Below, in pieces: positions 1-64,000 of a stretch of DNA of 64,000 nt (its first letter is position 1; the number at the start of each line of letters is the position of its first letter). The stretch covers positions 1 to 64,000 of the forward strand of contig CABYZW010000004.1 in the NCBI GenBank assembly GCA_902523615.1, in the 5' to 3' direction. Made by a program: the position numbers and the translations under genes. The notes under the pieces are model-generated. The model was given only the letters and a program-made list of their open reading frames with translations. It did no database searches and had not been told where the DNA came from. Origin of the DNA: an uncultured Pelagibacteraceae bacterium (GTDB taxonomy: Bacteria > Pseudomonadota > Alphaproteobacteria > Pelagibacterales > Pelagibacteraceae).

Positions 1-1
1 A

Positions 2-1150
2 AATGAAAATATCAAAAAAGAGTCTGTAAAAAGGAACGAAAGAATAAATATAATCGAAAAAGAAATAGAAAGCTGGAAAAATTTATTAACAAATTCTGAA
101 AGAATGTTAACTGAACTAAGCGAAAGAAAAGATAAGTTAAAATTACAATTAGATAAGTTAGATAATCAACCTAAGTTACAAGCAGAAAAAAAAGGTCAAA
201 TTTCTGAAGGGCTAAGAATCTCCGAGGAAGAAAAAATAGAGAATGACTTAATTATTAATTCAACCGATCAAAAAATAGAAACTTTAAGGTCTCAATTAAA
301 TGAAATTCAAGAACAATCGATACAAATCAGAGAAAGAAAAGCTAGTTCTGCTGCAACTGTTGATGGACTAAAAAAAAGAAAAAATGATTTGATAGATAGA
401 ATTAGTTCAGAATTGAATTTGACAGAAGAAAATATTTTAGAAAATTCAAACCTTTTTGGAAAAGAAGAACTTCCAGATGCGGTTGATCAAGAAGATTTAA
501 TGGATAAAAAAAAACAAGAAAGAGAGAAATTGGGTTCAGTTAATTTAAAAGCTGATGAAGAAACAAATAAATATGAGGCTGAAATTAAAAAAATGGAACA
601 AGATCGAATTGATTTGGTCACTGCAATTGTAAAATTAAAAGAAAGCATTGATAAACTTAATCAAAAAGGTAGGGAAAGACTAATTGAGGCTTTTGATAAA
701 GTTAATAGAAAATTTAATGAAGTATATACAAAACTATTTAATGGAGGTAGCGCAAAATTAGAATTAGTTGACTCTGATGATCCACTTGAAGCGGGTTTGG
801 AAATGTTAGTAAGCCCACCAGGAAAAAGACTTCAATCTATTACTTTGTTATCTGGTGGTGAACAAGCATTAACAGCACTGTCATTAATCTTTGCAGTTTT
901 CTTAACAAACCCTTCACCAATATGTGTGCTCGACGAAGTAGATGCACCATTAGACGATGCAAATGTCACAAGATTCTGTAGCTTGCTTGGGGAACTTATA
1001 AAGATCACTAACACTAAATTTATAATCGTCACTCATCATGCTCTAACAATGTCTAAAATGAATAGGCTATATGGTGTTACTATGCCTGAAAAAGGTATTA
1101 GCCAATTAGTTGCTGTTGATTTACAAAAAGCGGAAAGTATGGTTGCTTAA
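2..1150 (+). CDS. smc: Chromosome segregation protein SMC, C-terminal part (5' end outside window)
   Basis: Frame is open from base 2. Coiled coil is followed by the ABC signature LLSGGEQALTALSLIFA and Walker B/D-loop CVLDEVDAPLDDANV. Confidence 0.93.
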   Translation, partial: NENIKKESVKRNERINIIEKEIESWKNLLTNSERMLTELSERKDKLKLQLDKLDNQPKLQAEKKGQISEGLRISEEEKIENDLIINSTDQKIETLRSQLNEIQEQSIQIRERKASSAATVDGLKKRKNDLIDRISSELNLTEENILENSNLFGKEELPDAVDQEDLMDKKKQEREKLGSVNLKADEETNKYEAEIKKMEQDRIDLVTAIVKLKESIDKLNQKGRERLIEAFDKVNRKFNEVYTKLFNGGSAKLELVDSDDPLEAGLEMLVSPPGKRLQSITLLSGGEQALTALSLIFAVFLTNPSPICVLDEVDAPLDDANVTRFCSLLGELIKITNTKFIIVTHHALTMSKMNRLYGVTMPEKGISQLVAVDLQKAESMVA

Positions 1151-1158
1151 ATAAATAA

Positions 1159-1434
1159 ATGTCAAAAGATCAATTCAAAACTCGCTTAGAGATTGCAAAG
1201 AAGAGGTTTTCAAAAAGAAACCTAGATAACAAAAAACACAATCCATCCCCAATTGGCACCGCTTTTAAACTCAGCACTGAGTTAGTCTCTGCTGTCGCTG
1301 TAGGGACAATTATTGGGTTTATTTTAGATAAGACCTTTGGTACTAAACCATTGTTAATTTTAATTTTTTTTTTTGTAGGTGTAATTGCAGGAATAACTAA
1401 TGTAATAAGATCTGCAAAGAATATGCAAAAATAG
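1159..1434 (+). CDS. AtpI/AtpZ-like F0F1 ATP synthase accessory subunit
   Basis: Two-TM small protein (VGTIIGFILDKTFGTKP...) directly upstream of atpB. Confidence 0.8.
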   Translation: MSKDQFKTRLEIAKKRFSKRNLDNKKHNPSPIGTAFKLSTELVSAVAVGTIIGFILDKTFGTKPLLILIFFFVGVIAGITNVIRSAKNMQK

Positions 1435-1444
1435 ATGTAAACTT

Positions 1445-2179
1445 ATGGCAGCAAATCCAATGACACAATTCGAAGTTTACAGAATTGGTCCTGAAATTAA
1501 AATAGGTGCTTTTGATATTTCATTTACTAACGCAAGTTTGTTTATGGTTGTTAGCTCGTTGGCAATTTTAATTATTTTTAATTTAGGATCCAAAAAAAAT
1601 TATATGTTTCCTAATAAAATTCAACTTTTAGCTGAACTCAGCTTTACTTTTGTTTCCAAAATGATTAATGATACAGCAGGTTCAAAAGCAAAACCATATT
1701 TTTCATTTATTTTTTCTTTATTTATGTTTGTGCTTTTCTGTAATATGTTTGGGATGATCCCGTATACTTTCACTGTTACAAGTCACATAATAGTAACTTT
1801 TGTATTAGCCTCATTTATATTCATTGGAGTAACAATTATTGGATTTATCAAGCATGGTTTTGGTTATCTCAAATTATTTGTACCTAGTGGAGTTCCAATA
1901 GTGCTGCTTCCTTTAATAGTAGTTATTGAAATAATATCCTATTTAAGTAGACCAATAAGTTTATCTGTTAGATTATTTGCTAATATGATGGCAGGACATA
2001 CTATGATGAAAGTTTTCGGAGGCTTTGTAGTAAGCCTTGGAATTGTCGGTGGATGGCTTCCACTGAGTTTTTCGGTTGCTTTAACTGGTTTGGAGATCTT
2101 AGTTGCTTTTCTTCAAGCATATGTTTTTGCAATCTTAACATGTATCTATTTAAATGATGCATTAAACTTACACCATTAA
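1445..2179 (+). CDS. atpB: F0F1 ATP synthase subunit a
   Basis: Subunit a motifs (SLSVRLFANMMAGHTMMKV) in an atp operon. Confidence 0.96.
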   Translation: MAANPMTQFEVYRIGPEIKIGAFDISFTNASLFMVVSSLAILIIFNLGSKKNYMFPNKIQLLAELSFTFVSKMINDTAGSKAKPYFSFIFSLFMFVLFCNMFGMIPYTFTVTSHIIVTFVLASFIFIGVTIIGFIKHGFGYLKLFVPSGVPIVLLPLIVVIEIISYLSRPISLSVRLFANMMAGHTMMKVFGGFVVSLGIVGGWLPLSFSVALTGLEILVAFLQAYVFAILTCIYLNDALNLHH

Positions 2180-2196
2180 ACAATAAGGAGGACATA

Positions 2197-2424
2197 ATGG
2201 AATTAGAAGCAGCAAAAATGATCGGAGCAGGTTTAGCAGCCATAGCTTTAGCTGGTGCTGGTGTTGGCATTGGAATAATTTTTGGAAATTATTTATCTGG
2301 TGCAATGAGAAATCCATCAGCAGCACAAAAACAATTTCCTAATTTACTTCTGGGTTTCGCTTTAGCGGAAGCTACAGGGTTATTTGGTTTAGTAGTTGCG
2401 TTAATCATTCTATTTGCATTTTAA
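2197..2424 (+). CDS. atpE: F0F1 ATP synthase subunit c
   Basis: 75-aa two-TM hairpin, GAGVGIGIIFGNYLSGAMRNPSA, essential acidic residue in LAEATGLF; AGGAGG upstream. Confidence 0.96.
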   Translation: MELEAAKMIGAGLAAIALAGAGVGIGIIFGNYLSGAMRNPSAAQKQFPNLLLGFALAEATGLFGLVVALIILFAF

Positions 2425-2429
2425 ACTTA

Positions 2430-3017
2430 ATGATTAAAAAAATTTTTTTTCAGTCGATTTTTCTTAATTTCTTTTTTATAGAAGTTTTTGCTGCTGAAAG
2501 TGAGGGAATGCCTCAATTAAATCCTGAATTTTGGATTTCACAAATATTCTGGCTTTCACTTACTTTTGGAATTCTTTATATAGTTTTATCGAAACTTATA
2601 TTGCCTAAAATAAGTGCTAATTTGGAGTTGAGAAAATCTCAAATACAAGAAAACATTGAGGCTGCAGAAAGACTGAGAGAAAACAGTGAAATTAAGTTAA
2701 AAGAGTATGACAGTATTATTTTAGACAGCAAGTCAAAAGCAAAGAACATTTTTAAAGATGCAAGGGAAAAGGTACTAAAAGATATTAATTTTAAAAAAGA
2801 AACTTTAGATAAACAAATTAATGAGGAAATTCAAAAAGCTGAGAAAGAAATTGAAATCCTTCATACAGGTGCTAGAGATAAAATTAACAAAATTGCGATT
2901 GAAACATCCTCACAGTTACTGAAAAAACTAATAGGCGCAGATGTAAATCATAGTAGTATTTCTGCAATAGTAAATGATTTATCCAAAAAGAATGGAGATA
3001 AATATTATGGTAATTGA
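2430..3017 (+). CDS. F0F1 ATP synthase subunit b'
   Basis: N-terminal TM plus long charged helix; operon position after atpE. Confidence 0.88.
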   Translation: MIKKIFFQSIFLNFFFIEVFAAESEGMPQLNPEFWISQIFWLSLTFGILYIVLSKLILPKISANLELRKSQIQENIEAAERLRENSEIKLKEYDSIILDSKSKAKNIFKDAREKVLKDINFKKETLDKQINEEIQKAEKEIEILHTGARDKINKIAIETSSQLLKKLIGADVNHSSISAIVNDLSKKNGDKYYGN

Positions 3018-3507
3018 CTCTACATTCTGGGTTGCAGTTTCATTTATTATTTTTTTTGGAGGTTTAATATATTTAAAAGTTCCACAGAAAATAAATGAGA
3101 TACTCAATAAATTAATTTCTGATATTAAAAATGAGATTGATGAAAGTGAAAAACTTAGAACTGAAGCTAAAATACTTTTAGATAAAGCTCAAAAAAAATT
3201 AGCTACTGCCGAAACAGCAAGTAAAGAAATATTAGACCAAGCTAAAAAGGATAGTGATAAGTTGATTATAGATTTAAATGACAAATTTCATAAAAATTCT
3301 GAGCTCAAAAAAAACCTCGCAGAAAATAAAATAATTCAGATGAAAGAGGCCGCTATTAAAGAAATTAAGGATACTTCAATTAAAATTGCTGTTGATTCAG
3401 TTAAAAAAATTATCAATACTTCAGTTGATAAATCTAAGTTAGACACATTATTTCAAAAAAATTTAGAAGAAACTAAAGAAGAATTAAAAAAAATTAATTC
3501 ACAATAA
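3007..3507 (+). CDS. atpF: F0F1 ATP synthase subunit b
   Basis: N-terminal TM plus amphipathic helix. Start taken at ATG 3007 (overlaps the upstream stop) rather than the ORF-track start at 2974. Confidence 0.88.
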   Translation: MVIDSTFWVAVSFIIFFGGLIYLKVPQKINEILNKLISDIKNEIDESEKLRTEAKILLDKAQKKLATAETASKEILDQAKKDSDKLIIDLNDKFHKNSELKKNLAENKIIQMKEAAIKEIKDTSIKIAVDSVKKIINTSVDKSKLDTLFQKNLEETKEELKKINSQ

Positions 3508-3543
3508 CCTTACAATTTTTTTAAAAAACTATAAATTATAACC

Positions 3544-5004
3544 ATGAATTCTGTTGTAATAGGTTCCGGGTTTGGTGGTATAGCTGCTGCACTTCGTCTA
3601 AAAGCTAAAGGTCACAATGTTACTTTAATTGAAAAACATCCTGACCTTGGAGGAAGAGCAAGGGTGTTCAAAAGAAATGGATTTACCTATGATGGAGGCC
3701 CAACAGTTATTACAGCACCATACTTAATAAATGAATTATTTGAATTATTTAAAAAAGATCCAAAAAATTATATTAAACTATCTCCACTCAAGGTTTGGTA
3801 TCAATTTGTTTTTGAGGATAATTCTAAATTTAACTATTCAGGTAATGAAAAAGAGATGAAAAATCAAATCGCAGCAATGAGTAAAGATGATGTTATAGGT
3901 TATGAGAAATTAGTAAACTTTACGAAAAAAATTTTTGACAAAGGGTTTACAGAATTAGCTGATGTTCCATTTGATAAACCTTTAGTTATGATGCGACAAC
4001 TACCAGCTTTATTAAAACTTAAAAGTTATAAATCAGTTTATTCGTTGGTTTCGTCTTATATAAAAAATGAAAAATTAAGAAGAATGTTGAGTATGCATCC
4101 ACTTTTAGTCGGAGGAAATCCTTTTACTACAACCTCTATCTATGGACTTATCTTATATTTAGAAAAAAAATGGGGTATCTATTATTCAATGGGTGGAACG
4201 GGAAATATTATAAAAGGTTTTGAAAAGTTAATGAATGAAGTTGGTATAAAAATAATTAAAGGTCATGAAGTTAAAAAAATTATTTCAAATGGGAATAAAA
4301 TAACTGGTATTCAATTAGATAATCAAAATTATATTGAAACTAATAATGTTATTTGTAATGCAGACCCACCTGCTGTTTATGAAAAAATGTTAAATGGAAA
4401 TTCAAATAATTCAATCATGTTTAATTGGAAAAAAAATAGAATGGAATATTCTATGGGATTATTTGTATATTATTTTGGAACAAAAAAAAAGTATGAAAAT
4501 ATAGAACACCATACTATTAAGTTTGGAAACAAGTACAAAGAGCATCTTGATGACATATTCAATAATAAAAAATTAAATAATGATATTAGTTACTATCTTC
4601 ATAGACCTTCCGCTACAGACAAATCTATGGCACCAGAAGGCCAAGATTGTTTTTATGTTCTTGTTCCAGTGCCTAACAATCAATCAAAAATTGATTGGTC
4701 TATTGAAGGTGGAAAAATGAAAGATTTGGTAATTGATAAAATGGAAAAAGATTTAATGCCAAATCTTAGAGAAAATATTATTGAAGATTTTTATTTAACA
4801 CCAGATTACTTTGAAAAAGATTTAAATACAAAATATGGTTCTGGTTTTTCAATCCAGCCAAAATTTTCTCAATCAGCTTATTTTAGATTTCATAATAAGT
4901 CAGAGATATTTGATGGACTTTATTTTGTAGGAGCAGGTACTCATCCAGGGGCAGGTGTACCTGGGGTACTTTCTTCAGCAAAAGTATTAGATAAAATTGT
5001 ATAA
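3544..5004 (+). CDS. crtI: Phytoene desaturase
   Basis: FAD Rossmann VVIGSGFGGIAAALRLKAKGHNVTLIEK and C-terminal YFVGAGTHPGAGVPGVLSSAK typical of CrtI. Confidence 0.94.
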   Translation: MNSVVIGSGFGGIAAALRLKAKGHNVTLIEKHPDLGGRARVFKRNGFTYDGGPTVITAPYLINELFELFKKDPKNYIKLSPLKVWYQFVFEDNSKFNYSGNEKEMKNQIAAMSKDDVIGYEKLVNFTKKIFDKGFTELADVPFDKPLVMMRQLPALLKLKSYKSVYSLVSSYIKNEKLRRMLSMHPLLVGGNPFTTTSIYGLILYLEKKWGIYYSMGGTGNIIKGFEKLMNEVGIKIIKGHEVKKIISNGNKITGIQLDNQNYIETNNVICNADPPAVYEKMLNGNSNNSIMFNWKKNRMEYSMGLFVYYFGTKKKYENIEHHTIKFGNKYKEHLDDIFNNKKLNNDISYYLHRPSATDKSMAPEGQDCFYVLVPVPNNQSKIDWSIEGGKMKDLVIDKMEKDLMPNLRENIIEDFYLTPDYFEKDLNTKYGSGFSIQPKFSQSAYFRFHNKSEIFDGLYFVGAGTHPGAGVPGVLSSAKVLDKIV

Positions 5005-5855
5005 TGTCTGATAAAAGTTACTTATCTGTCTACGCTAAATCATTCAATTGGGCTGGTTTTTTTTTGCCCAAAAAAACGTTAAAAAAATGTTCTGTTTTAT
5101 ATGATTTTTGTAGAGTTGCAGACAACATTGCAGATGATAACGATAAAATAGAAAATAAAAAAAAAAAATTTAATCATTTTGAAAATAATTTTAATCAAAA
5201 AAACTTTGATGATCCTATTATCAAAAATATGTGGGATCTTATTGAAGAATTCAATATATCCTTGAAAATTGTTCAAGATTTACTGATGGGAATAAAATCA
5301 GATATTAAAGATAAGGTTAAATTAGATACAAAGAAAGATCTGTTAGTTTACTCATACAGAGTGGCTGGAACCGTTGGATTGATGATGGCAAAAATTTTCA
5401 AAGTTAATAAAAAAAGTTCTCTTAAATCAGCAATCGATCTAGGAATTGCGATGCAGCTTACTAATATATCGAGAGATGTAATTGAAGATTCTAAAAATAA
5501 TCGTTTTTATATAAATGAAAATTTTGAGGAAATTTTATCTACTATCAATCTTGCTGAAACTTTTTATGAAAATTCATTTTATTCGATTAAGGATATACCT
5601 ATTAGTTTACGTTTTTCTATTCTGGTAGCTAGAAGAGTTTACAGAAAAATAGGACATAAGATAACAAATAAAAAAAATCTAGAAAATTATCTAAATTCAG
5701 GAAAGATATATGTATCGAACGTTGAAAAAATTATAGAGACTTTTCTATCAATTTTTGACTTAATTAGACTATCGTTTAGTCATAAATTAGATAATGAAAT
5801 ACAACATAATCATAATTTAATAAATGAGGAAATAGATTTAAATGAAAGAATTTGA
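5004..5855 (+). CDS. crtB: Phytoene synthase
   Basis: Squalene/phytoene synthase motifs YDFCRVADNIADD and QLTNISRDVIED; stop/start overlap with crtI. Confidence 0.93.
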   Translation: MSDKSYLSVYAKSFNWAGFFLPKKTLKKCSVLYDFCRVADNIADDNDKIENKKKKFNHFENNFNQKNFDDPIIKNMWDLIEEFNISLKIVQDLLMGIKSDIKDKVKLDTKKDLLVYSYRVAGTVGLMMAKIFKVNKKSSLKSAIDLGIAMQLTNISRDVIEDSKNNRFYINENFEEILSTINLAETFYENSFYSIKDIPISLRFSILVARRVYRKIGHKITNKKNLENYLNSGKIYVSNVEKIIETFLSIFDLIRLSFSHKLDNEIQHNHNLINEEIDLNERI

Positions 5856-6909
5856 TTATATTATTGTTGGTGGTGGTTGTGCAGGATTATCACTTGCTTA
5901 TGAACTTGAGATTAATGAAAAATTAAAAAATAAAACTTTAGCTATTATTGAACCAAGAGCAAAATATAAAAGAGACAAAACTTGGTCTTTTTGGAAAGTA
6001 GCAGCACACAATTTTGATGATTGTGTTAAAAAAAATTGGGAAAATTTTTCAATTAACATACCAAAAAAAACTAAACATTTAGAATGTAAAATTTATCCAT
6101 ACCAAAGTATTGATAGTGGACTATTCTACGAAAAAATTAACAGAAAATTAAAAGAAAATAATAATATTTCTTTTTTTAAAGATATGAGCGAAATTAATTC
6201 AAAGAATTCTTTTGTTTTTAATAGTGTTCCAGCAATCGAAAAAAAACATCATAACCTTTGGCAGCATTTTTGTGGAGTAGAAGTTGAAACTAAAAATGAT
6301 TTCTTTGACGATGAAATTTTTAATCTTATGGATTTTGATTGTGATCAAAGAGAAAGTGTGCATTTTTTTTATACTCTACCCTATTCAAAGACTACGGCTT
6401 TAATTGAAACTACATGGTTATCGAAAATGAATGACGACTCTCAAAAAGACTACGACACACAAATTAAAGATTATATTGAAAATCATCTAAATTTAAAAGA
6501 TTACAAAATAATTTATAAAGAAGAAGGTGCAATACCTCTTTTCTACCCAATAAATGAAAAAGTTAGAAACAAAATAAATATTGGAACTGCTGGAGGTATG
6601 ACGAGATTAAGTACAGGTTACACTTTTCTAAATATTCAAGAACACAGTAGATATATAAGAGAGAATATCGAAAATATTGCACATGCTAAAAAATATAAAA
6701 TTGGTAATAAGTATCAATTTTTAGATGATATATTTCTTAGAGTCCTTGAAAAACACCCAGAAAAAATGCCTAAAATATTTTTTAAAATGTTTAAGGCCTC
6801 TCCAAAGACTGTTATAAAATTTTTGTCTAATAAAAGTAATTTTTTTGAAGATTTATCTATTATTTTTAGAATGCCAAAATTGACTTTTATTAAGGCTTTA
6901 TTTTATTGA
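5842..6909 (+). CDS. crtY: Lycopene beta-cyclase
   Basis: DYIIVGGGCAGLSLAYEL N-terminus, KTWSFW motif, GTAGGMTRLSTGYTF region. Confidence 0.93.
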   Translation: MKEFDYIIVGGGCAGLSLAYELEINEKLKNKTLAIIEPRAKYKRDKTWSFWKVAAHNFDDCVKKNWENFSINIPKKTKHLECKIYPYQSIDSGLFYEKINRKLKENNNISFFKDMSEINSKNSFVFNSVPAIEKKHHNLWQHFCGVEVETKNDFFDDEIFNLMDFDCDQRESVHFFYTLPYSKTTALIETTWLSKMNDDSQKDYDTQIKDYIENHLNLKDYKIIYKEEGAIPLFYPINEKVRNKINIGTAGGMTRLSTGYTFLNIQEHSRYIRENIENIAHAKKYKIGNKYQFLDDIFLRVLEKHPEKMPKIFFKMFKASPKTVIKFLSNKSNFFEDLSIIFRMPKLTFIKALFY

Positions 6910-6921
6910 TTTAATTAAAAA

Positions 6922-7857
6922 ATGGAAAACCAATTAAAAAAAATAAATTTTAATCATTCTTTCATTTTTTTTTTATTTTGTAATTTTTTTTCTTTAACAA
7001 TTTTAAAATTTGAGAATTTAGTATTTTCACCATTATTTTGTTTACTTTTAATTTTAACTATTGGGGTCTCTCATGGTTCACTTGATCATATAAAAGGAAA
7101 AAAACTTCTGAAAATTTTTGAAATAAGAAGTATATATGTTTTTTATTTGGTATATATTTTTGTTGCTTCAACTGTAATAGTTTTATGGACAATCATGCCA
7201 TCAGTTTCATTAACAATTTTTCTAATAGTTGCTTCATTTCACTTTGGCAAAGAAGATACTCAGTTTTTAATAGCTAAAAATTCATATAACAACCAATTAT
7301 TGTTTTTCTTGAAAGGTTTTCTCGTAATTTTAGCACCTATGTTTTTTCATTTTGAAGAAACAATATCCATATTCAAATTATTACTTGTTGATAACGAGTC
7401 TTTTTATAAAACTTTAAATTTTATTGAAATGAATAACCTTATACTTTTTGGTATTATTTTAAGTACATTATCCAGTATTCTATTATTTACCAAAGAATTT
7501 GAATTAAAAAAGTTTACTATTTTTTTTGATTATTTTTCAATTTTAATTATAAATTATTATTTGTCACCCCTGATAGCTTTTACACTTTATTTTTGTTTTT
7601 TACATTCTATTAGACACGGTATTACTTTAATGCATGAGTTAGATAAGAAGGATTTAAAGAATGGGCTAAAAATTTTCATAAAAAAAGCTCTACCTCTGAC
7701 CATTCTTACCGCTATCTTTTGTTTACTTGGGCTTTATTTATTAAATAATGCATACAATTTCGATAGTTCAATTCTAAAAGTTATATTTATAGGTTTGGCG
7801 TCTTTAACCTTTCCACATATATTGCTCGAATATTTAATAGAAAAAAATGAAAAATAA
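6922..7857 (+). CDS. blh: Brp/Blh family beta-carotene 15,15'-dioxygenase (retinal synthesis)
   Basis: Polytopic membrane protein with GVSHGSLDHIKGK, ASFHFGKEDTQF and LHSIRHG histidine motifs; follows crtY. Confidence 0.9.
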   Translation: MENQLKKINFNHSFIFFLFCNFFSLTILKFENLVFSPLFCLLLILTIGVSHGSLDHIKGKKLLKIFEIRSIYVFYLVYIFVASTVIVLWTIMPSVSLTIFLIVASFHFGKEDTQFLIAKNSYNNQLLFFLKGFLVILAPMFFHFEETISIFKLLLVDNESFYKTLNFIEMNNLILFGIILSTLSSILLFTKEFELKKFTIFFDYFSILIINYYLSPLIAFTLYFCFLHSIRHGITLMHELDKKDLKNGLKIFIKKALPLTILTAIFCLLGLYLLNNAYNFDSSILKVIFIGLASLTFPHILLEYLIEKNEK

Positions 7858-8791
7858 AGAATTAAAAATATTATTGTCTGCTCCTAGAGGTTTTTGTGCT
7901 GGTGTAGAAAGAGCTATAGAGATTGTTGAAAAATCAATTCAGAAATATGGTGCCCCCGTATATGTTCGTCACGAAATAGTACATAATAAATATGTAGTGG
8001 ATGACTTAAAAAACAAAGGCGCTATATTTGTAGAGGAACTAGAGGAAATAAAAGATAGATCTAGGCCAGTAATATTTTCAGCACACGGTGTCCCAAAAAA
8101 AATACCACAGGACGCTGAAAACTACAACATGACTTATGTTGATGCTACGTGCCCTTTAGTATCTAAAGTACACAGAGAAGCTGAAAATCTAAATAAAGCT
8201 GGATATCATTTAATTTTAATAGGACATCAAAATCACCCTGAAGTAATTGGTACTATGGGGCAATTACCTAAAGGATCAATTGATCTTATTCAAAACGAAG
8301 ATGAAGCCAAAAAATATAAAATACAAAATAACAAAAAAATTTCTTATGTTACACAAACAACATTATCAGTTGATGATACAAAAGATATAATCCAAATATT
8401 AAAAGATAAATTTCCAAATATAAAAGAACCTTTGAAAGAGGATATTTGTTATGCCACTACAAACAGGCAAATGGCAGTTAAAAATATTGCAAAAAAATGC
8501 GACTTATTTTTTGTGATAGGTAGTAGAAATTCATCTAATTCAGTTAGATTGGTGGAGGTAGCAAAAAAATCCGGCTGCTCTAATTCAATATTAATTCATT
8601 CACAAAGTGAAATCCCATTTGATTTAATCAAAAGCGCTAATACAATTGGTGTTTCCTCTGGAGCTTCTGCTCCTGAGATTCTAGTTGAAAATTTTATCAA
8701 TGAGCTAAAAAATAGATTTACAGTTAGTATAGATGAGGTAGAAATTATTAAGGAAAACGTTGTTTTCAAGGCTCCAAAAAAATTAAATTAA
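7847..8791 (+). CDS. ispH: 4-hydroxy-3-methylbut-2-enyl diphosphate reductase
   Basis: PRGFCAGVERAIEIVE, DATCPLVSKVH, GHQNHPEVIGT motifs. Confidence 0.96.
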   Translation: MKNKELKILLSAPRGFCAGVERAIEIVEKSIQKYGAPVYVRHEIVHNKYVVDDLKNKGAIFVEELEEIKDRSRPVIFSAHGVPKKIPQDAENYNMTYVDATCPLVSKVHREAENLNKAGYHLILIGHQNHPEVIGTMGQLPKGSIDLIQNEDEAKKYKIQNNKKISYVTQTTLSVDDTKDIIQILKDKFPNIKEPLKEDICYATTNRQMAVKNIAKKCDLFFVIGSRNSSNSVRLVEVAKKSGCSNSILIHSQSEIPFDLIKSANTIGVSSGASAPEILVENFINELKNRFTVSIDEVEIIKENVVFKAPKKLN

Positions 8792-8792
8792 A

Positions 8793-9758
8793 ATGGCTGT
8801 TTACACAAAAATAAATAAAAAAGATATTTCTTATATCAATAAAAAATTTGAAATAGATAAAATTACAAGTTTTAAAGGTATTAAACAAGGGATTGAAAAT
8901 ACTAATTATTTATTAAGATCAAAAAATAAAAAATTTATACTTACAATTTTTGAAAAAAGAGTCTCTCAAAATGAAATACCTTTTTTTATGAAGTTAATGG
9001 ATCAATTAAATAATTCAAAAATAAATTGCCCAAAACCTCAAAAAAATAGAAACGGAAACTACCTAGTCAGAATAAAAAAAAAGTCAGCTTGTATTGTTTC
9101 CTTTTTAGAGGGAAAAGATAAAAAGTTACTTAATTTAAAAAATTGTCACGAAATAGGCAAAATGATCGCTGGAATGCATTTATCAACAAAAAAAATAAAT
9201 CTTTCCAGGAAAAACTCCATGAGTATTAAATACCTAAATCCGTTACTTAATAGTATTAAATTTAAATCAAAAAAATTTACTAATATAGAAAAATTTCTAA
9301 AGAGAAATTTTAAAGATATAAAAATGAAATGGCCAAAAAAATTACCTAGTGGAATAATTCATGGAGATTTATTTATAGATAATATTTTTTTTGAAAAAGA
9401 TAAATTATCAGGAATAATTGATTTTTACTTTGCTGCAAATGACTATTTTATGTATGAAATAGCTATTTGTGTTAATGCACTATGTTTTGACAAAAGAGCG
9501 TCTAAATTTTTCTTAAATAAAAAAAAGGTAAAAAATTTAATTAAAGGATATGAAAGTGTTAAAAAAGTTTCAAATGCAGAAAAAAAATCATTAAATATTT
9601 TATGTCGTGGTGCAGCAATGAGGTATTTTCTAACTAGACTTTTTGACTATTCAAATACGCCTAAAACAGCACTCATTAAAATAAAGGATCCAATAGAATA
9701 TTATCAAAAACTCTTAATACACAATAATTTAAAAACTTATAAAGATTATTTACAGTAA
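8793..9758 (+). CDS. thrB: Homoserine kinase (ThrB, APH-fold type)
   Basis: GIENTNYLL, GIIHGDLFIDNIFF, GIIDFYFAAND motifs. Confidence 0.9.
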   Translation: MAVYTKINKKDISYINKKFEIDKITSFKGIKQGIENTNYLLRSKNKKFILTIFEKRVSQNEIPFFMKLMDQLNNSKINCPKPQKNRNGNYLVRIKKKSACIVSFLEGKDKKLLNLKNCHEIGKMIAGMHLSTKKINLSRKNSMSIKYLNPLLNSIKFKSKKFTNIEKFLKRNFKDIKMKWPKKLPSGIIHGDLFIDNIFFEKDKLSGIIDFYFAANDYFMYEIAICVNALCFDKRASKFFLNKKKVKNLIKGYESVKKVSNAEKKSLNILCRGAAMRYFLTRLFDYSNTPKTALIKIKDPIEYYQKLLIHNNLKTYKDYLQ

Positions 9759-10180
9759 TGATTAAGATATACACTGATGGTTCATGTATTGGAAATCCAG
9801 GTAAAGGTGGTTGGGCAGCAATCATATTAAATGACGGAAAAAAAACAAAAATAAAAGGAAGCGAAAAAGATACTACAAATAATCAGATGGAATTATTAGC
9901 GCCTATTAAAGCTCTTAAAGAAATTCCAAAAGGTAGCGAAGTTGAAATTTTTACAGACTCTAAATATGTAAAGTCTGGGATAACAGAATGGATACAAAAT
10001 TGGAAAAAAAATGGATGGAAAACTGCAAACAAAAAAGAGGTAAGCAACAAAGAACTTTGGACAGAATTAGATCTACTAAATAATGAATTTAAAGTAAGTT
10101 GGATTTGGGTAAAAGCACACTCAACTGACAAATTAAATAATGAAGTAGATTTACTCGCTAAAGATGCCGCTAACTTATAG
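9758..10180 (+). CDS. rnhA: Ribonuclease HI
   Basis: IYTDGSCIGNPGKGGWAAI, NNQMELLA, TDSKYV, WVKAHS motifs. Confidence 0.96.
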   Translation: MIKIYTDGSCIGNPGKGGWAAIILNDGKKTKIKGSEKDTTNNQMELLAPIKALKEIPKGSEVEIFTDSKYVKSGITEWIQNWKKNGWKTANKKEVSNKELWTELDLLNNEFKVSWIWVKAHSTDKLNNEVDLLAKDAANL

Positions 10181-10328
10181 TTGAGGCACCTGAAAAAATA
10201 AGGATTCTTATTATCCTAAATTATCTAATTTAAGTGTAAAATTTTTTTTTGTAGGCCTTTATTGGTGTTATTTTTTGAATGTCTAAATATCGCATCGATT
10301 GTAAAATCTTTATTGATAATTTATATCT

Positions 10329-10445
10329 GTGAAAAATAAATTTAAAAAGTACTTATTAATAGGTAGTTTTTCTTTTTTTTTAATAAAAGGAATTATTTGG
10401 TTATTGATAATTGCGGGTGCTTTTTTCGGAATAGGAAAACTATAG
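10329..10445 (+). CDS. Small single-TM protein (38 aa), candidate
   Basis: GTG start; VKNKFKKYLLIGSFSFFLIKGIIWLLIIAGAFFGIGKL*. Ends just before the SD of the next gene; below the ORF-track length cutoff. Confidence 0.4.
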   Translation: MKNKFKKYLLIGSFSFFLIKGIIWLLIIAGAFFGIGKL

Positions 10446-10453
10446 GAGAAAAA

Positions 10454-10756
10454 ATGTATATCGCAATGAATAGATTTAAAATCGTAAAAGGGAGAGAACC
10501 TGAGTTTGAAAATGTTTGGAAAAATAGAGAAACTCATTTAGCAGAAGTACCAGGTTTTAAAAACTTTAATTTAGTTAAGGGTGACAGTAGCAATGATCAT
10601 ACTCTTTATGCATCTCATAGTATATGGGAATCAAAAGAAGATTTTTGGAATTGGACAAAATCTGAAGCGTTTAGACTTGCGCATAAAGATGCTGGAAAAC
10701 ATAGAGATTTGTATATTGGTCCACCTAATTTTGAGGGCTTTGAAAAAGTATTATAA
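10454..10756 (+). CDS. Antibiotic biosynthesis monooxygenase-fold / HmoB-like heme-degrading monooxygenase family protein
   Basis: MYIAMNRFKIVKGREPEFENVWKNRETHLAEVPGFKNFNLVKG...SIWESKEDFWNW. Start at ATG 10454 after AGGAG. Confidence 0.8.
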   Translation: MYIAMNRFKIVKGREPEFENVWKNRETHLAEVPGFKNFNLVKGDSSNDHTLYASHSIWESKEDFWNWTKSEAFRLAHKDAGKHRDLYIGPPNFEGFEKVL

Positions 10757-10804
10757 AAATAAATCATTATAAAGTTGGAGCACCTAGCAATAGAACTGCC
10801 CTAC

Positions 10805-11293
10805 CTAGATTAGATTATTTAATAAGTTTTCTGCTGAGGTTAAACCACATTCTTTAGTTTCTTTTTCAACATGAATATTAACAATTGTGAAATTTTCAAT
10901 CACCATTAAATAACGATTTGATCTAATCCCCATTCCTTTTGCATTACGATCAACTTCTGCACCAATTGCTTTCGTAAATAATAAATATGGATCAGATAAC
11001 ATTTTAATTTTATCTCCAGTATTATTAATCTCTCCCCAGCCATTCATCACATAAGGATCATTTACTGATAAACAAAATATATTTTCTATTCCTTTTGCCT
11101 TGATTTTATCTGCATTTGCTACAAAGCCTGGTAAGTGAAGCTTGGAGCAAGTTAATGTAAATGCCCCAGGTAAACCAAACAAAACAACTTTACCATTACC
11201 TATAGTTTCTCTTAATTTACTTTTATGAGGCTCTCCATCAACAAGTTGAAAAATCTCTGCGTCTGGTAGTTGATCTTTTATTTTAAGTTTCAT
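10805..11293 (-). CDS. Peroxiredoxin (Prx5-like, AhpC/TSA superfamily)
   Basis: VVLFGLPGAFTLTCSKLHLPGFV active-site motif variant, SVNDPYVMNGWG. Confidence 0.9.
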   Translation of the reverse strand: MKLKIKDQLPDAEIFQLVDGEPHKSKLRETIGNGKVVLFGLPGAFTLTCSKLHLPGFVANADKIKAKGIENIFCLSVNDPYVMNGWGEINNTGDKIKMLSDPYLLFTKAIGAEVDRNAKGMGIRSNRYLMVIENFTIVNIHVEKETKECGLTSAENLLNNLI

Positions 11294-12663
11294 ATCGAAT
11301 TCATTACATATTTTTTAACTTTTTCAATATCATTTGATAGTAGTTCAAATTTTTCTTTTCGATCATTAACATATTTGAGACTTTCTGGTAATTTTTCAGT
11401 TTTTGAAATTGCATCTTCTGTTGCTTTTGGAAATTTACATGGGTGTGCAGTTGATAATACAACACAATTTTTTTCTAATCCTAATTTTTTCACCGCACCA
11501 ATACCAACTGCAGTGTGCGGATCTACTACCATCTGATGTTCATCATTTATAGTTTTTATCATTTCAACAGTTTCGTTTTCGTCGAGCATTTCAGAAATAA
11601 AATTCTTTTTAATTTTATCTAAGTCATTTTTATTAATTTTATAAGTATTATTTTTAATTTCAGCCATTACATCTTTTGTTACTTCTGAATTACAATCTTT
11701 GATGTCGTATAAAAGCCTTTCGAAGTTACTTGCTATTTGTATATCCATACTTGGAGTATTTGTTTCCTCTACTTTTTTTTGACTATAATCACCACCAGAT
11801 ATAGCTCTGTGCAGTATGTCATTTTTATTTGTAGCTACGATTAGTTTATCAATTGGAAGACCTAGTTTTTTCGCTAAATAACCAGCGTAAATATCACCAA
11901 AGTTTCCTGTTGGAACAGAAAAAGATATTGGTTGGCCGTTTCCAATTTTAAAGTAAGCGTAAAAATAATACACTGATTGAGCAATAATTCTTGCCCAATT
12001 AATTGAATTAACACCTGACATATTAATTGCTTTAGAAAATTTTTCGTCATTGAACATTGCTTTTACTAAATTTTGGCAATCGTCAAAATTACCCTCCACC
12101 GCGATGTTAAATACATTGCTCTCCTCATGTATTGTCATTAGTCTTCTTTGCACTGGCGAAATTTTATTGTTGGGATGTAATACAAAAACATTTAAATTAT
12201 TTTTTCCCTTTAAAGCGTCTATGGCAGCAGCACCCGTATCACCTGAAGTTGCTACTATTATATTAATTTTTTTTTGATCACGGTTTAAATGATATTGATA
12301 AAAATTACCTATTAGTTGCATTGCGATATCTTTAAAAGCAAGTGTGGGTCCATGAAATAATTCTAATACTTTTAAATCTCCTAGATCTGATATTTTAACA
12401 ACATCGTCGGATCTGAAATTTGAATATGATTTTGAAATTAAAGAGATTAGATCATTTTTAGACATGAAATCTCCTATAAATGGATAAATTATTTCAGCAG
12501 CTAAATCATTATAATTAAGGTTTTTTAGATTATCTAATTCTTCCTCTTTAAAGAGTTTAATTGATTTGGGAACAAATAGTCCTCCATCATCTGCCAAACC
12601 TTTGAGGAAAACATCTTTAAAAGTAAAGTTTTTCTGATTATTTCTTGTACTAATATAATTCAT
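11290..12663 (-). CDS. thrC: Threonine synthase
   Basis: MNYISTRN, GPTLAFKDIAMQ PLP lysine motif, SGDTGAAAIDA, TGNFGDIYAGY. Confidence 0.95.
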   Translation of the reverse strand: MNYISTRNNQKNFTFKDVFLKGLADDGGLFVPKSIKLFKEEELDNLKNLNYNDLAAEIIYPFIGDFMSKNDLISLISKSYSNFRSDDVVKISDLGDLKVLELFHGPTLAFKDIAMQLIGNFYQYHLNRDQKKINIIVATSGDTGAAAIDALKGKNNLNVFVLHPNNKISPVQRRLMTIHEESNVFNIAVEGNFDDCQNLVKAMFNDEKFSKAINMSGVNSINWARIIAQSVYYFYAYFKIGNGQPISFSVPTGNFGDIYAGYLAKKLGLPIDKLIVATNKNDILHRAISGGDYSQKKVEETNTPSMDIQIASNFERLLYDIKDCNSEVTKDVMAEIKNNTYKINKNDLDKIKKNFISEMLDENETVEMIKTINDEHQMVVDPHTAVGIGAVKKLGLEKNCVVLSTAHPCKFPKATEDAISKTEKLPESLKYVNDRKEKFELLSNDIEKVKKYVMNSI

Positions 12664-13317
12664 TTAATAATTCTTTTTTCTAAAATATAGATATAGCAAA
12701 AGAATTGAAATCGCTAATGAAAACCAAGTAAGAGCATATTTTTTATGATTATTAGAAATATTTGCAGTAATTTTTTTTGGTTTAGGAACTTGATAATTTC
12801 CATTTAAATAAATTATATATTTAGAAAATTCTTTTCCTGTAAACTTTAATACGTCTGCTCTATTTAGACTAAACCAATAATTTTCTTCTAAATCATTATC
12901 TGGTTTAAAAATATTTTTTCTTCCTTGTAATTTTAAAGTACCAATTATATCATTTTCATCAAAATCATTAATCTCTTGAGAGTTTTTTTTTTCAAAAGGT
13001 ATCCAGCCTCTATTAATCAAATAATTTGTATCATTAATTAAAATTGGATTTATAACTTCAAATCCTGGTGTTCCAGTATCATTTAGATTGTACAAATAAA
13101 TTTGTTTCTCTAAATCTATTGACCCTGATGTTTTTATTTTAAGATAATTTTCTACGTTAGAATTTGTTAATTCTACAGGTGGATTTTTTAAGGAATTTTC
13201 AATTTCTAATATTAAATTGTTCTTCCAATTTAAACGAACAATTTGCCATGAACCTAGGGCAACAAAAACTAAAATAAAAAAAATTATAAATACTGAAAAT
13301 AAAAACTTATGTTTCAA
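12664..13317 (-). CDS. SURF1 family cytochrome oxidase biogenesis protein
   Basis: N-terminal LGSWQIVRLNWK and NRGWIP motif; two terminal TM helices; cox operon context. Confidence 0.88.
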   Translation of the reverse strand: MKHKFLFSVFIIFFILVFVALGSWQIVRLNWKNNLILEIENSLKNPPVELTNSNVENYLKIKTSGSIDLEKQIYLYNLNDTGTPGFEVINPILINDTNYLINRGWIPFEKKNSQEINDFDENDIIGTLKLQGRKNIFKPDNDLEENYWFSLNRADVLKFTGKEFSKYIIYLNGNYQVPKPKKITANISNNHKKYALTWFSLAISILLLYLYFRKKNY

Positions 13318-13327
13318 AGAATATAAA

Positions 13328-14116
13328 TTAACTTCCCCAAATATAGATTGCAGCGAACAAAAATAACCACACTACGTCAACAAAATGCCAATACCAAGCT
13401 GCAGCTTCAAATCCAAAATGATGATCTTTATTAAAATGACCTCTTTTACCTCTAAACAAACATACAGCTAAGAATATAGTTCCAACAAGTACGTGGAAAC
13501 CATGAAATCCTGTTGCCATATAAAATACCGATCCATAAATATGATCTGAAAAAGAAAATGATGCATGCTGATACTCATATATTTGTAAAAGGGTAAAGCA
13601 AAAACCCAAAATAACAGTTAACCACAAACCTTGAATAAAACTTTTTCTATCATCTTCTAAAAGAGCATGGTGAGACCAAGTAACCGTCGTTCCTGATAAT
13701 AATAAAATTAATGTATTAATTAATGGTATATCCCAAGGATCAAAAGTTTCAATGTCCTTTGGAGGCCAAACATTTCCAACAAATTCATTTGGAAATAAAC
13801 TTACATCAAAATATGCCCAAAACCACGCAACAAAGAACATTACTTCAGATGCGATAAACAATGTCATTCCATATCTGTGGTGAATCTGAACTACAGGTGT
13901 ATGATGACCTTGGTGTTCAGCTTCAATAACAACATCTCTAAACCACATGTAGGCGCCATAAATTAAAAGAGCAAAACCAAGATACATGCCCCACGAAACA
14001 TCTGTATGAAGATAATAAACAGATCCTAATGCCAATACTAAACATGAAAATGAAACATAAATAGGCCAGGGACTTGGGTCTACTAAATGATAATCATGTT
14101 TTTTTTCAGCTGACAT
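13328..14116 (-). CDS. ctaE: Cytochrome c oxidase subunit III
   Basis: HDYHLVDPSPWPI, ASEVMFFVAWFWAYF, GFHGFHVLVGT, WYWHFVDVVWLFLF. Confidence 0.96.
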   Translation of the reverse strand: MSAEKKHDYHLVDPSPWPIYVSFSCLVLALGSVYYLHTDVSWGMYLGFALLIYGAYMWFRDVVIEAEHQGHHTPVVQIHHRYGMTLFIASEVMFFVAWFWAYFDVSLFPNEFVGNVWPPKDIETFDPWDIPLINTLILLLSGTTVTWSHHALLEDDRKSFIQGLWLTVILGFCFTLLQIYEYQHASFSFSDHIYGSVFYMATGFHGFHVLVGTIFLAVCLFRGKRGHFNKDHHFGFEAAAWYWHFVDVVWLFLFAAIYIWGS

Positions 14117-14124
14117 TTTTTGAA

Positions 14125-14658
14125 TTATGATTGTTTATAGTAATCTGTCGAGAAAAAAGTATATGACATAGTTACGTCTTGTAAATTTTTTGTTGTAGGA
14201 TCATTTACCATTTCAGGATCTAAATAAAAAGTCATTATGTATGTTGCTTTTTCTCCAGCTTTTAATTCTTGTTTCTCAAAACAAAAACAGCCTAATTTAC
14301 TATAATACTTTCCAAAACTAGACGGTGAAACATTGAAGGTTGCTACTCCTGCTGTAGGCTCGTTACCATAATTTTCTACTTCAAACTCTATTTTGTTTAC
14401 CTGACCAACTTTTACATCAATGACATTGGATTTGGCCTTAAAATCCCATGGCAAATTATTGACATTAGTATCAAATCTCACACTTACTATCTTATTTAAT
14501 ACAATTTTTGGAGCACTATTAGATACTTGAGTTGTTCCACCAAACCCTGTCACTCTGCAAAATAAATCATACAGTGGCACTGCTGCATACGACAACCCTA
14601 GCATTAAGACAAAAATTCCTGCTAGTATTAAAGGTGTTAAGTTTTTTTTTTGTATCAT
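14125..14658 (-). CDS. ctaG: Cytochrome c oxidase assembly protein CtaG/Cox11
   Basis: YAAVPLYDLFCRVTGFGGTTQ and KLGCFCFEKQ copper-binding motif. Confidence 0.95.
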   Translation of the reverse strand: MIQKKNLTPLILAGIFVLMLGLSYAAVPLYDLFCRVTGFGGTTQVSNSAPKIVLNKIVSVRFDTNVNNLPWDFKAKSNVIDVKVGQVNKIEFEVENYGNEPTAGVATFNVSPSSFGKYYSKLGCFCFEKQELKAGEKATYIMTFYLDPEMVNDPTTKNLQDVTMSYTFFSTDYYKQS

Positions 14659-14780
14659 ATCGCCCTATCAAATACACCTGTGTTATATAACGTAAAAAAG
14701 AAAAGAAAAATCATAAAAGCAATAATTCCTAAAGCAGTAAAAATATTTTTTCTTTTCGTTTTTTTATCTGGGGTTATCAT
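14655..14780 (-). CDS. Small single-TM cytochrome oxidase-associated protein (CoxF-like position), 41 aa
   Basis: Hand-translated on the minus strand: MITPDKKTKRKNIFTALGIIAFMIFLFFFTLYNTGVFDRAI*. Overlaps the start of ctaG (ATGA-type) and the end of ctaB; below the ORF-track cutoff. Confidence 0.7.
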   Translation of the reverse strand: MITPDKKTKRKNIFTALGIIAFMIFLFFFTLYNTGVFDRAI

Positions 14781-15688
14781 ATTATCTTATCTATCAGAAA
14801 AAGGACAAAAACCAAAAACAAATATAAAATAGAATATCCAAATATTGCTTTTGCCTTTTTAGGGTTAAATTTGTTTTTTTTAAAATTATAAAGTTCATAA
14901 CATAAAAAATTATAATAAAGAGTTAATAATATTGAAGGTATTAAGAAAGCTAATCCTACAAAGTCTATAAAATAGGGGAATATAATTACCGGAAGCATTA
15001 ACAAAGAATAAATAAAAATATTAATTTTTGTACTTTCCACACCATTTGTCAGTGGAAGCATTGGTATATTGGCTTTTTTATAATCATCGGATTTATATAA
15101 ACTTAAGGCCCAAAAATGAGATGGAGTCCAAAAAAATATTATGAAGAAAAAAGTCAATGGTTCAATTGATAAAGAGCCTGTTGCAATAGTCCATCCAATA
15201 ACTGGTGGGAAGGCTCCAGCTGCTCCACCTATCACAATATTTTGAGGTGTTCTTCTTTTTAACCAAATTGTATAAACAAAGACGTAAAATAAAATTGTTA
15301 AAAGTAATATTGCAGCTGAGATTCTGTTTGTAAAATAATCTAAGGCCACAACAGAAATTATAGATAAAGTAACACCTAAAATAAGTGCTTGGTTTCTATT
15401 AACCTTACCAGTTGGTATTGGTCTTAGACAGGTTCTAGACATTAAAGCATCTAAGTCTGACTCATACCACATGTTCAATGCCCCAGCTGCTCCTGCGCCT
15501 AAGGAAACTAACAAAATACCAATTATCGCATCTTTAGTTGAAACAAGATTTGGTGATGTTAATAAACCAACAGCACAAGTAAAAATTACCAACGACATTA
15601 CTCTTGGCTTCATTAACTTAAATAGTTCAGAAAAATTAAATAAATCTTCCTGACTTAAGTTTCTTTTTTTAGCCCTTGAATTATTCAT
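14777..15688 (-). CDS. ctaB: Protoheme IX farnesyltransferase (heme O synthase)
   Basis: UbiA family: NMWYESDLDALMSRTCLRPIPTGKV, FFWTPSHFWALSLY. Confidence 0.95.
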   Translation of the reverse strand: MNNSRAKKRNLSQEDLFNFSELFKLMKPRVMSLVIFTCAVGLLTSPNLVSTKDAIIGILLVSLGAGAAGALNMWYESDLDALMSRTCLRPIPTGKVNRNQALILGVTLSIISVVALDYFTNRISAAILLLTILFYVFVYTIWLKRRTPQNIVIGGAAGAFPPVIGWTIATGSLSIEPLTFFFIIFFWTPSHFWALSLYKSDDYKKANIPMLPLTNGVESTKINIFIYSLLMLPVIIFPYFIDFVGLAFLIPSILLTLYYNFLCYELYNFKKNKFNPKKAKAIFGYSILYLFLVFVLFLIDKII

Positions 15689-15708
15689 TAATTTATTTAG
15701 CTATACTA

Positions 15709-18158
<2,450 letters not shown>

Positions 18159-18218
18159 TTTTTATAGCTATATAAAGCTCTTTTCTTAAAATTACACTTT
18201 AGTTTTCGCGACAATTTA

Positions 18219-18920
18219 TCAATTAATCACATAATTTACGATCGAAATTGCAGATAACACCGCTGTTTCTGACCTCAAAATATTATCATTAATCTTGATT
18301 GCTTGAACACCATTAAATGTGAGGATCTTTTCTCTTTCAGACTCGGAAAAATCACCTTCAGGACCTATTATAATACAAACTGGCCTATCTGTAAGTTTTG
18401 ATTTATCGATTTTATTATTATTCGAATTTAAATCTGTAAAAATTAAATCTATTGAATTATTTTTCAAAAAATTATTTAAGCTTTGAAACTCTTCAATTGT
18501 CGGTACATTGACACGATTTGATTGTTCACTTGCCTCTATTACAATTTTTTCTAATCGCTCTTTGTTGATTTTTCTAACTACTGTTCGATCAAAAATAATT
18601 GGTAAAAATTTTGTAACTCCTAACTCCGTTGCCTTTTGAATCATAAAGTTTTGATAGTTTGATTTAATAGGAGAAAAAGCTAACCATAATTCTTTAATAT
18701 TTTCTTTTTGTCTTATTTGCTTAGTTATTTTAAATTCAACAATATTTTTTGATATATTCAAAACTCTTGCTTCCCATTCACCGTTGCTATTAAATAAAGA
18801 AAAAACTTCATTTTCTTTAATTCTCATTACCTTAATTAAGTAGTGTGATTGAGACTTATCCAATTTATCCGTCATGTCAGTCGATAATACCGCTGAAAAA
18901 AATAATCTAATATTACTCAT
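18219..18920 (-). CDS. rsmE: 16S rRNA (uracil1498-N3)-methyltransferase
   Basis: VCIIIGPEGDFSESERE and LRSETAVLSAI motifs. Confidence 0.92.
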   Translation of the reverse strand: MSNIRLFFSAVLSTDMTDKLDKSQSHYLIKVMRIKENEVFSLFNSNGEWEARVLNISKNIVEFKITKQIRQKENIKELWLAFSPIKSNYQNFMIQKATELGVTKFLPIIFDRTVVRKINKERLEKIVIEASEQSNRVNVPTIEEFQSLNNFLKNNSIDLIFTDLNSNNNKIDKSKLTDRPVCIIIGPEGDFSESEREKILTFNGVQAIKINDNILRSETAVLSAISIVNYVIN

Positions 18921-18937
18921 ATGTGTTAAGTTAATTT

Positions 18938-19615
18938 ATGAAAAATATTAAAGCAATAATTTTTGATGCTTATGGCACATTGTTTGACGTCCATTCGGCT
19001 GCTGAAAAATGTAAAGATAAAATCGGAGATAAATGGGAGGGTTTTGCAAACTTTTGGAGAAATACGCAATTAGAATATACCTGGCTTAGAAGTTTAATGA
19101 AAAGACACAAGGATTTTTGGCAAGTTACAGAAGATAGTTTAGATAAATCTATGAAAGTTTTTAATATAGACTCTTCAATGAAAAACGAATTATTAAATTT
19201 GTATAAAGTTCTGTCTCCTTTTAAAGAAGTTCCAGAAACTCTTAAAATATTAAAAGAAAAAAAGTTTAAATTAGCTGTACTTTCGAATGGGACTCCTTCT
19301 CTTTTAAATGAGTTGGTTAAAAGTAATGACTTAGATGATCTATTTGATGATTTATTTTCTATTGAGGAAGTAGGAATTTATAAACCAGATTCAAAAGTTT
19401 ATGACATACCTATTAAGAAATATAAAATTGAAAAAAATGAAGTTGCTTTCTTGAGTGCAAACACTTGGGATGTTTCAGGTGGAGGAAATTATGGCTTTAA
19501 CTCAATTTGGGTTAATAGAAATAATAGTATTTTTGACAATTTGGATTATAAACCTAAAAAAGAAATAAGAAATTTGAATGAATTAATAAAATTAATTAAA
19601 GAAGAACATGACTAA
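18938..19615 (+). CDS. Haloacid dehalogenase type II / HAD hydrolase
   Basis: AIIFDAYGTLFDVHSAAEKC, LAVLSNGTPSLL, FLSANTWDVSGG motifs. Confidence 0.9.
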   Translation: MKNIKAIIFDAYGTLFDVHSAAEKCKDKIGDKWEGFANFWRNTQLEYTWLRSLMKRHKDFWQVTEDSLDKSMKVFNIDSSMKNELLNLYKVLSPFKEVPETLKILKEKKFKLAVLSNGTPSLLNELVKSNDLDDLFDDLFSIEEVGIYKPDSKVYDIPIKKYKIEKNEVAFLSANTWDVSGGGNYGFNSIWVNRNNSIFDNLDYKPKKEIRNLNELIKLIKEEHD

Positions 19616-19814
19616 AGGACAAAGAGCAGGAGAAGGAGCGATTGAAATAGAGGTTGATCAAGGGAAGTTTTACTATTGGTGCAGTTGTGGCAAGAGCTCT
19701 AAACAACCATTCTACGATGGCTCACACAAAGAAACTGAATTAAATCCTTTGGTATATAAAGCTAAATTAACAAAAAAAATGTTTTTTTGTGTTTGTAAAC
19801 AGACTAACAATTAA
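19608..19814 (+). CDS. CDGSH iron-sulfur domain protein
   Basis: YYWCSCGKSSKQPFYDGSH. Confidence 0.9.
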   Translation: MTKGQRAGEGAIEIEVDQGKFYYWCSCGKSSKQPFYDGSHKETELNPLVYKAKLTKKMFFCVCKQTNN

Positions 19815-19885
19815 CCTTTTTGTGACGGCTCACTTAACAAAAAGTAACATTGCAAATTCAGAATTAACAATTACTTTAGTAAATT

Positions 19886-20719
19886 ATGACAATCGAAGTA
19901 GATAAAATTATAGACCCAATTCCAGCATCTGATGGAGCTGGGGTAAAGTTAAAAAGAAGTATTGGAGTTGAACCAAATTATTTTGATCCTTTTTTAATGT
20001 TAGACGAATTTGGTTCTGAAAATAGTGAGGATTATATTGCCGGCTTTCCTCCTCACCCACACAGAGGTATTGAAACAGTTACTTATATGCTTGCAGGTAA
20101 CTTTGAGCACAAAGATAGCACTGGAGGCAAAGGAAGAATGACTGCTGGTGATGTACAGTGGATGAAAACTGGAAGTGGAATAATTCACTCTGAAATGCCT
20201 GCAATGAAAGAAGGTAAGCTTCATGGATTTCAATTATGGATAAATATGCCAGCTAAATTAAAAATGAGTAAACCAGAATATATTTACATTGATGCAGATA
20301 AAATGAGTATTCACAAAGATGATGAGAAGCAAGTAAAAGTTATCGCTGGTAAATTTGAAAAAGCTGAAGGTCCTGTTAAGGAACATAATGTTGAGCCTAC
20401 TTATTTTGATGTTGAATTAAAAAAAGAAAAAGAATTTAATTACAGTCTACCCTCTACTCACAACACATTTATATATTTAATTAATGGTGAAATAAAAATT
20501 GGTGAAAAAAAACACGATAAAGTTAAAAATAGTACTTTAATTTTATTATCAAAAGGTGAGAATTTAAAAATTAGAGCACAAACCAATTCAAAATTTTTGG
20601 TTATTTCAGGAAAACCTATTAATGAAGAAATAGCTAGGGGTGGCCCATTTGTAATGAATACTAAAGCTGAAATCTTGCAAGCTATACAAGATTATCATAA
20701 TGGTACCTTTGTAAAATAA
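19886..20719 (+). CDS. Pirin family protein
   Basis: FPPHPHRGIETVTYML, WMKTGSGIIHSE, GGPFVMNT motifs. Confidence 0.94.
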   Translation: MTIEVDKIIDPIPASDGAGVKLKRSIGVEPNYFDPFLMLDEFGSENSEDYIAGFPPHPHRGIETVTYMLAGNFEHKDSTGGKGRMTAGDVQWMKTGSGIIHSEMPAMKEGKLHGFQLWINMPAKLKMSKPEYIYIDADKMSIHKDDEKQVKVIAGKFEKAEGPVKEHNVEPTYFDVELKKEKEFNYSLPSTHNTFIYLINGEIKIGEKKHDKVKNSTLILLSKGENLKIRAQTNSKFLVISGKPINEEIARGGPFVMNTKAEILQAIQDYHNGTFVK

Positions 20720-20722
20720 TTA

Positions 20723-21694
20723 ATGAAATCAATAAAGATAGAAAAGTTTGGTGGACCAGAAGTTCTCAAATTTCAAGAAATAGATGTTGGGAAACCTGGA
20801 CTTAAAGAAGTTTTAATTAAAAATCTATCTATAGGTTTAAATTTTATTGATATTTATCATAGAACAGGTCTTTATCCTATTCCACTACCTAGTGGTATTG
20901 GTCTTGAAGCTTGTGGGGTAATTGAAGAAATTGGCTCAGAAGTAAGTTTATTTAAAGTTGGTGATAGAGTTACACATGCATCAATGCCAATCGGTGCTTA
21001 TTCAGAAAAACAAATTATGCCAGAGGATAAATTAATTTCAGTTCCTAATGGTATCTCAGATGAAGTTGCCTCATGTATCACTCTTAAAGGGATTACTGCA
21101 GAATATTTATTACATAGAGCTTATACCCTAAAAAAAGGTGACAAAGTTTTATATCACGCTGCAGCAGGTGCTCTAGGTCAAATTTTATGTCCATGGGCTA
21201 ATGCTATAGGTGCTGAAGTTATTGGAACTGTTGGAACTAAAGCAAAAGAAGAAATTGCCAAAAAAAATGGTTGTCATCATGTAATCAATTACACTGAGAA
21301 AGATTTTGTTAAGGAGGTAGAAAAAATTGTTGGAAAAAATGGTATTGATGTTGTTTATGATGGCGTTGGTATTAAAACTTTCAAGGGATCAATTGAGACA
21401 TTAAGAATAAGGGGAATGATGGTAGCGTTTGGAAATGCCTCTGGTTATGTAGATACATTAGACATTAAAAAAGATATTAACGCTAAGGGTTTGTTTTTTA
21501 CTCGACCATCAATTGCACATTACACAGTAAAAAGAGAGGAATTAGTTAACTCAGCAAAGAAAGTTTTTGATGCTATTTTAACAAAAAAATTTACAGTCGA
21601 AATCTCAAAAAAATATTCTCTTAAAGATGCTCCTCAAGCTCACAAAGACTTAGAAGCCAGGTTGTTAACAGGACCAGCAGTTATTATACCTTAA
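20723..21694 (+). CDS. NADPH:quinone oxidoreductase (zinc-independent MDR family)
   Basis: GLEACGVIEEIGSEV, HAAAGALGQILCPWANAIGAEVIGTVGT. Confidence 0.9.
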   Translation: MKSIKIEKFGGPEVLKFQEIDVGKPGLKEVLIKNLSIGLNFIDIYHRTGLYPIPLPSGIGLEACGVIEEIGSEVSLFKVGDRVTHASMPIGAYSEKQIMPEDKLISVPNGISDEVASCITLKGITAEYLLHRAYTLKKGDKVLYHAAAGALGQILCPWANAIGAEVIGTVGTKAKEEIAKKNGCHHVINYTEKDFVKEVEKIVGKNGIDVVYDGVGIKTFKGSIETLRIRGMMVAFGNASGYVDTLDIKKDINAKGLFFTRPSIAHYTVKREELVNSAKKVFDAILTKKFTVEISKKYSLKDAPQAHKDLEARLLTGPAVIIP

Positions 21695-22116
21695 TCTAAC
21701 CTTACATCCATATCTGACATATGCAATCGCAGAGCATTAGTTGAAATATGGATTTCTCTTATAAAAAAAAGTATTGAAATCATCATTGATAAACAACAAG
21801 ATCCAAAAATTAGTCTTGCTATAAAAATTTCATTCAAATAAAGGCCAAGCACTGTAAGCATATTAAATAAAAAACCAAATGCTCCAAATAGTATTGACCA
21901 TCTTAGTAAGGTAATTCTTCCACTTAAATTAATAAATTGCTTTTTCCATTCAGGGGGTACATGTTTTTCATAAACATGCTCATCATGTAATTCTCTAATT
22001 AAGGCACTTAAAGAATGAAACCTATTGCTATAAACTCCCATTATTAATGGAATTGCAGGAAACATTAAAGCTGTAACAGTATAATCTATATTCATGCGAA
22101 TCAGTTTGATTATCAA
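21691..22116 (-). CDS. DUF2721-type membrane protein
   Basis: TM-RxxxL(IRELHDEHVYEK)-TM-TM organisation typical of DUF2721. Confidence 0.65.
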   Translation of the reverse strand: MIIKLIRMNIDYTVTALMFPAIPLIMGVYSNRFHSLSALIRELHDEHVYEKHVPPEWKKQFINLSGRITLLRWSILFGAFGFLFNMLTVLGLYLNEIFIARLIFGSCCLSMMISILFFIREIHISTNALRLHMSDMDVRLD

Positions 22117-22146
22117 TCTTGCCTTTGTTATTTACAAGTAAATTTT

Positions 22147-23010
22147 ATGATGCAATTTAACTTATTTATTGAATTAATAAGGCTTAAAAAACCCATTGGA
22201 TATATGTTGCTTTTTTGGCCATGTGCCTGGGGACTTACAGCAGTTTTTGATTTTTCCTCAAAATTAAATGTTTATTTTTTTTATTTACTTCTTTTTTTTC
22301 TTGGTGCTGTTTTGATGCGATCAGCTGGTTGTATAGTTAATGACATATTAGACAAAAATTTTGACTCTAGAGTATCAAGAACTAAAAACAGACCTATTGC
22401 TTCAGAAAAAATTTCTATTAAACGAGGACTATTGTATGCGAGTTTTCTATGCTTATTAGCTTTCTTAATTTTAATTAATTTTAATTACTTTACAATAATA
22501 ATCGCTTTAGCCTCAATGCCTTTAGCATTCACTTATCCTTTAATGAAGAGATTTACTTATTGGCCACAGCTATTTTTAGGAATAACTTTTAATTATGGAC
22601 TAATTTTAGGTTGGTCTTCGATCAGCTCAAATGTTGAGTACATTCCTATAATATTCTATTTTGGAGCCATATTTTGGACACTTGGATACGACACTATATA
22701 TGGGTTTCAAGATATTAAAGACGATGAAATTATTGGGCTTAAATCAACATCAATAAAATTTAAGAATGATCCTTATACATTTTTGTACTTATGTTATTCA
22801 ATATTTACAATTAGCTTAATAGTAGTTGGGTATTTGTTAAAGATGAATATTTTTTATTATATCATGCTAGTTCCAGTAATTTTTCAAATGTTTTATTTAC
22901 AGTTGTATAAGTTAAACGTTTCCGATGCACCTATTTGTCTAAAAACTTTTAAATCAAATAATTTTTTAGGGATTTTAATATTCATTACATTAGTTGTAGG
23001 TAAAATATAA
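22147..23010 (+). CDS. ubiA: 4-hydroxybenzoate polyprenyltransferase
   Basis: LKKPIGYMLLFWPCAWGL, RSAGCIVNDILDKNFD, YDTIYGFQDIKDDEIIGLKSTS. Confidence 0.93.
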   Translation: MMQFNLFIELIRLKKPIGYMLLFWPCAWGLTAVFDFSSKLNVYFFYLLLFFLGAVLMRSAGCIVNDILDKNFDSRVSRTKNRPIASEKISIKRGLLYASFLCLLAFLILINFNYFTIIIALASMPLAFTYPLMKRFTYWPQLFLGITFNYGLILGWSSISSNVEYIPIIFYFGAIFWTLGYDTIYGFQDIKDDEIIGLKSTSIKFKNDPYTFLYLCYSIFTISLIVVGYLLKMNIFYYIMLVPVIFQMFYLQLYKLNVSDAPICLKTFKSNNFLGILIFITLVVGKI

Positions 23011-23011
23011 A

Positions 23012-24751
23012 ATGAATAACAAACAAATATTAAAAAGATTATACAAGGATTATACAAAGAAATATTTAAATAAAATTCTATTATCTGTTTTTTTTTCTAT
23101 TCTTTTAGCTGGAAGTACTTCTTCAGTGGCTTATTTATTAGATCCAGCTATAAAAGAACTTTTCATTAAAAAATCAGAAAATTTAATATTTATAATACCG
23201 GGACTAATAGTTTTAGCATTTTTGATAAAAGGAAGCTCATTATATTTAGCTAAAGTAATTATGATCAATGTTTCTGAGGAAGTAAGAAAAGATATTCAAA
23301 CCGATATGTTCGCATCTCTTGTCAAAGCAGACACTCAATTGATAGATAATAAACACTCAGGTAAATTCATTGGGAATTTGTTAAATGATGTCAATATGAT
23401 TGTAAACTTAATAAGCACTGCAATCTTAAATATCTTCAAAGATAGTCTTACGCTTTTAGGCTTATTAGCTGTCATGTTCTATCAAAATTGGAAACTTTCC
23501 CTGATAGCCATCGCAATGATACCTTTAGCTAGTATGGCAGCTAAGGTATTAGGAAAAAGAATGGGTAAAGTTTCAAATCAACAAATGCAACGCCATGGAA
23601 CCTTGGCATCTTATTTAATTGAAATTTTTAAAAACCATAAATTAATCAAAATTTTTCAAAAAGAAGAGTATGAAAAAAAAAGAGCTAATGAATTCATAGA
23701 TACATTAAAAGAATCAAATAGAAAAATTAATATAATTTTTGTTAGAGCATCTCCAATAATGGAGTCTCTTACAGGATTAATGATTGCATTAATAATATTT
23801 ATTTCAGCAAAACTAATAATGAAAGGTGAATTAGAAGTTAGTAATTTTTTTTCTTTTTTAGCTGCTATGATGTTAGCTTATCAGCCTGTTAGATCTCTAG
23901 CCACTTTAAATATAGCCATACAACAAGGATTGACTGGTGCAAAGAAAGTTATCCCTATCATAGATGAAATAAACCAAGTAAAAGATAAACAAGGTGCTGG
24001 TAATATTAATATTACTAATGGTGATATTAAATTTCAAAATGTTGAGTTCTCATATTCATCTGGTGAAAGAAAAATTTTAGGAGATATAAGTCTAGATATT
24101 CCAGGAAAAAAAATGACCGCTTTGGTAGGCTTAAGTGGTGCTGGAAAATCAACAATAATTAATCTTATTCCACGTTTCTATAATGTTATTAATGGAGATA
24201 TAAAAATTGATGGCCAATCAATATACGATACAACTCTTTATTCACTTCGAAAAAATATATCTTTTGTTAGTCAAGATACAACATTGTTCGACGATACAAT
24301 TAGAAACAATATATCTTATGCAAAAATTGACGCGACTAAGGATGAAATTGAAGAAGCAGCAAAATTTTCTTTTGCAGATGAATTTATAAATAAACTGCCA
24401 AAAAACTATGATACTCTAATTGGTGAGAATGGTGTCAAACTTTCTGGTGGAGAAAAACAGAGGTTATCTATTGCACGTGCAATTTTAAAAAAAAGTCCTA
24501 TAATTTTATTAGATGAGGCTACATCTTCTCTTGATGCTGAAACTGAGAATAAAATTCAAGAGGCAATTGCTTTTTTAACAAAAGGTCGGACTACGATTGT
24601 TATTGCTCACAGACTATCTACTATTCTAAATTCAGATAAAATTTATGTAATAAATAAAGGTAATGTTATTGGTGAGGGAAATCATGAGGAACTGATAGGC
24701 TATTCCAAAGAATATAAAAATTTTTATGAAAAACAGATTAAAAAAACATAA
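23012..24751 (+). CDS. msbA: ABC transporter ATP-binding/permease, lipid A flippase MsbA-like
   Basis: Fused TMD-NBD; GLSGAGKSTIINLIPRFY, LSGGEKQRLSIARAIL; followed by LPS genes. Confidence 0.88.
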   Translation: MNNKQILKRLYKDYTKKYLNKILLSVFFSILLAGSTSSVAYLLDPAIKELFIKKSENLIFIIPGLIVLAFLIKGSSLYLAKVIMINVSEEVRKDIQTDMFASLVKADTQLIDNKHSGKFIGNLLNDVNMIVNLISTAILNIFKDSLTLLGLLAVMFYQNWKLSLIAIAMIPLASMAAKVLGKRMGKVSNQQMQRHGTLASYLIEIFKNHKLIKIFQKEEYEKKRANEFIDTLKESNRKINIIFVRASPIMESLTGLMIALIIFISAKLIMKGELEVSNFFSFLAAMMLAYQPVRSLATLNIAIQQGLTGAKKVIPIIDEINQVKDKQGAGNINITNGDIKFQNVEFSYSSGERKILGDISLDIPGKKMTALVGLSGAGKSTIINLIPRFYNVINGDIKIDGQSIYDTTLYSLRKNISFVSQDTTLFDDTIRNNISYAKIDATKDEIEEAAKFSFADEFINKLPKNYDTLIGENGVKLSGGEKQRLSIARAILKKSPIILLDEATSSLDAETENKIQEAIAFLTKGRTTIVIAHRLSTILNSDKIYVINKGNVIGEGNHEELIGYSKEYKNFYEKQIKKT

Positions 24752-26004
24752 TGCTCTTCATTTACAGATTTTTAATTAATTTTATATTCATATTATCACC
24801 TTTAATTATAAGTTTAAGACTAATTAAAAAAAAAGAAGATATTAAAAGATTTAAAGAAAAATTTTGTTTTTTTACAAAAAAAAGGGTCAAAGGTAATCTA
24901 ATTTGGTTTCATGGAGCTAGTGTAGGGGAAATTAAAAGTATAGTTCCAGTTTTAGAAAAAATTCAAGAAAACAAAAATGTCAATCAAATTTTAATTACCT
25001 CAAATACTCTTAGTTCATCAAAAATTGTTGAAAAACTAAATTTAAAAAAAATAACTCATCAATTTTTTCCTATTGATACAAATTATTTATCAAATGTTTT
25101 TTTAAATTATTGGAGACCATCTCTTGTTTTTTTTATCGACTCAGAAATTTGGCCAAATACTTTTTTAAATTTAAAGAAAAAAAGAATCCCTGTTGGTCTT
25201 GTAAATGGAAGAATTACAAAAAAAACTTTTCAAAGATGGAAAATGTTTCCAAATTTTTCTGAAAAATTGTTTAATAACTTTAGTTTATGTTTATCTTCAA
25301 GTATTGAGTCGAAAAAATTTTTACAAAAACTTGGAGCTAAAAATGTGAAATTTATTGGTAATCTCAAATTTACGCAATCTAATGAAATAATGATTGAACA
25401 AAAAAGTAAGATAAAAAAATTTTTTTCCTTAAAAAAAATATGGTGTGCCTCCAGTACCCACGATACAGAAGAATATTTGTGTGGAAAAGTTCATAAAGAA
25501 CTTAAAAAAAAACATAAAAATCTTTTAACAATAATTATACCTAGACATATTGAAAGATTAGATGAAATAAAAACGCAATTACATCAAATAAATCTCAAAA
25601 CATATTCTTTTCAATCAAATATAAAGATTAGTAAAGATACGGATATATTTATTGTTGACACTTACGGCAGATCTAATTCTTTTTATAATTATTGTAAAAC
25701 CGTGTTTTTAGGTGGATCAATAATAAACCATGGAGGACAAAATCCTCTAGAAGCTGCACGACATGGTTGCAAAATTCTTCATGGCCCGAATGTTAATAAT
25801 TTTAAGGAAATATATAAATTTTTAAAAAAAAATGGATTATCAAAAAAGATAAATAACCAAAAAGAGTTAATCCATTCTTTAAATTTACTTTTAAGTAAAA
25901 AAACTAATACTAAAATAATGCAAAAAAAAATAGTTGAAATTGGTCAAAAGATTTTAAAAAGAAGTTATGAAGAAATTAATTTGTTAATAAAAAATGAAAT
26001 TTAA
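24751..26004 (+). CDS. waaA: 3-deoxy-D-manno-octulosonic acid transferase
   Basis: IWFHGASVGEIKSIVPV, FFIDSEIWPNTFLNLKKKRIPVGLVNGR, GGQNPLEAARHGC. Confidence 0.92.
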   Translation: MLFIYRFLINFIFILSPLIISLRLIKKKEDIKRFKEKFCFFTKKRVKGNLIWFHGASVGEIKSIVPVLEKIQENKNVNQILITSNTLSSSKIVEKLNLKKITHQFFPIDTNYLSNVFLNYWRPSLVFFIDSEIWPNTFLNLKKKRIPVGLVNGRITKKTFQRWKMFPNFSEKLFNNFSLCLSSSIESKKFLQKLGAKNVKFIGNLKFTQSNEIMIEQKSKIKKFFSLKKIWCASSTHDTEEYLCGKVHKELKKKHKNLLTIIIPRHIERLDEIKTQLHQINLKTYSFQSNIKISKDTDIFIVDTYGRSNSFYNYCKTVFLGGSIINHGGQNPLEAARHGCKILHGPNVNNFKEIYKFLKKNGLSKKINNQKELIHSLNLLLSKKTNTKIMQKKIVEIGQKILKRSYEEINLLIKNEI

Positions 26005-26938
26005 AAAACCTAAATTTTGGGATTTAAAAAAACCAAATCTATTATCTTATCTTTTATTACCTTTAACTATTCCTGTCAGAATTAATAATTATTTTCTAAA
26101 AAAAAAAATAAAAAAAAAATTGAAAAATTTAAAAACTATATGTGTTGGAAATATCTACATTGGAGGTACAGGTAAGACATCAGTAGCTTTAAAGATATAT
26201 GAACTGCTAAGTGAATTAAAATTTAGTGTTTCTGTGGGAAAAAAATTTTATAAATCCCATATTGATGAAAAAATAATTTTAGAAAAAAAATCAAAATTAA
26301 TATGTTCAAAGAGCAGATTGGGCATAATTAATAAGGGGATAGAAACTAATCAAAATATTATAATTTTTGATGATGGTCTTCAGGATAAAAATATTTCATA
26401 TGATTTAGAATTTGTATGTTTTGATGCAGAAAATTGGATTGGAAATGGTCATCTAATTCCATCAGGCCCTTTAAGAGAAAAAATTTCAAGCTTAAAAAAA
26501 TATGATGCGGTTTTCTTAAAAAGCAACAATGAAGTTCAAAAGGAAATTATTGAAACAATTAAGATGATAAATCCAAATATCGAAATTTTTGAGATATTTT
26601 ATGAAATCTCAAATATAGACAATTTTGATACTTCAGATGATTACTTGATATTTTCAGGTATAGGAAACCCAAATAATTTTAAAAATACTTTATTAAGGTA
26701 TAATTTTAATATTAAGGAAGTAATAATTTTTCCAGATCATTATAATTATAATCAAAATGATATTAAAAAAATTAAATTACAAGCAAAAAAAATAAATGCA
26801 AAAATTATCACTACTGAGAAAGATTATGTAAGGATTTCAAAATCTGAAAATACCGATATAGATTTTATAGAGGTAGATTTAATAGTAAAAAATAGGACAA
26901 AGTTAATAGATTTTATTAAATTAAAAATAAATGAATAA
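25994..26938 (+). CDS. lpxK: Tetraacyldisaccharide 4'-kinase
   Basis: KTICVGNIYIGGTGKT, IIFDDGLQDKNI, HLIPSGPLREK. Confidence 0.92.
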   Translation: MKFKKPKFWDLKKPNLLSYLLLPLTIPVRINNYFLKKKIKKKLKNLKTICVGNIYIGGTGKTSVALKIYELLSELKFSVSVGKKFYKSHIDEKIILEKKSKLICSKSRLGIINKGIETNQNIIIFDDGLQDKNISYDLEFVCFDAENWIGNGHLIPSGPLREKISSLKKYDAVFLKSNNEVQKEIIETIKMINPNIEIFEIFYEISNIDNFDTSDDYLIFSGIGNPNNFKNTLLRYNFNIKEVIIFPDHYNYNQNDIKKIKLQAKKINAKIITTEKDYVRISKSENTDIDFIEVDLIVKNRTKLIDFIKLKINE

Positions 26939-27785
26939 TATCAAATACTTTTTACAATTCATAATTATAATTACCTTACTTTTAATCTATAAAATATTAG
27001 GATTAAAATATTCGAGTTTATTGTCAGGAAAAATTTTTACTTTTATAGGACCATTGTTTAGGTCAAATAAAATTAGTCATTCAAATTTAGAGATAGCTTT
27101 TCCAAAATTAAATAAACTGCAAAGAAAACATATCCTGAACAAGATGTGGTCTAACTATGGAAAAATATTTGCAGAATATGTTTTTATTAAAGACTTTAAA
27201 AAATCAGAAAACATTATTGTAGAAAATCAAGAAATCTTAAACTCAATTAAAATGAATTCCGAACCTGTGATTTTTATTTCTGGTCATTTTAATAATTTTG
27301 AACTAATGGCAATGCATATCGAGAAAACAGGAATAGATCTTGCAGCAGTATACAGACCATTAAACAATAAATTTCTCAATCCAATAATGGAGCAAATAAG
27401 AAAAAAATATATTTGCAAAAAACAAATTAAAAAAGGCATTTCAGGCACCAAAGAACTTCTTCAAAATTTTAAAAATGGTACATCTATAGCTTTAATGATT
27501 GATCAAAGAGTTTCCCAGGGAATTAAGGCTGATTTTTTCAATAAAGACGCATTAACTACAACTATTCCTGCTCAATTTGTAAAAAAATTTAAAGCTAAAG
27601 TTGTTCCTATTTATATTGAAAGAAAAAATGAAAAAAAAAGATTTAAGCTAAAGGTTCATAAACCTTTAGTATTTGAAAATGAGGACTCTATAGAGATGAT
27701 TACTCATAAATTAAACAAAATTTTGGAGGAAATGATAACAAAAAATCCTGAACAATGGATTTGGACACATAATAGATGGAAATAA
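26931..27785 (+). CDS. Lipid A biosynthesis lauroyl acyltransferase family (LpxL/HtrB-like)
   Basis: FISGHFNNFELMA, AAVYRPLNNKFLNPIME, ALMIDQRV, WIWTHNRWK. Confidence 0.9.
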   Translation: MNNIKYFLQFIIIITLLLIYKILGLKYSSLLSGKIFTFIGPLFRSNKISHSNLEIAFPKLNKLQRKHILNKMWSNYGKIFAEYVFIKDFKKSENIIVENQEILNSIKMNSEPVIFISGHFNNFELMAMHIEKTGIDLAAVYRPLNNKFLNPIMEQIRKKYICKKQIKKGISGTKELLQNFKNGTSIALMIDQRVSQGIKADFFNKDALTTTIPAQFVKKFKAKVVPIYIERKNEKKRFKLKVHKPLVFENEDSIEMITHKLNKILEEMITKNPEQWIWTHNRWK

Positions 27786-27792
27786 CTTAAGG

Positions 27793-27978
27793 TTAAGATT
27801 CTCTTTTAATTGAAGCTTCAATATAAGAATAATAAGGTTCCTGCAAATCTACGTTCCAATAACTTAAACTTTCTAGGGGAATTTTTTTTCCAGATATAGC
27901 ACAAATAACATGGTCTCCACGTTCTATTACCTCAAAATTGTTTGGTAAATATTTTAATTTAGCTAATTTTTTCAACAT
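27793..27978 (-). CDS. DUF2093 family protein
   Basis: YLPNNFEVIERGDHVICAISGKKIPLESLSYWNVDLQEPY. Start taken at internal Met (27978), avoiding overlap with purD. Confidence 0.75.
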   Translation of the reverse strand: MLKKLAKLKYLPNNFEVIERGDHVICAISGKKIPLESLSYWNVDLQEPYYSYIEASIKRES

Positions 27979-27999
27979 TTTTAGTTTATATATTCTTAT

Positions 28000-29265
28000 A
28001 TGAAAGTAGGAATAATAGGAAGTGGCGGTAGAGAGCATGCTTTGTGTGTATCATTGAAAAAATCGAGTAAAATTAGCAAAATCTTTTGCTTTCCAGGAAA
28101 TGCTGGTACAAATTCATTAGCAGAAAATGTCAATTTAGACATCAAAAATTTTGAAAAGCTAAAAAATTTTATAATAAATGAAAAAATTGAGATTGTTATT
28201 GTTGGTCCAGAAAAACCGTTAGTAGATGGAATTGAAGATTTTTTAAGAAAAAATAAAATTAAAGTATTCGGGCCTAGTAAAGTAGCTTCGCAATTAGAGG
28301 GTTCAAAAATTTTTACGAAAAAAATTTGTGAAAAATATAGTATACCAACAGCAAAATTTGGTATTTTCGAGTCATCGGATAAAGCAAAAAGATTCTTAGA
28401 TGAATGTTCACATCCTATTGTTGTAAAAGCAGACGGGTTAGCGTCGGGTAAAGGAGTATATATTTGTGAAAAAACAAAAGAGTCAAAAAATGCTGTAGAG
28501 GAAATTTTTCAAGGTAAGTTTGGAAAAGCTGAAAATGTTTTAATTGAAGAGTTTCTAGAAGGTGAAGAGATGAGTTTTTTTATTGTTTCTGATGGTAAAA
28601 CTTACAAAGAATTTGGAACAGCCCAAGACCACAAACGGGTACTAGAAGGAGATAAGGGTAAAAATACTGGTGGTATGGGGGCTTATTCACCTTCAAGATT
28701 AGAGACTGATGAATTGAGAAAAAAAATTTTAAATAAGATAATTGAACCAACACTTATAGCATTAAGAGAATTAAATACTTGTTATAAAGGTTTTTTATAT
28801 GCAGGTCTAATAATAGTCAAAGGAGAACCATTTTTAATTGAATATAATGTCAGGATGGGCGACCCTGAATGCCAAACAATTCTTCCAAGACTCAAAAATG
28901 ATTTTGGAGAAATCATCAATGCAGTTGTAACTGAGGAATTAAACTCACTAAATATCGATTGGAGTGATGATAAAAGTTTATGTCTTGTAGTTTGCTCAAA
29001 AGGTTATCCAGATAAATACGAAGATAATGTAGAAATTAAAAATTTAAACCAAATTAATTTAAAAGATAATGAATATATTTTCCATGCAGGTACTAAAGTA
29101 ATTAACTCTAAAGTTTTTTCCAGTGGTGGTAGAGTTTTGAACTTTGTAGTAAAATCAAATGACTTTAAAAAATCCAGAGAAAAAGCCATAGACCTAATAA
29201 AAGAATTAAACTGGGAGAATGGGTTTTTTAGGAAGGACATAGGGCATAAAGTGATAGACAAATGA
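28000..29265 (+). CDS. purD: Phosphoribosylamine--glycine ligase
   Basis: MKVGIIGSGGREHAL, VVKADGLASGKGVYI, NVRMGDPECQ. Confidence 0.97.
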   Translation: MKVGIIGSGGREHALCVSLKKSSKISKIFCFPGNAGTNSLAENVNLDIKNFEKLKNFIINEKIEIVIVGPEKPLVDGIEDFLRKNKIKVFGPSKVASQLEGSKIFTKKICEKYSIPTAKFGIFESSDKAKRFLDECSHPIVVKADGLASGKGVYICEKTKESKNAVEEIFQGKFGKAENVLIEEFLEGEEMSFFIVSDGKTYKEFGTAQDHKRVLEGDKGKNTGGMGAYSPSRLETDELRKKILNKIIEPTLIALRELNTCYKGFLYAGLIIVKGEPFLIEYNVRMGDPECQTILPRLKNDFGEIINAVVTEELNSLNIDWSDDKSLCLVVCSKGYPDKYEDNVEIKNLNQINLKDNEYIFHAGTKVINSKVFSSGGRVLNFVVKSNDFKKSREKAIDLIKELNWENGFFRKDIGHKVIDK

Positions 29266-29828
29266 GAATTATTGGAGGAAATTTTAAGGGAAAAAAAATT
29301 ACTCTACCTATTGATAAAAATACAAGACCATTAAGAGATCTTGTAAAAGAGTCAATTTTTAATCTAATTGTTCACTCCAAAATCTTAAATTGTAAAACAC
29401 AAGGTGCAAATATCTTAGATTTATTTTCAGGCTCTGGATCTTTTGGTTTAGAGTGTTACTCAAGAGGTGCCAAAAAAGTTCTTTTTATAGAAAATTACCC
29501 AAAAGTTCTAAAAATTTTGAAAAAGAATATTAGGTCAATTAGTGGAGAGCAAAGTTGTAAAATTATTGAGGAAGACTGCTTCACCATTTTTGAGAAAAAA
29601 AATTTAATCCAGGATAAGTTTGATTTAATTTTTATTGATCCACCTTATAAAGAAAAAAAAATAAATTTCTTATTAGATAAAATTTCTATAAATAAAATTT
29701 TAAATAACAATGGTTTAGTAATTATTCATAGACATCAAAAAGACGATATTGAAATATTAAATAAATTAAAGATTTTAGATCAACGTTCATACGGTATATC
29801 AAAGATTATTATAGGAACTATAATTTAA
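29262..29828 (+). CDS. rsmD: 16S rRNA (guanine966-N2)-methyltransferase
   Basis: MRIIGGNFKGKKI, RPLRDLVKESIFN, NILDLFSGSGSFGLE, FIDPPYK. Confidence 0.94.
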   Translation: MRIIGGNFKGKKITLPIDKNTRPLRDLVKESIFNLIVHSKILNCKTQGANILDLFSGSGSFGLECYSRGAKKVLFIENYPKVLKILKKNIRSISGEQSCKIIEEDCFTIFEKKNLIQDKFDLIFIDPPYKEKKINFLLDKISINKILNNNGLVIIHRHQKDDIEILNKLKILDQRSYGISKIIIGTII

Positions 29829-30976
29829 AATAATTTTTTTGTTTCAGTTTTAATTAGTTCTACAGCTGGTTGGTTATAAGGATTAATATTCATTGCTCTT
29901 CCAATTAATATTGTTTCTAACATAAAAAAAGTAAACAGTGTTCCCAAAGTTTCCTCATTTCTTTTTGAAATAAAAAAACTTCTGAAAGGCATTTTTTTTT
30001 GTTTAAAAACTTTCTGAGTGGCTTTAAATTGTGCTAACTTAATATCCTCTATATTTTTATCTCTAAGATATGAGTGAGAATTTAATATTTCTTTATTTCT
30101 TATTTTATTAGTTACATTTTCTTTAACAAAAAAAAATGTGTAAAAATTGTTCTTTTTTCCTGCTAGATAAAGTTGCATTAAGCTGTGGTTATCTTTTGGC
30201 ATGTTCGAAACAATTGGTAGTATTCCCTTATTACTTTTTCCTAAACTCTCAGCTACTAATTGTTGGTACCAATAAAATAAGTCTGAAGATTTTTGATCAT
30301 AATTTAAAATAATTGAGTTAGTTTTATTATTTCTTTGTAAATCTAATATACTAGAAACATTTTTAACTAACGAATTTAAAAACTTTTTGTTTTTTATTAA
30401 ATTATTTAATTGTCTAAACTTTAGACAATTAAGGCCCATTATTTCAGCAGGTAGCATTCCAACTTCAGAAAGAACTGAATATCTTCCACCAATAAAATTA
30501 TTATGATGTATTACTTCAGACTTTAACTTTTTGGCCAGTGAATTCAAATAACTCTCTTTATTTTCAGTTATAAAAATATTTTTTTGATTTTTTTTCGAGT
30601 AAAAATTTACATTAGTAATTGTTTCAAGAGTATTTCCAGATTTAGAAACTATAAGATTTAAACTTTTTTTTCTTGCTTTAAATTTATCATCACTTAAATC
30701 ATCAATAAAAATAAAATTTTTATTGATACATCCTTTAAAAAAATTATAAATCGAGCGAGTACCCAAAGAAGAACCACCGATCCCAATTAAATTTATATTT
30801 TTATATTTTTTTAATTTAGTGACTAAGTTTTTACTATAAGAATTTTTATATGAATTTTTAAAAGACTCTATCAGTGGATTTTTTGTAGAAATTAATTCTT
30901 TAACTAGATCGACTATTTTTTTTTTAGGTTTTCTACTATTAAAATTTTTCAAATAAATATTTTTAGATATATTCAT
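29825..30976 (-). CDS. pgi: Glucose-6-phosphate isomerase (short form)
   Basis: LIGIGGSSLGTRSIYNF, VSKSGNTLETI, GGRYSVLSEVGMLPAE, NPYNQPAVELIKTETKK. Confidence 0.9.
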   Translation of the reverse strand: MNISKNIYLKNFNSRKPKKKIVDLVKELISTKNPLIESFKNSYKNSYSKNLVTKLKKYKNINLIGIGGSSLGTRSIYNFFKGCINKNFIFIDDLSDDKFKARKKSLNLIVSKSGNTLETITNVNFYSKKNQKNIFITENKESYLNSLAKKLKSEVIHHNNFIGGRYSVLSEVGMLPAEIMGLNCLKFRQLNNLIKNKKFLNSLVKNVSSILDLQRNNKTNSIILNYDQKSSDLFYWYQQLVAESLGKSNKGILPIVSNMPKDNHSLMQLYLAGKKNNFYTFFFVKENVTNKIRNKEILNSHSYLRDKNIEDIKLAQFKATQKVFKQKKMPFRSFFISKRNEETLGTLFTFFMLETILIGRAMNINPYNQPAVELIKTETKKLF

Positions 30977-31290
30977 TAATTCTTAATTTTTTCTAAAATA
31001 TTCTTTTCGATTTTATTAAAATCACTACTGTTGCTTGATGTGTTTACTATACTCCTGTTTTTATTAATAAGTTCCTGAATTTGATTTGACGAAATTGTTA
31101 CTTGTTTTTTTTCACTCCCCTCTGGAGTAGGCAATTCGTTAAATTCTGGTGGTAAAACAAGTGGATTTTTTTTTTCAACTAAAAATTCATCTGCTCCCTC
31201 TGATTTTTTTTTTAAAGATAGTCCGTCTTTCATTGATGAACAACCTGCTAAAAAAAACGAAATTATGACTATTATAAAAAATTTAAACAT
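30976..31290 (-). CDS. Lipoprotein, DUF3035/BamF-like
   Basis: Lipobox LAGCSS; GADEFLVEKKNPLVLPPEFNELPTPE resembles the BamF/DUF3035 core. Confidence 0.6.
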   Translation of the reverse strand: MFKFFIIVIISFFLAGCSSMKDGLSLKKKSEGADEFLVEKKNPLVLPPEFNELPTPEGSEKKQVTISSNQIQELINKNRSIVNTSSNSSDFNKIEKNILEKIKN

Positions 31291-31768
31291 TTTTCCTTCT
31301 AAATAAATCAGAGCAAATTATTAAAATTACTCCGACTGTAATAAATATATCAGCTACATTAAATATAAACCAATGAAAATTATTAATATATATATCTATA
31401 AAATCAGGTACAGCTGAGTAATAAAGTCTATCTGCAATATTTCCAAACGAGCCACCAGCAATAATTGCATAACTAAGTTTTTCAAAACCTTTTGACTTAG
31501 CCATTAAAAAAATAATTATCAAAGTAATTAAAATAATAAAAGAAGTTAAGATATCATAATATAATTTCTGATCAAAAGATAGTAGTCCAAAGGCAATACC
31601 CTCATTCCATATTAAATTTATATTTAAAAATTTAGATGTGAACAAATTAGAGGATAAATTTGTTTCACTTTTTAAAATAACATAGAATTTTGAAATTCTA
31701 TCTAAAGAAAAAATAATTATTATTATAAAGATACAAACAAAAAAATTTTTTTTTAGATATTCTGGCAT
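31283..31768 (-). CDS. lspA: Lipoprotein signal peptidase
   Basis: LDRISKFYV, GGSFGNIADRLYYSAVPDFID, FNVADIFITVG. Confidence 0.93.
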   Translation of the reverse strand: MPEYLKKNFFVCIFIIIIIFSLDRISKFYVILKSETNLSSNLFTSKFLNINLIWNEGIAFGLLSFDQKLYYDILTSFIILITLIIIFLMAKSKGFEKLSYAIIAGGSFGNIADRLYYSAVPDFIDIYINNFHWFIFNVADIFITVGVILIICSDLFRRKNV

Positions 31769-34482
31769 TAAGGATGTCTCTCACATGGGTCAGGACTAAT
31801 TTTCCAACATACTGGACATTTCTTACCTGATGCCTTTTGAGTCATGACTGTTACATCGTTTTTATCATCAAAATTAATTTCTACTTTAGAGGTTATGCAT
31901 AACTCTGATAAATCTAAATTTCCTACGATTTCTTTAAATTTACTATTTAGTTTAATTTGTAGCTCAGCCTCCAGACTTGAGCCTATTTCTTTAGTTGCTC
32001 TTTTTTCTTCTATGCTAATATTGCAAATATCTCTAATCTTTATTAATTCAGACCATTTCTCTGCAAGATCATGATTTTCAAATTTTTTTGGGAAATCTAT
32101 AAAATTTTCTAAATGAATACTTTTATTTTTTTTTGATACTAACTGGTAAATTTCTTCTGTAGTAAATGAAAGGATTGGAGCAAACCATTTTAATAAAGAG
32201 TCTAATAATACATTTAAAACGGTAATACAAGATTGTCTTTTAACAGAGTCGACAGGATCACAATATAAAGTATCTTTTCTTATATCAAAATAAAATGCTG
32301 ATAAGTCTACAGTACAAAAATTCAACAATTCCTTATAAAGATTATGAAAATCGTAGTTTTTGAAATAATCATTAAATTTATTGTTTAAACAAAATATTTT
32401 GTGAAGCATAAATTGCTCAAGCTCAGGTAAATTTTGTATATCAAGCTTTTCAAGGCTTTTATTCTCAAATTTATCATTAAGATTTCCTAACAAATATCTA
32501 AAAGTATTTCTTATTTTACGATATGATTCTGAGTGTTGATCTAGTATTGAATAATCTATTCTCAAATCCTCTTCATAATTGGAGGAGGCTACCCAAATTC
32601 TTAAGATATCAGCCCCATACTTTTTTAAAATATCTTCAGGAGCTATAACATTTCCTTGAGATTTTGACATTTTAAGACCTTTCCCATCAACCACAAAACC
32701 ATGGGATAAGATTGACTCAAATGGAGCTTTGCCTCTTGTTCCACAAGATTCTAATAAAGATGAATGAAACCATCCTCGATGTTGATCAGAACCTTCTAAA
32801 TACATTGAAGCTGGCCATTTAAGATCTTCTCTTTTTTCCAAGACAAAAGAATGAGTAGATCCACTATCGAACCATACTTCTACAATGTCACTAAGTTTTT
32901 CAAAATCTTCTGCTTTATATTTTTTTCCTAAAAATTTTTGGGGATCATCAGAAAACCAACAATCAGAGCCCTCTTTTTCATAAATTTTTGCGATATTTTC
33001 AAACAATTCATTTTCAATTAAAATTTCTTTAGTTTTTTTATTTACAAAAATAGGTAATGGAACCCCCCAAACTCTTTGTCGAGAAACACACCAATCAGGT
33101 CTAGTCTCAATCATTGATTTTAGTCTTTCCTTACCTTTGCTAGGATAAAATTTTGTTTCATCAATAGCTTTCAAAGCTTTATCTCTAAGTTTATGACTCT
33201 CCATAGAAATAAACCATTGAGGAGTTGCTCTGTGAACCAAAGGGGCTTTGGATCTCCATGAATGAGGATAAGAATGAATAAGTTCACCATTCTTTAAAAG
33301 TTTTTGGTGTTTTTTTAATTTTTCTATTACAATTGGATTGGCTTTAAAAATATGTATTCCTTCAAACAAAGATACATTTTTGGTATATTTACCATCTCCA
33401 TCAACTGTTTCTATTGCTTTAATTCCATTATTTAAACAAAGATTAAAGTCATCTGGTCCATGACTTGGTGCGCAATGAACAATGCCTGTTCCCTGTTCTG
33501 TTGTAACAAAATGAGCTTCTAGCATTGGTATGTCATGATCATAACCTGAGTCTAAAAATGGATGTTTACAAATTGTATGTTTAAAATCCTTGCCTTTAAA
33601 TTTTTTTAGCTTTTTGTAATTCTTAATATCACAGTCTTTGAGGGCAATTTCTGACAAGGCTTCTGCTAAAACAATTTTTTTATTTTTAAAATCACCGTCA
33701 TCTTTTATTTCAATTATCAAATAGTCTAAACTTTCATTATATGCTAAAGCTTTATTTGCAGGGATTGTCCAGGGAGTAGTTGTCCAGATAATTATATCAC
33801 TATTTTCAAGTTCTCTAATTTTTGAGGATTTTACTGGAAAAGATACATAAACAGTATCAGACTTATGATCTTGATATTCCACTTCAGCATCTGCTAAAGC
33901 TGTTTTTTCAACAGTGGACCACAATACTGGTTTAAATCCCCTATAAAGACTACCTTCTTTTAAGAATTTACCTAGCTCTCTAACTATCTGAGCCTCAGCA
34001 TCAAAACTCATTGTTGAATAATAATTTTCCCAATCACCCACTACACCTAGTCTTTTGAATTGTTCTTTATGAATCTCTATCCATTTTTCGGCAAAAGCTC
34101 TACATTCTTTTCTAAATTCAACAATAGGCACTTCATTTTTATTTTTTTTATTTTTTTTATATTGTTCCTCTATTTTCCATTCAATTGGTAATCCGTGACA
34201 ATCCCAGCCTGGAACATAAACGGAGTCTTTACCATCCATTTGATGAAATTTCACAATTATGTCTTTTAAAATTTTATTTAAAGCAGTACCCATATGAATA
34301 TTTCCATTTGCATATGGAGGACCATCGTGTAGTACAAATTTTTCTTTGCCTCTATTTGAACTTCTCAATTCTTTATAAAGATTAATTTTTTTCCACAATT
34401 CAAGTATTTCAGGTTCCCTAATTGGTAAATTCGCTTTCATAGAGAAAGCTGTTTTTGGTAGATTTATTTCTTCTTTGCTCAT
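31768..34482 (-). CDS. ileS: Isoleucyl-tRNA synthetase
   Basis: HDGPPYANGNIHMGTALNKILKD (HIGH region), KMSKSQGN (KMSKS), C-terminal CPVCWKISPDPCERHP zinc motif. Confidence 0.98.
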   Translation of the reverse strand: MSKEEINLPKTAFSMKANLPIREPEILELWKKINLYKELRSSNRGKEKFVLHDGPPYANGNIHMGTALNKILKDIIVKFHQMDGKDSVYVPGWDCHGLPIEWKIEEQYKKNKKNKNEVPIVEFRKECRAFAEKWIEIHKEQFKRLGVVGDWENYYSTMSFDAEAQIVRELGKFLKEGSLYRGFKPVLWSTVEKTALADAEVEYQDHKSDTVYVSFPVKSSKIRELENSDIIIWTTTPWTIPANKALAYNESLDYLIIEIKDDGDFKNKKIVLAEALSEIALKDCDIKNYKKLKKFKGKDFKHTICKHPFLDSGYDHDIPMLEAHFVTTEQGTGIVHCAPSHGPDDFNLCLNNGIKAIETVDGDGKYTKNVSLFEGIHIFKANPIVIEKLKKHQKLLKNGELIHSYPHSWRSKAPLVHRATPQWFISMESHKLRDKALKAIDETKFYPSKGKERLKSMIETRPDWCVSRQRVWGVPLPIFVNKKTKEILIENELFENIAKIYEKEGSDCWFSDDPQKFLGKKYKAEDFEKLSDIVEVWFDSGSTHSFVLEKREDLKWPASMYLEGSDQHRGWFHSSLLESCGTRGKAPFESILSHGFVVDGKGLKMSKSQGNVIAPEDILKKYGADILRIWVASSNYEEDLRIDYSILDQHSESYRKIRNTFRYLLGNLNDKFENKSLEKLDIQNLPELEQFMLHKIFCLNNKFNDYFKNYDFHNLYKELLNFCTVDLSAFYFDIRKDTLYCDPVDSVKRQSCITVLNVLLDSLLKWFAPILSFTTEEIYQLVSKKNKSIHLENFIDFPKKFENHDLAEKWSELIKIRDICNISIEEKRATKEIGSSLEAELQIKLNSKFKEIVGNLDLSELCITSKVEINFDDKNDVTVMTQKASGKKCPVCWKISPDPCERHP

Positions 34483-35411
34483 TTTGTTTTTTTTGCAACT
34501 AATAAGTCATTTTTAATTTGTTTTTTTAATTGATCTACATTTTTGAATTTCTTTTCTTTTCTAATAAATTTCAGAAATTCAACTGATAAATCTTTATTAT
34601 ATAAATTTCCAGAGAAATTAAATAAATGAACCTCTAATAATATTTTTTTTCCATTGAAAGTGGGTCGATACCCTAAATTTGCTATACCTTTAATAACTTT
34701 TATATGATTTTTTATTTTAACTCTTACTGCGTAAACTCCAGGACATACTAGAACATAATCATGTATATCAATGTTTGCCGTAGGAAAACCAATCCTTTTT
34801 CCCAACTGTTTTCCTTTTTGAACTTTACCTTCGATCGACCAGTTTCTATTTAAAAGAAAATTTGCCTCTTTTAATTTGCCTCTTTGTAAGTAATTTCTTA
34901 CTAAAGATGAGGAAACTATTTTTTTGTTTTTAATTAGTGGTTTTGGTTTTACTATTCTATAATTGTATTCCTTTTCATATTTAATTAATTGTTTAACATC
35001 TCCTTCCCTTTTATTGCCAAATCGAAAGTTATTACTAACAAATATAAATTTCGCCTCTAATTTTCTTTTCAAAATTTTTTTTATAAAATCCATCGATCTA
35101 GTTTTAGAAAATTTTTTATCGAATTTTTTGATAATGATAAAATCAACTTTAAATTTATTTAAAAGATTAATTTTTTGATTTTGATTAGATATTCTGAAAT
35201 TTTTAATACTTTTTTTAAAAAACATTTTTGGCATTGGCTCAAATGTTAAAACACCAATTTTTGTAGAATATTTTTTTTTAAAACTTTTTGCTAAATTAAA
35301 TAATTTTTGATGACCTTTGTGAAGCCCATCAAAATTCCCAATTAAAAGTATAGAGCGTTTGTGTTTAGATTTAATATTTAAATTATTATATATATTAATC
35401 ATTTTTACCAT
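34479..35411 (-). CDS. ribF: Bifunctional riboflavin kinase/FAD synthetase
   Basis: LIGNFDGLHKGHQKLF, GKRIGFPTANID, GIANLGYRPTF. Confidence 0.94.
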   Translation of the reverse strand: MVKMINIYNNLNIKSKHKRSILLIGNFDGLHKGHQKLFNLAKSFKKKYSTKIGVLTFEPMPKMFFKKSIKNFRISNQNQKINLLNKFKVDFIIIKKFDKKFSKTRSMDFIKKILKRKLEAKFIFVSNNFRFGNKREGDVKQLIKYEKEYNYRIVKPKPLIKNKKIVSSSLVRNYLQRGKLKEANFLLNRNWSIEGKVQKGKQLGKRIGFPTANIDIHDYVLVCPGVYAVRVKIKNHIKVIKGIANLGYRPTFNGKKILLEVHLFNFSGNLYNKDLSVEFLKFIRKEKKFKNVDQLKKQIKNDLLVAKKTK

Positions 35412-36229
35412 TTAAGTTCTGATTGAATATAATTGCAGATTGTTTCATAAGATTTTGTTGTTTCTTCAATGCCATTTTTTTTAATTTCCTCTTTGTGAAT
35501 ACCATTAGATATTAACAAAGAATCAAAATTTAGAAGATTTGCTCCCTTTATATCTGTATTTAAATTATCACCAATTGATAATATTTTTTTATTCTTTTTA
35601 TCATTATCAATAGACTGATGGTAAACCTCAGGATAAGGTTTTCCAAAATATACAACTTCTCCACCCATTTTTTCATATATCATCGCTACAGAACCTGCAC
35701 ATAATTCTCTTTTATTTCCTCTGTCCACTATTAAATCAGGGTTTGTGCAGATCATTTTTTTTTTAAAATTTTTTTCAAATAAATTTTTATAATATCTCAA
35801 ATCATCATTATGTTCATCAAATAGTCCGGTACATAAAAAATATTCACTATCTTTTACATTGTCAGATTTCATTTTTTCAAAATCTTTAAATAAATCAAAG
35901 TCTCTGGGTGGGCCAACATGAAAAAAAGATTGGTTTAATAAGTTCTTTTTAAGATAATTCAATGCAGCCTCTCCTGAGGTAAAAACATGCTCTCTAATTT
36001 CTTTTTCCATTCCCATCTTTTCTAAAAAAGATTTTACGGTACTATTTGGTCTTGGGGCGTTTGTTAGTAAAACATAATCCTTTTTTTTTTTATTTAACTC
36101 TTTTAGAGTTTTTATAGCCTCATTATGAAGAAAGACTCCATTATGCACTACTCCCCATAGGTCCACATAAAACAATTGATAATTATCAGCTATGGAGCTC
36201 AACCCCTCTTTATCTAAATTTTTAGTCAT
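35405..36229 (-). CDS. HAD superfamily class IIA sugar phosphatase-like hydrolase
   Basis: FYVDLWGVVHNG, VLLTNAPRP, GKPYPEVYHQ, LSIGDNLNTDIKGAN. Confidence 0.88.
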   Translation of the reverse strand: MTKNLDKEGLSSIADNYQLFYVDLWGVVHNGVFLHNEAIKTLKELNKKKKDYVLLTNAPRPNSTVKSFLEKMGMEKEIREHVFTSGEAALNYLKKNLLNQSFFHVGPPRDFDLFKDFEKMKSDNVKDSEYFLCTGLFDEHNDDLRYYKNLFEKNFKKKMICTNPDLIVDRGNKRELCAGSVAMIYEKMGGEVVYFGKPYPEVYHQSIDNDKKNKKILSIGDNLNTDIKGANLLNFDSLLISNGIHKEEIKKNGIEETTKSYETICNYIQSELKW

Positions 36230-36298
36230 TAAAATAATCTATAACCCAAAAAATCCCCAAATTCCCTTAATTTTTAACAAACTTATTTGGATCTTTAT

Positions 36299-36326
36299 CT
36301 TGAAATAGTGGGTCCAATATCTATAT
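36299..36326 (+). promoter_or_regulatory. Candidate RpoH (sigma-32) promoter of groESL
   Basis: CTTGAAA (36299-36305), N13, ATCTATAT (36319-36326) against consensus CTTGAAA-N13-CCCCATNT; about 25 nt before groES start. Confidence 0.5.
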
Positions 36327-36351
36327 GAAGTAAATATTATAAAGGAGAATT

Positions 36352-38326
<1,975 letters not shown>

Positions 38327-38352
38327 CCCAACCTCAATTATAGAAATTTAAA

Positions 38353-38379
38353 GGCCATCTTTTGATGGCCTTTTTTTTT
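38353..38379 (+). terminator. Intrinsic terminator downstream of groESL
   Basis: GGCCATC-TTTT-GATGGCC hairpin followed by T9. Confidence 0.92.
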
Positions 38380-38400
38380 GATATAACTAAAATATCTCTT

Positions 38401-38538
38401 ATGTCAAAAAGATACAGTGGAAAATCATTTAAAGATTCAAGTGTAAATAAAAAACCAAAATTAAGTTTCAAAGAAAAAAGAAGATTAAAAAGAGAAAAAA
38501 AAAAACAAAATAACGACATTTTTTGTTCAAAATCCTAA
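38401..38538 (+). CDS. Small basic protein (45 aa), candidate
   Basis: MSKRYSGKSFKDSSVNKKPKLSFKEKRRLKREKKKQNNDIFCSKS*; fills the groEL-typA gap; below ORF-track cutoff; no clear SD. Confidence 0.45.
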   Translation: MSKRYSGKSFKDSSVNKKPKLSFKEKRRLKREKKKQNNDIFCSKS

Positions 38539-38598
38539 TATTTATTGGCTTTTTTAAAGTTTTCAAAAAAAATTTTTAAGGTATAAGAGCCAGAATTT

Positions 38599-40425
38599 AT
38601 GAGCAAAGATATTAGAAACATCACTATAATTGCACACGTCGATCACGGAAAAACTACTTTAATTGATAATCTGATGAAACAAAGTGGCTCATTTAGAGAA
38701 AATGAAGTTGTTGATGAAAGATTAATGGATTCAGGTGAACTTGAGAAAGAAAGAGGAATAACAATTTTAGCGAAACCAGCATCTATTAATTGGAAAGATT
38801 CAAGAATAAATATTATCGATACTCCAGGACACCGAGATTTCGCAGCAGAAGTCGAAAGAGTTTTAAGCATGGCCGATGGCGCATTACTTTTAATTGACTC
38901 TGCTGAAGGAGTTATGCCTCAAACAAAATTTGTATTATCTAAAGCTCTGAAACAAGGTTTAAAACCAATTGTTGTAATCAATAAATTAGATAAATCAGAT
39001 CAAAGAGCTGATGAAGTTTTAGATGAAACTTTTGATTTATTTGTAAGTTTAGATGCAAATGAAGAACAACTGGACTTTCCTGTTTTATACGCAAGTGGAA
39101 GATCTGGTTGGGCTGATAAAGAAATTGATGGTCCAAAGGAAAATTTAAATCCTTTGTTAGATCAAATTATTGACCATGTAAAACCAGCTAAACTTGATAA
39201 ATTAAAGCCATTTGCAATGTTGTCTACTCTTCTTTATGCAGACAATTTCTTGGGGAGAAGCTTAGTTGGGAAAATTGCTCAAGGAACTGCAAAAGCTAAT
39301 CAATCGATCAAAGCTATAAATCTAAAAGGTGAAAAAGTGGATGAAGGAAGACTTACTAAAATTTTTAGATATGAGGGTACAAAAAAAGTACCCATTGAAA
39401 TTGGTGAGGCGGGAGATATTGTGGTTGTTGCTGGTTTAGAAAAAGCAAATGTCGCTGACACAATTTGTGATCTTGAGGTAAATAATCCTATTAAAGCTAC
39501 TCCAATAGATCCACCAACAATGTCTATTACAATTACTGTAAACACATCTCCTCTTGCAGGAACTGAGGGTAAAAAGCTTACAAGTACTCAAATAAGAGAT
39601 AGGTTGGTTCTAGAGGCACAAAATAATGTTGGAATTACTTTTACAGAAAATGAAGGTAACGACTCTTTTGTTGTAAGCGGTAGAGGTGAATTAATGTTAG
39701 AAATTTTACTCACTCAAATGAGAAGAGAAGGTTTTGAAATGACTGTTAGTCCACCAAAAGTTCTCTATAAAAAAGATGAAAATGGTAACAAACTTGAGCC
39801 AATAGAAGAAATAACTATGGACCTAGATGAGGAATATTCCTCAAAAATTATTGACTCCATGAATAGAAGAAAAGGCAAATTAATAGAATTAAAAGATACT
39901 GGTAAAAATAAAAAAAGATTACTCTTTCATGCACCAACAAGAGGTTTAATGGGATACACAAGTCGGTTTTTAACACTTACAAAAGGTAATGGAGTAATTA
40001 ACAGAATTTTTCATGCATATGGACCATTTGAGGGTGAAATGGAAGGTAGAAGAAATGGTGCACTTATTTCAATGGAACAAGGAAAAGCAGTTGCATTTGC
40101 AATATTTAATCTACAGGCTAGGGGAGAAATGTTTGTAACTCATAATGATCCTGTTTATGCAGGCATGATTGTGGGATTATCTCCTAAACCTGGAGATATG
40201 ATTATTAATGTTATGAAAGGAAAAAAATTAACGAATATGAGAACACAAGGTACAGATGAAAATGTCGTTCTAACGCCAGTAAGAAAAATGTCCATCGCAG
40301 AGCAATTAAGTATATTAAATACTGATGAGGCTTTGGAAATCACTCCAGACTCTTGTAGATTAAGAAAAGCTATTCTCGATCCGCATGAAAGAAAGAGAAG
40401 TGAAAAATCAGGCGCTGCAGCTTAA
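38599..40425 (+). CDS. typA: GTP-binding protein TypA/BipA
   Basis: IAHVDHGKTTLIDNLMKQSG, ERGITILAKPASI, IDTPGHRDFAAEVERVLSMADG, NKLDK. Confidence 0.97.
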   Translation: MSKDIRNITIIAHVDHGKTTLIDNLMKQSGSFRENEVVDERLMDSGELEKERGITILAKPASINWKDSRINIIDTPGHRDFAAEVERVLSMADGALLLIDSAEGVMPQTKFVLSKALKQGLKPIVVINKLDKSDQRADEVLDETFDLFVSLDANEEQLDFPVLYASGRSGWADKEIDGPKENLNPLLDQIIDHVKPAKLDKLKPFAMLSTLLYADNFLGRSLVGKIAQGTAKANQSIKAINLKGEKVDEGRLTKIFRYEGTKKVPIEIGEAGDIVVVAGLEKANVADTICDLEVNNPIKATPIDPPTMSITITVNTSPLAGTEGKKLTSTQIRDRLVLEAQNNVGITFTENEGNDSFVVSGRGELMLEILLTQMRREGFEMTVSPPKVLYKKDENGNKLEPIEEITMDLDEEYSSKIIDSMNRRKGKLIELKDTGKNKKRLLFHAPTRGLMGYTSRFLTLTKGNGVINRIFHAYGPFEGEMEGRRNGALISMEQGKAVAFAIFNLQARGEMFVTHNDPVYAGMIVGLSPKPGDMIINVMKGKKLTNMRTQGTDENVVLTPVRKMSIAEQLSILNTDEALEITPDSCRLRKAILDPHERKRSEKSGAAA

Positions 40426-41069
40426 TCGAAAATTTTTTCGACTAAATAAAGGCCTAAGGCAACACAAGGACCAATTCCAAAAGCAAATAATAAAGTTCCC
40501 ACTCCCACAGTTCCACCTAAGTACCATCCAATACTTACAACAGAGATCTCTAAAAATGCCCTTACGGCAGCAACTGGTAAATTTGTTTTTTTTTGCAGAC
40601 CAATCATCAAACCATCTCTTGGTCCAGCTCCAAGATTAGATACTAGATAAATACCTCCACCAATCCCAACAGTTATTACTGAAATTATTGCTAGAATTAA
40701 TTGATAAAAGTAATTAGATGGGGTTGGAACAAATTTTATGCAAAGATCTATCATCAATGCAATAATGATTGCATTAAGTATTGTTCCCATCCCTGGTTTT
40801 TGACCGAGCGGTATCCACAAAATTAAAACTGCAACACTAATAAAAAATGTTATTGTTCCAATACTTAAGTTAACATTTAAAGAGATACCTTGAGCTAAAA
40901 CACTCCATGGAGAAGCACCAGTAAAAGATACAATTAATAAACCTTCTCCAAGACCAAATAACATCAAACCAAAACATAAAAAAAAAAATGTAGAGAATGT
41001 TGGTTTAAAATTATAAGGCTTATCGGAACTCCAACTAACCCTTGGTATTTTCTTAATTTTTAAAAACAT
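40422..41069 (-). CDS. YczE/YitT-like integral membrane protein
   Basis: Multi-TM with GEGLLIVSFTGASPWSVLAQGISLNVNLSIGT and LGAGPRDGLMIGL typical of the YczE family. Confidence 0.75.
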   Translation of the reverse strand: MFLKIKKIPRVSWSSDKPYNFKPTFSTFFFLCFGLMLFGLGEGLLIVSFTGASPWSVLAQGISLNVNLSIGTITFFISVAVLILWIPLGQKPGMGTILNAIIIALMIDLCIKFVPTPSNYFYQLILAIISVITVGIGGGIYLVSNLGAGPRDGLMIGLQKKTNLPVAAVRAFLEISVVSIGWYLGGTVGVGTLLFAFGIGPCVALGLYLVEKIFD

Positions 41070-41119
41070 TTTAATAAGTTATTTCTATTGTTAATAAAGT
41101 CTATTAAACTAGTTGTTAA

Positions 41120-41800
41120 ATGAAAAAAATTATAGTCATTTTATTTCTTTTTATTTATCCAATAAATTCAATCGCTCATATTGGACATTACATTAAATAC
41201 AACAAAATTGAGATGGAGATTTTTCGAAATGGTGAGCTTATTGGCTTTAATCATTATATTTTCAATAGAAATGGATCAGAAACTATTGTTACCAATCAAA
41301 TTAAATTTGTAGTTAAACTTTTGGGAGCAACAGTTTTCCAAGTTGAGGGTTATAGCGAGGAAAAATATTTCAAAGATCAATTAGTTTCTTATAATTCTAA
41401 AACTTTACAAAACGATAAAAAGAAGTTCGTTAATTTAACATTTAATCAAGAAAATAAAAAATTTGATATCAAAGGCTCTTCATATAATGGAGAAGCCTCA
41501 GCTAGTAACGTGATTGGAAATTGGTGGAATCACAAAATTTTACAAGCGAGTTCTCAAATAAGTCCGATCTCAGGGAGCATTAAGGATCAAGTGGTAACTT
41601 TTTTAGGTAAAGAAAAAATAAATCTTTATGGAAAAGTTTATGATGTTGATCATTTTACACTGAAGTCTAAAGATATAAATGTACCGAAAGATAAAAGATT
41701 AGATTTTGATGTTTGGTACGATCGTAAAAATTTAATGATATTAAAAGTATCCTATTCAAAAATGGGTAACTGGGAATATAAACTAAAAAATTTTAACTAA
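41120..41800 (+). CDS. Secreted protein of DUF6134/DUF3108-like type
   Basis: Signal peptide; beta-rich domain with NGELIGFNHYIFNRNGSETIV, NWWNHKIL, DVWYDRKNLMILKVSYSKMGNWEYKL. Confidence 0.6.
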   Translation: MKKIIVILFLFIYPINSIAHIGHYIKYNKIEMEIFRNGELIGFNHYIFNRNGSETIVTNQIKFVVKLLGATVFQVEGYSEEKYFKDQLVSYNSKTLQNDKKKFVNLTFNQENKKFDIKGSSYNGEASASNVIGNWWNHKILQASSQISPISGSIKDQVVTFLGKEKINLYGKVYDVDHFTLKSKDINVPKDKRLDFDVWYDRKNLMILKVSYSKMGNWEYKLKNFN

Positions 41801-41801
41801 T

Positions 41802-42773
41802 TCATCTTGAGATTTTTTTAAATAAATCATGTGCACTTATCCATCCTGACTCTAATCTAGGTCCCACAAACCAATCAGCACAAACACCTAATCTTTTCCT
41901 AGGATCCCAATAACTTTTAATTTTAAACGGTCTCGAATTTGAAGAGAATCTCCAACCGTGATTAAGTGAATAATAAATTTTTGTTTTTTTGATATTTGAA
42001 AGTTTAAAAAATTTATCAATCATAATTTTTGAATTTTCTTTTGTGTTATTCTTGTTTTTGTTAATCTTTTTATTTGCCCATTCAAATGTACTTTGGAGAG
42101 TCCATAAATCATATTTTGATTTAAACCTTTTTTTTGAGTTTTCATTTCCAGCCCAACCAAGAATTGGATCATCAAATAGATAGCTACTATTTGAATTCTT
42201 ACTTTTTTTTATTGCAATCATAGTGGTAATATTTGCATCCATTTTTATAGATTTACTTACAAAAGAGTTATTGATAAATTTCTTAGAAAGTTTTTTTAAT
42301 TGTGGAAAAGGACAAGTCAAAATTAGGTTTTTAAAGGATCTCAATTTTCTATCGTCAAATAACAAGTACCAGAGTTTATTTTTATAATAAATTTTTTTTA
42401 ATTCACTTTGGTAGTTGCAACTAATATTCTTTAGTAAATATTTGCTAATATCATTGTTTCCATTTTTACCGATTACTTTCAGATGTTTTTTATCCTCTTT
42501 TTTTTTTGAATTAAGAAAAACATGTTTACCACTCCAAACCTTTAAAATTCTTTTTTTTATTAAATCTTTAGTAAATTTTTTAAATTTCCTTGTTTTTGGT
42601 GAAATATATTGAGTACCGTGATCAAAACCTGTTTTGCCTTTTATTCTTTTAAAAGATGCACGACCCCCAGGACCTCTTGCTTTATCGAATAGAATTACCG
42701 AATATTTTTTATTTAGAAGATTTGCAATTGTGGATCCAGATATACCAGAGCCAATTATACAAAATTCACTCAT
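41802..42773 (-). CDS. FAD-dependent amine oxidase-like (renalase-type) oxidoreductase
   Basis: CIIGSGISGSTIANLL, FDKARGPGGRAS, FDHGTQYISPKT, GVCADWFVGPRLESGWISAHDL. Confidence 0.88.
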   Translation of the reverse strand: MSEFCIIGSGISGSTIANLLNKKYSVILFDKARGPGGRASFKRIKGKTGFDHGTQYISPKTRKFKKFTKDLIKKRILKVWSGKHVFLNSKKKEDKKHLKVIGKNGNNDISKYLLKNISCNYQSELKKIYYKNKLWYLLFDDRKLRSFKNLILTCPFPQLKKLSKKFINNSFVSKSIKMDANITTMIAIKKSKNSNSSYLFDDPILGWAGNENSKKRFKSKYDLWTLQSTFEWANKKINKNKNNTKENSKIMIDKFFKLSNIKKTKIYYSLNHGWRFSSNSRPFKIKSYWDPRKRLGVCADWFVGPRLESGWISAHDLFKKISR

Positions 42774-44086
42774 TTACCGGCAACAACCATTCCTTCTATT
42801 AACATGGTTGGTGAGTTAGTTGCATATTTGAACTCCAAGTCATTTGCTAAGGTGATATTTTGAAACATGTCTTTAAAATTACCTGCTATGGTAATTTCAT
42901 TTATTGGATATTTAAACTCACCATTTTCAACTAAAAACCCTGTTGCTCCAACTGAATAATCTCCAGTCACAATATTACTCCCATGCCCTATGGTTTCAGT
43001 AATATAGAGACTTTTTGAATTTGAATTCAGTAAATCTTTAAAACTAATATTTCCATTTTCAAAATAAATATTACTTGTTCCTCCACATCTTCCATTGGAT
43101 TTAAGATTTAATTTTTTTCCATTGTAAGTATCAATCAAATAATTTTTCAAAATTCCATGATCAACTAGTTTGAGTGTGTCGGTCTTTACTCCCTCACTAT
43201 CAAAATTTCTTGAGCCTAATCCTTTGAGCATATCAGGTTTGTCAAATATATTAATTTTATCTGAGAATATTTTTTGATTAACTTTATCTTTTAAAAAAGA
43301 AGTCCCTCTTGATATTGCTGATGAAGAAATAGCGCTTGCAAAAGTACTTAACAATCCCTTAGCTATTCTTTTATCAAAAATTATAGCAATTTTTTCACTT
43401 CCTATTTTTTTTGGACTTAATTTTCTAATAGTTTGACTAGCAGCTAGATTTCCTAATTTCTCTGCATCATCTAGATCTTTAAGAAAACATTTACTAGAAT
43501 ATTCATAATCCCTTTCCATGCTTTTTTCATCTTTTGCAACTGTTACACTTGATGCTGTAAACGAAGATGTTTTGTAACCATCACAAAAACCTTCACTATT
43601 AGCTAAAACAAAATTAGATTTATTTTGAGTAAAACTAGACTCAGTGTTTACAATTTTTTTATCTCCGGAAGCAGCGGCCTCTAATGTTTTTAAATAATCT
43701 ATTTTTTGCTCATTCGCTATATGACTATTATCATAAAGATCTAAATCTTTAACTTCTTTTGCTAATAAATCTCTGTCTGGTAAAGAATTAAATTCATCCT
43801 CAGGAGTATTTTTTGTGGTTTCGACACATTTTTCGATCAAAATATTCAAATTATCAGTAAGCAAATTAGACGAAGATATTGATGATTTTTTTTTACCAAT
43901 GTAAGTAGTGATACTTATGCCTAGATCATCTGATCTATTAGCTTCATCCAATTTTTTATTTCTAAAATTAACAGTTTCAGAAACTGAATTTTTTACAACA
44001 ACACTTGTGTCTGTTGCACCTAATTTCCTGGCTAAGGCTAAACAATATGATGCTTTTTTCTCCAAAAATTCTTGATCTTTAACCAT
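42770..44086 (-). CDS. pmbA: TldE/PmbA metalloprotease-related protein
   Basis: PmbA/TldD family: GISITTYIGKKKSSISSSNL, RGTSFLKDKVNQKIF, YSVGATGFLVENGEFKYPINEITIAGNFKDMF. Confidence 0.93.
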   Translation of the reverse strand: MVKDQEFLEKKASYCLALARKLGATDTSVVVKNSVSETVNFRNKKLDEANRSDDLGISITTYIGKKKSSISSSNLLTDNLNILIEKCVETTKNTPEDEFNSLPDRDLLAKEVKDLDLYDNSHIANEQKIDYLKTLEAAASGDKKIVNTESSFTQNKSNFVLANSEGFCDGYKTSSFTASSVTVAKDEKSMERDYEYSSKCFLKDLDDAEKLGNLAASQTIRKLSPKKIGSEKIAIIFDKRIAKGLLSTFASAISSSAISRGTSFLKDKVNQKIFSDKINIFDKPDMLKGLGSRNFDSEGVKTDTLKLVDHGILKNYLIDTYNGKKLNLKSNGRCGGTSNIYFENGNISFKDLLNSNSKSLYITETIGHGSNIVTGDYSVGATGFLVENGEFKYPINEITIAGNFKDMFQNITLANDLEFKYATNSPTMLIEGMVVAGK

Positions 44087-45499
44087 TTAAAGTTTTGTAC
44101 CACCTACAGTCATCTTATCGATTAATATTGATGGTTGTGCAACACCTACGGGCACACCTTGTCCTGCTTTACCACATGTCCCAATTCCAGGGTCCATCAT
44201 CATATCATTTCCTACCATGGAAACTTCTTTTAAAATTGAAGGACCATCACCAATTAATGTTGCACCTTTAATTGGTGATCCAATTTTACCATTAACAATT
44301 TCATAAGCTTCAGTACAATTAAATACAAATTTTCCAGATGTAATATCAACTTGTCCACCACCAAAACTGACTGCGAAAATACCTTTGTTGACAGCTTTAA
44401 TCATTTCTTCTTGGGTATGATTACCGCTTAACATCATTGTATTTCTCATTCTTGGTAGAACTATATGTCTATAGTTTTCTCTTCTTCCACTGCCAGTAGA
44501 CCTTGTTTTCATCAAACGTGCGTTAAGTCTGTCCTGCATAAAATTTTTTAAAATTCCATTTTCAATTAAGACAGTTTTTTCTGTTGGTGTTCCCTCATCG
44601 TCAATTGTAAGACTACCTCTTCTTTTACCAATGGTACCATCATCAATAATTGTAACTCCCTCACTTGCAACTTTTTGGCCCATAAGATTATGAAATGCTG
44701 ATGTTTTCTTTCTATTAAAATCTCCTTCTAAACCATGACCAACAGCCTCATGAATTAATATTGCTGGCCACCCAGGTCCGAGCACAACCTTCATCTCACC
44801 TGCTGGCGCTGGTTTACTCTCTAGATTCACTGATGCTATCCTTAAAGCTTCATCACAAACACTTTTCCAATTGTCATCATTTAAATATGAGTCGTAAGAT
44901 TGTCTTCCACCAACACCGTATACACCTGTTTCTTTTCTGCCATCTTTCTCCACCATAACTGACACATTAAATCTTACTAAAGGACGGACATCTGACAAAG
45001 TCTCTCCACCAGATCTAATTATTTCTACAGACTTTTGCTCTCCCAAAAAATTAGCCGTAACTTGTTTAACCTTATCACCTTTAGATCGTAAGTAATCATT
45101 TACATCATTCAATATTTTAATTTTTTCATTAAGAGATTTTTGCTCAATAGGGTTAATATTGTCATAATACTTTTTATTTGATTTAGGAATTTCATGATTG
45201 TAAGTACCTTTGACAGATTTTAATGTTGACTTCAAATTTTCTGAAGATTGTCTTAAAGAGTTCTTAGAAATTTCATTAGAATGAGAATAAGCAACCACTT
45301 CGTCAGATATAGCTCTAAAACCAAATCCTAAATCTGAATTATAACTGGAATTTTTAATTTTGTTATCGTCTAATAATATCGATTCAGATTTCGAATTTTC
45401 CAAATACAATTCGCCATCATCACATTTTTGCAAAGTATCTGAAATAATAGTTTCAGCCTCTTTTCTAGATAGGTCAGATTTTTCAAAGAAATTACTCAT
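44087..45499 (-). CDS. tldD: Metalloprotease TldD
   Basis: ILIHEAVGHGLEGDFNRKKTSAF (HExxxH zinc site); start at internal Met of the 45508 ORF is plausible. Confidence 0.95.
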   Translation of the reverse strand: MSNFFEKSDLSRKEAETIISDTLQKCDDGELYLENSKSESILLDDNKIKNSSYNSDLGFGFRAISDEVVAYSHSNEISKNSLRQSSENLKSTLKSVKGTYNHEIPKSNKKYYDNINPIEQKSLNEKIKILNDVNDYLRSKGDKVKQVTANFLGEQKSVEIIRSGGETLSDVRPLVRFNVSVMVEKDGRKETGVYGVGGRQSYDSYLNDDNWKSVCDEALRIASVNLESKPAPAGEMKVVLGPGWPAILIHEAVGHGLEGDFNRKKTSAFHNLMGQKVASEGVTIIDDGTIGKRRGSLTIDDEGTPTEKTVLIENGILKNFMQDRLNARLMKTRSTGSGRRENYRHIVLPRMRNTMMLSGNHTQEEMIKAVNKGIFAVSFGGGQVDITSGKFVFNCTEAYEIVNGKIGSPIKGATLIGDGPSILKEVSMVGNDMMMDPGIGTCGKAGQGVPVGVAQPSILIDKMTVGGTKL

Positions 45500-45593
45500 A
45501 AGATACATTAAATAGATTGTTTCATAAAATTTTCAACTAGAGTATTTTACGCATGTACATATCTGAGACAAATTAGTAATAAATTCTCTTATT

Positions 45594-45947
45594 ATGAAAG
45601 TTTATTTTAATAATTCTTGTAAAATTTGTAAGGCTGAAATTGATCTTTACAAAAAAGAAGAAATTGATGAAATTGATTGGGTTGATATTACAGATAATGA
45701 GTTGGCTGAAAAAGAAACTTCTAAAGACAGTAAACAACTTTTAAGAAGACTTCACATTAAAGATGGTGAGAAAGTTTTAGGAGGTGCAGAGGCATTTTTA
45801 TTTTTATGGAAAAAAATGCCTAAATATAAATTTCTTTATAATTTTTTTAAGCTTCCAATAATTTTTAACTTATTTTCTATTGTATATGAAATAGTTGCAT
45901 TTTTTCTTTATCTTAAAAACAAAAAACAATTAAGAAAAACTAACTAA
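45594..45947 (+). CDS. DCC-family thiol-disulfide oxidoreductase-like (DUF393)
   Basis: MKVYFNNSCKICKAEIDLYKK...DWVDITDNE, GGAEAFLFLWKKMPKYKFLY. Confidence 0.8.
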   Translation: MKVYFNNSCKICKAEIDLYKKEEIDEIDWVDITDNELAEKETSKDSKQLLRRLHIKDGEKVLGGAEAFLFLWKKMPKYKFLYNFFKLPIIFNLFSIVYEIVAFFLYLKNKKQLRKTN

Positions 45948-46233
45948 AAAAAAATAATAAAAATTTACTAAGTAAAGACATTGAAGATATAAACATTACT
46001 AAAACTATAGAATACATTAATAAAACAATCTTATTTTTTTTTCTTCTAAGTCTTACAAAATCTTTATCATCTAAATCTGAAATATCTCTTTCACCGGTTA
46101 CTGGATAATCATAAGTAAATCTCCAAGTGCTATCACCAAGTCTTGGATCTAAATTATTAAAATAAGTAATCCAGGCAATAATATATCTAAAAACTAAATA
46201 TAAAATTATTAAAAAAACTGAACCTAAAATCAT
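45940..46233 (-). CDS. Hypothetical two-TM protein
   Basis: 97-aa ORF with TM at both ends and a conserved-looking soluble middle (DPRLGDSTWRFTYDYPVTGERDISDLDDKDFVRLRR). Confidence 0.6.
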   Translation of the reverse strand: MILGSVFLIILYLVFRYIIAWITYFNNLDPRLGDSTWRFTYDYPVTGERDISDLDDKDFVRLRRKKNKIVLLMYSIVLVMFISSMSLLSKFLLFFFS

Positions 46234-46263
46234 AAAATATAATACCTAATTAATTCAAAAAAT

Positions 46264-47463
46264 TTAATTGGTATTTTTTGCTCTTTTTCTAGCAATGAGT
46301 TGTGTTAAAGAGTCTACCATGGTGTCTGAAGCCTTAAAGATATCTACATTTCTGAACTCATGAGAAAGATTTTTTTCAGGATTTGTTTTATCTTCAATAA
46401 CAATTCCCTCGTCTGGAGAATTATTTTTGATATAAATTAATAATAGCCACTCATCATCAGATGACTCATCCCATTTAATAAAAACTTCTCCAGTTTCAAA
46501 TCGTCTATCTATACATCTAAAAATAGACATGTCTCGTGTAATATGTCTTTTATTTAATTGAAATACTAAACTGCTTGCGCTTCTATAAAAACTTTCAAGT
46601 GCAAATTCAATTTTTTGTCTTGCTAAAGTATATTCCTTTTCTTTTTTTAATAAAGTTTCTCTGTCTTCATCACCTTGAAGTTTAACACCTAGCGCCTCAA
46701 CTCTTTCTTTAATTTTTTGATCCCTGAGTAATCTGTATTTCTCTTTTAGTTTATCAATTCTTTCTTGTAATCCTGAATAGTCTTCTCTTTTTTCTTTTAA
46801 TGAAATTTTCTCAAGTTTTTCTAATTCTTTGACTTCTCTTATTCTGAATTTTTCAATTTGTTTATCTAATCTTAATTGTTTTAAAAATTGTTTTTGCTTT
46901 TCTGATTGTTCGATTCTTAAAAGCGCCTGTTCTTTTCTTAAAAATAATTTTATGTCTTTGGTTCTCTGTTTTTCTAATCTTTCCTCTGCTTTTAATGTTT
47001 GTTCCTTCAGCTTTAATCTTAAATTTTCTTCTTCTTCTTTCTTTTTTGCTTCCTCGATTTTTTCTTTTCTCTCTCTCTCAATTTTTTCTATTTTTATTCT
47101 TCTTTTTTCATCTGTTTTTAACATTTTGTAGATAGAAATTGTTTCTGAAATTTTGTCAAAAAAACTCTGAATGCTTTTTTCCAAACCAAAATTAAATTTA
47201 AATTTAAACTGAGGCTTAAGAGATAATTGGAATTTAACAAACTTTAAGACAAGGCTATCTTTCTGTTTTTTTTTTATTTTGGGTTGGTAATTGACTTTTT
47301 TTGTTTTTTTAGACTTATTTTTTTTCTTATTTTTAATTAACTTATTTTTTCTTTGTTTTTTTGAACTTTTTTTAATTCTATTTATTTTTCTTTTTACTTT
47401 GGTAGCTTTATTTTTCTTTTGTGTTTTTAACTTTTTTTTTAATTTTTTTTGTTTTTTTTTCAT
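46264..47463 (-). CDS. Lysine-rich coiled-coil protein of unknown function
   Basis: 399-aa ORF: very basic ~69-aa N-terminus, long charged coiled coil, folded-looking C-terminal ~75 aa. Confidence 0.7.
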   Translation of the reverse strand: MKKKQKKLKKKLKTQKKNKATKVKRKINRIKKSSKKQRKNKLIKNKKKNKSKKTKKVNYQPKIKKKQKDSLVLKFVKFQLSLKPQFKFKFNFGLEKSIQSFFDKISETISIYKMLKTDEKRRIKIEKIERERKEKIEEAKKKEEEENLRLKLKEQTLKAEERLEKQRTKDIKLFLRKEQALLRIEQSEKQKQFLKQLRLDKQIEKFRIREVKELEKLEKISLKEKREDYSGLQERIDKLKEKYRLLRDQKIKERVEALGVKLQGDEDRETLLKKEKEYTLARQKIEFALESFYRSASSLVFQLNKRHITRDMSIFRCIDRRFETGEVFIKWDESSDDEWLLLIYIKNNSPDEGIVIEDKTNPEKNLSHEFRNVDIFKASDTMVDSLTQLIARKRAKNTN

Positions 47464-47492
47464 TTCTGAGAAGAAATGACCCTATCAATAAT

Positions 47493-48680
47493 TTATTGAT
47501 AAATATAGTCTCTAGTCACTGGTGTTGATTCGTAATTTTTAGAAAGCTGGAATTGATATACAACTTGATCGCCCCACTTAAATGCCATTTCACAACCAGC
47601 AAGATAAAACTCCCACATTCTAAAAAATTTTTCATCGAACATTTGAATAATTTTATCTTTATTTTTTAAGCAATTTTCTTTCCAATGTCTCAACGTGTGT
47701 ACGTAATGAAGCCTTAAAACCTCTACATCTGTTACTATTAAGCCAGCTTTTTCAATAGGGTTAGTTACTTCACTTAAACTTGGAGTATAACCGCCAGGAA
47801 AAATATATTTAGTAATCCATGGATGAGGATCTCTTGGAGGATTTACAGATCCAATGGTGTGTATCAGTGAAACCCCATCCTCCTTTAAAATTTTTTCGAT
47901 TTGTTTGAAAAATTTCTTATAAAATTTTCTACCAACATGTTCAAACATTCCAACGCTTACTATTCTATCAAATTTTTCATTTAACTCTCTATAATCCATT
48001 AGTTTAAATTTTACTTGATTTTCTAGATTCAATTCTTTAGCTTTTTGAAGACAATAATTAAGTTGGTTCTCAGATAAGGTAATACCCGTTACTTCACATT
48101 GAGCACTTTTGGCTACATCGATTGCAAGTGCCCCCCAGCCACATCCAATATCCAAAACTTTTTGATTAGGTTTTATATTTAATTTTTTAATTATATGTTG
48201 AATCTTATTATTTTGAGCTGTTTCTAAACTTTCATTTTCGTTTTTAAAATATCCACAAGAATATTGTCTCTTTGGATCTAAAAATAAGTCATACAAGTCG
48301 TCTTTGATATCATAATGGTGAGATATATTCATTTTGGATTTTTTAATAAAATTAAAGTTAGTTAAATATCTATATGACCCTCTTAATTTATTAATTAAAT
48401 AATTGAAAAAGTTTAATTCTCCCCTTCCAAAATTCATTAAGGCAAGATCCAAAAAATCTGTCAGCGTACCGTTTTCAATCACAATTTCACCATTAGTATA
48501 TGCCTCACCAAAATATAAATCGGGATGGAATAATAATTTATAATGAAGATTCTTTTTAAGGATCCTTAATTTAATAGGATTCTTACCAGGATTACCGATC
48601 ATATAATCTCTAGAGTTTGCATCAATTAAGATAAATCCACCTTTTTTAAAAACTTTATTTAAGAAACTAGCTAATTGCAT
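47493..48680 (-). CDS. cfa: Cyclopropane-fatty-acyl-phospholipid synthase family methyltransferase
   Basis: NISHHYDIKDDLYDLFLDPKRQYSCGYF, VLDIGCGWGALAIDVAK, VGMFEHVGRKFY. Confidence 0.92.
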   Translation of the reverse strand: MQLASFLNKVFKKGGFILIDANSRDYMIGNPGKNPIKLRILKKNLHYKLLFHPDLYFGEAYTNGEIVIENGTLTDFLDLALMNFGRGELNFFNYLINKLRGSYRYLTNFNFIKKSKMNISHHYDIKDDLYDLFLDPKRQYSCGYFKNENESLETAQNNKIQHIIKKLNIKPNQKVLDIGCGWGALAIDVAKSAQCEVTGITLSENQLNYCLQKAKELNLENQVKFKLMDYRELNEKFDRIVSVGMFEHVGRKFYKKFFKQIEKILKEDGVSLIHTIGSVNPPRDPHPWITKYIFPGGYTPSLSEVTNPIEKAGLIVTDVEVLRLHYVHTLRHWKENCLKNKDKIIQMFDEKFFRMWEFYLAGCEMAFKWGDQVVYQFQLSKNYESTPVTRDYIYQ

Positions 48681-48681
48681 T

Positions 48682-49566
48682 TTAGGCCGCCATTTCAGAA
48701 TTAAGTTTGAAATTTAGACCCTTTAAATTATTAAGCAGATCTATTTCTTCATTTAAGTTTAAAAGTCTTAAAGGGGGTAAAATATTTTTATAAACATCGT
48801 TATTTTTAGAATAAAAAGTATGTAAACTTGAAATTAAATTATATTTATCGAAAGCTTCCCTTACATCGCACAATTTTTGATTATGAGATTGTTTATCTCC
48901 AGAGAAGAAATCATCATAAACTTTTCTAGAAAGTTCCGCAGTAACATTACAAGTCGCAGTTATTATGCCTGAACACCCAAGTTTAAGACCTTTTAATAAT
49001 TTTAATTCTGACCCAGGAAAAATCGAAAAATTATCTATTTTTAATTTCTCAAATAAATTGTATGAGCTATCTTTAATTCCAACTATTTGGTTAGGAAATC
49101 TTTTGACAAGCGTTTCAACACACTCTAAACTAAATTTATATCCGCAAAGTTTTTCAAAGTTATAAAGAATAATCTTACAATTAGGAACAGCCTCAACTAT
49201 TTTAGAGTAAAATTCTATAACTTCTAAGTCCCGATATTTATAATATGCAGGAGGCATAATCAAAAATTTTGTAAAGTTTAATGACATAGCTACATTCATA
49301 AAGTTTATTGTTTCTAATATTGAATTTAATCCAGTTCCTATTATATGTTTATCTCTATATTTACTCTCAGAAAGATTATTTAATAATCTGATTTTTTCTG
49401 AGATAGATATCAACTGAGCCTGACCTGTACTTCCAAATATTGCTGTTCCATGACAACCTTGATCTATTAACTTTTCTGCATGTTTTATAGTTTTCTCAAT
49501 ATTTAAGCTTAAATCAGAATTTAATACTGACATTGTAGCCGCAAATATTCCTCTTATTTTTGTCAT
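48682..49566 (-). CDS. DapA-family class I aldolase (dihydrodipicolinate synthase-like)
   Basis: HGTAIFGSTGQAQLIS, LIMPPAYYKY, IVGIKDSSYN; divergent from canonical DapA. Confidence 0.82.
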   Translation of the reverse strand: MTKIRGIFAATMSVLNSDLSLNIEKTIKHAEKLIDQGCHGTAIFGSTGQAQLISISEKIRLLNNLSESKYRDKHIIGTGLNSILETINFMNVAMSLNFTKFLIMPPAYYKYRDLEVIEFYSKIVEAVPNCKIILYNFEKLCGYKFSLECVETLVKRFPNQIVGIKDSSYNLFEKLKIDNFSIFPGSELKLLKGLKLGCSGIITATCNVTAELSRKVYDDFFSGDKQSHNQKLCDVREAFDKYNLISSLHTFYSKNNDVYKNILPPLRLLNLNEEIDLLNNLKGLNFKLNSEMAA

Positions 49567-49615
49567 AATAAAAATTTATATAAAAAATATAACTAGTAAA
49601 GTTTATAAATACCAT

Positions 49616-50578
49616 ATGAAAATATTAGTGATTCAAAATAGGATGGGTATAGGAGATACTGTTATTTTTTTACCTTTTATAGAGGCTTTGTCAAAAAAAT
49701 TTAATTCCCCTGTAAGTTTACTCGTTAAAGAAAATTCAAAAGCTGAACAATATCTATATCAGACTAAATATATTGATCAAATTCTACTTCTGGAAAGAGA
49801 TAAAACTACTCAAAAGAGACACAATGGATTTTTTGGAATTTTTAATTTGATCAAAGATTTAAAAAAATATAATTTTGACAAAATTTTCATTTTTAATTCC
49901 TCAATTAGATTCCGTTTAATTGCAAAATTATCAGGCATAGCGGATGTATATCAATACCCATTATTTAAAAAATCAAAACAACACATAGTTGATACTCCAA
50001 AAATATTTCTAAAAAATAAATTAAATTTGATTGTAAATAAAGATCCAGAAATACATATCGAAGATGAATTGATTTTAAATTCAAGTAAAAAATTAAATAT
50101 AAATAAAGATGAATTGAATATATTGATGGGAATTGGGGGTTCAGGACCCTCAAAAAGAATTCCATATGATATAATTCTAAGTGTAATAGATAAAATATCT
50201 AAAATTAAAAAGTGTAGGTTTTTTCTTGCTACTGGAAAAGATGAGGAGGAACAATTTATATTAAAAAAAATTGTTGAGTCAAAATTCAAAAGTCTTTGTA
50301 TGCCTTTGGATGATTATTCAATAAAAGATACTCTGCCTATAATAAAAAATTGTAATTTGGCAATTTGTAATGACTCTAGTTTTAGTCATTTATCAGCCGC
50401 TTTGGGCATTAAAACTATTACTCTAATGGCTGATACTCCTTTAATTTATGGTAATTACAATTCTAAAATGTTTCCAGTAATTCCAGATGGTGAGACAACA
50501 GTCTCTCACAACACTCAGGGTAAAGAAAAAATCAATCCACAAAAAATTTTTGAAAAAATTATTGAGATAATTAATTAA
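49616..50578 (+). CDS. Glycosyltransferase family 9 (heptosyltransferase-like)
   Basis: MKILVIQNRMGIGDTVIFLPFIEAL, ICNDSSFSHLSAALGIKTITLMADTP. Confidence 0.85.
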   Translation: MKILVIQNRMGIGDTVIFLPFIEALSKKFNSPVSLLVKENSKAEQYLYQTKYIDQILLLERDKTTQKRHNGFFGIFNLIKDLKKYNFDKIFIFNSSIRFRLIAKLSGIADVYQYPLFKKSKQHIVDTPKIFLKNKLNLIVNKDPEIHIEDELILNSSKKLNINKDELNILMGIGGSGPSKRIPYDIILSVIDKISKIKKCRFFLATGKDEEEQFILKKIVESKFKSLCMPLDDYSIKDTLPIIKNCNLAICNDSSFSHLSAALGIKTITLMADTPLIYGNYNSKMFPVIPDGETTVSHNTQGKEKINPQKIFEKIIEIIN

Positions 50579-51078
50579 GAAATATCTTTTAAAACTATGT
50601 CTTTAGCCTCGTTTACTATTGAGGAAAGTCTAGCAGTCTCTGGTGAAATATCTGGATGAATTTTTTTTTGGATTTTAATATAAGCTTTATTAACATCATC
50701 TTTAGTTATTTTTTTTCTAATATCTAAATTTAAAATTTTATAAGCTTCAGATACAGTTATAGATGTCAAATTATTAGAACTTGTTTGATTAAAAGAAAAT
50801 CTGCCCGATCTTCTTAAAGTTTGAATTAATCTGAAAAGTGAGATCAATTGAAAAATGGACAAGCCTTTCAGTTTCAATAGTGCAATACTTGCGAGGGTTA
50901 ATGGTAGTGTAAGTAAAAATCTCCCTCCAATAGCAAATAAAATAGCTAAAGCTATTAACCCTATAATAATAATTACTCTGAGACCTTTTGATATCTTTTT
51001 AGAGGAAATATTACTGATAATTTTAAGTAAAAAATATAAAATCAATAATACTATTGCAGTATAAATTATTATATTCAT
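50575..51078 (-). CDS. TIM14-like membrane-anchored DnaJ-domain protein
   Basis: N-terminal TMs and C-terminal EAYKILNLDIRKKITKDDVNKAYIKIQKKIHPDISPETARL with HPD. Confidence 0.85.
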   Translation of the reverse strand: MNIIIYTAIVLLILYFLLKIISNISSKKISKGLRVIIIIGLIALAILFAIGGRFLLTLPLTLASIALLKLKGLSIFQLISLFRLIQTLRRSGRFSFNQTSSNNLTSITVSEAYKILNLDIRKKITKDDVNKAYIKIQKKIHPDISPETARLSSIVNEAKDIVLKDIS

Positions 51079-51091
51079 ATATTTCTCAATT

Positions 51092-53188
51092 ATGAAAGTA
51101 CCACAACTTAGAAAAAAAAGAGAAACAAAATCTTGTCACAACATTGAATGGGAGGATAATTATAGCTGGATACATCAAAAAAATATTTTGGAGGTCCTTA
51201 AAGATAAAGATAAACTTAATCCTGAAGTTAAAAAATATCTCATTGAAGAAAATGAATATACGGAGCATCACTTGAAAGATACTCAAAATTTACAAAAAGA
51301 GCTCTTCAACGAAATAAAGGCAAGAATAAAATTAGAAGACGAGTCTCTTCCCTTTAAAGATCATACGTACGAGTATTGGACAAAAACAACTAAAGAGGGT
51401 GATTACTCAATTAAATTAAGAAAAAAAATAATTACTGATGAGATTGAGGAAATTTGGAATGGTGATAAAGAAAAAGAAAAATTAGGTGTAGAATATTTTG
51501 GTATTGGTGATCTTGAAGTTAGTCATAATGATCAATATCTAGGCTATTCACTAGATGTGAAAGGTTCTGAATATTATTCAATTTTTATAAGAGAAATTAA
51601 AAACAATAAGATTATTACAAAAGAGATTAAGGATACATCAGGAGGAATTACATTTAGTTTGGACGATAAATATATCTTTTATTCGAAATTGGATCAAAAC
51701 CATAGAGCGAGAAAAATTTACAGACATAAGATTGGAAATTTCGATAATAGTGACGAATTAATTTTTGAGGAAAAAAGTGATGCATTTTCAGTATCAATTA
51801 GTCTAAGTTCAGACGAAAAATATTATTTCATCTCGAGTTCAGACCATAATACATCAGAACAGTACTACTTTAAAGTTAATGAAAAAAAACCAGAGCCTAA
51901 GCTAATAAGAAAAAGAAAAAAAGGAATATTATACTCAGTCAATTCATGGAATAACCAATTTTATAATCATACAAATGAAGAAGCAGAAGATTTTAAGATT
52001 GATATATCTGAAAGCTTAGAAGATCAGAATTGGAAACCTTTCATACCATCTAAGGAGGAGGTTTTGGTTGGTAACTGTATGTTTTTAAATAATTGGATAA
52101 TAAGATCAGAAACCTCTGATGCCTTGGATAAATTATTTGTAAAAAATCTTATAACTGGGGTAGAGGAAGAATTATTTTTTTCTAATGAGAAAGTTTGTGT
52201 GCCAAATATTTCTTTAAGACAAAAAGATAGAAATACTGACGAAATATATATTGGATATTCCTCACCCAAAACACCCTCTAGAGTATATTTGTACAACCTT
52301 TCTAACAAGTCAAAAAAATTAGTTAAACAACAAGAAATTCCTTCAGGACATAGTTCAGATGATTATATTGTAGAAAGAGTAGAATTCAAATCTCATGATG
52401 GAAGGTTGGTGCCTTTAACAATTACAAGACATAAAAAAACAAAAATAGATGGATCAGCTAATTTATTACTTTATGGATATGGGTCTTATGGAAATTCAAT
52501 GAGTCCAGGATTTTCGTCTACTAGATTAAGTTTAATTAATCGAAATATAATTTGGGTAACAGCCCATATAAGAGGTGGGATGGAAAAAGGCATGAGGTGG
52601 TGGAAAGAAGGAAAGCTAACTAATAAAAAAAATACTTTTGAAGATTACATATATGCAGCGAAATATTTAATTAAAAATAAGTACTCTTCAAAAGGTAAGA
52701 TAATTGGAATGGGTGGTTCTGCAGGAGGGTTACTGATGGGAGCAGTTATAAACAAAGCTCCAGAATTGTTTTTAGGAATTATAATGGCCGTTCCTTTTGT
52801 TGACTCTTTGACAACTAATCTTGATCATTCATTGCCTTTAACAGTAGGTGAATTTGACGAATTTGGAAATGCTAAAGATAACAAGGATCATTTTGAATAT
52901 ATATTTTCTTATGCTCCTTATAATAATATAAGAAAAATGGACTATCCTCATTTATTAATCACAACAAGCTTGAGTGATAATAGAGTATTATTTGATGAAC
53001 CAGTAAAGTTTACTGCAAAATTACGAGACTTTAAGACAGATAATAATTTATTACTTTTAAAAACTGAGATGAATGCTGGTCATGGTGGCAAGTCGGGAAG
53101 GGATGGTGCCATAGAGGAAATTGCCTTTGATTATGCTTTTGCATTAAAAATTTCAAACAAAATTCAATTGTCTAGTCTTGAAAAATAA
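51092..53188 (+). CDS. ptrB: S9 family prolyl oligopeptidase / oligopeptidase B
   Basis: LLLYGYGSYGNSMSPGFSSTRLSLINR, GKIIGMGGSAGGLLMGAVIN (GxSxGG), NAGHGGKSGR. Confidence 0.92.
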   Translation: MKVPQLRKKRETKSCHNIEWEDNYSWIHQKNILEVLKDKDKLNPEVKKYLIEENEYTEHHLKDTQNLQKELFNEIKARIKLEDESLPFKDHTYEYWTKTTKEGDYSIKLRKKIITDEIEEIWNGDKEKEKLGVEYFGIGDLEVSHNDQYLGYSLDVKGSEYYSIFIREIKNNKIITKEIKDTSGGITFSLDDKYIFYSKLDQNHRARKIYRHKIGNFDNSDELIFEEKSDAFSVSISLSSDEKYYFISSSDHNTSEQYYFKVNEKKPEPKLIRKRKKGILYSVNSWNNQFYNHTNEEAEDFKIDISESLEDQNWKPFIPSKEEVLVGNCMFLNNWIIRSETSDALDKLFVKNLITGVEEELFFSNEKVCVPNISLRQKDRNTDEIYIGYSSPKTPSRVYLYNLSNKSKKLVKQQEIPSGHSSDDYIVERVEFKSHDGRLVPLTITRHKKTKIDGSANLLLYGYGSYGNSMSPGFSSTRLSLINRNIIWVTAHIRGGMEKGMRWWKEGKLTNKKNTFEDYIYAAKYLIKNKYSSKGKIIGMGGSAGGLLMGAVINKAPELFLGIIMAVPFVDSLTTNLDHSLPLTVGEFDEFGNAKDNKDHFEYIFSYAPYNNIRKMDYPHLLITTSLSDNRVLFDEPVKFTAKLRDFKTDNNLLLLKTEMNAGHGGKSGRDGAIEEIAFDYAFALKISNKIQLSSLEK

Positions 53189-53204
53189 TAATTAATCCCC
53201 ATAT
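53177..53204 (+). promoter_or_regulatory. Sigma-32 (RpoH) promoter of hsp20, embedded in the 3' end of ptrB
   Basis: CTTGAAA (53177-53183), N13, CCCCATAT (53197-53204): full match to enterobacterial consensus CTTGAAA-N13-CCCCATNT. Confidence 0.8.
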
Positions 53205-53210
53205 GATTCA

Positions 53211-53268
53211 TGTAGGTCGCCTAATGGGGCCTGCACTTAAAACTTGCTTAACAAAGGAGGATATTATG
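53211..53268 (+). promoter_or_regulatory. Candidate ROSE-like RNA thermometer in the hsp20 5' leader
   Basis: 5' hairpin TGTAGGTC-g-CC-TAAT-GG-GGCCTGCA (53211-53235), then CTTGCT-TAACAA-AGGAGG (53243-53260) placing UUGCU opposite the SD as in ROSE elements. Confidence 0.6.
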
Positions 53269-53712
53269 ACAAGTAAGGATTTATCTATATTTAACTCTCT
53301 AAGACCGTTTTCAATAGGTTTCGACGATATGTTTGATCAATTTGAGAACATGCTGGGGAATGGTGCATTAACTATGCAGTCTAATTACCCACCATATAAC
53401 ATTAGAAAAACTGGTAAGGATAACTATGCGATTGAAGTTGCTCTTGCAGGTTTTAACAAAAAAGATGTTGAGGTAGAGTTTGAAGATAATTTGTTAACTG
53501 TAAGAACAAAACAAATTAAAAAAACTGATGACCAAAATGTTGATGGTGAAATAATTCATAAAGGAATTTCTCAACGACAATTTGCAAGATCATTTACAAT
53601 CGCTGACGATGTAAAAGTGAATGATGCCGAGCTTAAAGATGGTCTTTTAACAATATCTTGTGAAAGAATTGTTCCAGAACATAAAAAGAAAAAACTTATT
53701 GATATAAAATAA
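53266..53712 (+). CDS. Small heat shock protein Hsp20 (IbpA-like)
   Basis: Alpha-crystallin domain: YPPYNIRKTGKDNYAIEVALAGFNKKDVEVEFEDNLLTV, QRQFARSFTIADDVKV. Start at ATG 53266 after AAAGGAGG, not 53203. Confidence 0.94.
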   Translation: MTSKDLSIFNSLRPFSIGFDDMFDQFENMLGNGALTMQSNYPPYNIRKTGKDNYAIEVALAGFNKKDVEVEFEDNLLTVRTKQIKKTDDQNVDGEIIHKGISQRQFARSFTIADDVKVNDAELKDGLLTISCERIVPEHKKKKLIDIK

Positions 53713-53720
53713 GTCACCCT

Positions 53721-53755
53721 TACTTGCGGAGACTATTCTTCGCAAGTAATTTTAA
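53721..53755. terminator. Hairpin between convergent hsp20 and lipoprotein genes, possible terminator
   Basis: TACTTGCG (53721-53728) / CGCAAGTA (53741-53748), 12-nt loop, then ATTTT; weak U-tract. Confidence 0.5.
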
Positions 53756-54057
53756 AAACATCCATTTGATACAAATCCAATTACTATCGAATTTGAGTTG
53801 ATTTCAAACCTTCTTTCACAAGGAATCCCATATTTTTTAGTATTATAAACAAATACGAAATTGCCCTTATCATTTTTGTAATCCTCATCTGGTTTTCCTA
53901 AGTCTAACTGTACAACACTTGAGGATTTGCCAATATATTTACTTAATTTCTGATTTTCTTTTTCTACAATAGCATCTGTTTTTTGCTTAATAGTCTGACA
54001 TCCGGATAGTATAATCATTACAATAAAGCTTGTTAAAAAAATTTTTAAATTTTTCAT
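53752..54057 (-). CDS. Small lipoprotein (SmpA/OmlA-like fold suspected)
   Basis: Lipobox ILSGCQT; KYIGKSSSVVQLDLGKPDEDYKNDKGNFVFVYNTK. Confidence 0.6.
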   Translation of the reverse strand: MKNLKIFLTSFIVMIILSGCQTIKQKTDAIVEKENQKLSKYIGKSSSVVQLDLGKPDEDYKNDKGNFVFVYNTKKYGIPCERRFEINSNSIVIGFVSNGCF

Positions 54058-54184
54058 ATTTCCATAATAACAACCTAATTATGGCATAAATATAAACTTG
54101 TGAGTTGTAATATGTGAATAAAACTTAGTTTTAAAAAGCAATGATATATAGAATCAAATAATTATTGCTTAATTAGGAGGACAA

Positions 54185-55495
54185 ATGCTTGATAATTATT
54201 TTAATTATAAAAAACACAAAACAGATTTTAAAACTGAAGTAATAGCCGGGACTACAACGTTTTTAACCATGGCTTATATAATGTTTTTAAATCCATTTAT
54301 TTTATCGGGAGAGTTTGCCGGACCCGATAAAGGTTTCTTTGATTTCGGTGCAGTTTATACAGCTACAATTTTAGCTACAGCTTTAGCATGTTTTATAATG
54401 GCTTTTTATGGAAAAACTTGGCCAATAGGTCTTGCTCCGGGAATGGGCATTAATGCATTTGTAGCTTTTGGAGTTTGTGCTGGTATGGGGTATACACCTC
54501 AAGAAGCTTTAGGTGCAGTATTAGTTGCAGGAGTATTGTTTTTAATTATTTCTTTAACTCCAATTAGAGCCTGGTTAATTAATTCTATTCCAAAAAGTTT
54601 AAAATTAGGAATTGGTGCCGGTATAGGATTATTCTTAGCAATAATAGGTCTACAGATTATGGAAGTTGTAGTTGATAATCCAGTAACTTTAGTACAATTA
54701 GGTGATCTTAGTGATCCTTTAGTTTTACTAGGATGTGCAACATTTATAGCAATTATAGTTTTAGAAAAAATGGATGTTAAAGGAAATATAATTATTGGTA
54801 TTTTAGTTTTTAGTATTATCGCATGGGTTGCAGGACTTGCAAAATTTAATGGGATCGCAAGCTCCCCACCTCCAATGACATACTTATTTAAATTTGATTT
54901 ATCTGCTGCAATGACTGCTGGAATGTCTACAGTAATATTTACTTTATTATTTATTGACTTCTTTGATACAGCTGGAACTTTAACATCAGTTGCAAATGTA
55001 GCTGGTAAGGTTAGTAAAGATGGCAAAGTTCAAGATATTAATAAAGCTATGTTATCAGACAGTGTCGGTACTGTTGCCGGTGCAATGATGGGAACTAGTA
55101 CTGTTACAAGTTATGTGGAATCTGGAGCAGGTGTTAAAGCCGGAGGAAAAACTGGAATGACCTCATTAGTAATAGGTATATTATTTTTAGCTTGTATATT
55201 TTTTGCTCCTTTAGCAACTAGCTTGCCTAAGCAAATTGATGGTGCGGCTTTACTATTTGTGTCCGTTCTTTTCATTAGAAATATTACAGATATAGAGTGG
55301 AACGACATTTCGGAGTCTGCTCCAGCTATTCTTGCAATGATATCAATGCCTCTAACGTATAGTATAAGTAATGGTATTGCGTTGGCATTTGTTTCTTATG
55401 CTTTAATTAAAATATTTACTGGAAAATTTTCAAGTACCTCTCCTGCGATTTGGATTATCGCAGTATTAAGTGTTGTAAGTTTTGCAGTTGCTTAA
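54185..55495 (+). CDS. NCS2 family purine permease (AzgA/GhxP-like)
   Basis: TEVIAGTTTFLTMAYIMFLNPFIL, GLAPGMGINAFVAFGV, DFFDTAGTLTSVAN. Confidence 0.92.
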   Translation: MLDNYFNYKKHKTDFKTEVIAGTTTFLTMAYIMFLNPFILSGEFAGPDKGFFDFGAVYTATILATALACFIMAFYGKTWPIGLAPGMGINAFVAFGVCAGMGYTPQEALGAVLVAGVLFLIISLTPIRAWLINSIPKSLKLGIGAGIGLFLAIIGLQIMEVVVDNPVTLVQLGDLSDPLVLLGCATFIAIIVLEKMDVKGNIIIGILVFSIIAWVAGLAKFNGIASSPPPMTYLFKFDLSAAMTAGMSTVIFTLLFIDFFDTAGTLTSVANVAGKVSKDGKVQDINKAMLSDSVGTVAGAMMGTSTVTSYVESGAGVKAGGKTGMTSLVIGILFLACIFFAPLATSLPKQIDGAALLFVSVLFIRNITDIEWNDISESAPAILAMISMPLTYSISNGIALAFVSYALIKIFTGKFSSTSPAIWIIAVLSVVSFAVA

Positions 55496-55503
55496 ACAAA
55501 TTT

Positions 55504-55531
55504 AATAAGGCCAGATTAGTCTGGCCTTATT
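55504..55531. terminator. Bidirectional hairpin terminator between convergent genes
   Basis: Perfect 12-bp stem AATAAGGCCAGA-TTAG-TCTGGCCTTATT with A/T flanks on both sides. Confidence 0.85.
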
Positions 55532-56048
55532 TATCTTTTTCAATTAATTTATCTATAGATAATTCCTCATAGTGCTCTGTAGGTTGAACAATCCAAGGGT
55601 CTGAGTCTAATTTTATAGGGCAAAAATCAGGCTCAAAAGATGACGATTTTTTTTTCCATAAACATGCTGTTTTTACTTCTTTAATGTAACTTTTAGTTGG
55701 AGCATAATTTTTTAACCATTCAATGCTTTTATTTAAAGTGAGCCCAGTATCTGATAAATCATCAATTAAAAGTACCTTATTAAAATCCTCATTTTTTGCT
55801 AAAGAACTAATTTCTCTTGCAAACATCAATTGACCTTGCTTGTCCTCAATACCTTCGCCTGAATAACTTTGGATGACTATATAAGCTATTGGTAATTTTA
55901 AAATTCTAGATAAAATATCAATTATTGGTGCAGCACCTCTCATAATCCCCACAAGAACAGTAGGTTTATAACTTTTATGAATTTCTATTGCTAATTTCTC
56001 AACAATTTTAGTATATTCATCAAATCCGATGATTAATTTCTCTGCCAT
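55527..56048 (-). CDS. Purine phosphoribosyltransferase (Gpt-like)
   Basis: PTVLVGIMRGAAPIIDILSRIL, VLLIDDLSDTGLTLNKSIEWL PRPP motif, DPWIVQPTEHYEE. ORF-track start is 56063. Confidence 0.85.
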   Translation of the reverse strand: MAEKLIIGFDEYTKIVEKLAIEIHKSYKPTVLVGIMRGAAPIIDILSRILKLPIAYIVIQSYSGEGIEDKQGQLMFAREISSLAKNEDFNKVLLIDDLSDTGLTLNKSIEWLKNYAPTKSYIKEVKTACLWKKKSSSFEPDFCPIKLDSDPWIVQPTEHYEELSIDKLIEKDK

Positions 56049-56091
56049 GAAATCTATTATCATAATTAAAATTATTTAAAAAGGAGAATTC

Positions 56092-56390
56092 GTGAAAGCA
56101 TATTGGGTAAGTTTGTATTTAAAAATAGATAATCAAGAAAATTTAAGAAAGTACGCAGACACAGTAACACCTATAATAAAAAGATTTGGTGGAGTGCCTC
56201 TAGTTAGGGGGGGGGGAGTCATAAAACATTTGATGGAGATAATTTCGTTAGAACAGTGATTTGGGAATTTCCTAGTTATGAGCAAGCATTAAAATGTCAT
56301 GAGTCGAAAGAATATATAGCTGGTTGGAATTTAGCTAAAGAAACAACAACAAGACATATGCAAATCGTTGAGGGATTTAGTACTGAATAG
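56092..56390 (+). pseudogene. DUF1330 family protein, interrupted by a frameshift at a G10 tract
   Basis: GTG start after AAGGAG: VKAYWVSLYLKIDNQENLRKYADTVTPIIKRFGGVPLVRGG, then another frame HKTFDGDNFVRTVIWEFPSYEQALKCHESKEYIAGWNLAKETTTRHMQIVEGFSTE*. Frame break at 56207-56216 (10 G). Confidence 0.85.
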
Positions 56391-57012
56391 GTTCAGGATC
56401 GATGCTTCTCCATAAGTACCAAGTTGCTACAGAGCAATAGGGTGAAAACCTTTTTTTAAGTAATTTAACAAACTTATCAGGTGGTAAATATTTTTTTTTA
56501 TAATTTTTAGAAATTGCTCTTAAAAGACCTATGTCTTGTATTGGCCAAATATTCGATCTGTTGTAAGTGAAAAGTAATATCATTTCTGCAGACCACCTTC
56601 CTATCTGTCTTAAATTTGATAAATATTTAATTGCTTCTTCATCATCCATCTTGTTTATAAGTTTAGGGTTAAAAGTTTTGTCTAAAGTTTGATTAGCAAG
56701 ATTTTTTATACCCATAACCTTTTGGCGACTAAGACCACATGATTTAATTTGTACAAAAGTTAATCTTGAAACTGATCTAGCATTTATCTTATTATTACAT
56801 TTTCTTTTAAATTTTAAAAAAACAGAATTAGCAGCGGCAACACTTATTTGTTGTCCAATTATACTTTTACATAATGAATAAAAAATATCTTGTCTTGAAG
56901 TCAATATGGTTTCTGATGGGCTTTCGTAACTTTTAATCAATCTAGCCATTATTTTGTCTTTACCAGATAAATTTTTTTTTGCCTTACTCCAATACTTTAC
57001 AACTTTAGTCAT
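56377..57012 (-). CDS. DNA-3-methyladenine glycosylase II-like (HhH-GPD)
   Basis: FYSLCKSIIGQQISVAAANSVFLKF, LRQIGRWSAEMILLF, WPIQDIGLLRAI. Confidence 0.9.
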   Translation of the reverse strand: MTKVVKYWSKAKKNLSGKDKIMARLIKSYESPSETILTSRQDIFYSLCKSIIGQQISVAAANSVFLKFKRKCNNKINARSVSRLTFVQIKSCGLSRQKVMGIKNLANQTLDKTFNPKLINKMDDEEAIKYLSNLRQIGRWSAEMILLFTYNRSNIWPIQDIGLLRAISKNYKKKYLPPDKFVKLLKKRFSPYCSVATWYLWRSIDPEPIQY

Positions 57013-57889
57013 TAATCGTTTTAGATGTTATATTTTTTTTTTTGTAAATTTCTCTTCTAAAAATAATCATTGTAGAGATTATAACTAAAGCTGCACCAAA
57101 TAATGTTTTAATAGTTGGAATTTCATTCCAAATAAAATATCCAAAAAATATTGCAAAAACTAGAGCTAAGTATTTTAGTGGTGTAACTAAAGATACTTCA
57201 GAATATTTATAAGATTGACCGAGCCACAAATTTGCAACTCCACCAAAAACGCCCACCATTGTTAACAATAAAAAATCTCTTAAGTCTGGCATTACCCACC
57301 CCTGGGGAATTGTTAAAAAACTTAATAAAGTTATTGCTAAAGAAAAATAAAAAGAAATTAACCAAACAGGTTCTGAGGTTGATAACTGTCTAATTGCTAT
57401 TGCAACGTAAGAAAGACCCAAACAGAAAATTATTGGAAAAATATAATAAATATTAAGAGAACTTATTCCTGGTTCAGTGATAACTAAAATTCCTATAAAT
57501 CCAACTAAGACAGCTAACCATCTAAATAATCCAACTTTTTCATTTAATAAGAAAATTGAGAAAATAGTTGTAAATATTGGAGCTGCAAAAGAGATGCTAA
57601 CAACTGTTGCTAATGGTAAACTTCTTAAAGCAATAAAAATAGCGACTAAAGCAATTAATCCTGATAAGCACCTTAAAAAATGAAGTCCAGCTCTTTTAGT
57701 TAAATAAAAATTATGGAGTCTATCCCTAGGTATAATAAAAAAATAAAAAATTATTCCAAAAAAACCTCTAAAAAATAAAACTTGTCCAATAGGATACTCA
57801 GTTGACCATTTCACAATAATGTCCATTATAGAAAAAGCACAAACAGACATAAACATGTACAAAAAACCTAATTGATTTTTACTGAGCAT
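57005..57889 (-). CDS. EamA/DMT family transporter
   Basis: Ten-TM DMT pattern: LPLATVVSISFAAPIFTTIFSIFLLNEKVGLFRWLAVLVGFIGILVITEPG. Confidence 0.88.
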   Translation of the reverse strand: MLSKNQLGFLYMFMSVCAFSIMDIIVKWSTEYPIGQVLFFRGFFGIIFYFFIIPRDRLHNFYLTKRAGLHFLRCLSGLIALVAIFIALRSLPLATVVSISFAAPIFTTIFSIFLLNEKVGLFRWLAVLVGFIGILVITEPGISSLNIYYIFPIIFCLGLSYVAIAIRQLSTSEPVWLISFYFSLAITLLSFLTIPQGWVMPDLRDFLLLTMVGVFGGVANLWLGQSYKYSEVSLVTPLKYLALVFAIFFGYFIWNEIPTIKTLFGAALVIISTMIIFRREIYKKKNITSKTIND

Positions 57890-57924
57890 AGGAATAATTT
57901 GTAAATTAATTTATTTTATAATCA

Positions 57925-58368
57925 ATGGAAATAGCAGTTTTAGCACTCGGATGTTTTTGGGGACCTGAAATAAAATTTAGTAAAATTGATGGAATTATTA
58001 AAACTGAGGTTGGCTATTGTGGTGGTAACAGTGCTACTACAACTTATAAAGAAGTTTGCACAGGTAATACTAATCATGCTGAAGTCGTAAAGCTTGATTT
58101 TGATGAAAAGATAATCTCATATGAAAAGATTTTAAAAATTTTTTTTCAAATTCATGATCCAACAACATTAAATTCACAGGGGCCGGATTTTGGAACGCAA
58201 TATAGGAGTGAAATATTTTATCTTAATAATACTCAAAAAATAATAGCTGAAAAAGTCTTAAAGGATGTTAATGAGAGACTATCCGGCAAAGTAGTAACTA
58301 AGATCACTTTGTTAAATAATTATTGCCAAGCAGAAGAATACCATCAAAAATATTTAGAAAAAAGATAA
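57925..58368 (+). CDS. msrA: Peptide methionine sulfoxide reductase MsrA
   Basis: ALGCFWGPEIKFSKIDGIIKTEVGYCGG, GTQYRSEIFYLN, AEEYHQKYL. Confidence 0.94.
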   Translation: MEIAVLALGCFWGPEIKFSKIDGIIKTEVGYCGGNSATTTYKEVCTGNTNHAEVVKLDFDEKIISYEKILKIFFQIHDPTTLNSQGPDFGTQYRSEIFYLNNTQKIIAEKVLKDVNERLSGKVVTKITLLNNYCQAEEYHQKYLEKR

Positions 58369-59184
58369 ATGCCATTAGTTGAAACTGATTGGCTGGGAAT
58401 AAATCTTAATAAAGTTAAAATTATTGATTGTTCATGGCACATGCCTCAAACAAAAAGGGATGGTTTAACAGAATATAATACTCAGCATATTAAAAATTCT
58501 ATTTTTTTTGATTTAGATAATAATTCAAAAAAAGACTCTGAGCTCCCTCATATGTTAGTTGAAATAAATGAATGGGAGAAAATCGTATCAAAAATGGGTA
58601 TTAAGAGAAGTGATGAAATAGTTATTTATGACAATTCAGATGTAATTAGCTCTTGTCGATGCTGGTTTAATTTTATCTATTATGGACATGAACCAAGGTT
58701 AATCCATGTTTTAAATGGAGGTTTGAAAAAATGGATTAAAGAAAAAAGAGAAGTAACTAAAATAATAAATAAAATTAAAATATCAAATTATAAGAGTTAT
58801 GAAAAAAAAGAATTAGTTAAAAATAAAAGACAAATTAATCAAAATATAGAAGAACAAAAATTCAAGGTAATTGATGCAAGAAGCAAAGAAAGATTCGAAG
58901 GAAAGATACCTGAACCAAGAGAGGGTTTAAGAAGTGGAAATATTAAAAATTCTTATTGTATACCATTCATGGAATGTCTTAATGAGGACAAAACATTTAA
59001 AGATAAAGAAAAACTTAAAAATATTTTTAAGTCTTATTTAAAAAACATTAACGATAAAAATATAGTTTTTTCATGTGGTTCTGGAGTTACTGCGTGTGTT
59101 TTGGCACTAGCTTATTCTCTAATAAATGATAAATATCTCCCTTGTATTTATGATGGCTCTTGGGCTGAATACGGCTTAATTTAA
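58369..59184 (+). CDS. Sulfurtransferase (thiosulfate/3-mercaptopyruvate type)
   Basis: Two rhodanese domains; VIDARSKERFEGKIPEPREGLRSGNIKNSYCIPF, VFSCGSGVTACVLALA. Confidence 0.9.
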   Translation: MPLVETDWLGINLNKVKIIDCSWHMPQTKRDGLTEYNTQHIKNSIFFDLDNNSKKDSELPHMLVEINEWEKIVSKMGIKRSDEIVIYDNSDVISSCRCWFNFIYYGHEPRLIHVLNGGLKKWIKEKREVTKIINKIKISNYKSYEKKELVKNKRQINQNIEEQKFKVIDARSKERFEGKIPEPREGLRSGNIKNSYCIPFMECLNEDKTFKDKEKLKNIFKSYLKNINDKNIVFSCGSGVTACVLALAYSLINDKYLPCIYDGSWAEYGLI

Positions 59185-59191
59185 ATTTAAT

Positions 59192-60061
59192 ATGAAAAGA
59201 TCTACAAAAATTATTTCAATACTATCATTATTTTTTTTCATTATAGCTGTTGTAATAATAGGAAGAATGATGATTGGGAACCACTTTAAAAAAAAATTTA
59301 GTAAAATGCCACCCCCAGGAGTTATAATTACTGAGGTCGTTGAAAAAGAGTTTTCAGAAAAAATAGAAACTTTCGGTACAGCAATTTCAAAAAAATCTGA
59401 AACATTTAAAATAAAAAAAAATGATCTTTTTAAAGATCTAAAATTAAAAAATTTTGTTAAAAAAGGTGAAGTTTTGATTAAGTTAAAAAGTGGAGATATA
59501 ATAGCACCGTTTAGTGGAGTGTTGGGATATACTGGACTTACAGAAGATATACTTATTTCAAATAATATAGTCATAATAACAATTGATGATAATTCAACTA
59601 TATATTCAGATATTAAAATTCCTGAGAATTATTCGGGATATATAAAAAAAGGTTTACCAGTGAAAGTAAAAATAGCTAGCTATAAAGATAAAGTATTTGA
59701 AGGAGAAATTGACTTTGTTTCAAGTAGAATAAATGCTGATACTAGAAGTTTATTATCAAGAATAAAAGTAAAGAATAAAGATTTAGAACTAATCTCAGGA
59801 TCATTATTAGAGGTAAGTGTTAGATTTAATTTAAGAAACTCTTTAAGTGTTCCTGATACAAGTGTAATGGTTGAAGGAGATAGGTCGTATGTTTATAAAA
59901 TAAACGATGAAAATATTGCTAATAAAACAGAAGTTAAGACAGGTCTTAGAAGTGAAAAAAATATAGAGATAATCTCTGGTTTATCCCAAGGAGATATTAT
60001 TGTGGCTGAAGGATTAAGAAAAGTTAGACCTCAAGAAAAAATAAAACCAATTAATCAATAA
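59192..60061 (+). CDS. RND efflux periplasmic adaptor (membrane fusion protein), apparently lacking the alpha-hairpin
   Basis: N-terminal TM; lipoyl halves ...VKKGEVLIKLKSGD and IIAPFSGVLGYTG are contiguous; beta-barrel and membrane-proximal regions present. Confidence 0.85.
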   Translation: MKRSTKIISILSLFFFIIAVVIIGRMMIGNHFKKKFSKMPPPGVIITEVVEKEFSEKIETFGTAISKKSETFKIKKNDLFKDLKLKNFVKKGEVLIKLKSGDIIAPFSGVLGYTGLTEDILISNNIVIITIDDNSTIYSDIKIPENYSGYIKKGLPVKVKIASYKDKVFEGEIDFVSSRINADTRSLLSRIKVKNKDLELISGSLLEVSVRFNLRNSLSVPDTSVMVEGDRSYVYKINDENIANKTEVKTGLRSEKNIEIISGLSQGDIIVAEGLRKVRPQEKIKPINQ

Positions 60062-63000
60062 ATGTTTATTACCGAACTTAGTATAAAAAGACCAACTATC
60101 TCTTGGGTTATGTCTCTTATTTTGATCGTATTTGGCTTGTTTGTTTTTTGGAAATTACCAGTAAGAGAATTACCAAATGGAATACAGCCGCCAGTTGTTC
60201 AGATACAAGTAGATTACAAATCTGCTGCAGCTTCAGTGGTAGATCAAGAGGTAACTCAAGTTGTTGAGGATGTTATTGGAGGGGCTGAAGGGATTAAAAA
60301 TATTGATTCTAAATCAGAAAATGGAAGAAGCACAATCAATGTGGAATTTGATACTAGTATAGATTTAGATAATGCAGCTAATGACATTAGAGAGAGAGTC
60401 GCTAGGATTGTTGATAACTTGCCATCTGAGTCCGAAGCTCCACAAATACTTAAGAGAGCAGCTGGTTTTACAACCACTATGTGGTTATCGTTATCTTCCT
60501 CAACCTGGAGTGATCTTGAATTGGGGGATTATGCAGAAAGATATTTAGTTGATCAATTTTCTAGCGTTAAAAATGTTGGAAGGATCAGAGTCGGAGGTTT
60601 AAGAGAGTTGAGTATCAGAGTTTGGATTGATCCTATAAGGCTTGCTGCCAATGATTTAACAATTAAAGAAGTTGAAACAGCTATGCGTGGAGAAAATATA
60701 AGTCTTCCAGCTGGAACACTTGAGGCAGATAATATAGATTTAACACTCAATTTGGACAAATCATATAATGATATTAATTCTATTAAACTACTGCCAATAA
60801 AAAAAACTGGTAATAAAGTTATTTTATTATCTGATGTAGCAAATATCGAATTTGGTCCAGTTTCAGAAAAAACTTTATTTAAAGCACAGACTAAAGATCA
60901 AATAAATTTGAAAACTGTCGGAATAGGTATCTACGCAAGGAGTGGTGCATCGACAGTTGAGCTTTCCAATGATATTGAGAAAAAAATCATTCAAGTCAAA
61001 AAATCATTACCTGATGAATTAGATTTAAGAGTTTCTTTTAATAGAGCGAATTATGTAGAAGCAGCTATTCAGGAGGTTTACAAGACTTTGTTAATAGCTT
61101 TTATTTTGGTCATATTGATAATTTATCTATTTTTAGGAAATTTAAAGGCAGTAATAGTGCCTGCTATAGCACTACCTGTAAGTCTAATAGCATCTTTTTT
61201 AGGTTTATATATATTTGGACTATCAATAAATATTTTTGTCCTTTTAAGTTTTATTTTAGCCATAGGAATAATCACAGATGACTCTGTAATAATGACTGAT
61301 GCAATCTATAGAAGAATAGAAAACGGTGAAACACCGTTGGTAGCAGCGTACAAAGGCTCTAAGCAAATCTCTTTTGCAATAATAGCTACAACATTAATCT
61401 TAGTAGCAGTTTTTTTACCATTAATCTTTATTGAAGGTATTTCAGGAACTTTATTTAGAGAAACAGCAATAGCATTATCTTTTTCAATTATCGTATCTTC
61501 TTTTGTTGCATTAACGTTGTCTCCTATGCTAGCTAGTAAATTCTTATATAAAAAGAAATCAAAAAAAAAATTTATACAAAAATTTGAAAAAATCTTTCTA
61601 AGTTTTGCTAATTTTTATAAAGAAACTTTAGATGTAACTATTAATAAGATAAAAACAGTAAGTTTTTTTATCATCTTAATAATTGCTGCATCAATACTAT
61701 TGTTTAGTTTTTCAAAAAAAGAATTATTACCTTTAGAGGATCGGGGTGCTTACCTAATTATTGGCTCGACTGATGAAGGAAGTTCTTTCGAATATACTCA
61801 ATCACAAGCCCAGAAAGTAGAAGCGAGACTAATTCCACTTCTTCAAGCTAAAGATAGTCCTTATGCAAGATTTATAATGAGAGTTCCTGGATTTGGAAAT
61901 TCGGCAAATTCATATAACAGTTTTATAATAATTGCTTTACTCGACGACTGGAAAAATAGAAAGAAAGGACAACAAGTAGTTTTAAGAGAAGCTATAGGAA
62001 AAATTGTAACTTTACCTCAGGCTTTAGCTTTTCCTATTTCCCCCCAATCAATAAGAGTGTCTAATTATAATAAACCTGTTCAGATGGTGATTTATGGAAG
62101 CACTTATGAGGATCTTGAGGAAAAACAAAAAAAAGTGATACAAAAGCTAAGGTCAAATAAAAATCTCTCTAGAATTGAGTCAGATTATAATCGAAATAAA
62201 CCTGAGATAAAATTAATCATCAATAAAAATAAAGCTAAAGATTTAGGTGTCTCTACAAGATCAATAGGTGAGACACTCGAAACTCTTTATGGTGGAAAAA
62301 AAATAACAACTTTCAATAAGTTAGGTAAAGAATACCCTATAATTGTTCAACAATATCTTTCAGATAGAAGAAACAAAGAAGGTGTTTCAAAAATATTTGT
62401 TCGTTCGGAAACAAATGGAAGACTAATTTCTTTAGCAAATCTAGTAAGTTTTAAGGAAGAGGGCTCAGCAAAAGAACTTGCAAGATATAATAGACAAAGG
62501 GCAGTTACAATATCGGCAAATATAAATGAGGGATATACTTTAACTCAGGCAATAAGCTTTTTTGAAAATGTGATGGCTGACATTGCTCCGGAAAACCAAA
62601 TTACTTGGAAAGGCAAATCTGAGGAAATTAAGGAAACAAGTAATGAATTATTTATAATTTTTGCATTAGCTTTGTTGACTGCATACTTAGTAATGGCTGC
62701 TACATTTAATTCATTTATTCATCCATTTGTAATTATTTTGACTGTACCATTAGCTATTTTTGGGGGTTTAGTATTTATTTTATTTCTGAATAGTTCAGTA
62801 AATATTTTTTCTCAAATTGCTTTGATCATACTCATAGGTATATCAACAAAAAATAGTATTTTAATAGTTGATTATACAAATCAAATTAGAACTACAGGAA
62901 AAAATATTGAGTCATCAATTAAAGAGGCTTGTGCTGTTAGATTTAGACCTATCATAATGACATCTTTAAGTACGATGATTGCTATGGTGCCTCTTGTAAT

Positions 63001-63190
63001 TGGCAATATTGGTCCTGGTGCTGGTGAAGGTTCAAGATTAGCAGTAGGTTCTACTATTTTGGGAGGAATGATCATTTCAACTTTCTTTACCTTATATGTT
63101 ACTCCATCAATGTATTTGGCATTTGCGAAAAATACTAAAAGGATTGATGAGGTAGATATAGAGCTTGAGAGAGAAATGTCTAAAAAATAA
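60062..63190 (+). CDS. RND family efflux transporter permease (AcrB/MdtB-like)
   Basis: 1042 aa, LSIKRPTISWVMSLILIVFG, GIITDDSVIMTDAIYRRIE, GISTKNSILIVDYTNQ. Confidence 0.95.
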   Translation: MFITELSIKRPTISWVMSLILIVFGLFVFWKLPVRELPNGIQPPVVQIQVDYKSAAASVVDQEVTQVVEDVIGGAEGIKNIDSKSENGRSTINVEFDTSIDLDNAANDIRERVARIVDNLPSESEAPQILKRAAGFTTTMWLSLSSSTWSDLELGDYAERYLVDQFSSVKNVGRIRVGGLRELSIRVWIDPIRLAANDLTIKEVETAMRGENISLPAGTLEADNIDLTLNLDKSYNDINSIKLLPIKKTGNKVILLSDVANIEFGPVSEKTLFKAQTKDQINLKTVGIGIYARSGASTVELSNDIEKKIIQVKKSLPDELDLRVSFNRANYVEAAIQEVYKTLLIAFILVILIIYLFLGNLKAVIVPAIALPVSLIASFLGLYIFGLSINIFVLLSFILAIGIITDDSVIMTDAIYRRIENGETPLVAAYKGSKQISFAIIATTLILVAVFLPLIFIEGISGTLFRETAIALSFSIIVSSFVALTLSPMLASKFLYKKKSKKKFIQKFEKIFLSFANFYKETLDVTINKIKTVSFFIILIIAASILLFSFSKKELLPLEDRGAYLIIGSTDEGSSFEYTQSQAQKVEARLIPLLQAKDSPYARFIMRVPGFGNSANSYNSFIIIALLDDWKNRKKGQQVVLREAIGKIVTLPQALAFPISPQSIRVSNYNKPVQMVIYGSTYEDLEEKQKKVIQKLRSNKNLSRIESDYNRNKPEIKLIINKNKAKDLGVSTRSIGETLETLYGGKKITTFNKLGKEYPIIVQQYLSDRRNKEGVSKIFVRSETNGRLISLANLVSFKEEGSAKELARYNRQRAVTISANINEGYTLTQAISFFENVMADIAPENQITWKGKSEEIKETSNELFIIFALALLTAYLVMAATFNSFIHPFVIILTVPLAIFGGLVFILFLNSSVNIFSQIALIILIGISTKNSILIVDYTNQIRTTGKNIESSIKEACAVRFRPIIMTSLSTMIAMVPLVIGNIGPGAGEGSRLAVGSTILGGMIISTFFTLYVTPSMYLAFAKNTKRIDEVDIELEREMSKK

Positions 63191-63779
63191 TATACTTATT
63201 TTTATTTAATGAATTTTTACATTTTATTAATTGTTTTTTGTAAATCTCAGATTGTTTTTTTACTTTATTTGCTAAATTAATCACTTTTTTATTTTTTTTA
63301 TAATATTTGAAATTTCCCCAACCCTCATGATAAGCAATATACTGTCTGAAAGCATCTTTTTTAGAAATATTTAAAATAGACTCTGTTTTATTTGTGTACC
63401 ATCCAATAAAATCAACACTATCCTTAAAGCTTACTCTTGTCGCAAAATTATTTCCTGTTTCTCTTTTGTATTGTTTCCAAGTTCCCTTAACAGCTTGCGA
63501 ATAACCAAATGAACTTGAGGGTCTTTTATAAGGTATAACTTTAAAGATTTTTTGTCTTGCAGGCTTCGCTAACCAATCAAAATCAGACTCCATCTTAATT
63601 ATTGCTAATTGGATATAAATAGGGGTACCCCATTTTTTTTCAACATTTGTAGTATGTTTATACCACAAATATCTCTGATCAAAAATTAAACAGCTGTTAG
63701 CTGTATTATTGGGAATTGAAGAGCATGCGGAAATAAAAAAAAAGATTAAAATTAATATTTTATTTTTTATAAAATACAT
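63180..63779 (-). CDS. Lipoprotein with transglycosylase SLT-like domain
   Basis: Lipobox ISACSS; QLAIIKMESDFDWLAKPAR, SSSFGYSQAVKGTWKQYK, YIAYHEGWGNFKY. Confidence 0.78.
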   Translation of the reverse strand: MYFIKNKILILIFFFISACSSIPNNTANSCLIFDQRYLWYKHTTNVEKKWGTPIYIQLAIIKMESDFDWLAKPARQKIFKVIPYKRPSSSFGYSQAVKGTWKQYKRETGNNFATRVSFKDSVDFIGWYTNKTESILNISKKDAFRQYIAYHEGWGNFKYYKKNKKVINLANKVKKQSEIYKKQLIKCKNSLNKNKYIIF

Positions 63780-63793
63780 AATTTTTTATAAAC

Positions 63794-64000
63794 TTACGAA
63801 AAAAAATTACAACTATCACGCCTAATACATTTCCAAATAAATCAGACCATTGATAACTTCTTTCAGGTATAAAAGCGTGAAATATCTCAAGAATAATTGA
63901 AATTGTAATTAAATAGATAATTAAGGGTTTAATTTTTTTATGATCTTTATAAGTAAGAAAACCGACAATAGAAACTATAGCAAATGAGTAAAAGTGATTC
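63794..64000 (-). CDS. VanZ-like family protein, C-terminal part (5' end outside window)
   Basis: Hand-translated minus strand: HFYSFAIVSIVGFLTYKDHKKIKPLIIYLITISIILEIFHAFIPERSYQWSDLFGNVLGVIVVIFFS*, with the VanZ E-x-x-H-x-F-I-P-x-R...D pattern. Confidence 0.75.

Follow-up and report, generated by a model that had tools for sequence, protein, structure and literature searches.

The leader of E. coli ibpA is a known RNA thermometer. Few cells in the ocean are more abundant than SAR11 bacteria, the subject of this analysis, whose repertoire of regulators is small. Two-hairpin ROSE-like elements of Pseudomonas ibpA have been demonstrated to act as thermometers, so that such a form can work (PMC3669281). 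For SAR11, the main text of a 2019 survey refers to “a possible RNA thermometer” in strain HIMB5, giving neither gene nor structure (PMC6429828), and the leader discussed below may therefore have been seen before. A survey of RNAs in P. ubique makes no mention of an hsp20 leader (PMC2704228).

We analyzed a window of 64,000 nucleotides from a SAR11 (Pelagibacteraceae-type) genome that is 67% complete. With a probability of roughly 0.78, the leader of its hsp20 gene acts on translation as a ROSE-like thermometer that has been pared down to two hairpins.

The hsp20 gene (53266..53712, forward strand) encodes a small heat shock protein of 148 amino acids (Pfam HSP20, 6.8e-17). It is the only small heat shock gene detected in this genome, and SAR11 relatives carry one copy per genome wherever the gene is found. 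The start codon (ATG 53266), with AAAGGAGG upstream of it, and the Shine-Dalgarno (SD) sequence are as the initial annotation gave them, both in sequence and in coordinates, which re-reading confirmed. A longer hsp20 starting at the in-frame ATG 53203 was rejected. That ATG overlaps the promoter's -10 element and is unconserved, and the leaders of relatives have indels of 1-2 nucleotides; the leader is therefore non-coding and translation starts at ATG 53266.

A sigma-32 (RpoH)-type promoter, CTTGAAA-N14-CCCATAT (53177..53204, forward strand), exactly matches the sigma-32 consensus; any other sigma-32-type match in the window has two or more mismatches. Both the promoter and its spacing recur in the hsp20 loci of relatives. 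Transcription is expected, from the promoter's position, to start near 53210, at the base of the hairpin I stem, which predicts a leader of about 55 nucleotides (53210-53265). The -35 region (53177-53188) falls within Leu-Glu-Lys-stop, the final codons of a prolyl oligopeptidase gene located upstream. Downstream of hsp20, a terminator-like inverted repeat, ACTTGCG/CGCAAGT (53713-53750), separates the gene from a small convergent gene at 53752-54057. One gene away from hsp20, positions 50575-51078 of the reverse strand encode a membrane protein whose C-terminal domain is DnaJ-like, with a score of 25.3 bits, slightly under the Pfam cut-off of 27.8.

The two elements that had been proposed for this leader, at 53211-53235 and 53243-53260, are indeed the hairpins of its minimum-free-energy fold. 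The folding energy of -17.5 kcal/mol (z = -2.87) was equalled by 1 of 200 shuffled sequences, and CTTGCTTAACAAAGGAGG occurs once in the window, where 0.05 occurrences are expected with up to 3 mismatches. We aligned 57 distinct SAR11 leaders, including the window's own, from 80 related hsp20 loci. RNAalifold recovered both hairpins from this alignment unprompted, and 97.9% of its pairing cells are compatible with pairing, versus 93.0% when shuffled and 44-67% with slid partners. The two elements are conserved at this position before hsp20, and the first of them covaries.

Hairpin I (53211..53235, forward strand) has a GC-rich stem with a bulged G53219 and a UAAU loop, as seen in the leader's minimum-free-energy fold and in the pattern of covariation. 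Compensatory changes among SAR11 relatives, which the initial annotation had suggested as a check, are strong in this hairpin but never occur in the core of hairpin II. In an alignment of 56 more diverse leaders, 7 of the 9 pairs of hairpin I exhibit changes on both sides, and the covariation score is 0.445, as compared with 0.236 (sd 0.014) for shuffled alignments. There is strong comparative evidence that hairpin I exists as an RNA structure. A role as a terminator is ruled out by the absence of a U run after the stem.

Hairpin II consists of an anti-SD, CUUGCUU (53243..53249, forward strand), which is invariant in the 57 leaders and contains the motif U(U/C)GCU, and the SD, AAGGAGG (53254..53260, forward strand), which forms the 3′ arm in the RNAalifold consensus as well as in the minimum-free-energy fold. 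The resulting CUUGCU/AAAGGAGG hairpin covers the SD. RNAalifold also pairs C53243 with G53259 below the core and U53249 with A53254 on the loop side. Across SAR11 leaders ACUUGCU and AAGGAG are nearly invariant, and the hairpin II core lacks covariation in the 57-leader set because neither arm varies. In its lower stem, near the start codon, an A-U pair is replaced by U-A in 20 of the 57 leaders, but the exchange tracks one group and may represent few events.

The anti-SD and SD could be aligned in more than one register, with G53246 either bulged or opposite G53257. The initial annotation favored a symmetric UUGCU/AGGA pairing with a G-G pair. This arrangement is the minimum-free-energy structure of the window sequence and is possible there, but the consensus of the relatives has a bulged G53246. 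In the window's family, the bulged-G register (UUGCU against the first AGGA, 5:4) is 65% paired at positions -1 to -8, as opposed to 49% for the symmetric register and 41-47% for other slides. As a general rule the symmetric register was rejected, given these percentages and the UCGCU and GGAGU/GGAGA variants, which disrupt its pairing. ROSE has this same 5:4 geometry, and in its NMR structure G83 contacts G94 (PMC9450479). In a sister family, it is the second AGGA to which the anti-SD UCGCU pairs; Rfam ROSE has the same arrangement.

The leader has no match in Rfam at the curated cut-off. The best of four weak matches in the region is to Rfam ROSE, at 17.8 bits versus a gathering cut-off of 45, and aligns the leader over its full length with 30 middle model positions deleted. 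A search of the order with RF00435 (ROSE) found matches in none of 97 genomes at E-values up to 1, and a ROSE_3 search of the order gave nothing convincing. ROSE_3 (RF02523, gathering cut-off 43 bits) misses the window, and the leader of one relative (L063) scores 21.6 bits. The proposal of a ROSE-like leader before hsp20 thus holds with regard to conservation, covariation, the U(U/C)GCU motif and the heat-shock-type promoter, but not with regard to the Rfam ROSE cut-off. In the broad sense of the term, the leader is ROSE-like: U(U/C)GCU is imperfectly paired with the SD, a small heat shock gene follows and there is a stable 5′ hairpin. However, it has two hairpins where RF00435 has three to four. 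It also differs from fourU thermometers, in which four U nucleotides lie opposite the SD, since its anti-SD is CUUGCUU. As its score of 17.8 bits falls short of the cut-off of 45, we classify the leader as a two-hairpin, ROSE-like variant outside of the Rfam families.

A covariance model (R1) built from SAR11 leaders only matches 182 of 247 genomes in the order, and 132 of the 149 that are near-complete. When the whole class (Alphaproteobacteria) was searched, R1 matched in 12 genomes outside the window's family. In eight of these 12 genomes the match lies directly upstream of an hsp20 gene found by an independent protein search, and the stem sequences differ. A bridging leader (L115), also outside the window's family and before hsp20, is matched by R1 at 3.8e-7 and by Rfam ROSE_3 with an E-value of 0.02 and 28.6 bits. 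For the R1 matches L119, L122, L124, L125 and L126, the protein search found no hsp20. The match in L119 (1501-1564) is a strong GC hairpin that shares the GTCGCCTAATGGGGC core and has a T run behind it, and is probably a terminator. In a sister family of the order (f2; L139-L148), hsp20 leaders appear to have three hairpins; they carry UCGCU, and their SD hairpin is longer. Loss of the middle hairpin in the window's family would be the simplest history, the alternative being a gain in f2.

If the leader is a thermometer, a heat-shock sigma factor promoter would start the mRNA at hairpin I, giving it a stable hairpin at its 5′ end. In hairpin II, the anti-SD ACUUGCU would pair with AAGGAG of the ribosome-binding site, and the G, whether bulged or in a G-G contact, would keep this stem weak. 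The ribosome-binding site would then be covered in a cool cell, while warming would open hairpin II and allow hsp20 to be translated. It is the homologous architecture that suggests this temperature response. In folding models with 45 coding bases included, the mean predicted SD accessibility of the relatives rises from 0.26 at 5 °C to 0.45 at 42 °C. The predicted accessibility in the window sequence has no clear rise with temperature, and varies with the length of coding sequence folded and with the parameter set. For E. coli ibpA, every setting predicts a mostly closed SD whose accessibility increases slightly with temperature.

The anti-SD has another potential partner, the sequence AAGUAAG within hsp20 (53271..53277, forward strand), extending from the last base of codon 2 to the end of codon 4. 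A bistable variant of ROSE is therefore conceivable, although we hold it only tentatively. The anti-SD CUUGCUU would alternate between the SD and codons 2-4 in a two-fold switch rather than simple melting, and the coding sequence would be part of the thermometer and hence synonymously frozen. On this reading, the ribosome-binding site would be either enclosed or freed by the competing helix. When 12-18 coding nucleotides are folded with the leader, the anti-SD/AAGUAAG helix is favored over hairpin II, but the predicted balance between the two folds depends on how much sequence is folded and on which parameters are used. Codons 2-4 (ACA AGT AAG) are almost frozen in relatives, with AGT in 96/96 and AAG in 93/94 sequences, and have the lowest synonymous variation of 90 three-codon runs in hsp20. 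This runs against codon bias: AAG is rare, accounting for 226 of 1837 Lys codons in the window (12%). All of these codon tests were devised after the fold was seen, and on related sequences that are not independent. Measured by anti-SD pairing, no more than 1.2% of synonymous recodings in the window do as well as the native codons, and the figure is 1-6% for most sequences from genera g1, g4, g5 and g6. By contrast, the same recoding test detected no strong pairing in genera g2 and g3, in the sister family or in distant alphaproteobacteria. Changes in these codons mostly preserve pairing (ACG leads to a U-G pair, and Arg AGG retains one), the exceptions being an AAA and an AGA variant, which disrupt the helix. 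Codon 5, by contrast, varies at its third base, which lies beyond the helix. Among 20 further genomes, 19 have AAG and one has the pairing-preserving Arg AGG. The early codons of a neighboring permease gene, used as a control, are conserved too, but with AAA rather than AAG. The codon choice in hsp20 could have another cause, but a constraint on codons 2-4 at the RNA level is likely, judging from these patterns.

It is unlikely that the leader instead mediates autoregulation by binding Hsp20 or another protein, or stabilizes the mRNA with hairpin I as a 5′ cap, with temperature acting via the RpoH promoter only. Such a role would fit with the predicted stability of hairpin I, which greatly exceeds that of hairpin II, with its location at the expected 5′ end, and with the AAC residues of the loop, which are kept in the leaders though they have no role in hairpin II. 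Yet it leaves unexplained both the invariant complementarity of anti-SD and SD and the match to the ROSE architecture. That the complementarity arose by chance in such a short, AT-rich leader is very improbable: although hairpin II is weak by itself and lacks variation in its core pairs, the conservation across genera and the covariation of hairpin I refute this explanation.

If the thermometer reading is correct, SAR11 has a direct, testable temperature sensor on its only small heat shock gene. The cool to warm surface water that SAR11 inhabits is below the temperature range of the ROSE elements studied so far. The leader would also suggest a route by which a multi-hairpin thermometer shrinks in a streamlined genome, and would mean that the Rfam models miss a large branch of ROSE-like leaders.

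Among known systems, the short ROSE-like elements of Pseudomonas ibpA resemble the SAR11 leader in having two hairpins, a leader of about 60 nucleotides, a first hairpin that is stable and GC-rich, a second hairpin in which U(U/C)GCU faces the SD, and a small heat shock gene. In the Pseudomonas elements, G-C pairs flank the core on both sides, whereas the SAR11 leader has a G-C clamp on one side only; the lineage also differs, and coding-region complementarity is not described in the available part of that report (PMC3669281). The nearest short Rfam model is ROSE_3 (RF02523), and the SAR11 leader scores under its cut-off.

The ROSE element of Bradyrhizobium hspA (RF00435) also has a hairpin I of six pairs, a bulged G, two pairs and a four-nucleotide loop, as well as UUGCU opposite AGGA and an alphaproteobacterial small heat shock gene. 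Unlike this element, the SAR11 leader lacks middle hairpins, and its anti-SD is paired to the first AGGA instead of the second. The E. coli ibpA thermometer shares an anti-SD of the U(U/C)GCU type (UCGCU in E. coli), a sigma-32-type promoter and a small heat shock gene, but has more hairpins and is predicted to be closed at any coding length. In the meningococcal fHbp thermosensor, coding sequence likewise helps to control the ribosome-binding site (PMC4999090). The fHbp coding repeats pair with the ribosome-binding site itself, whereas the coding part in SAR11 would pair with the anti-SD (PMC4999090).
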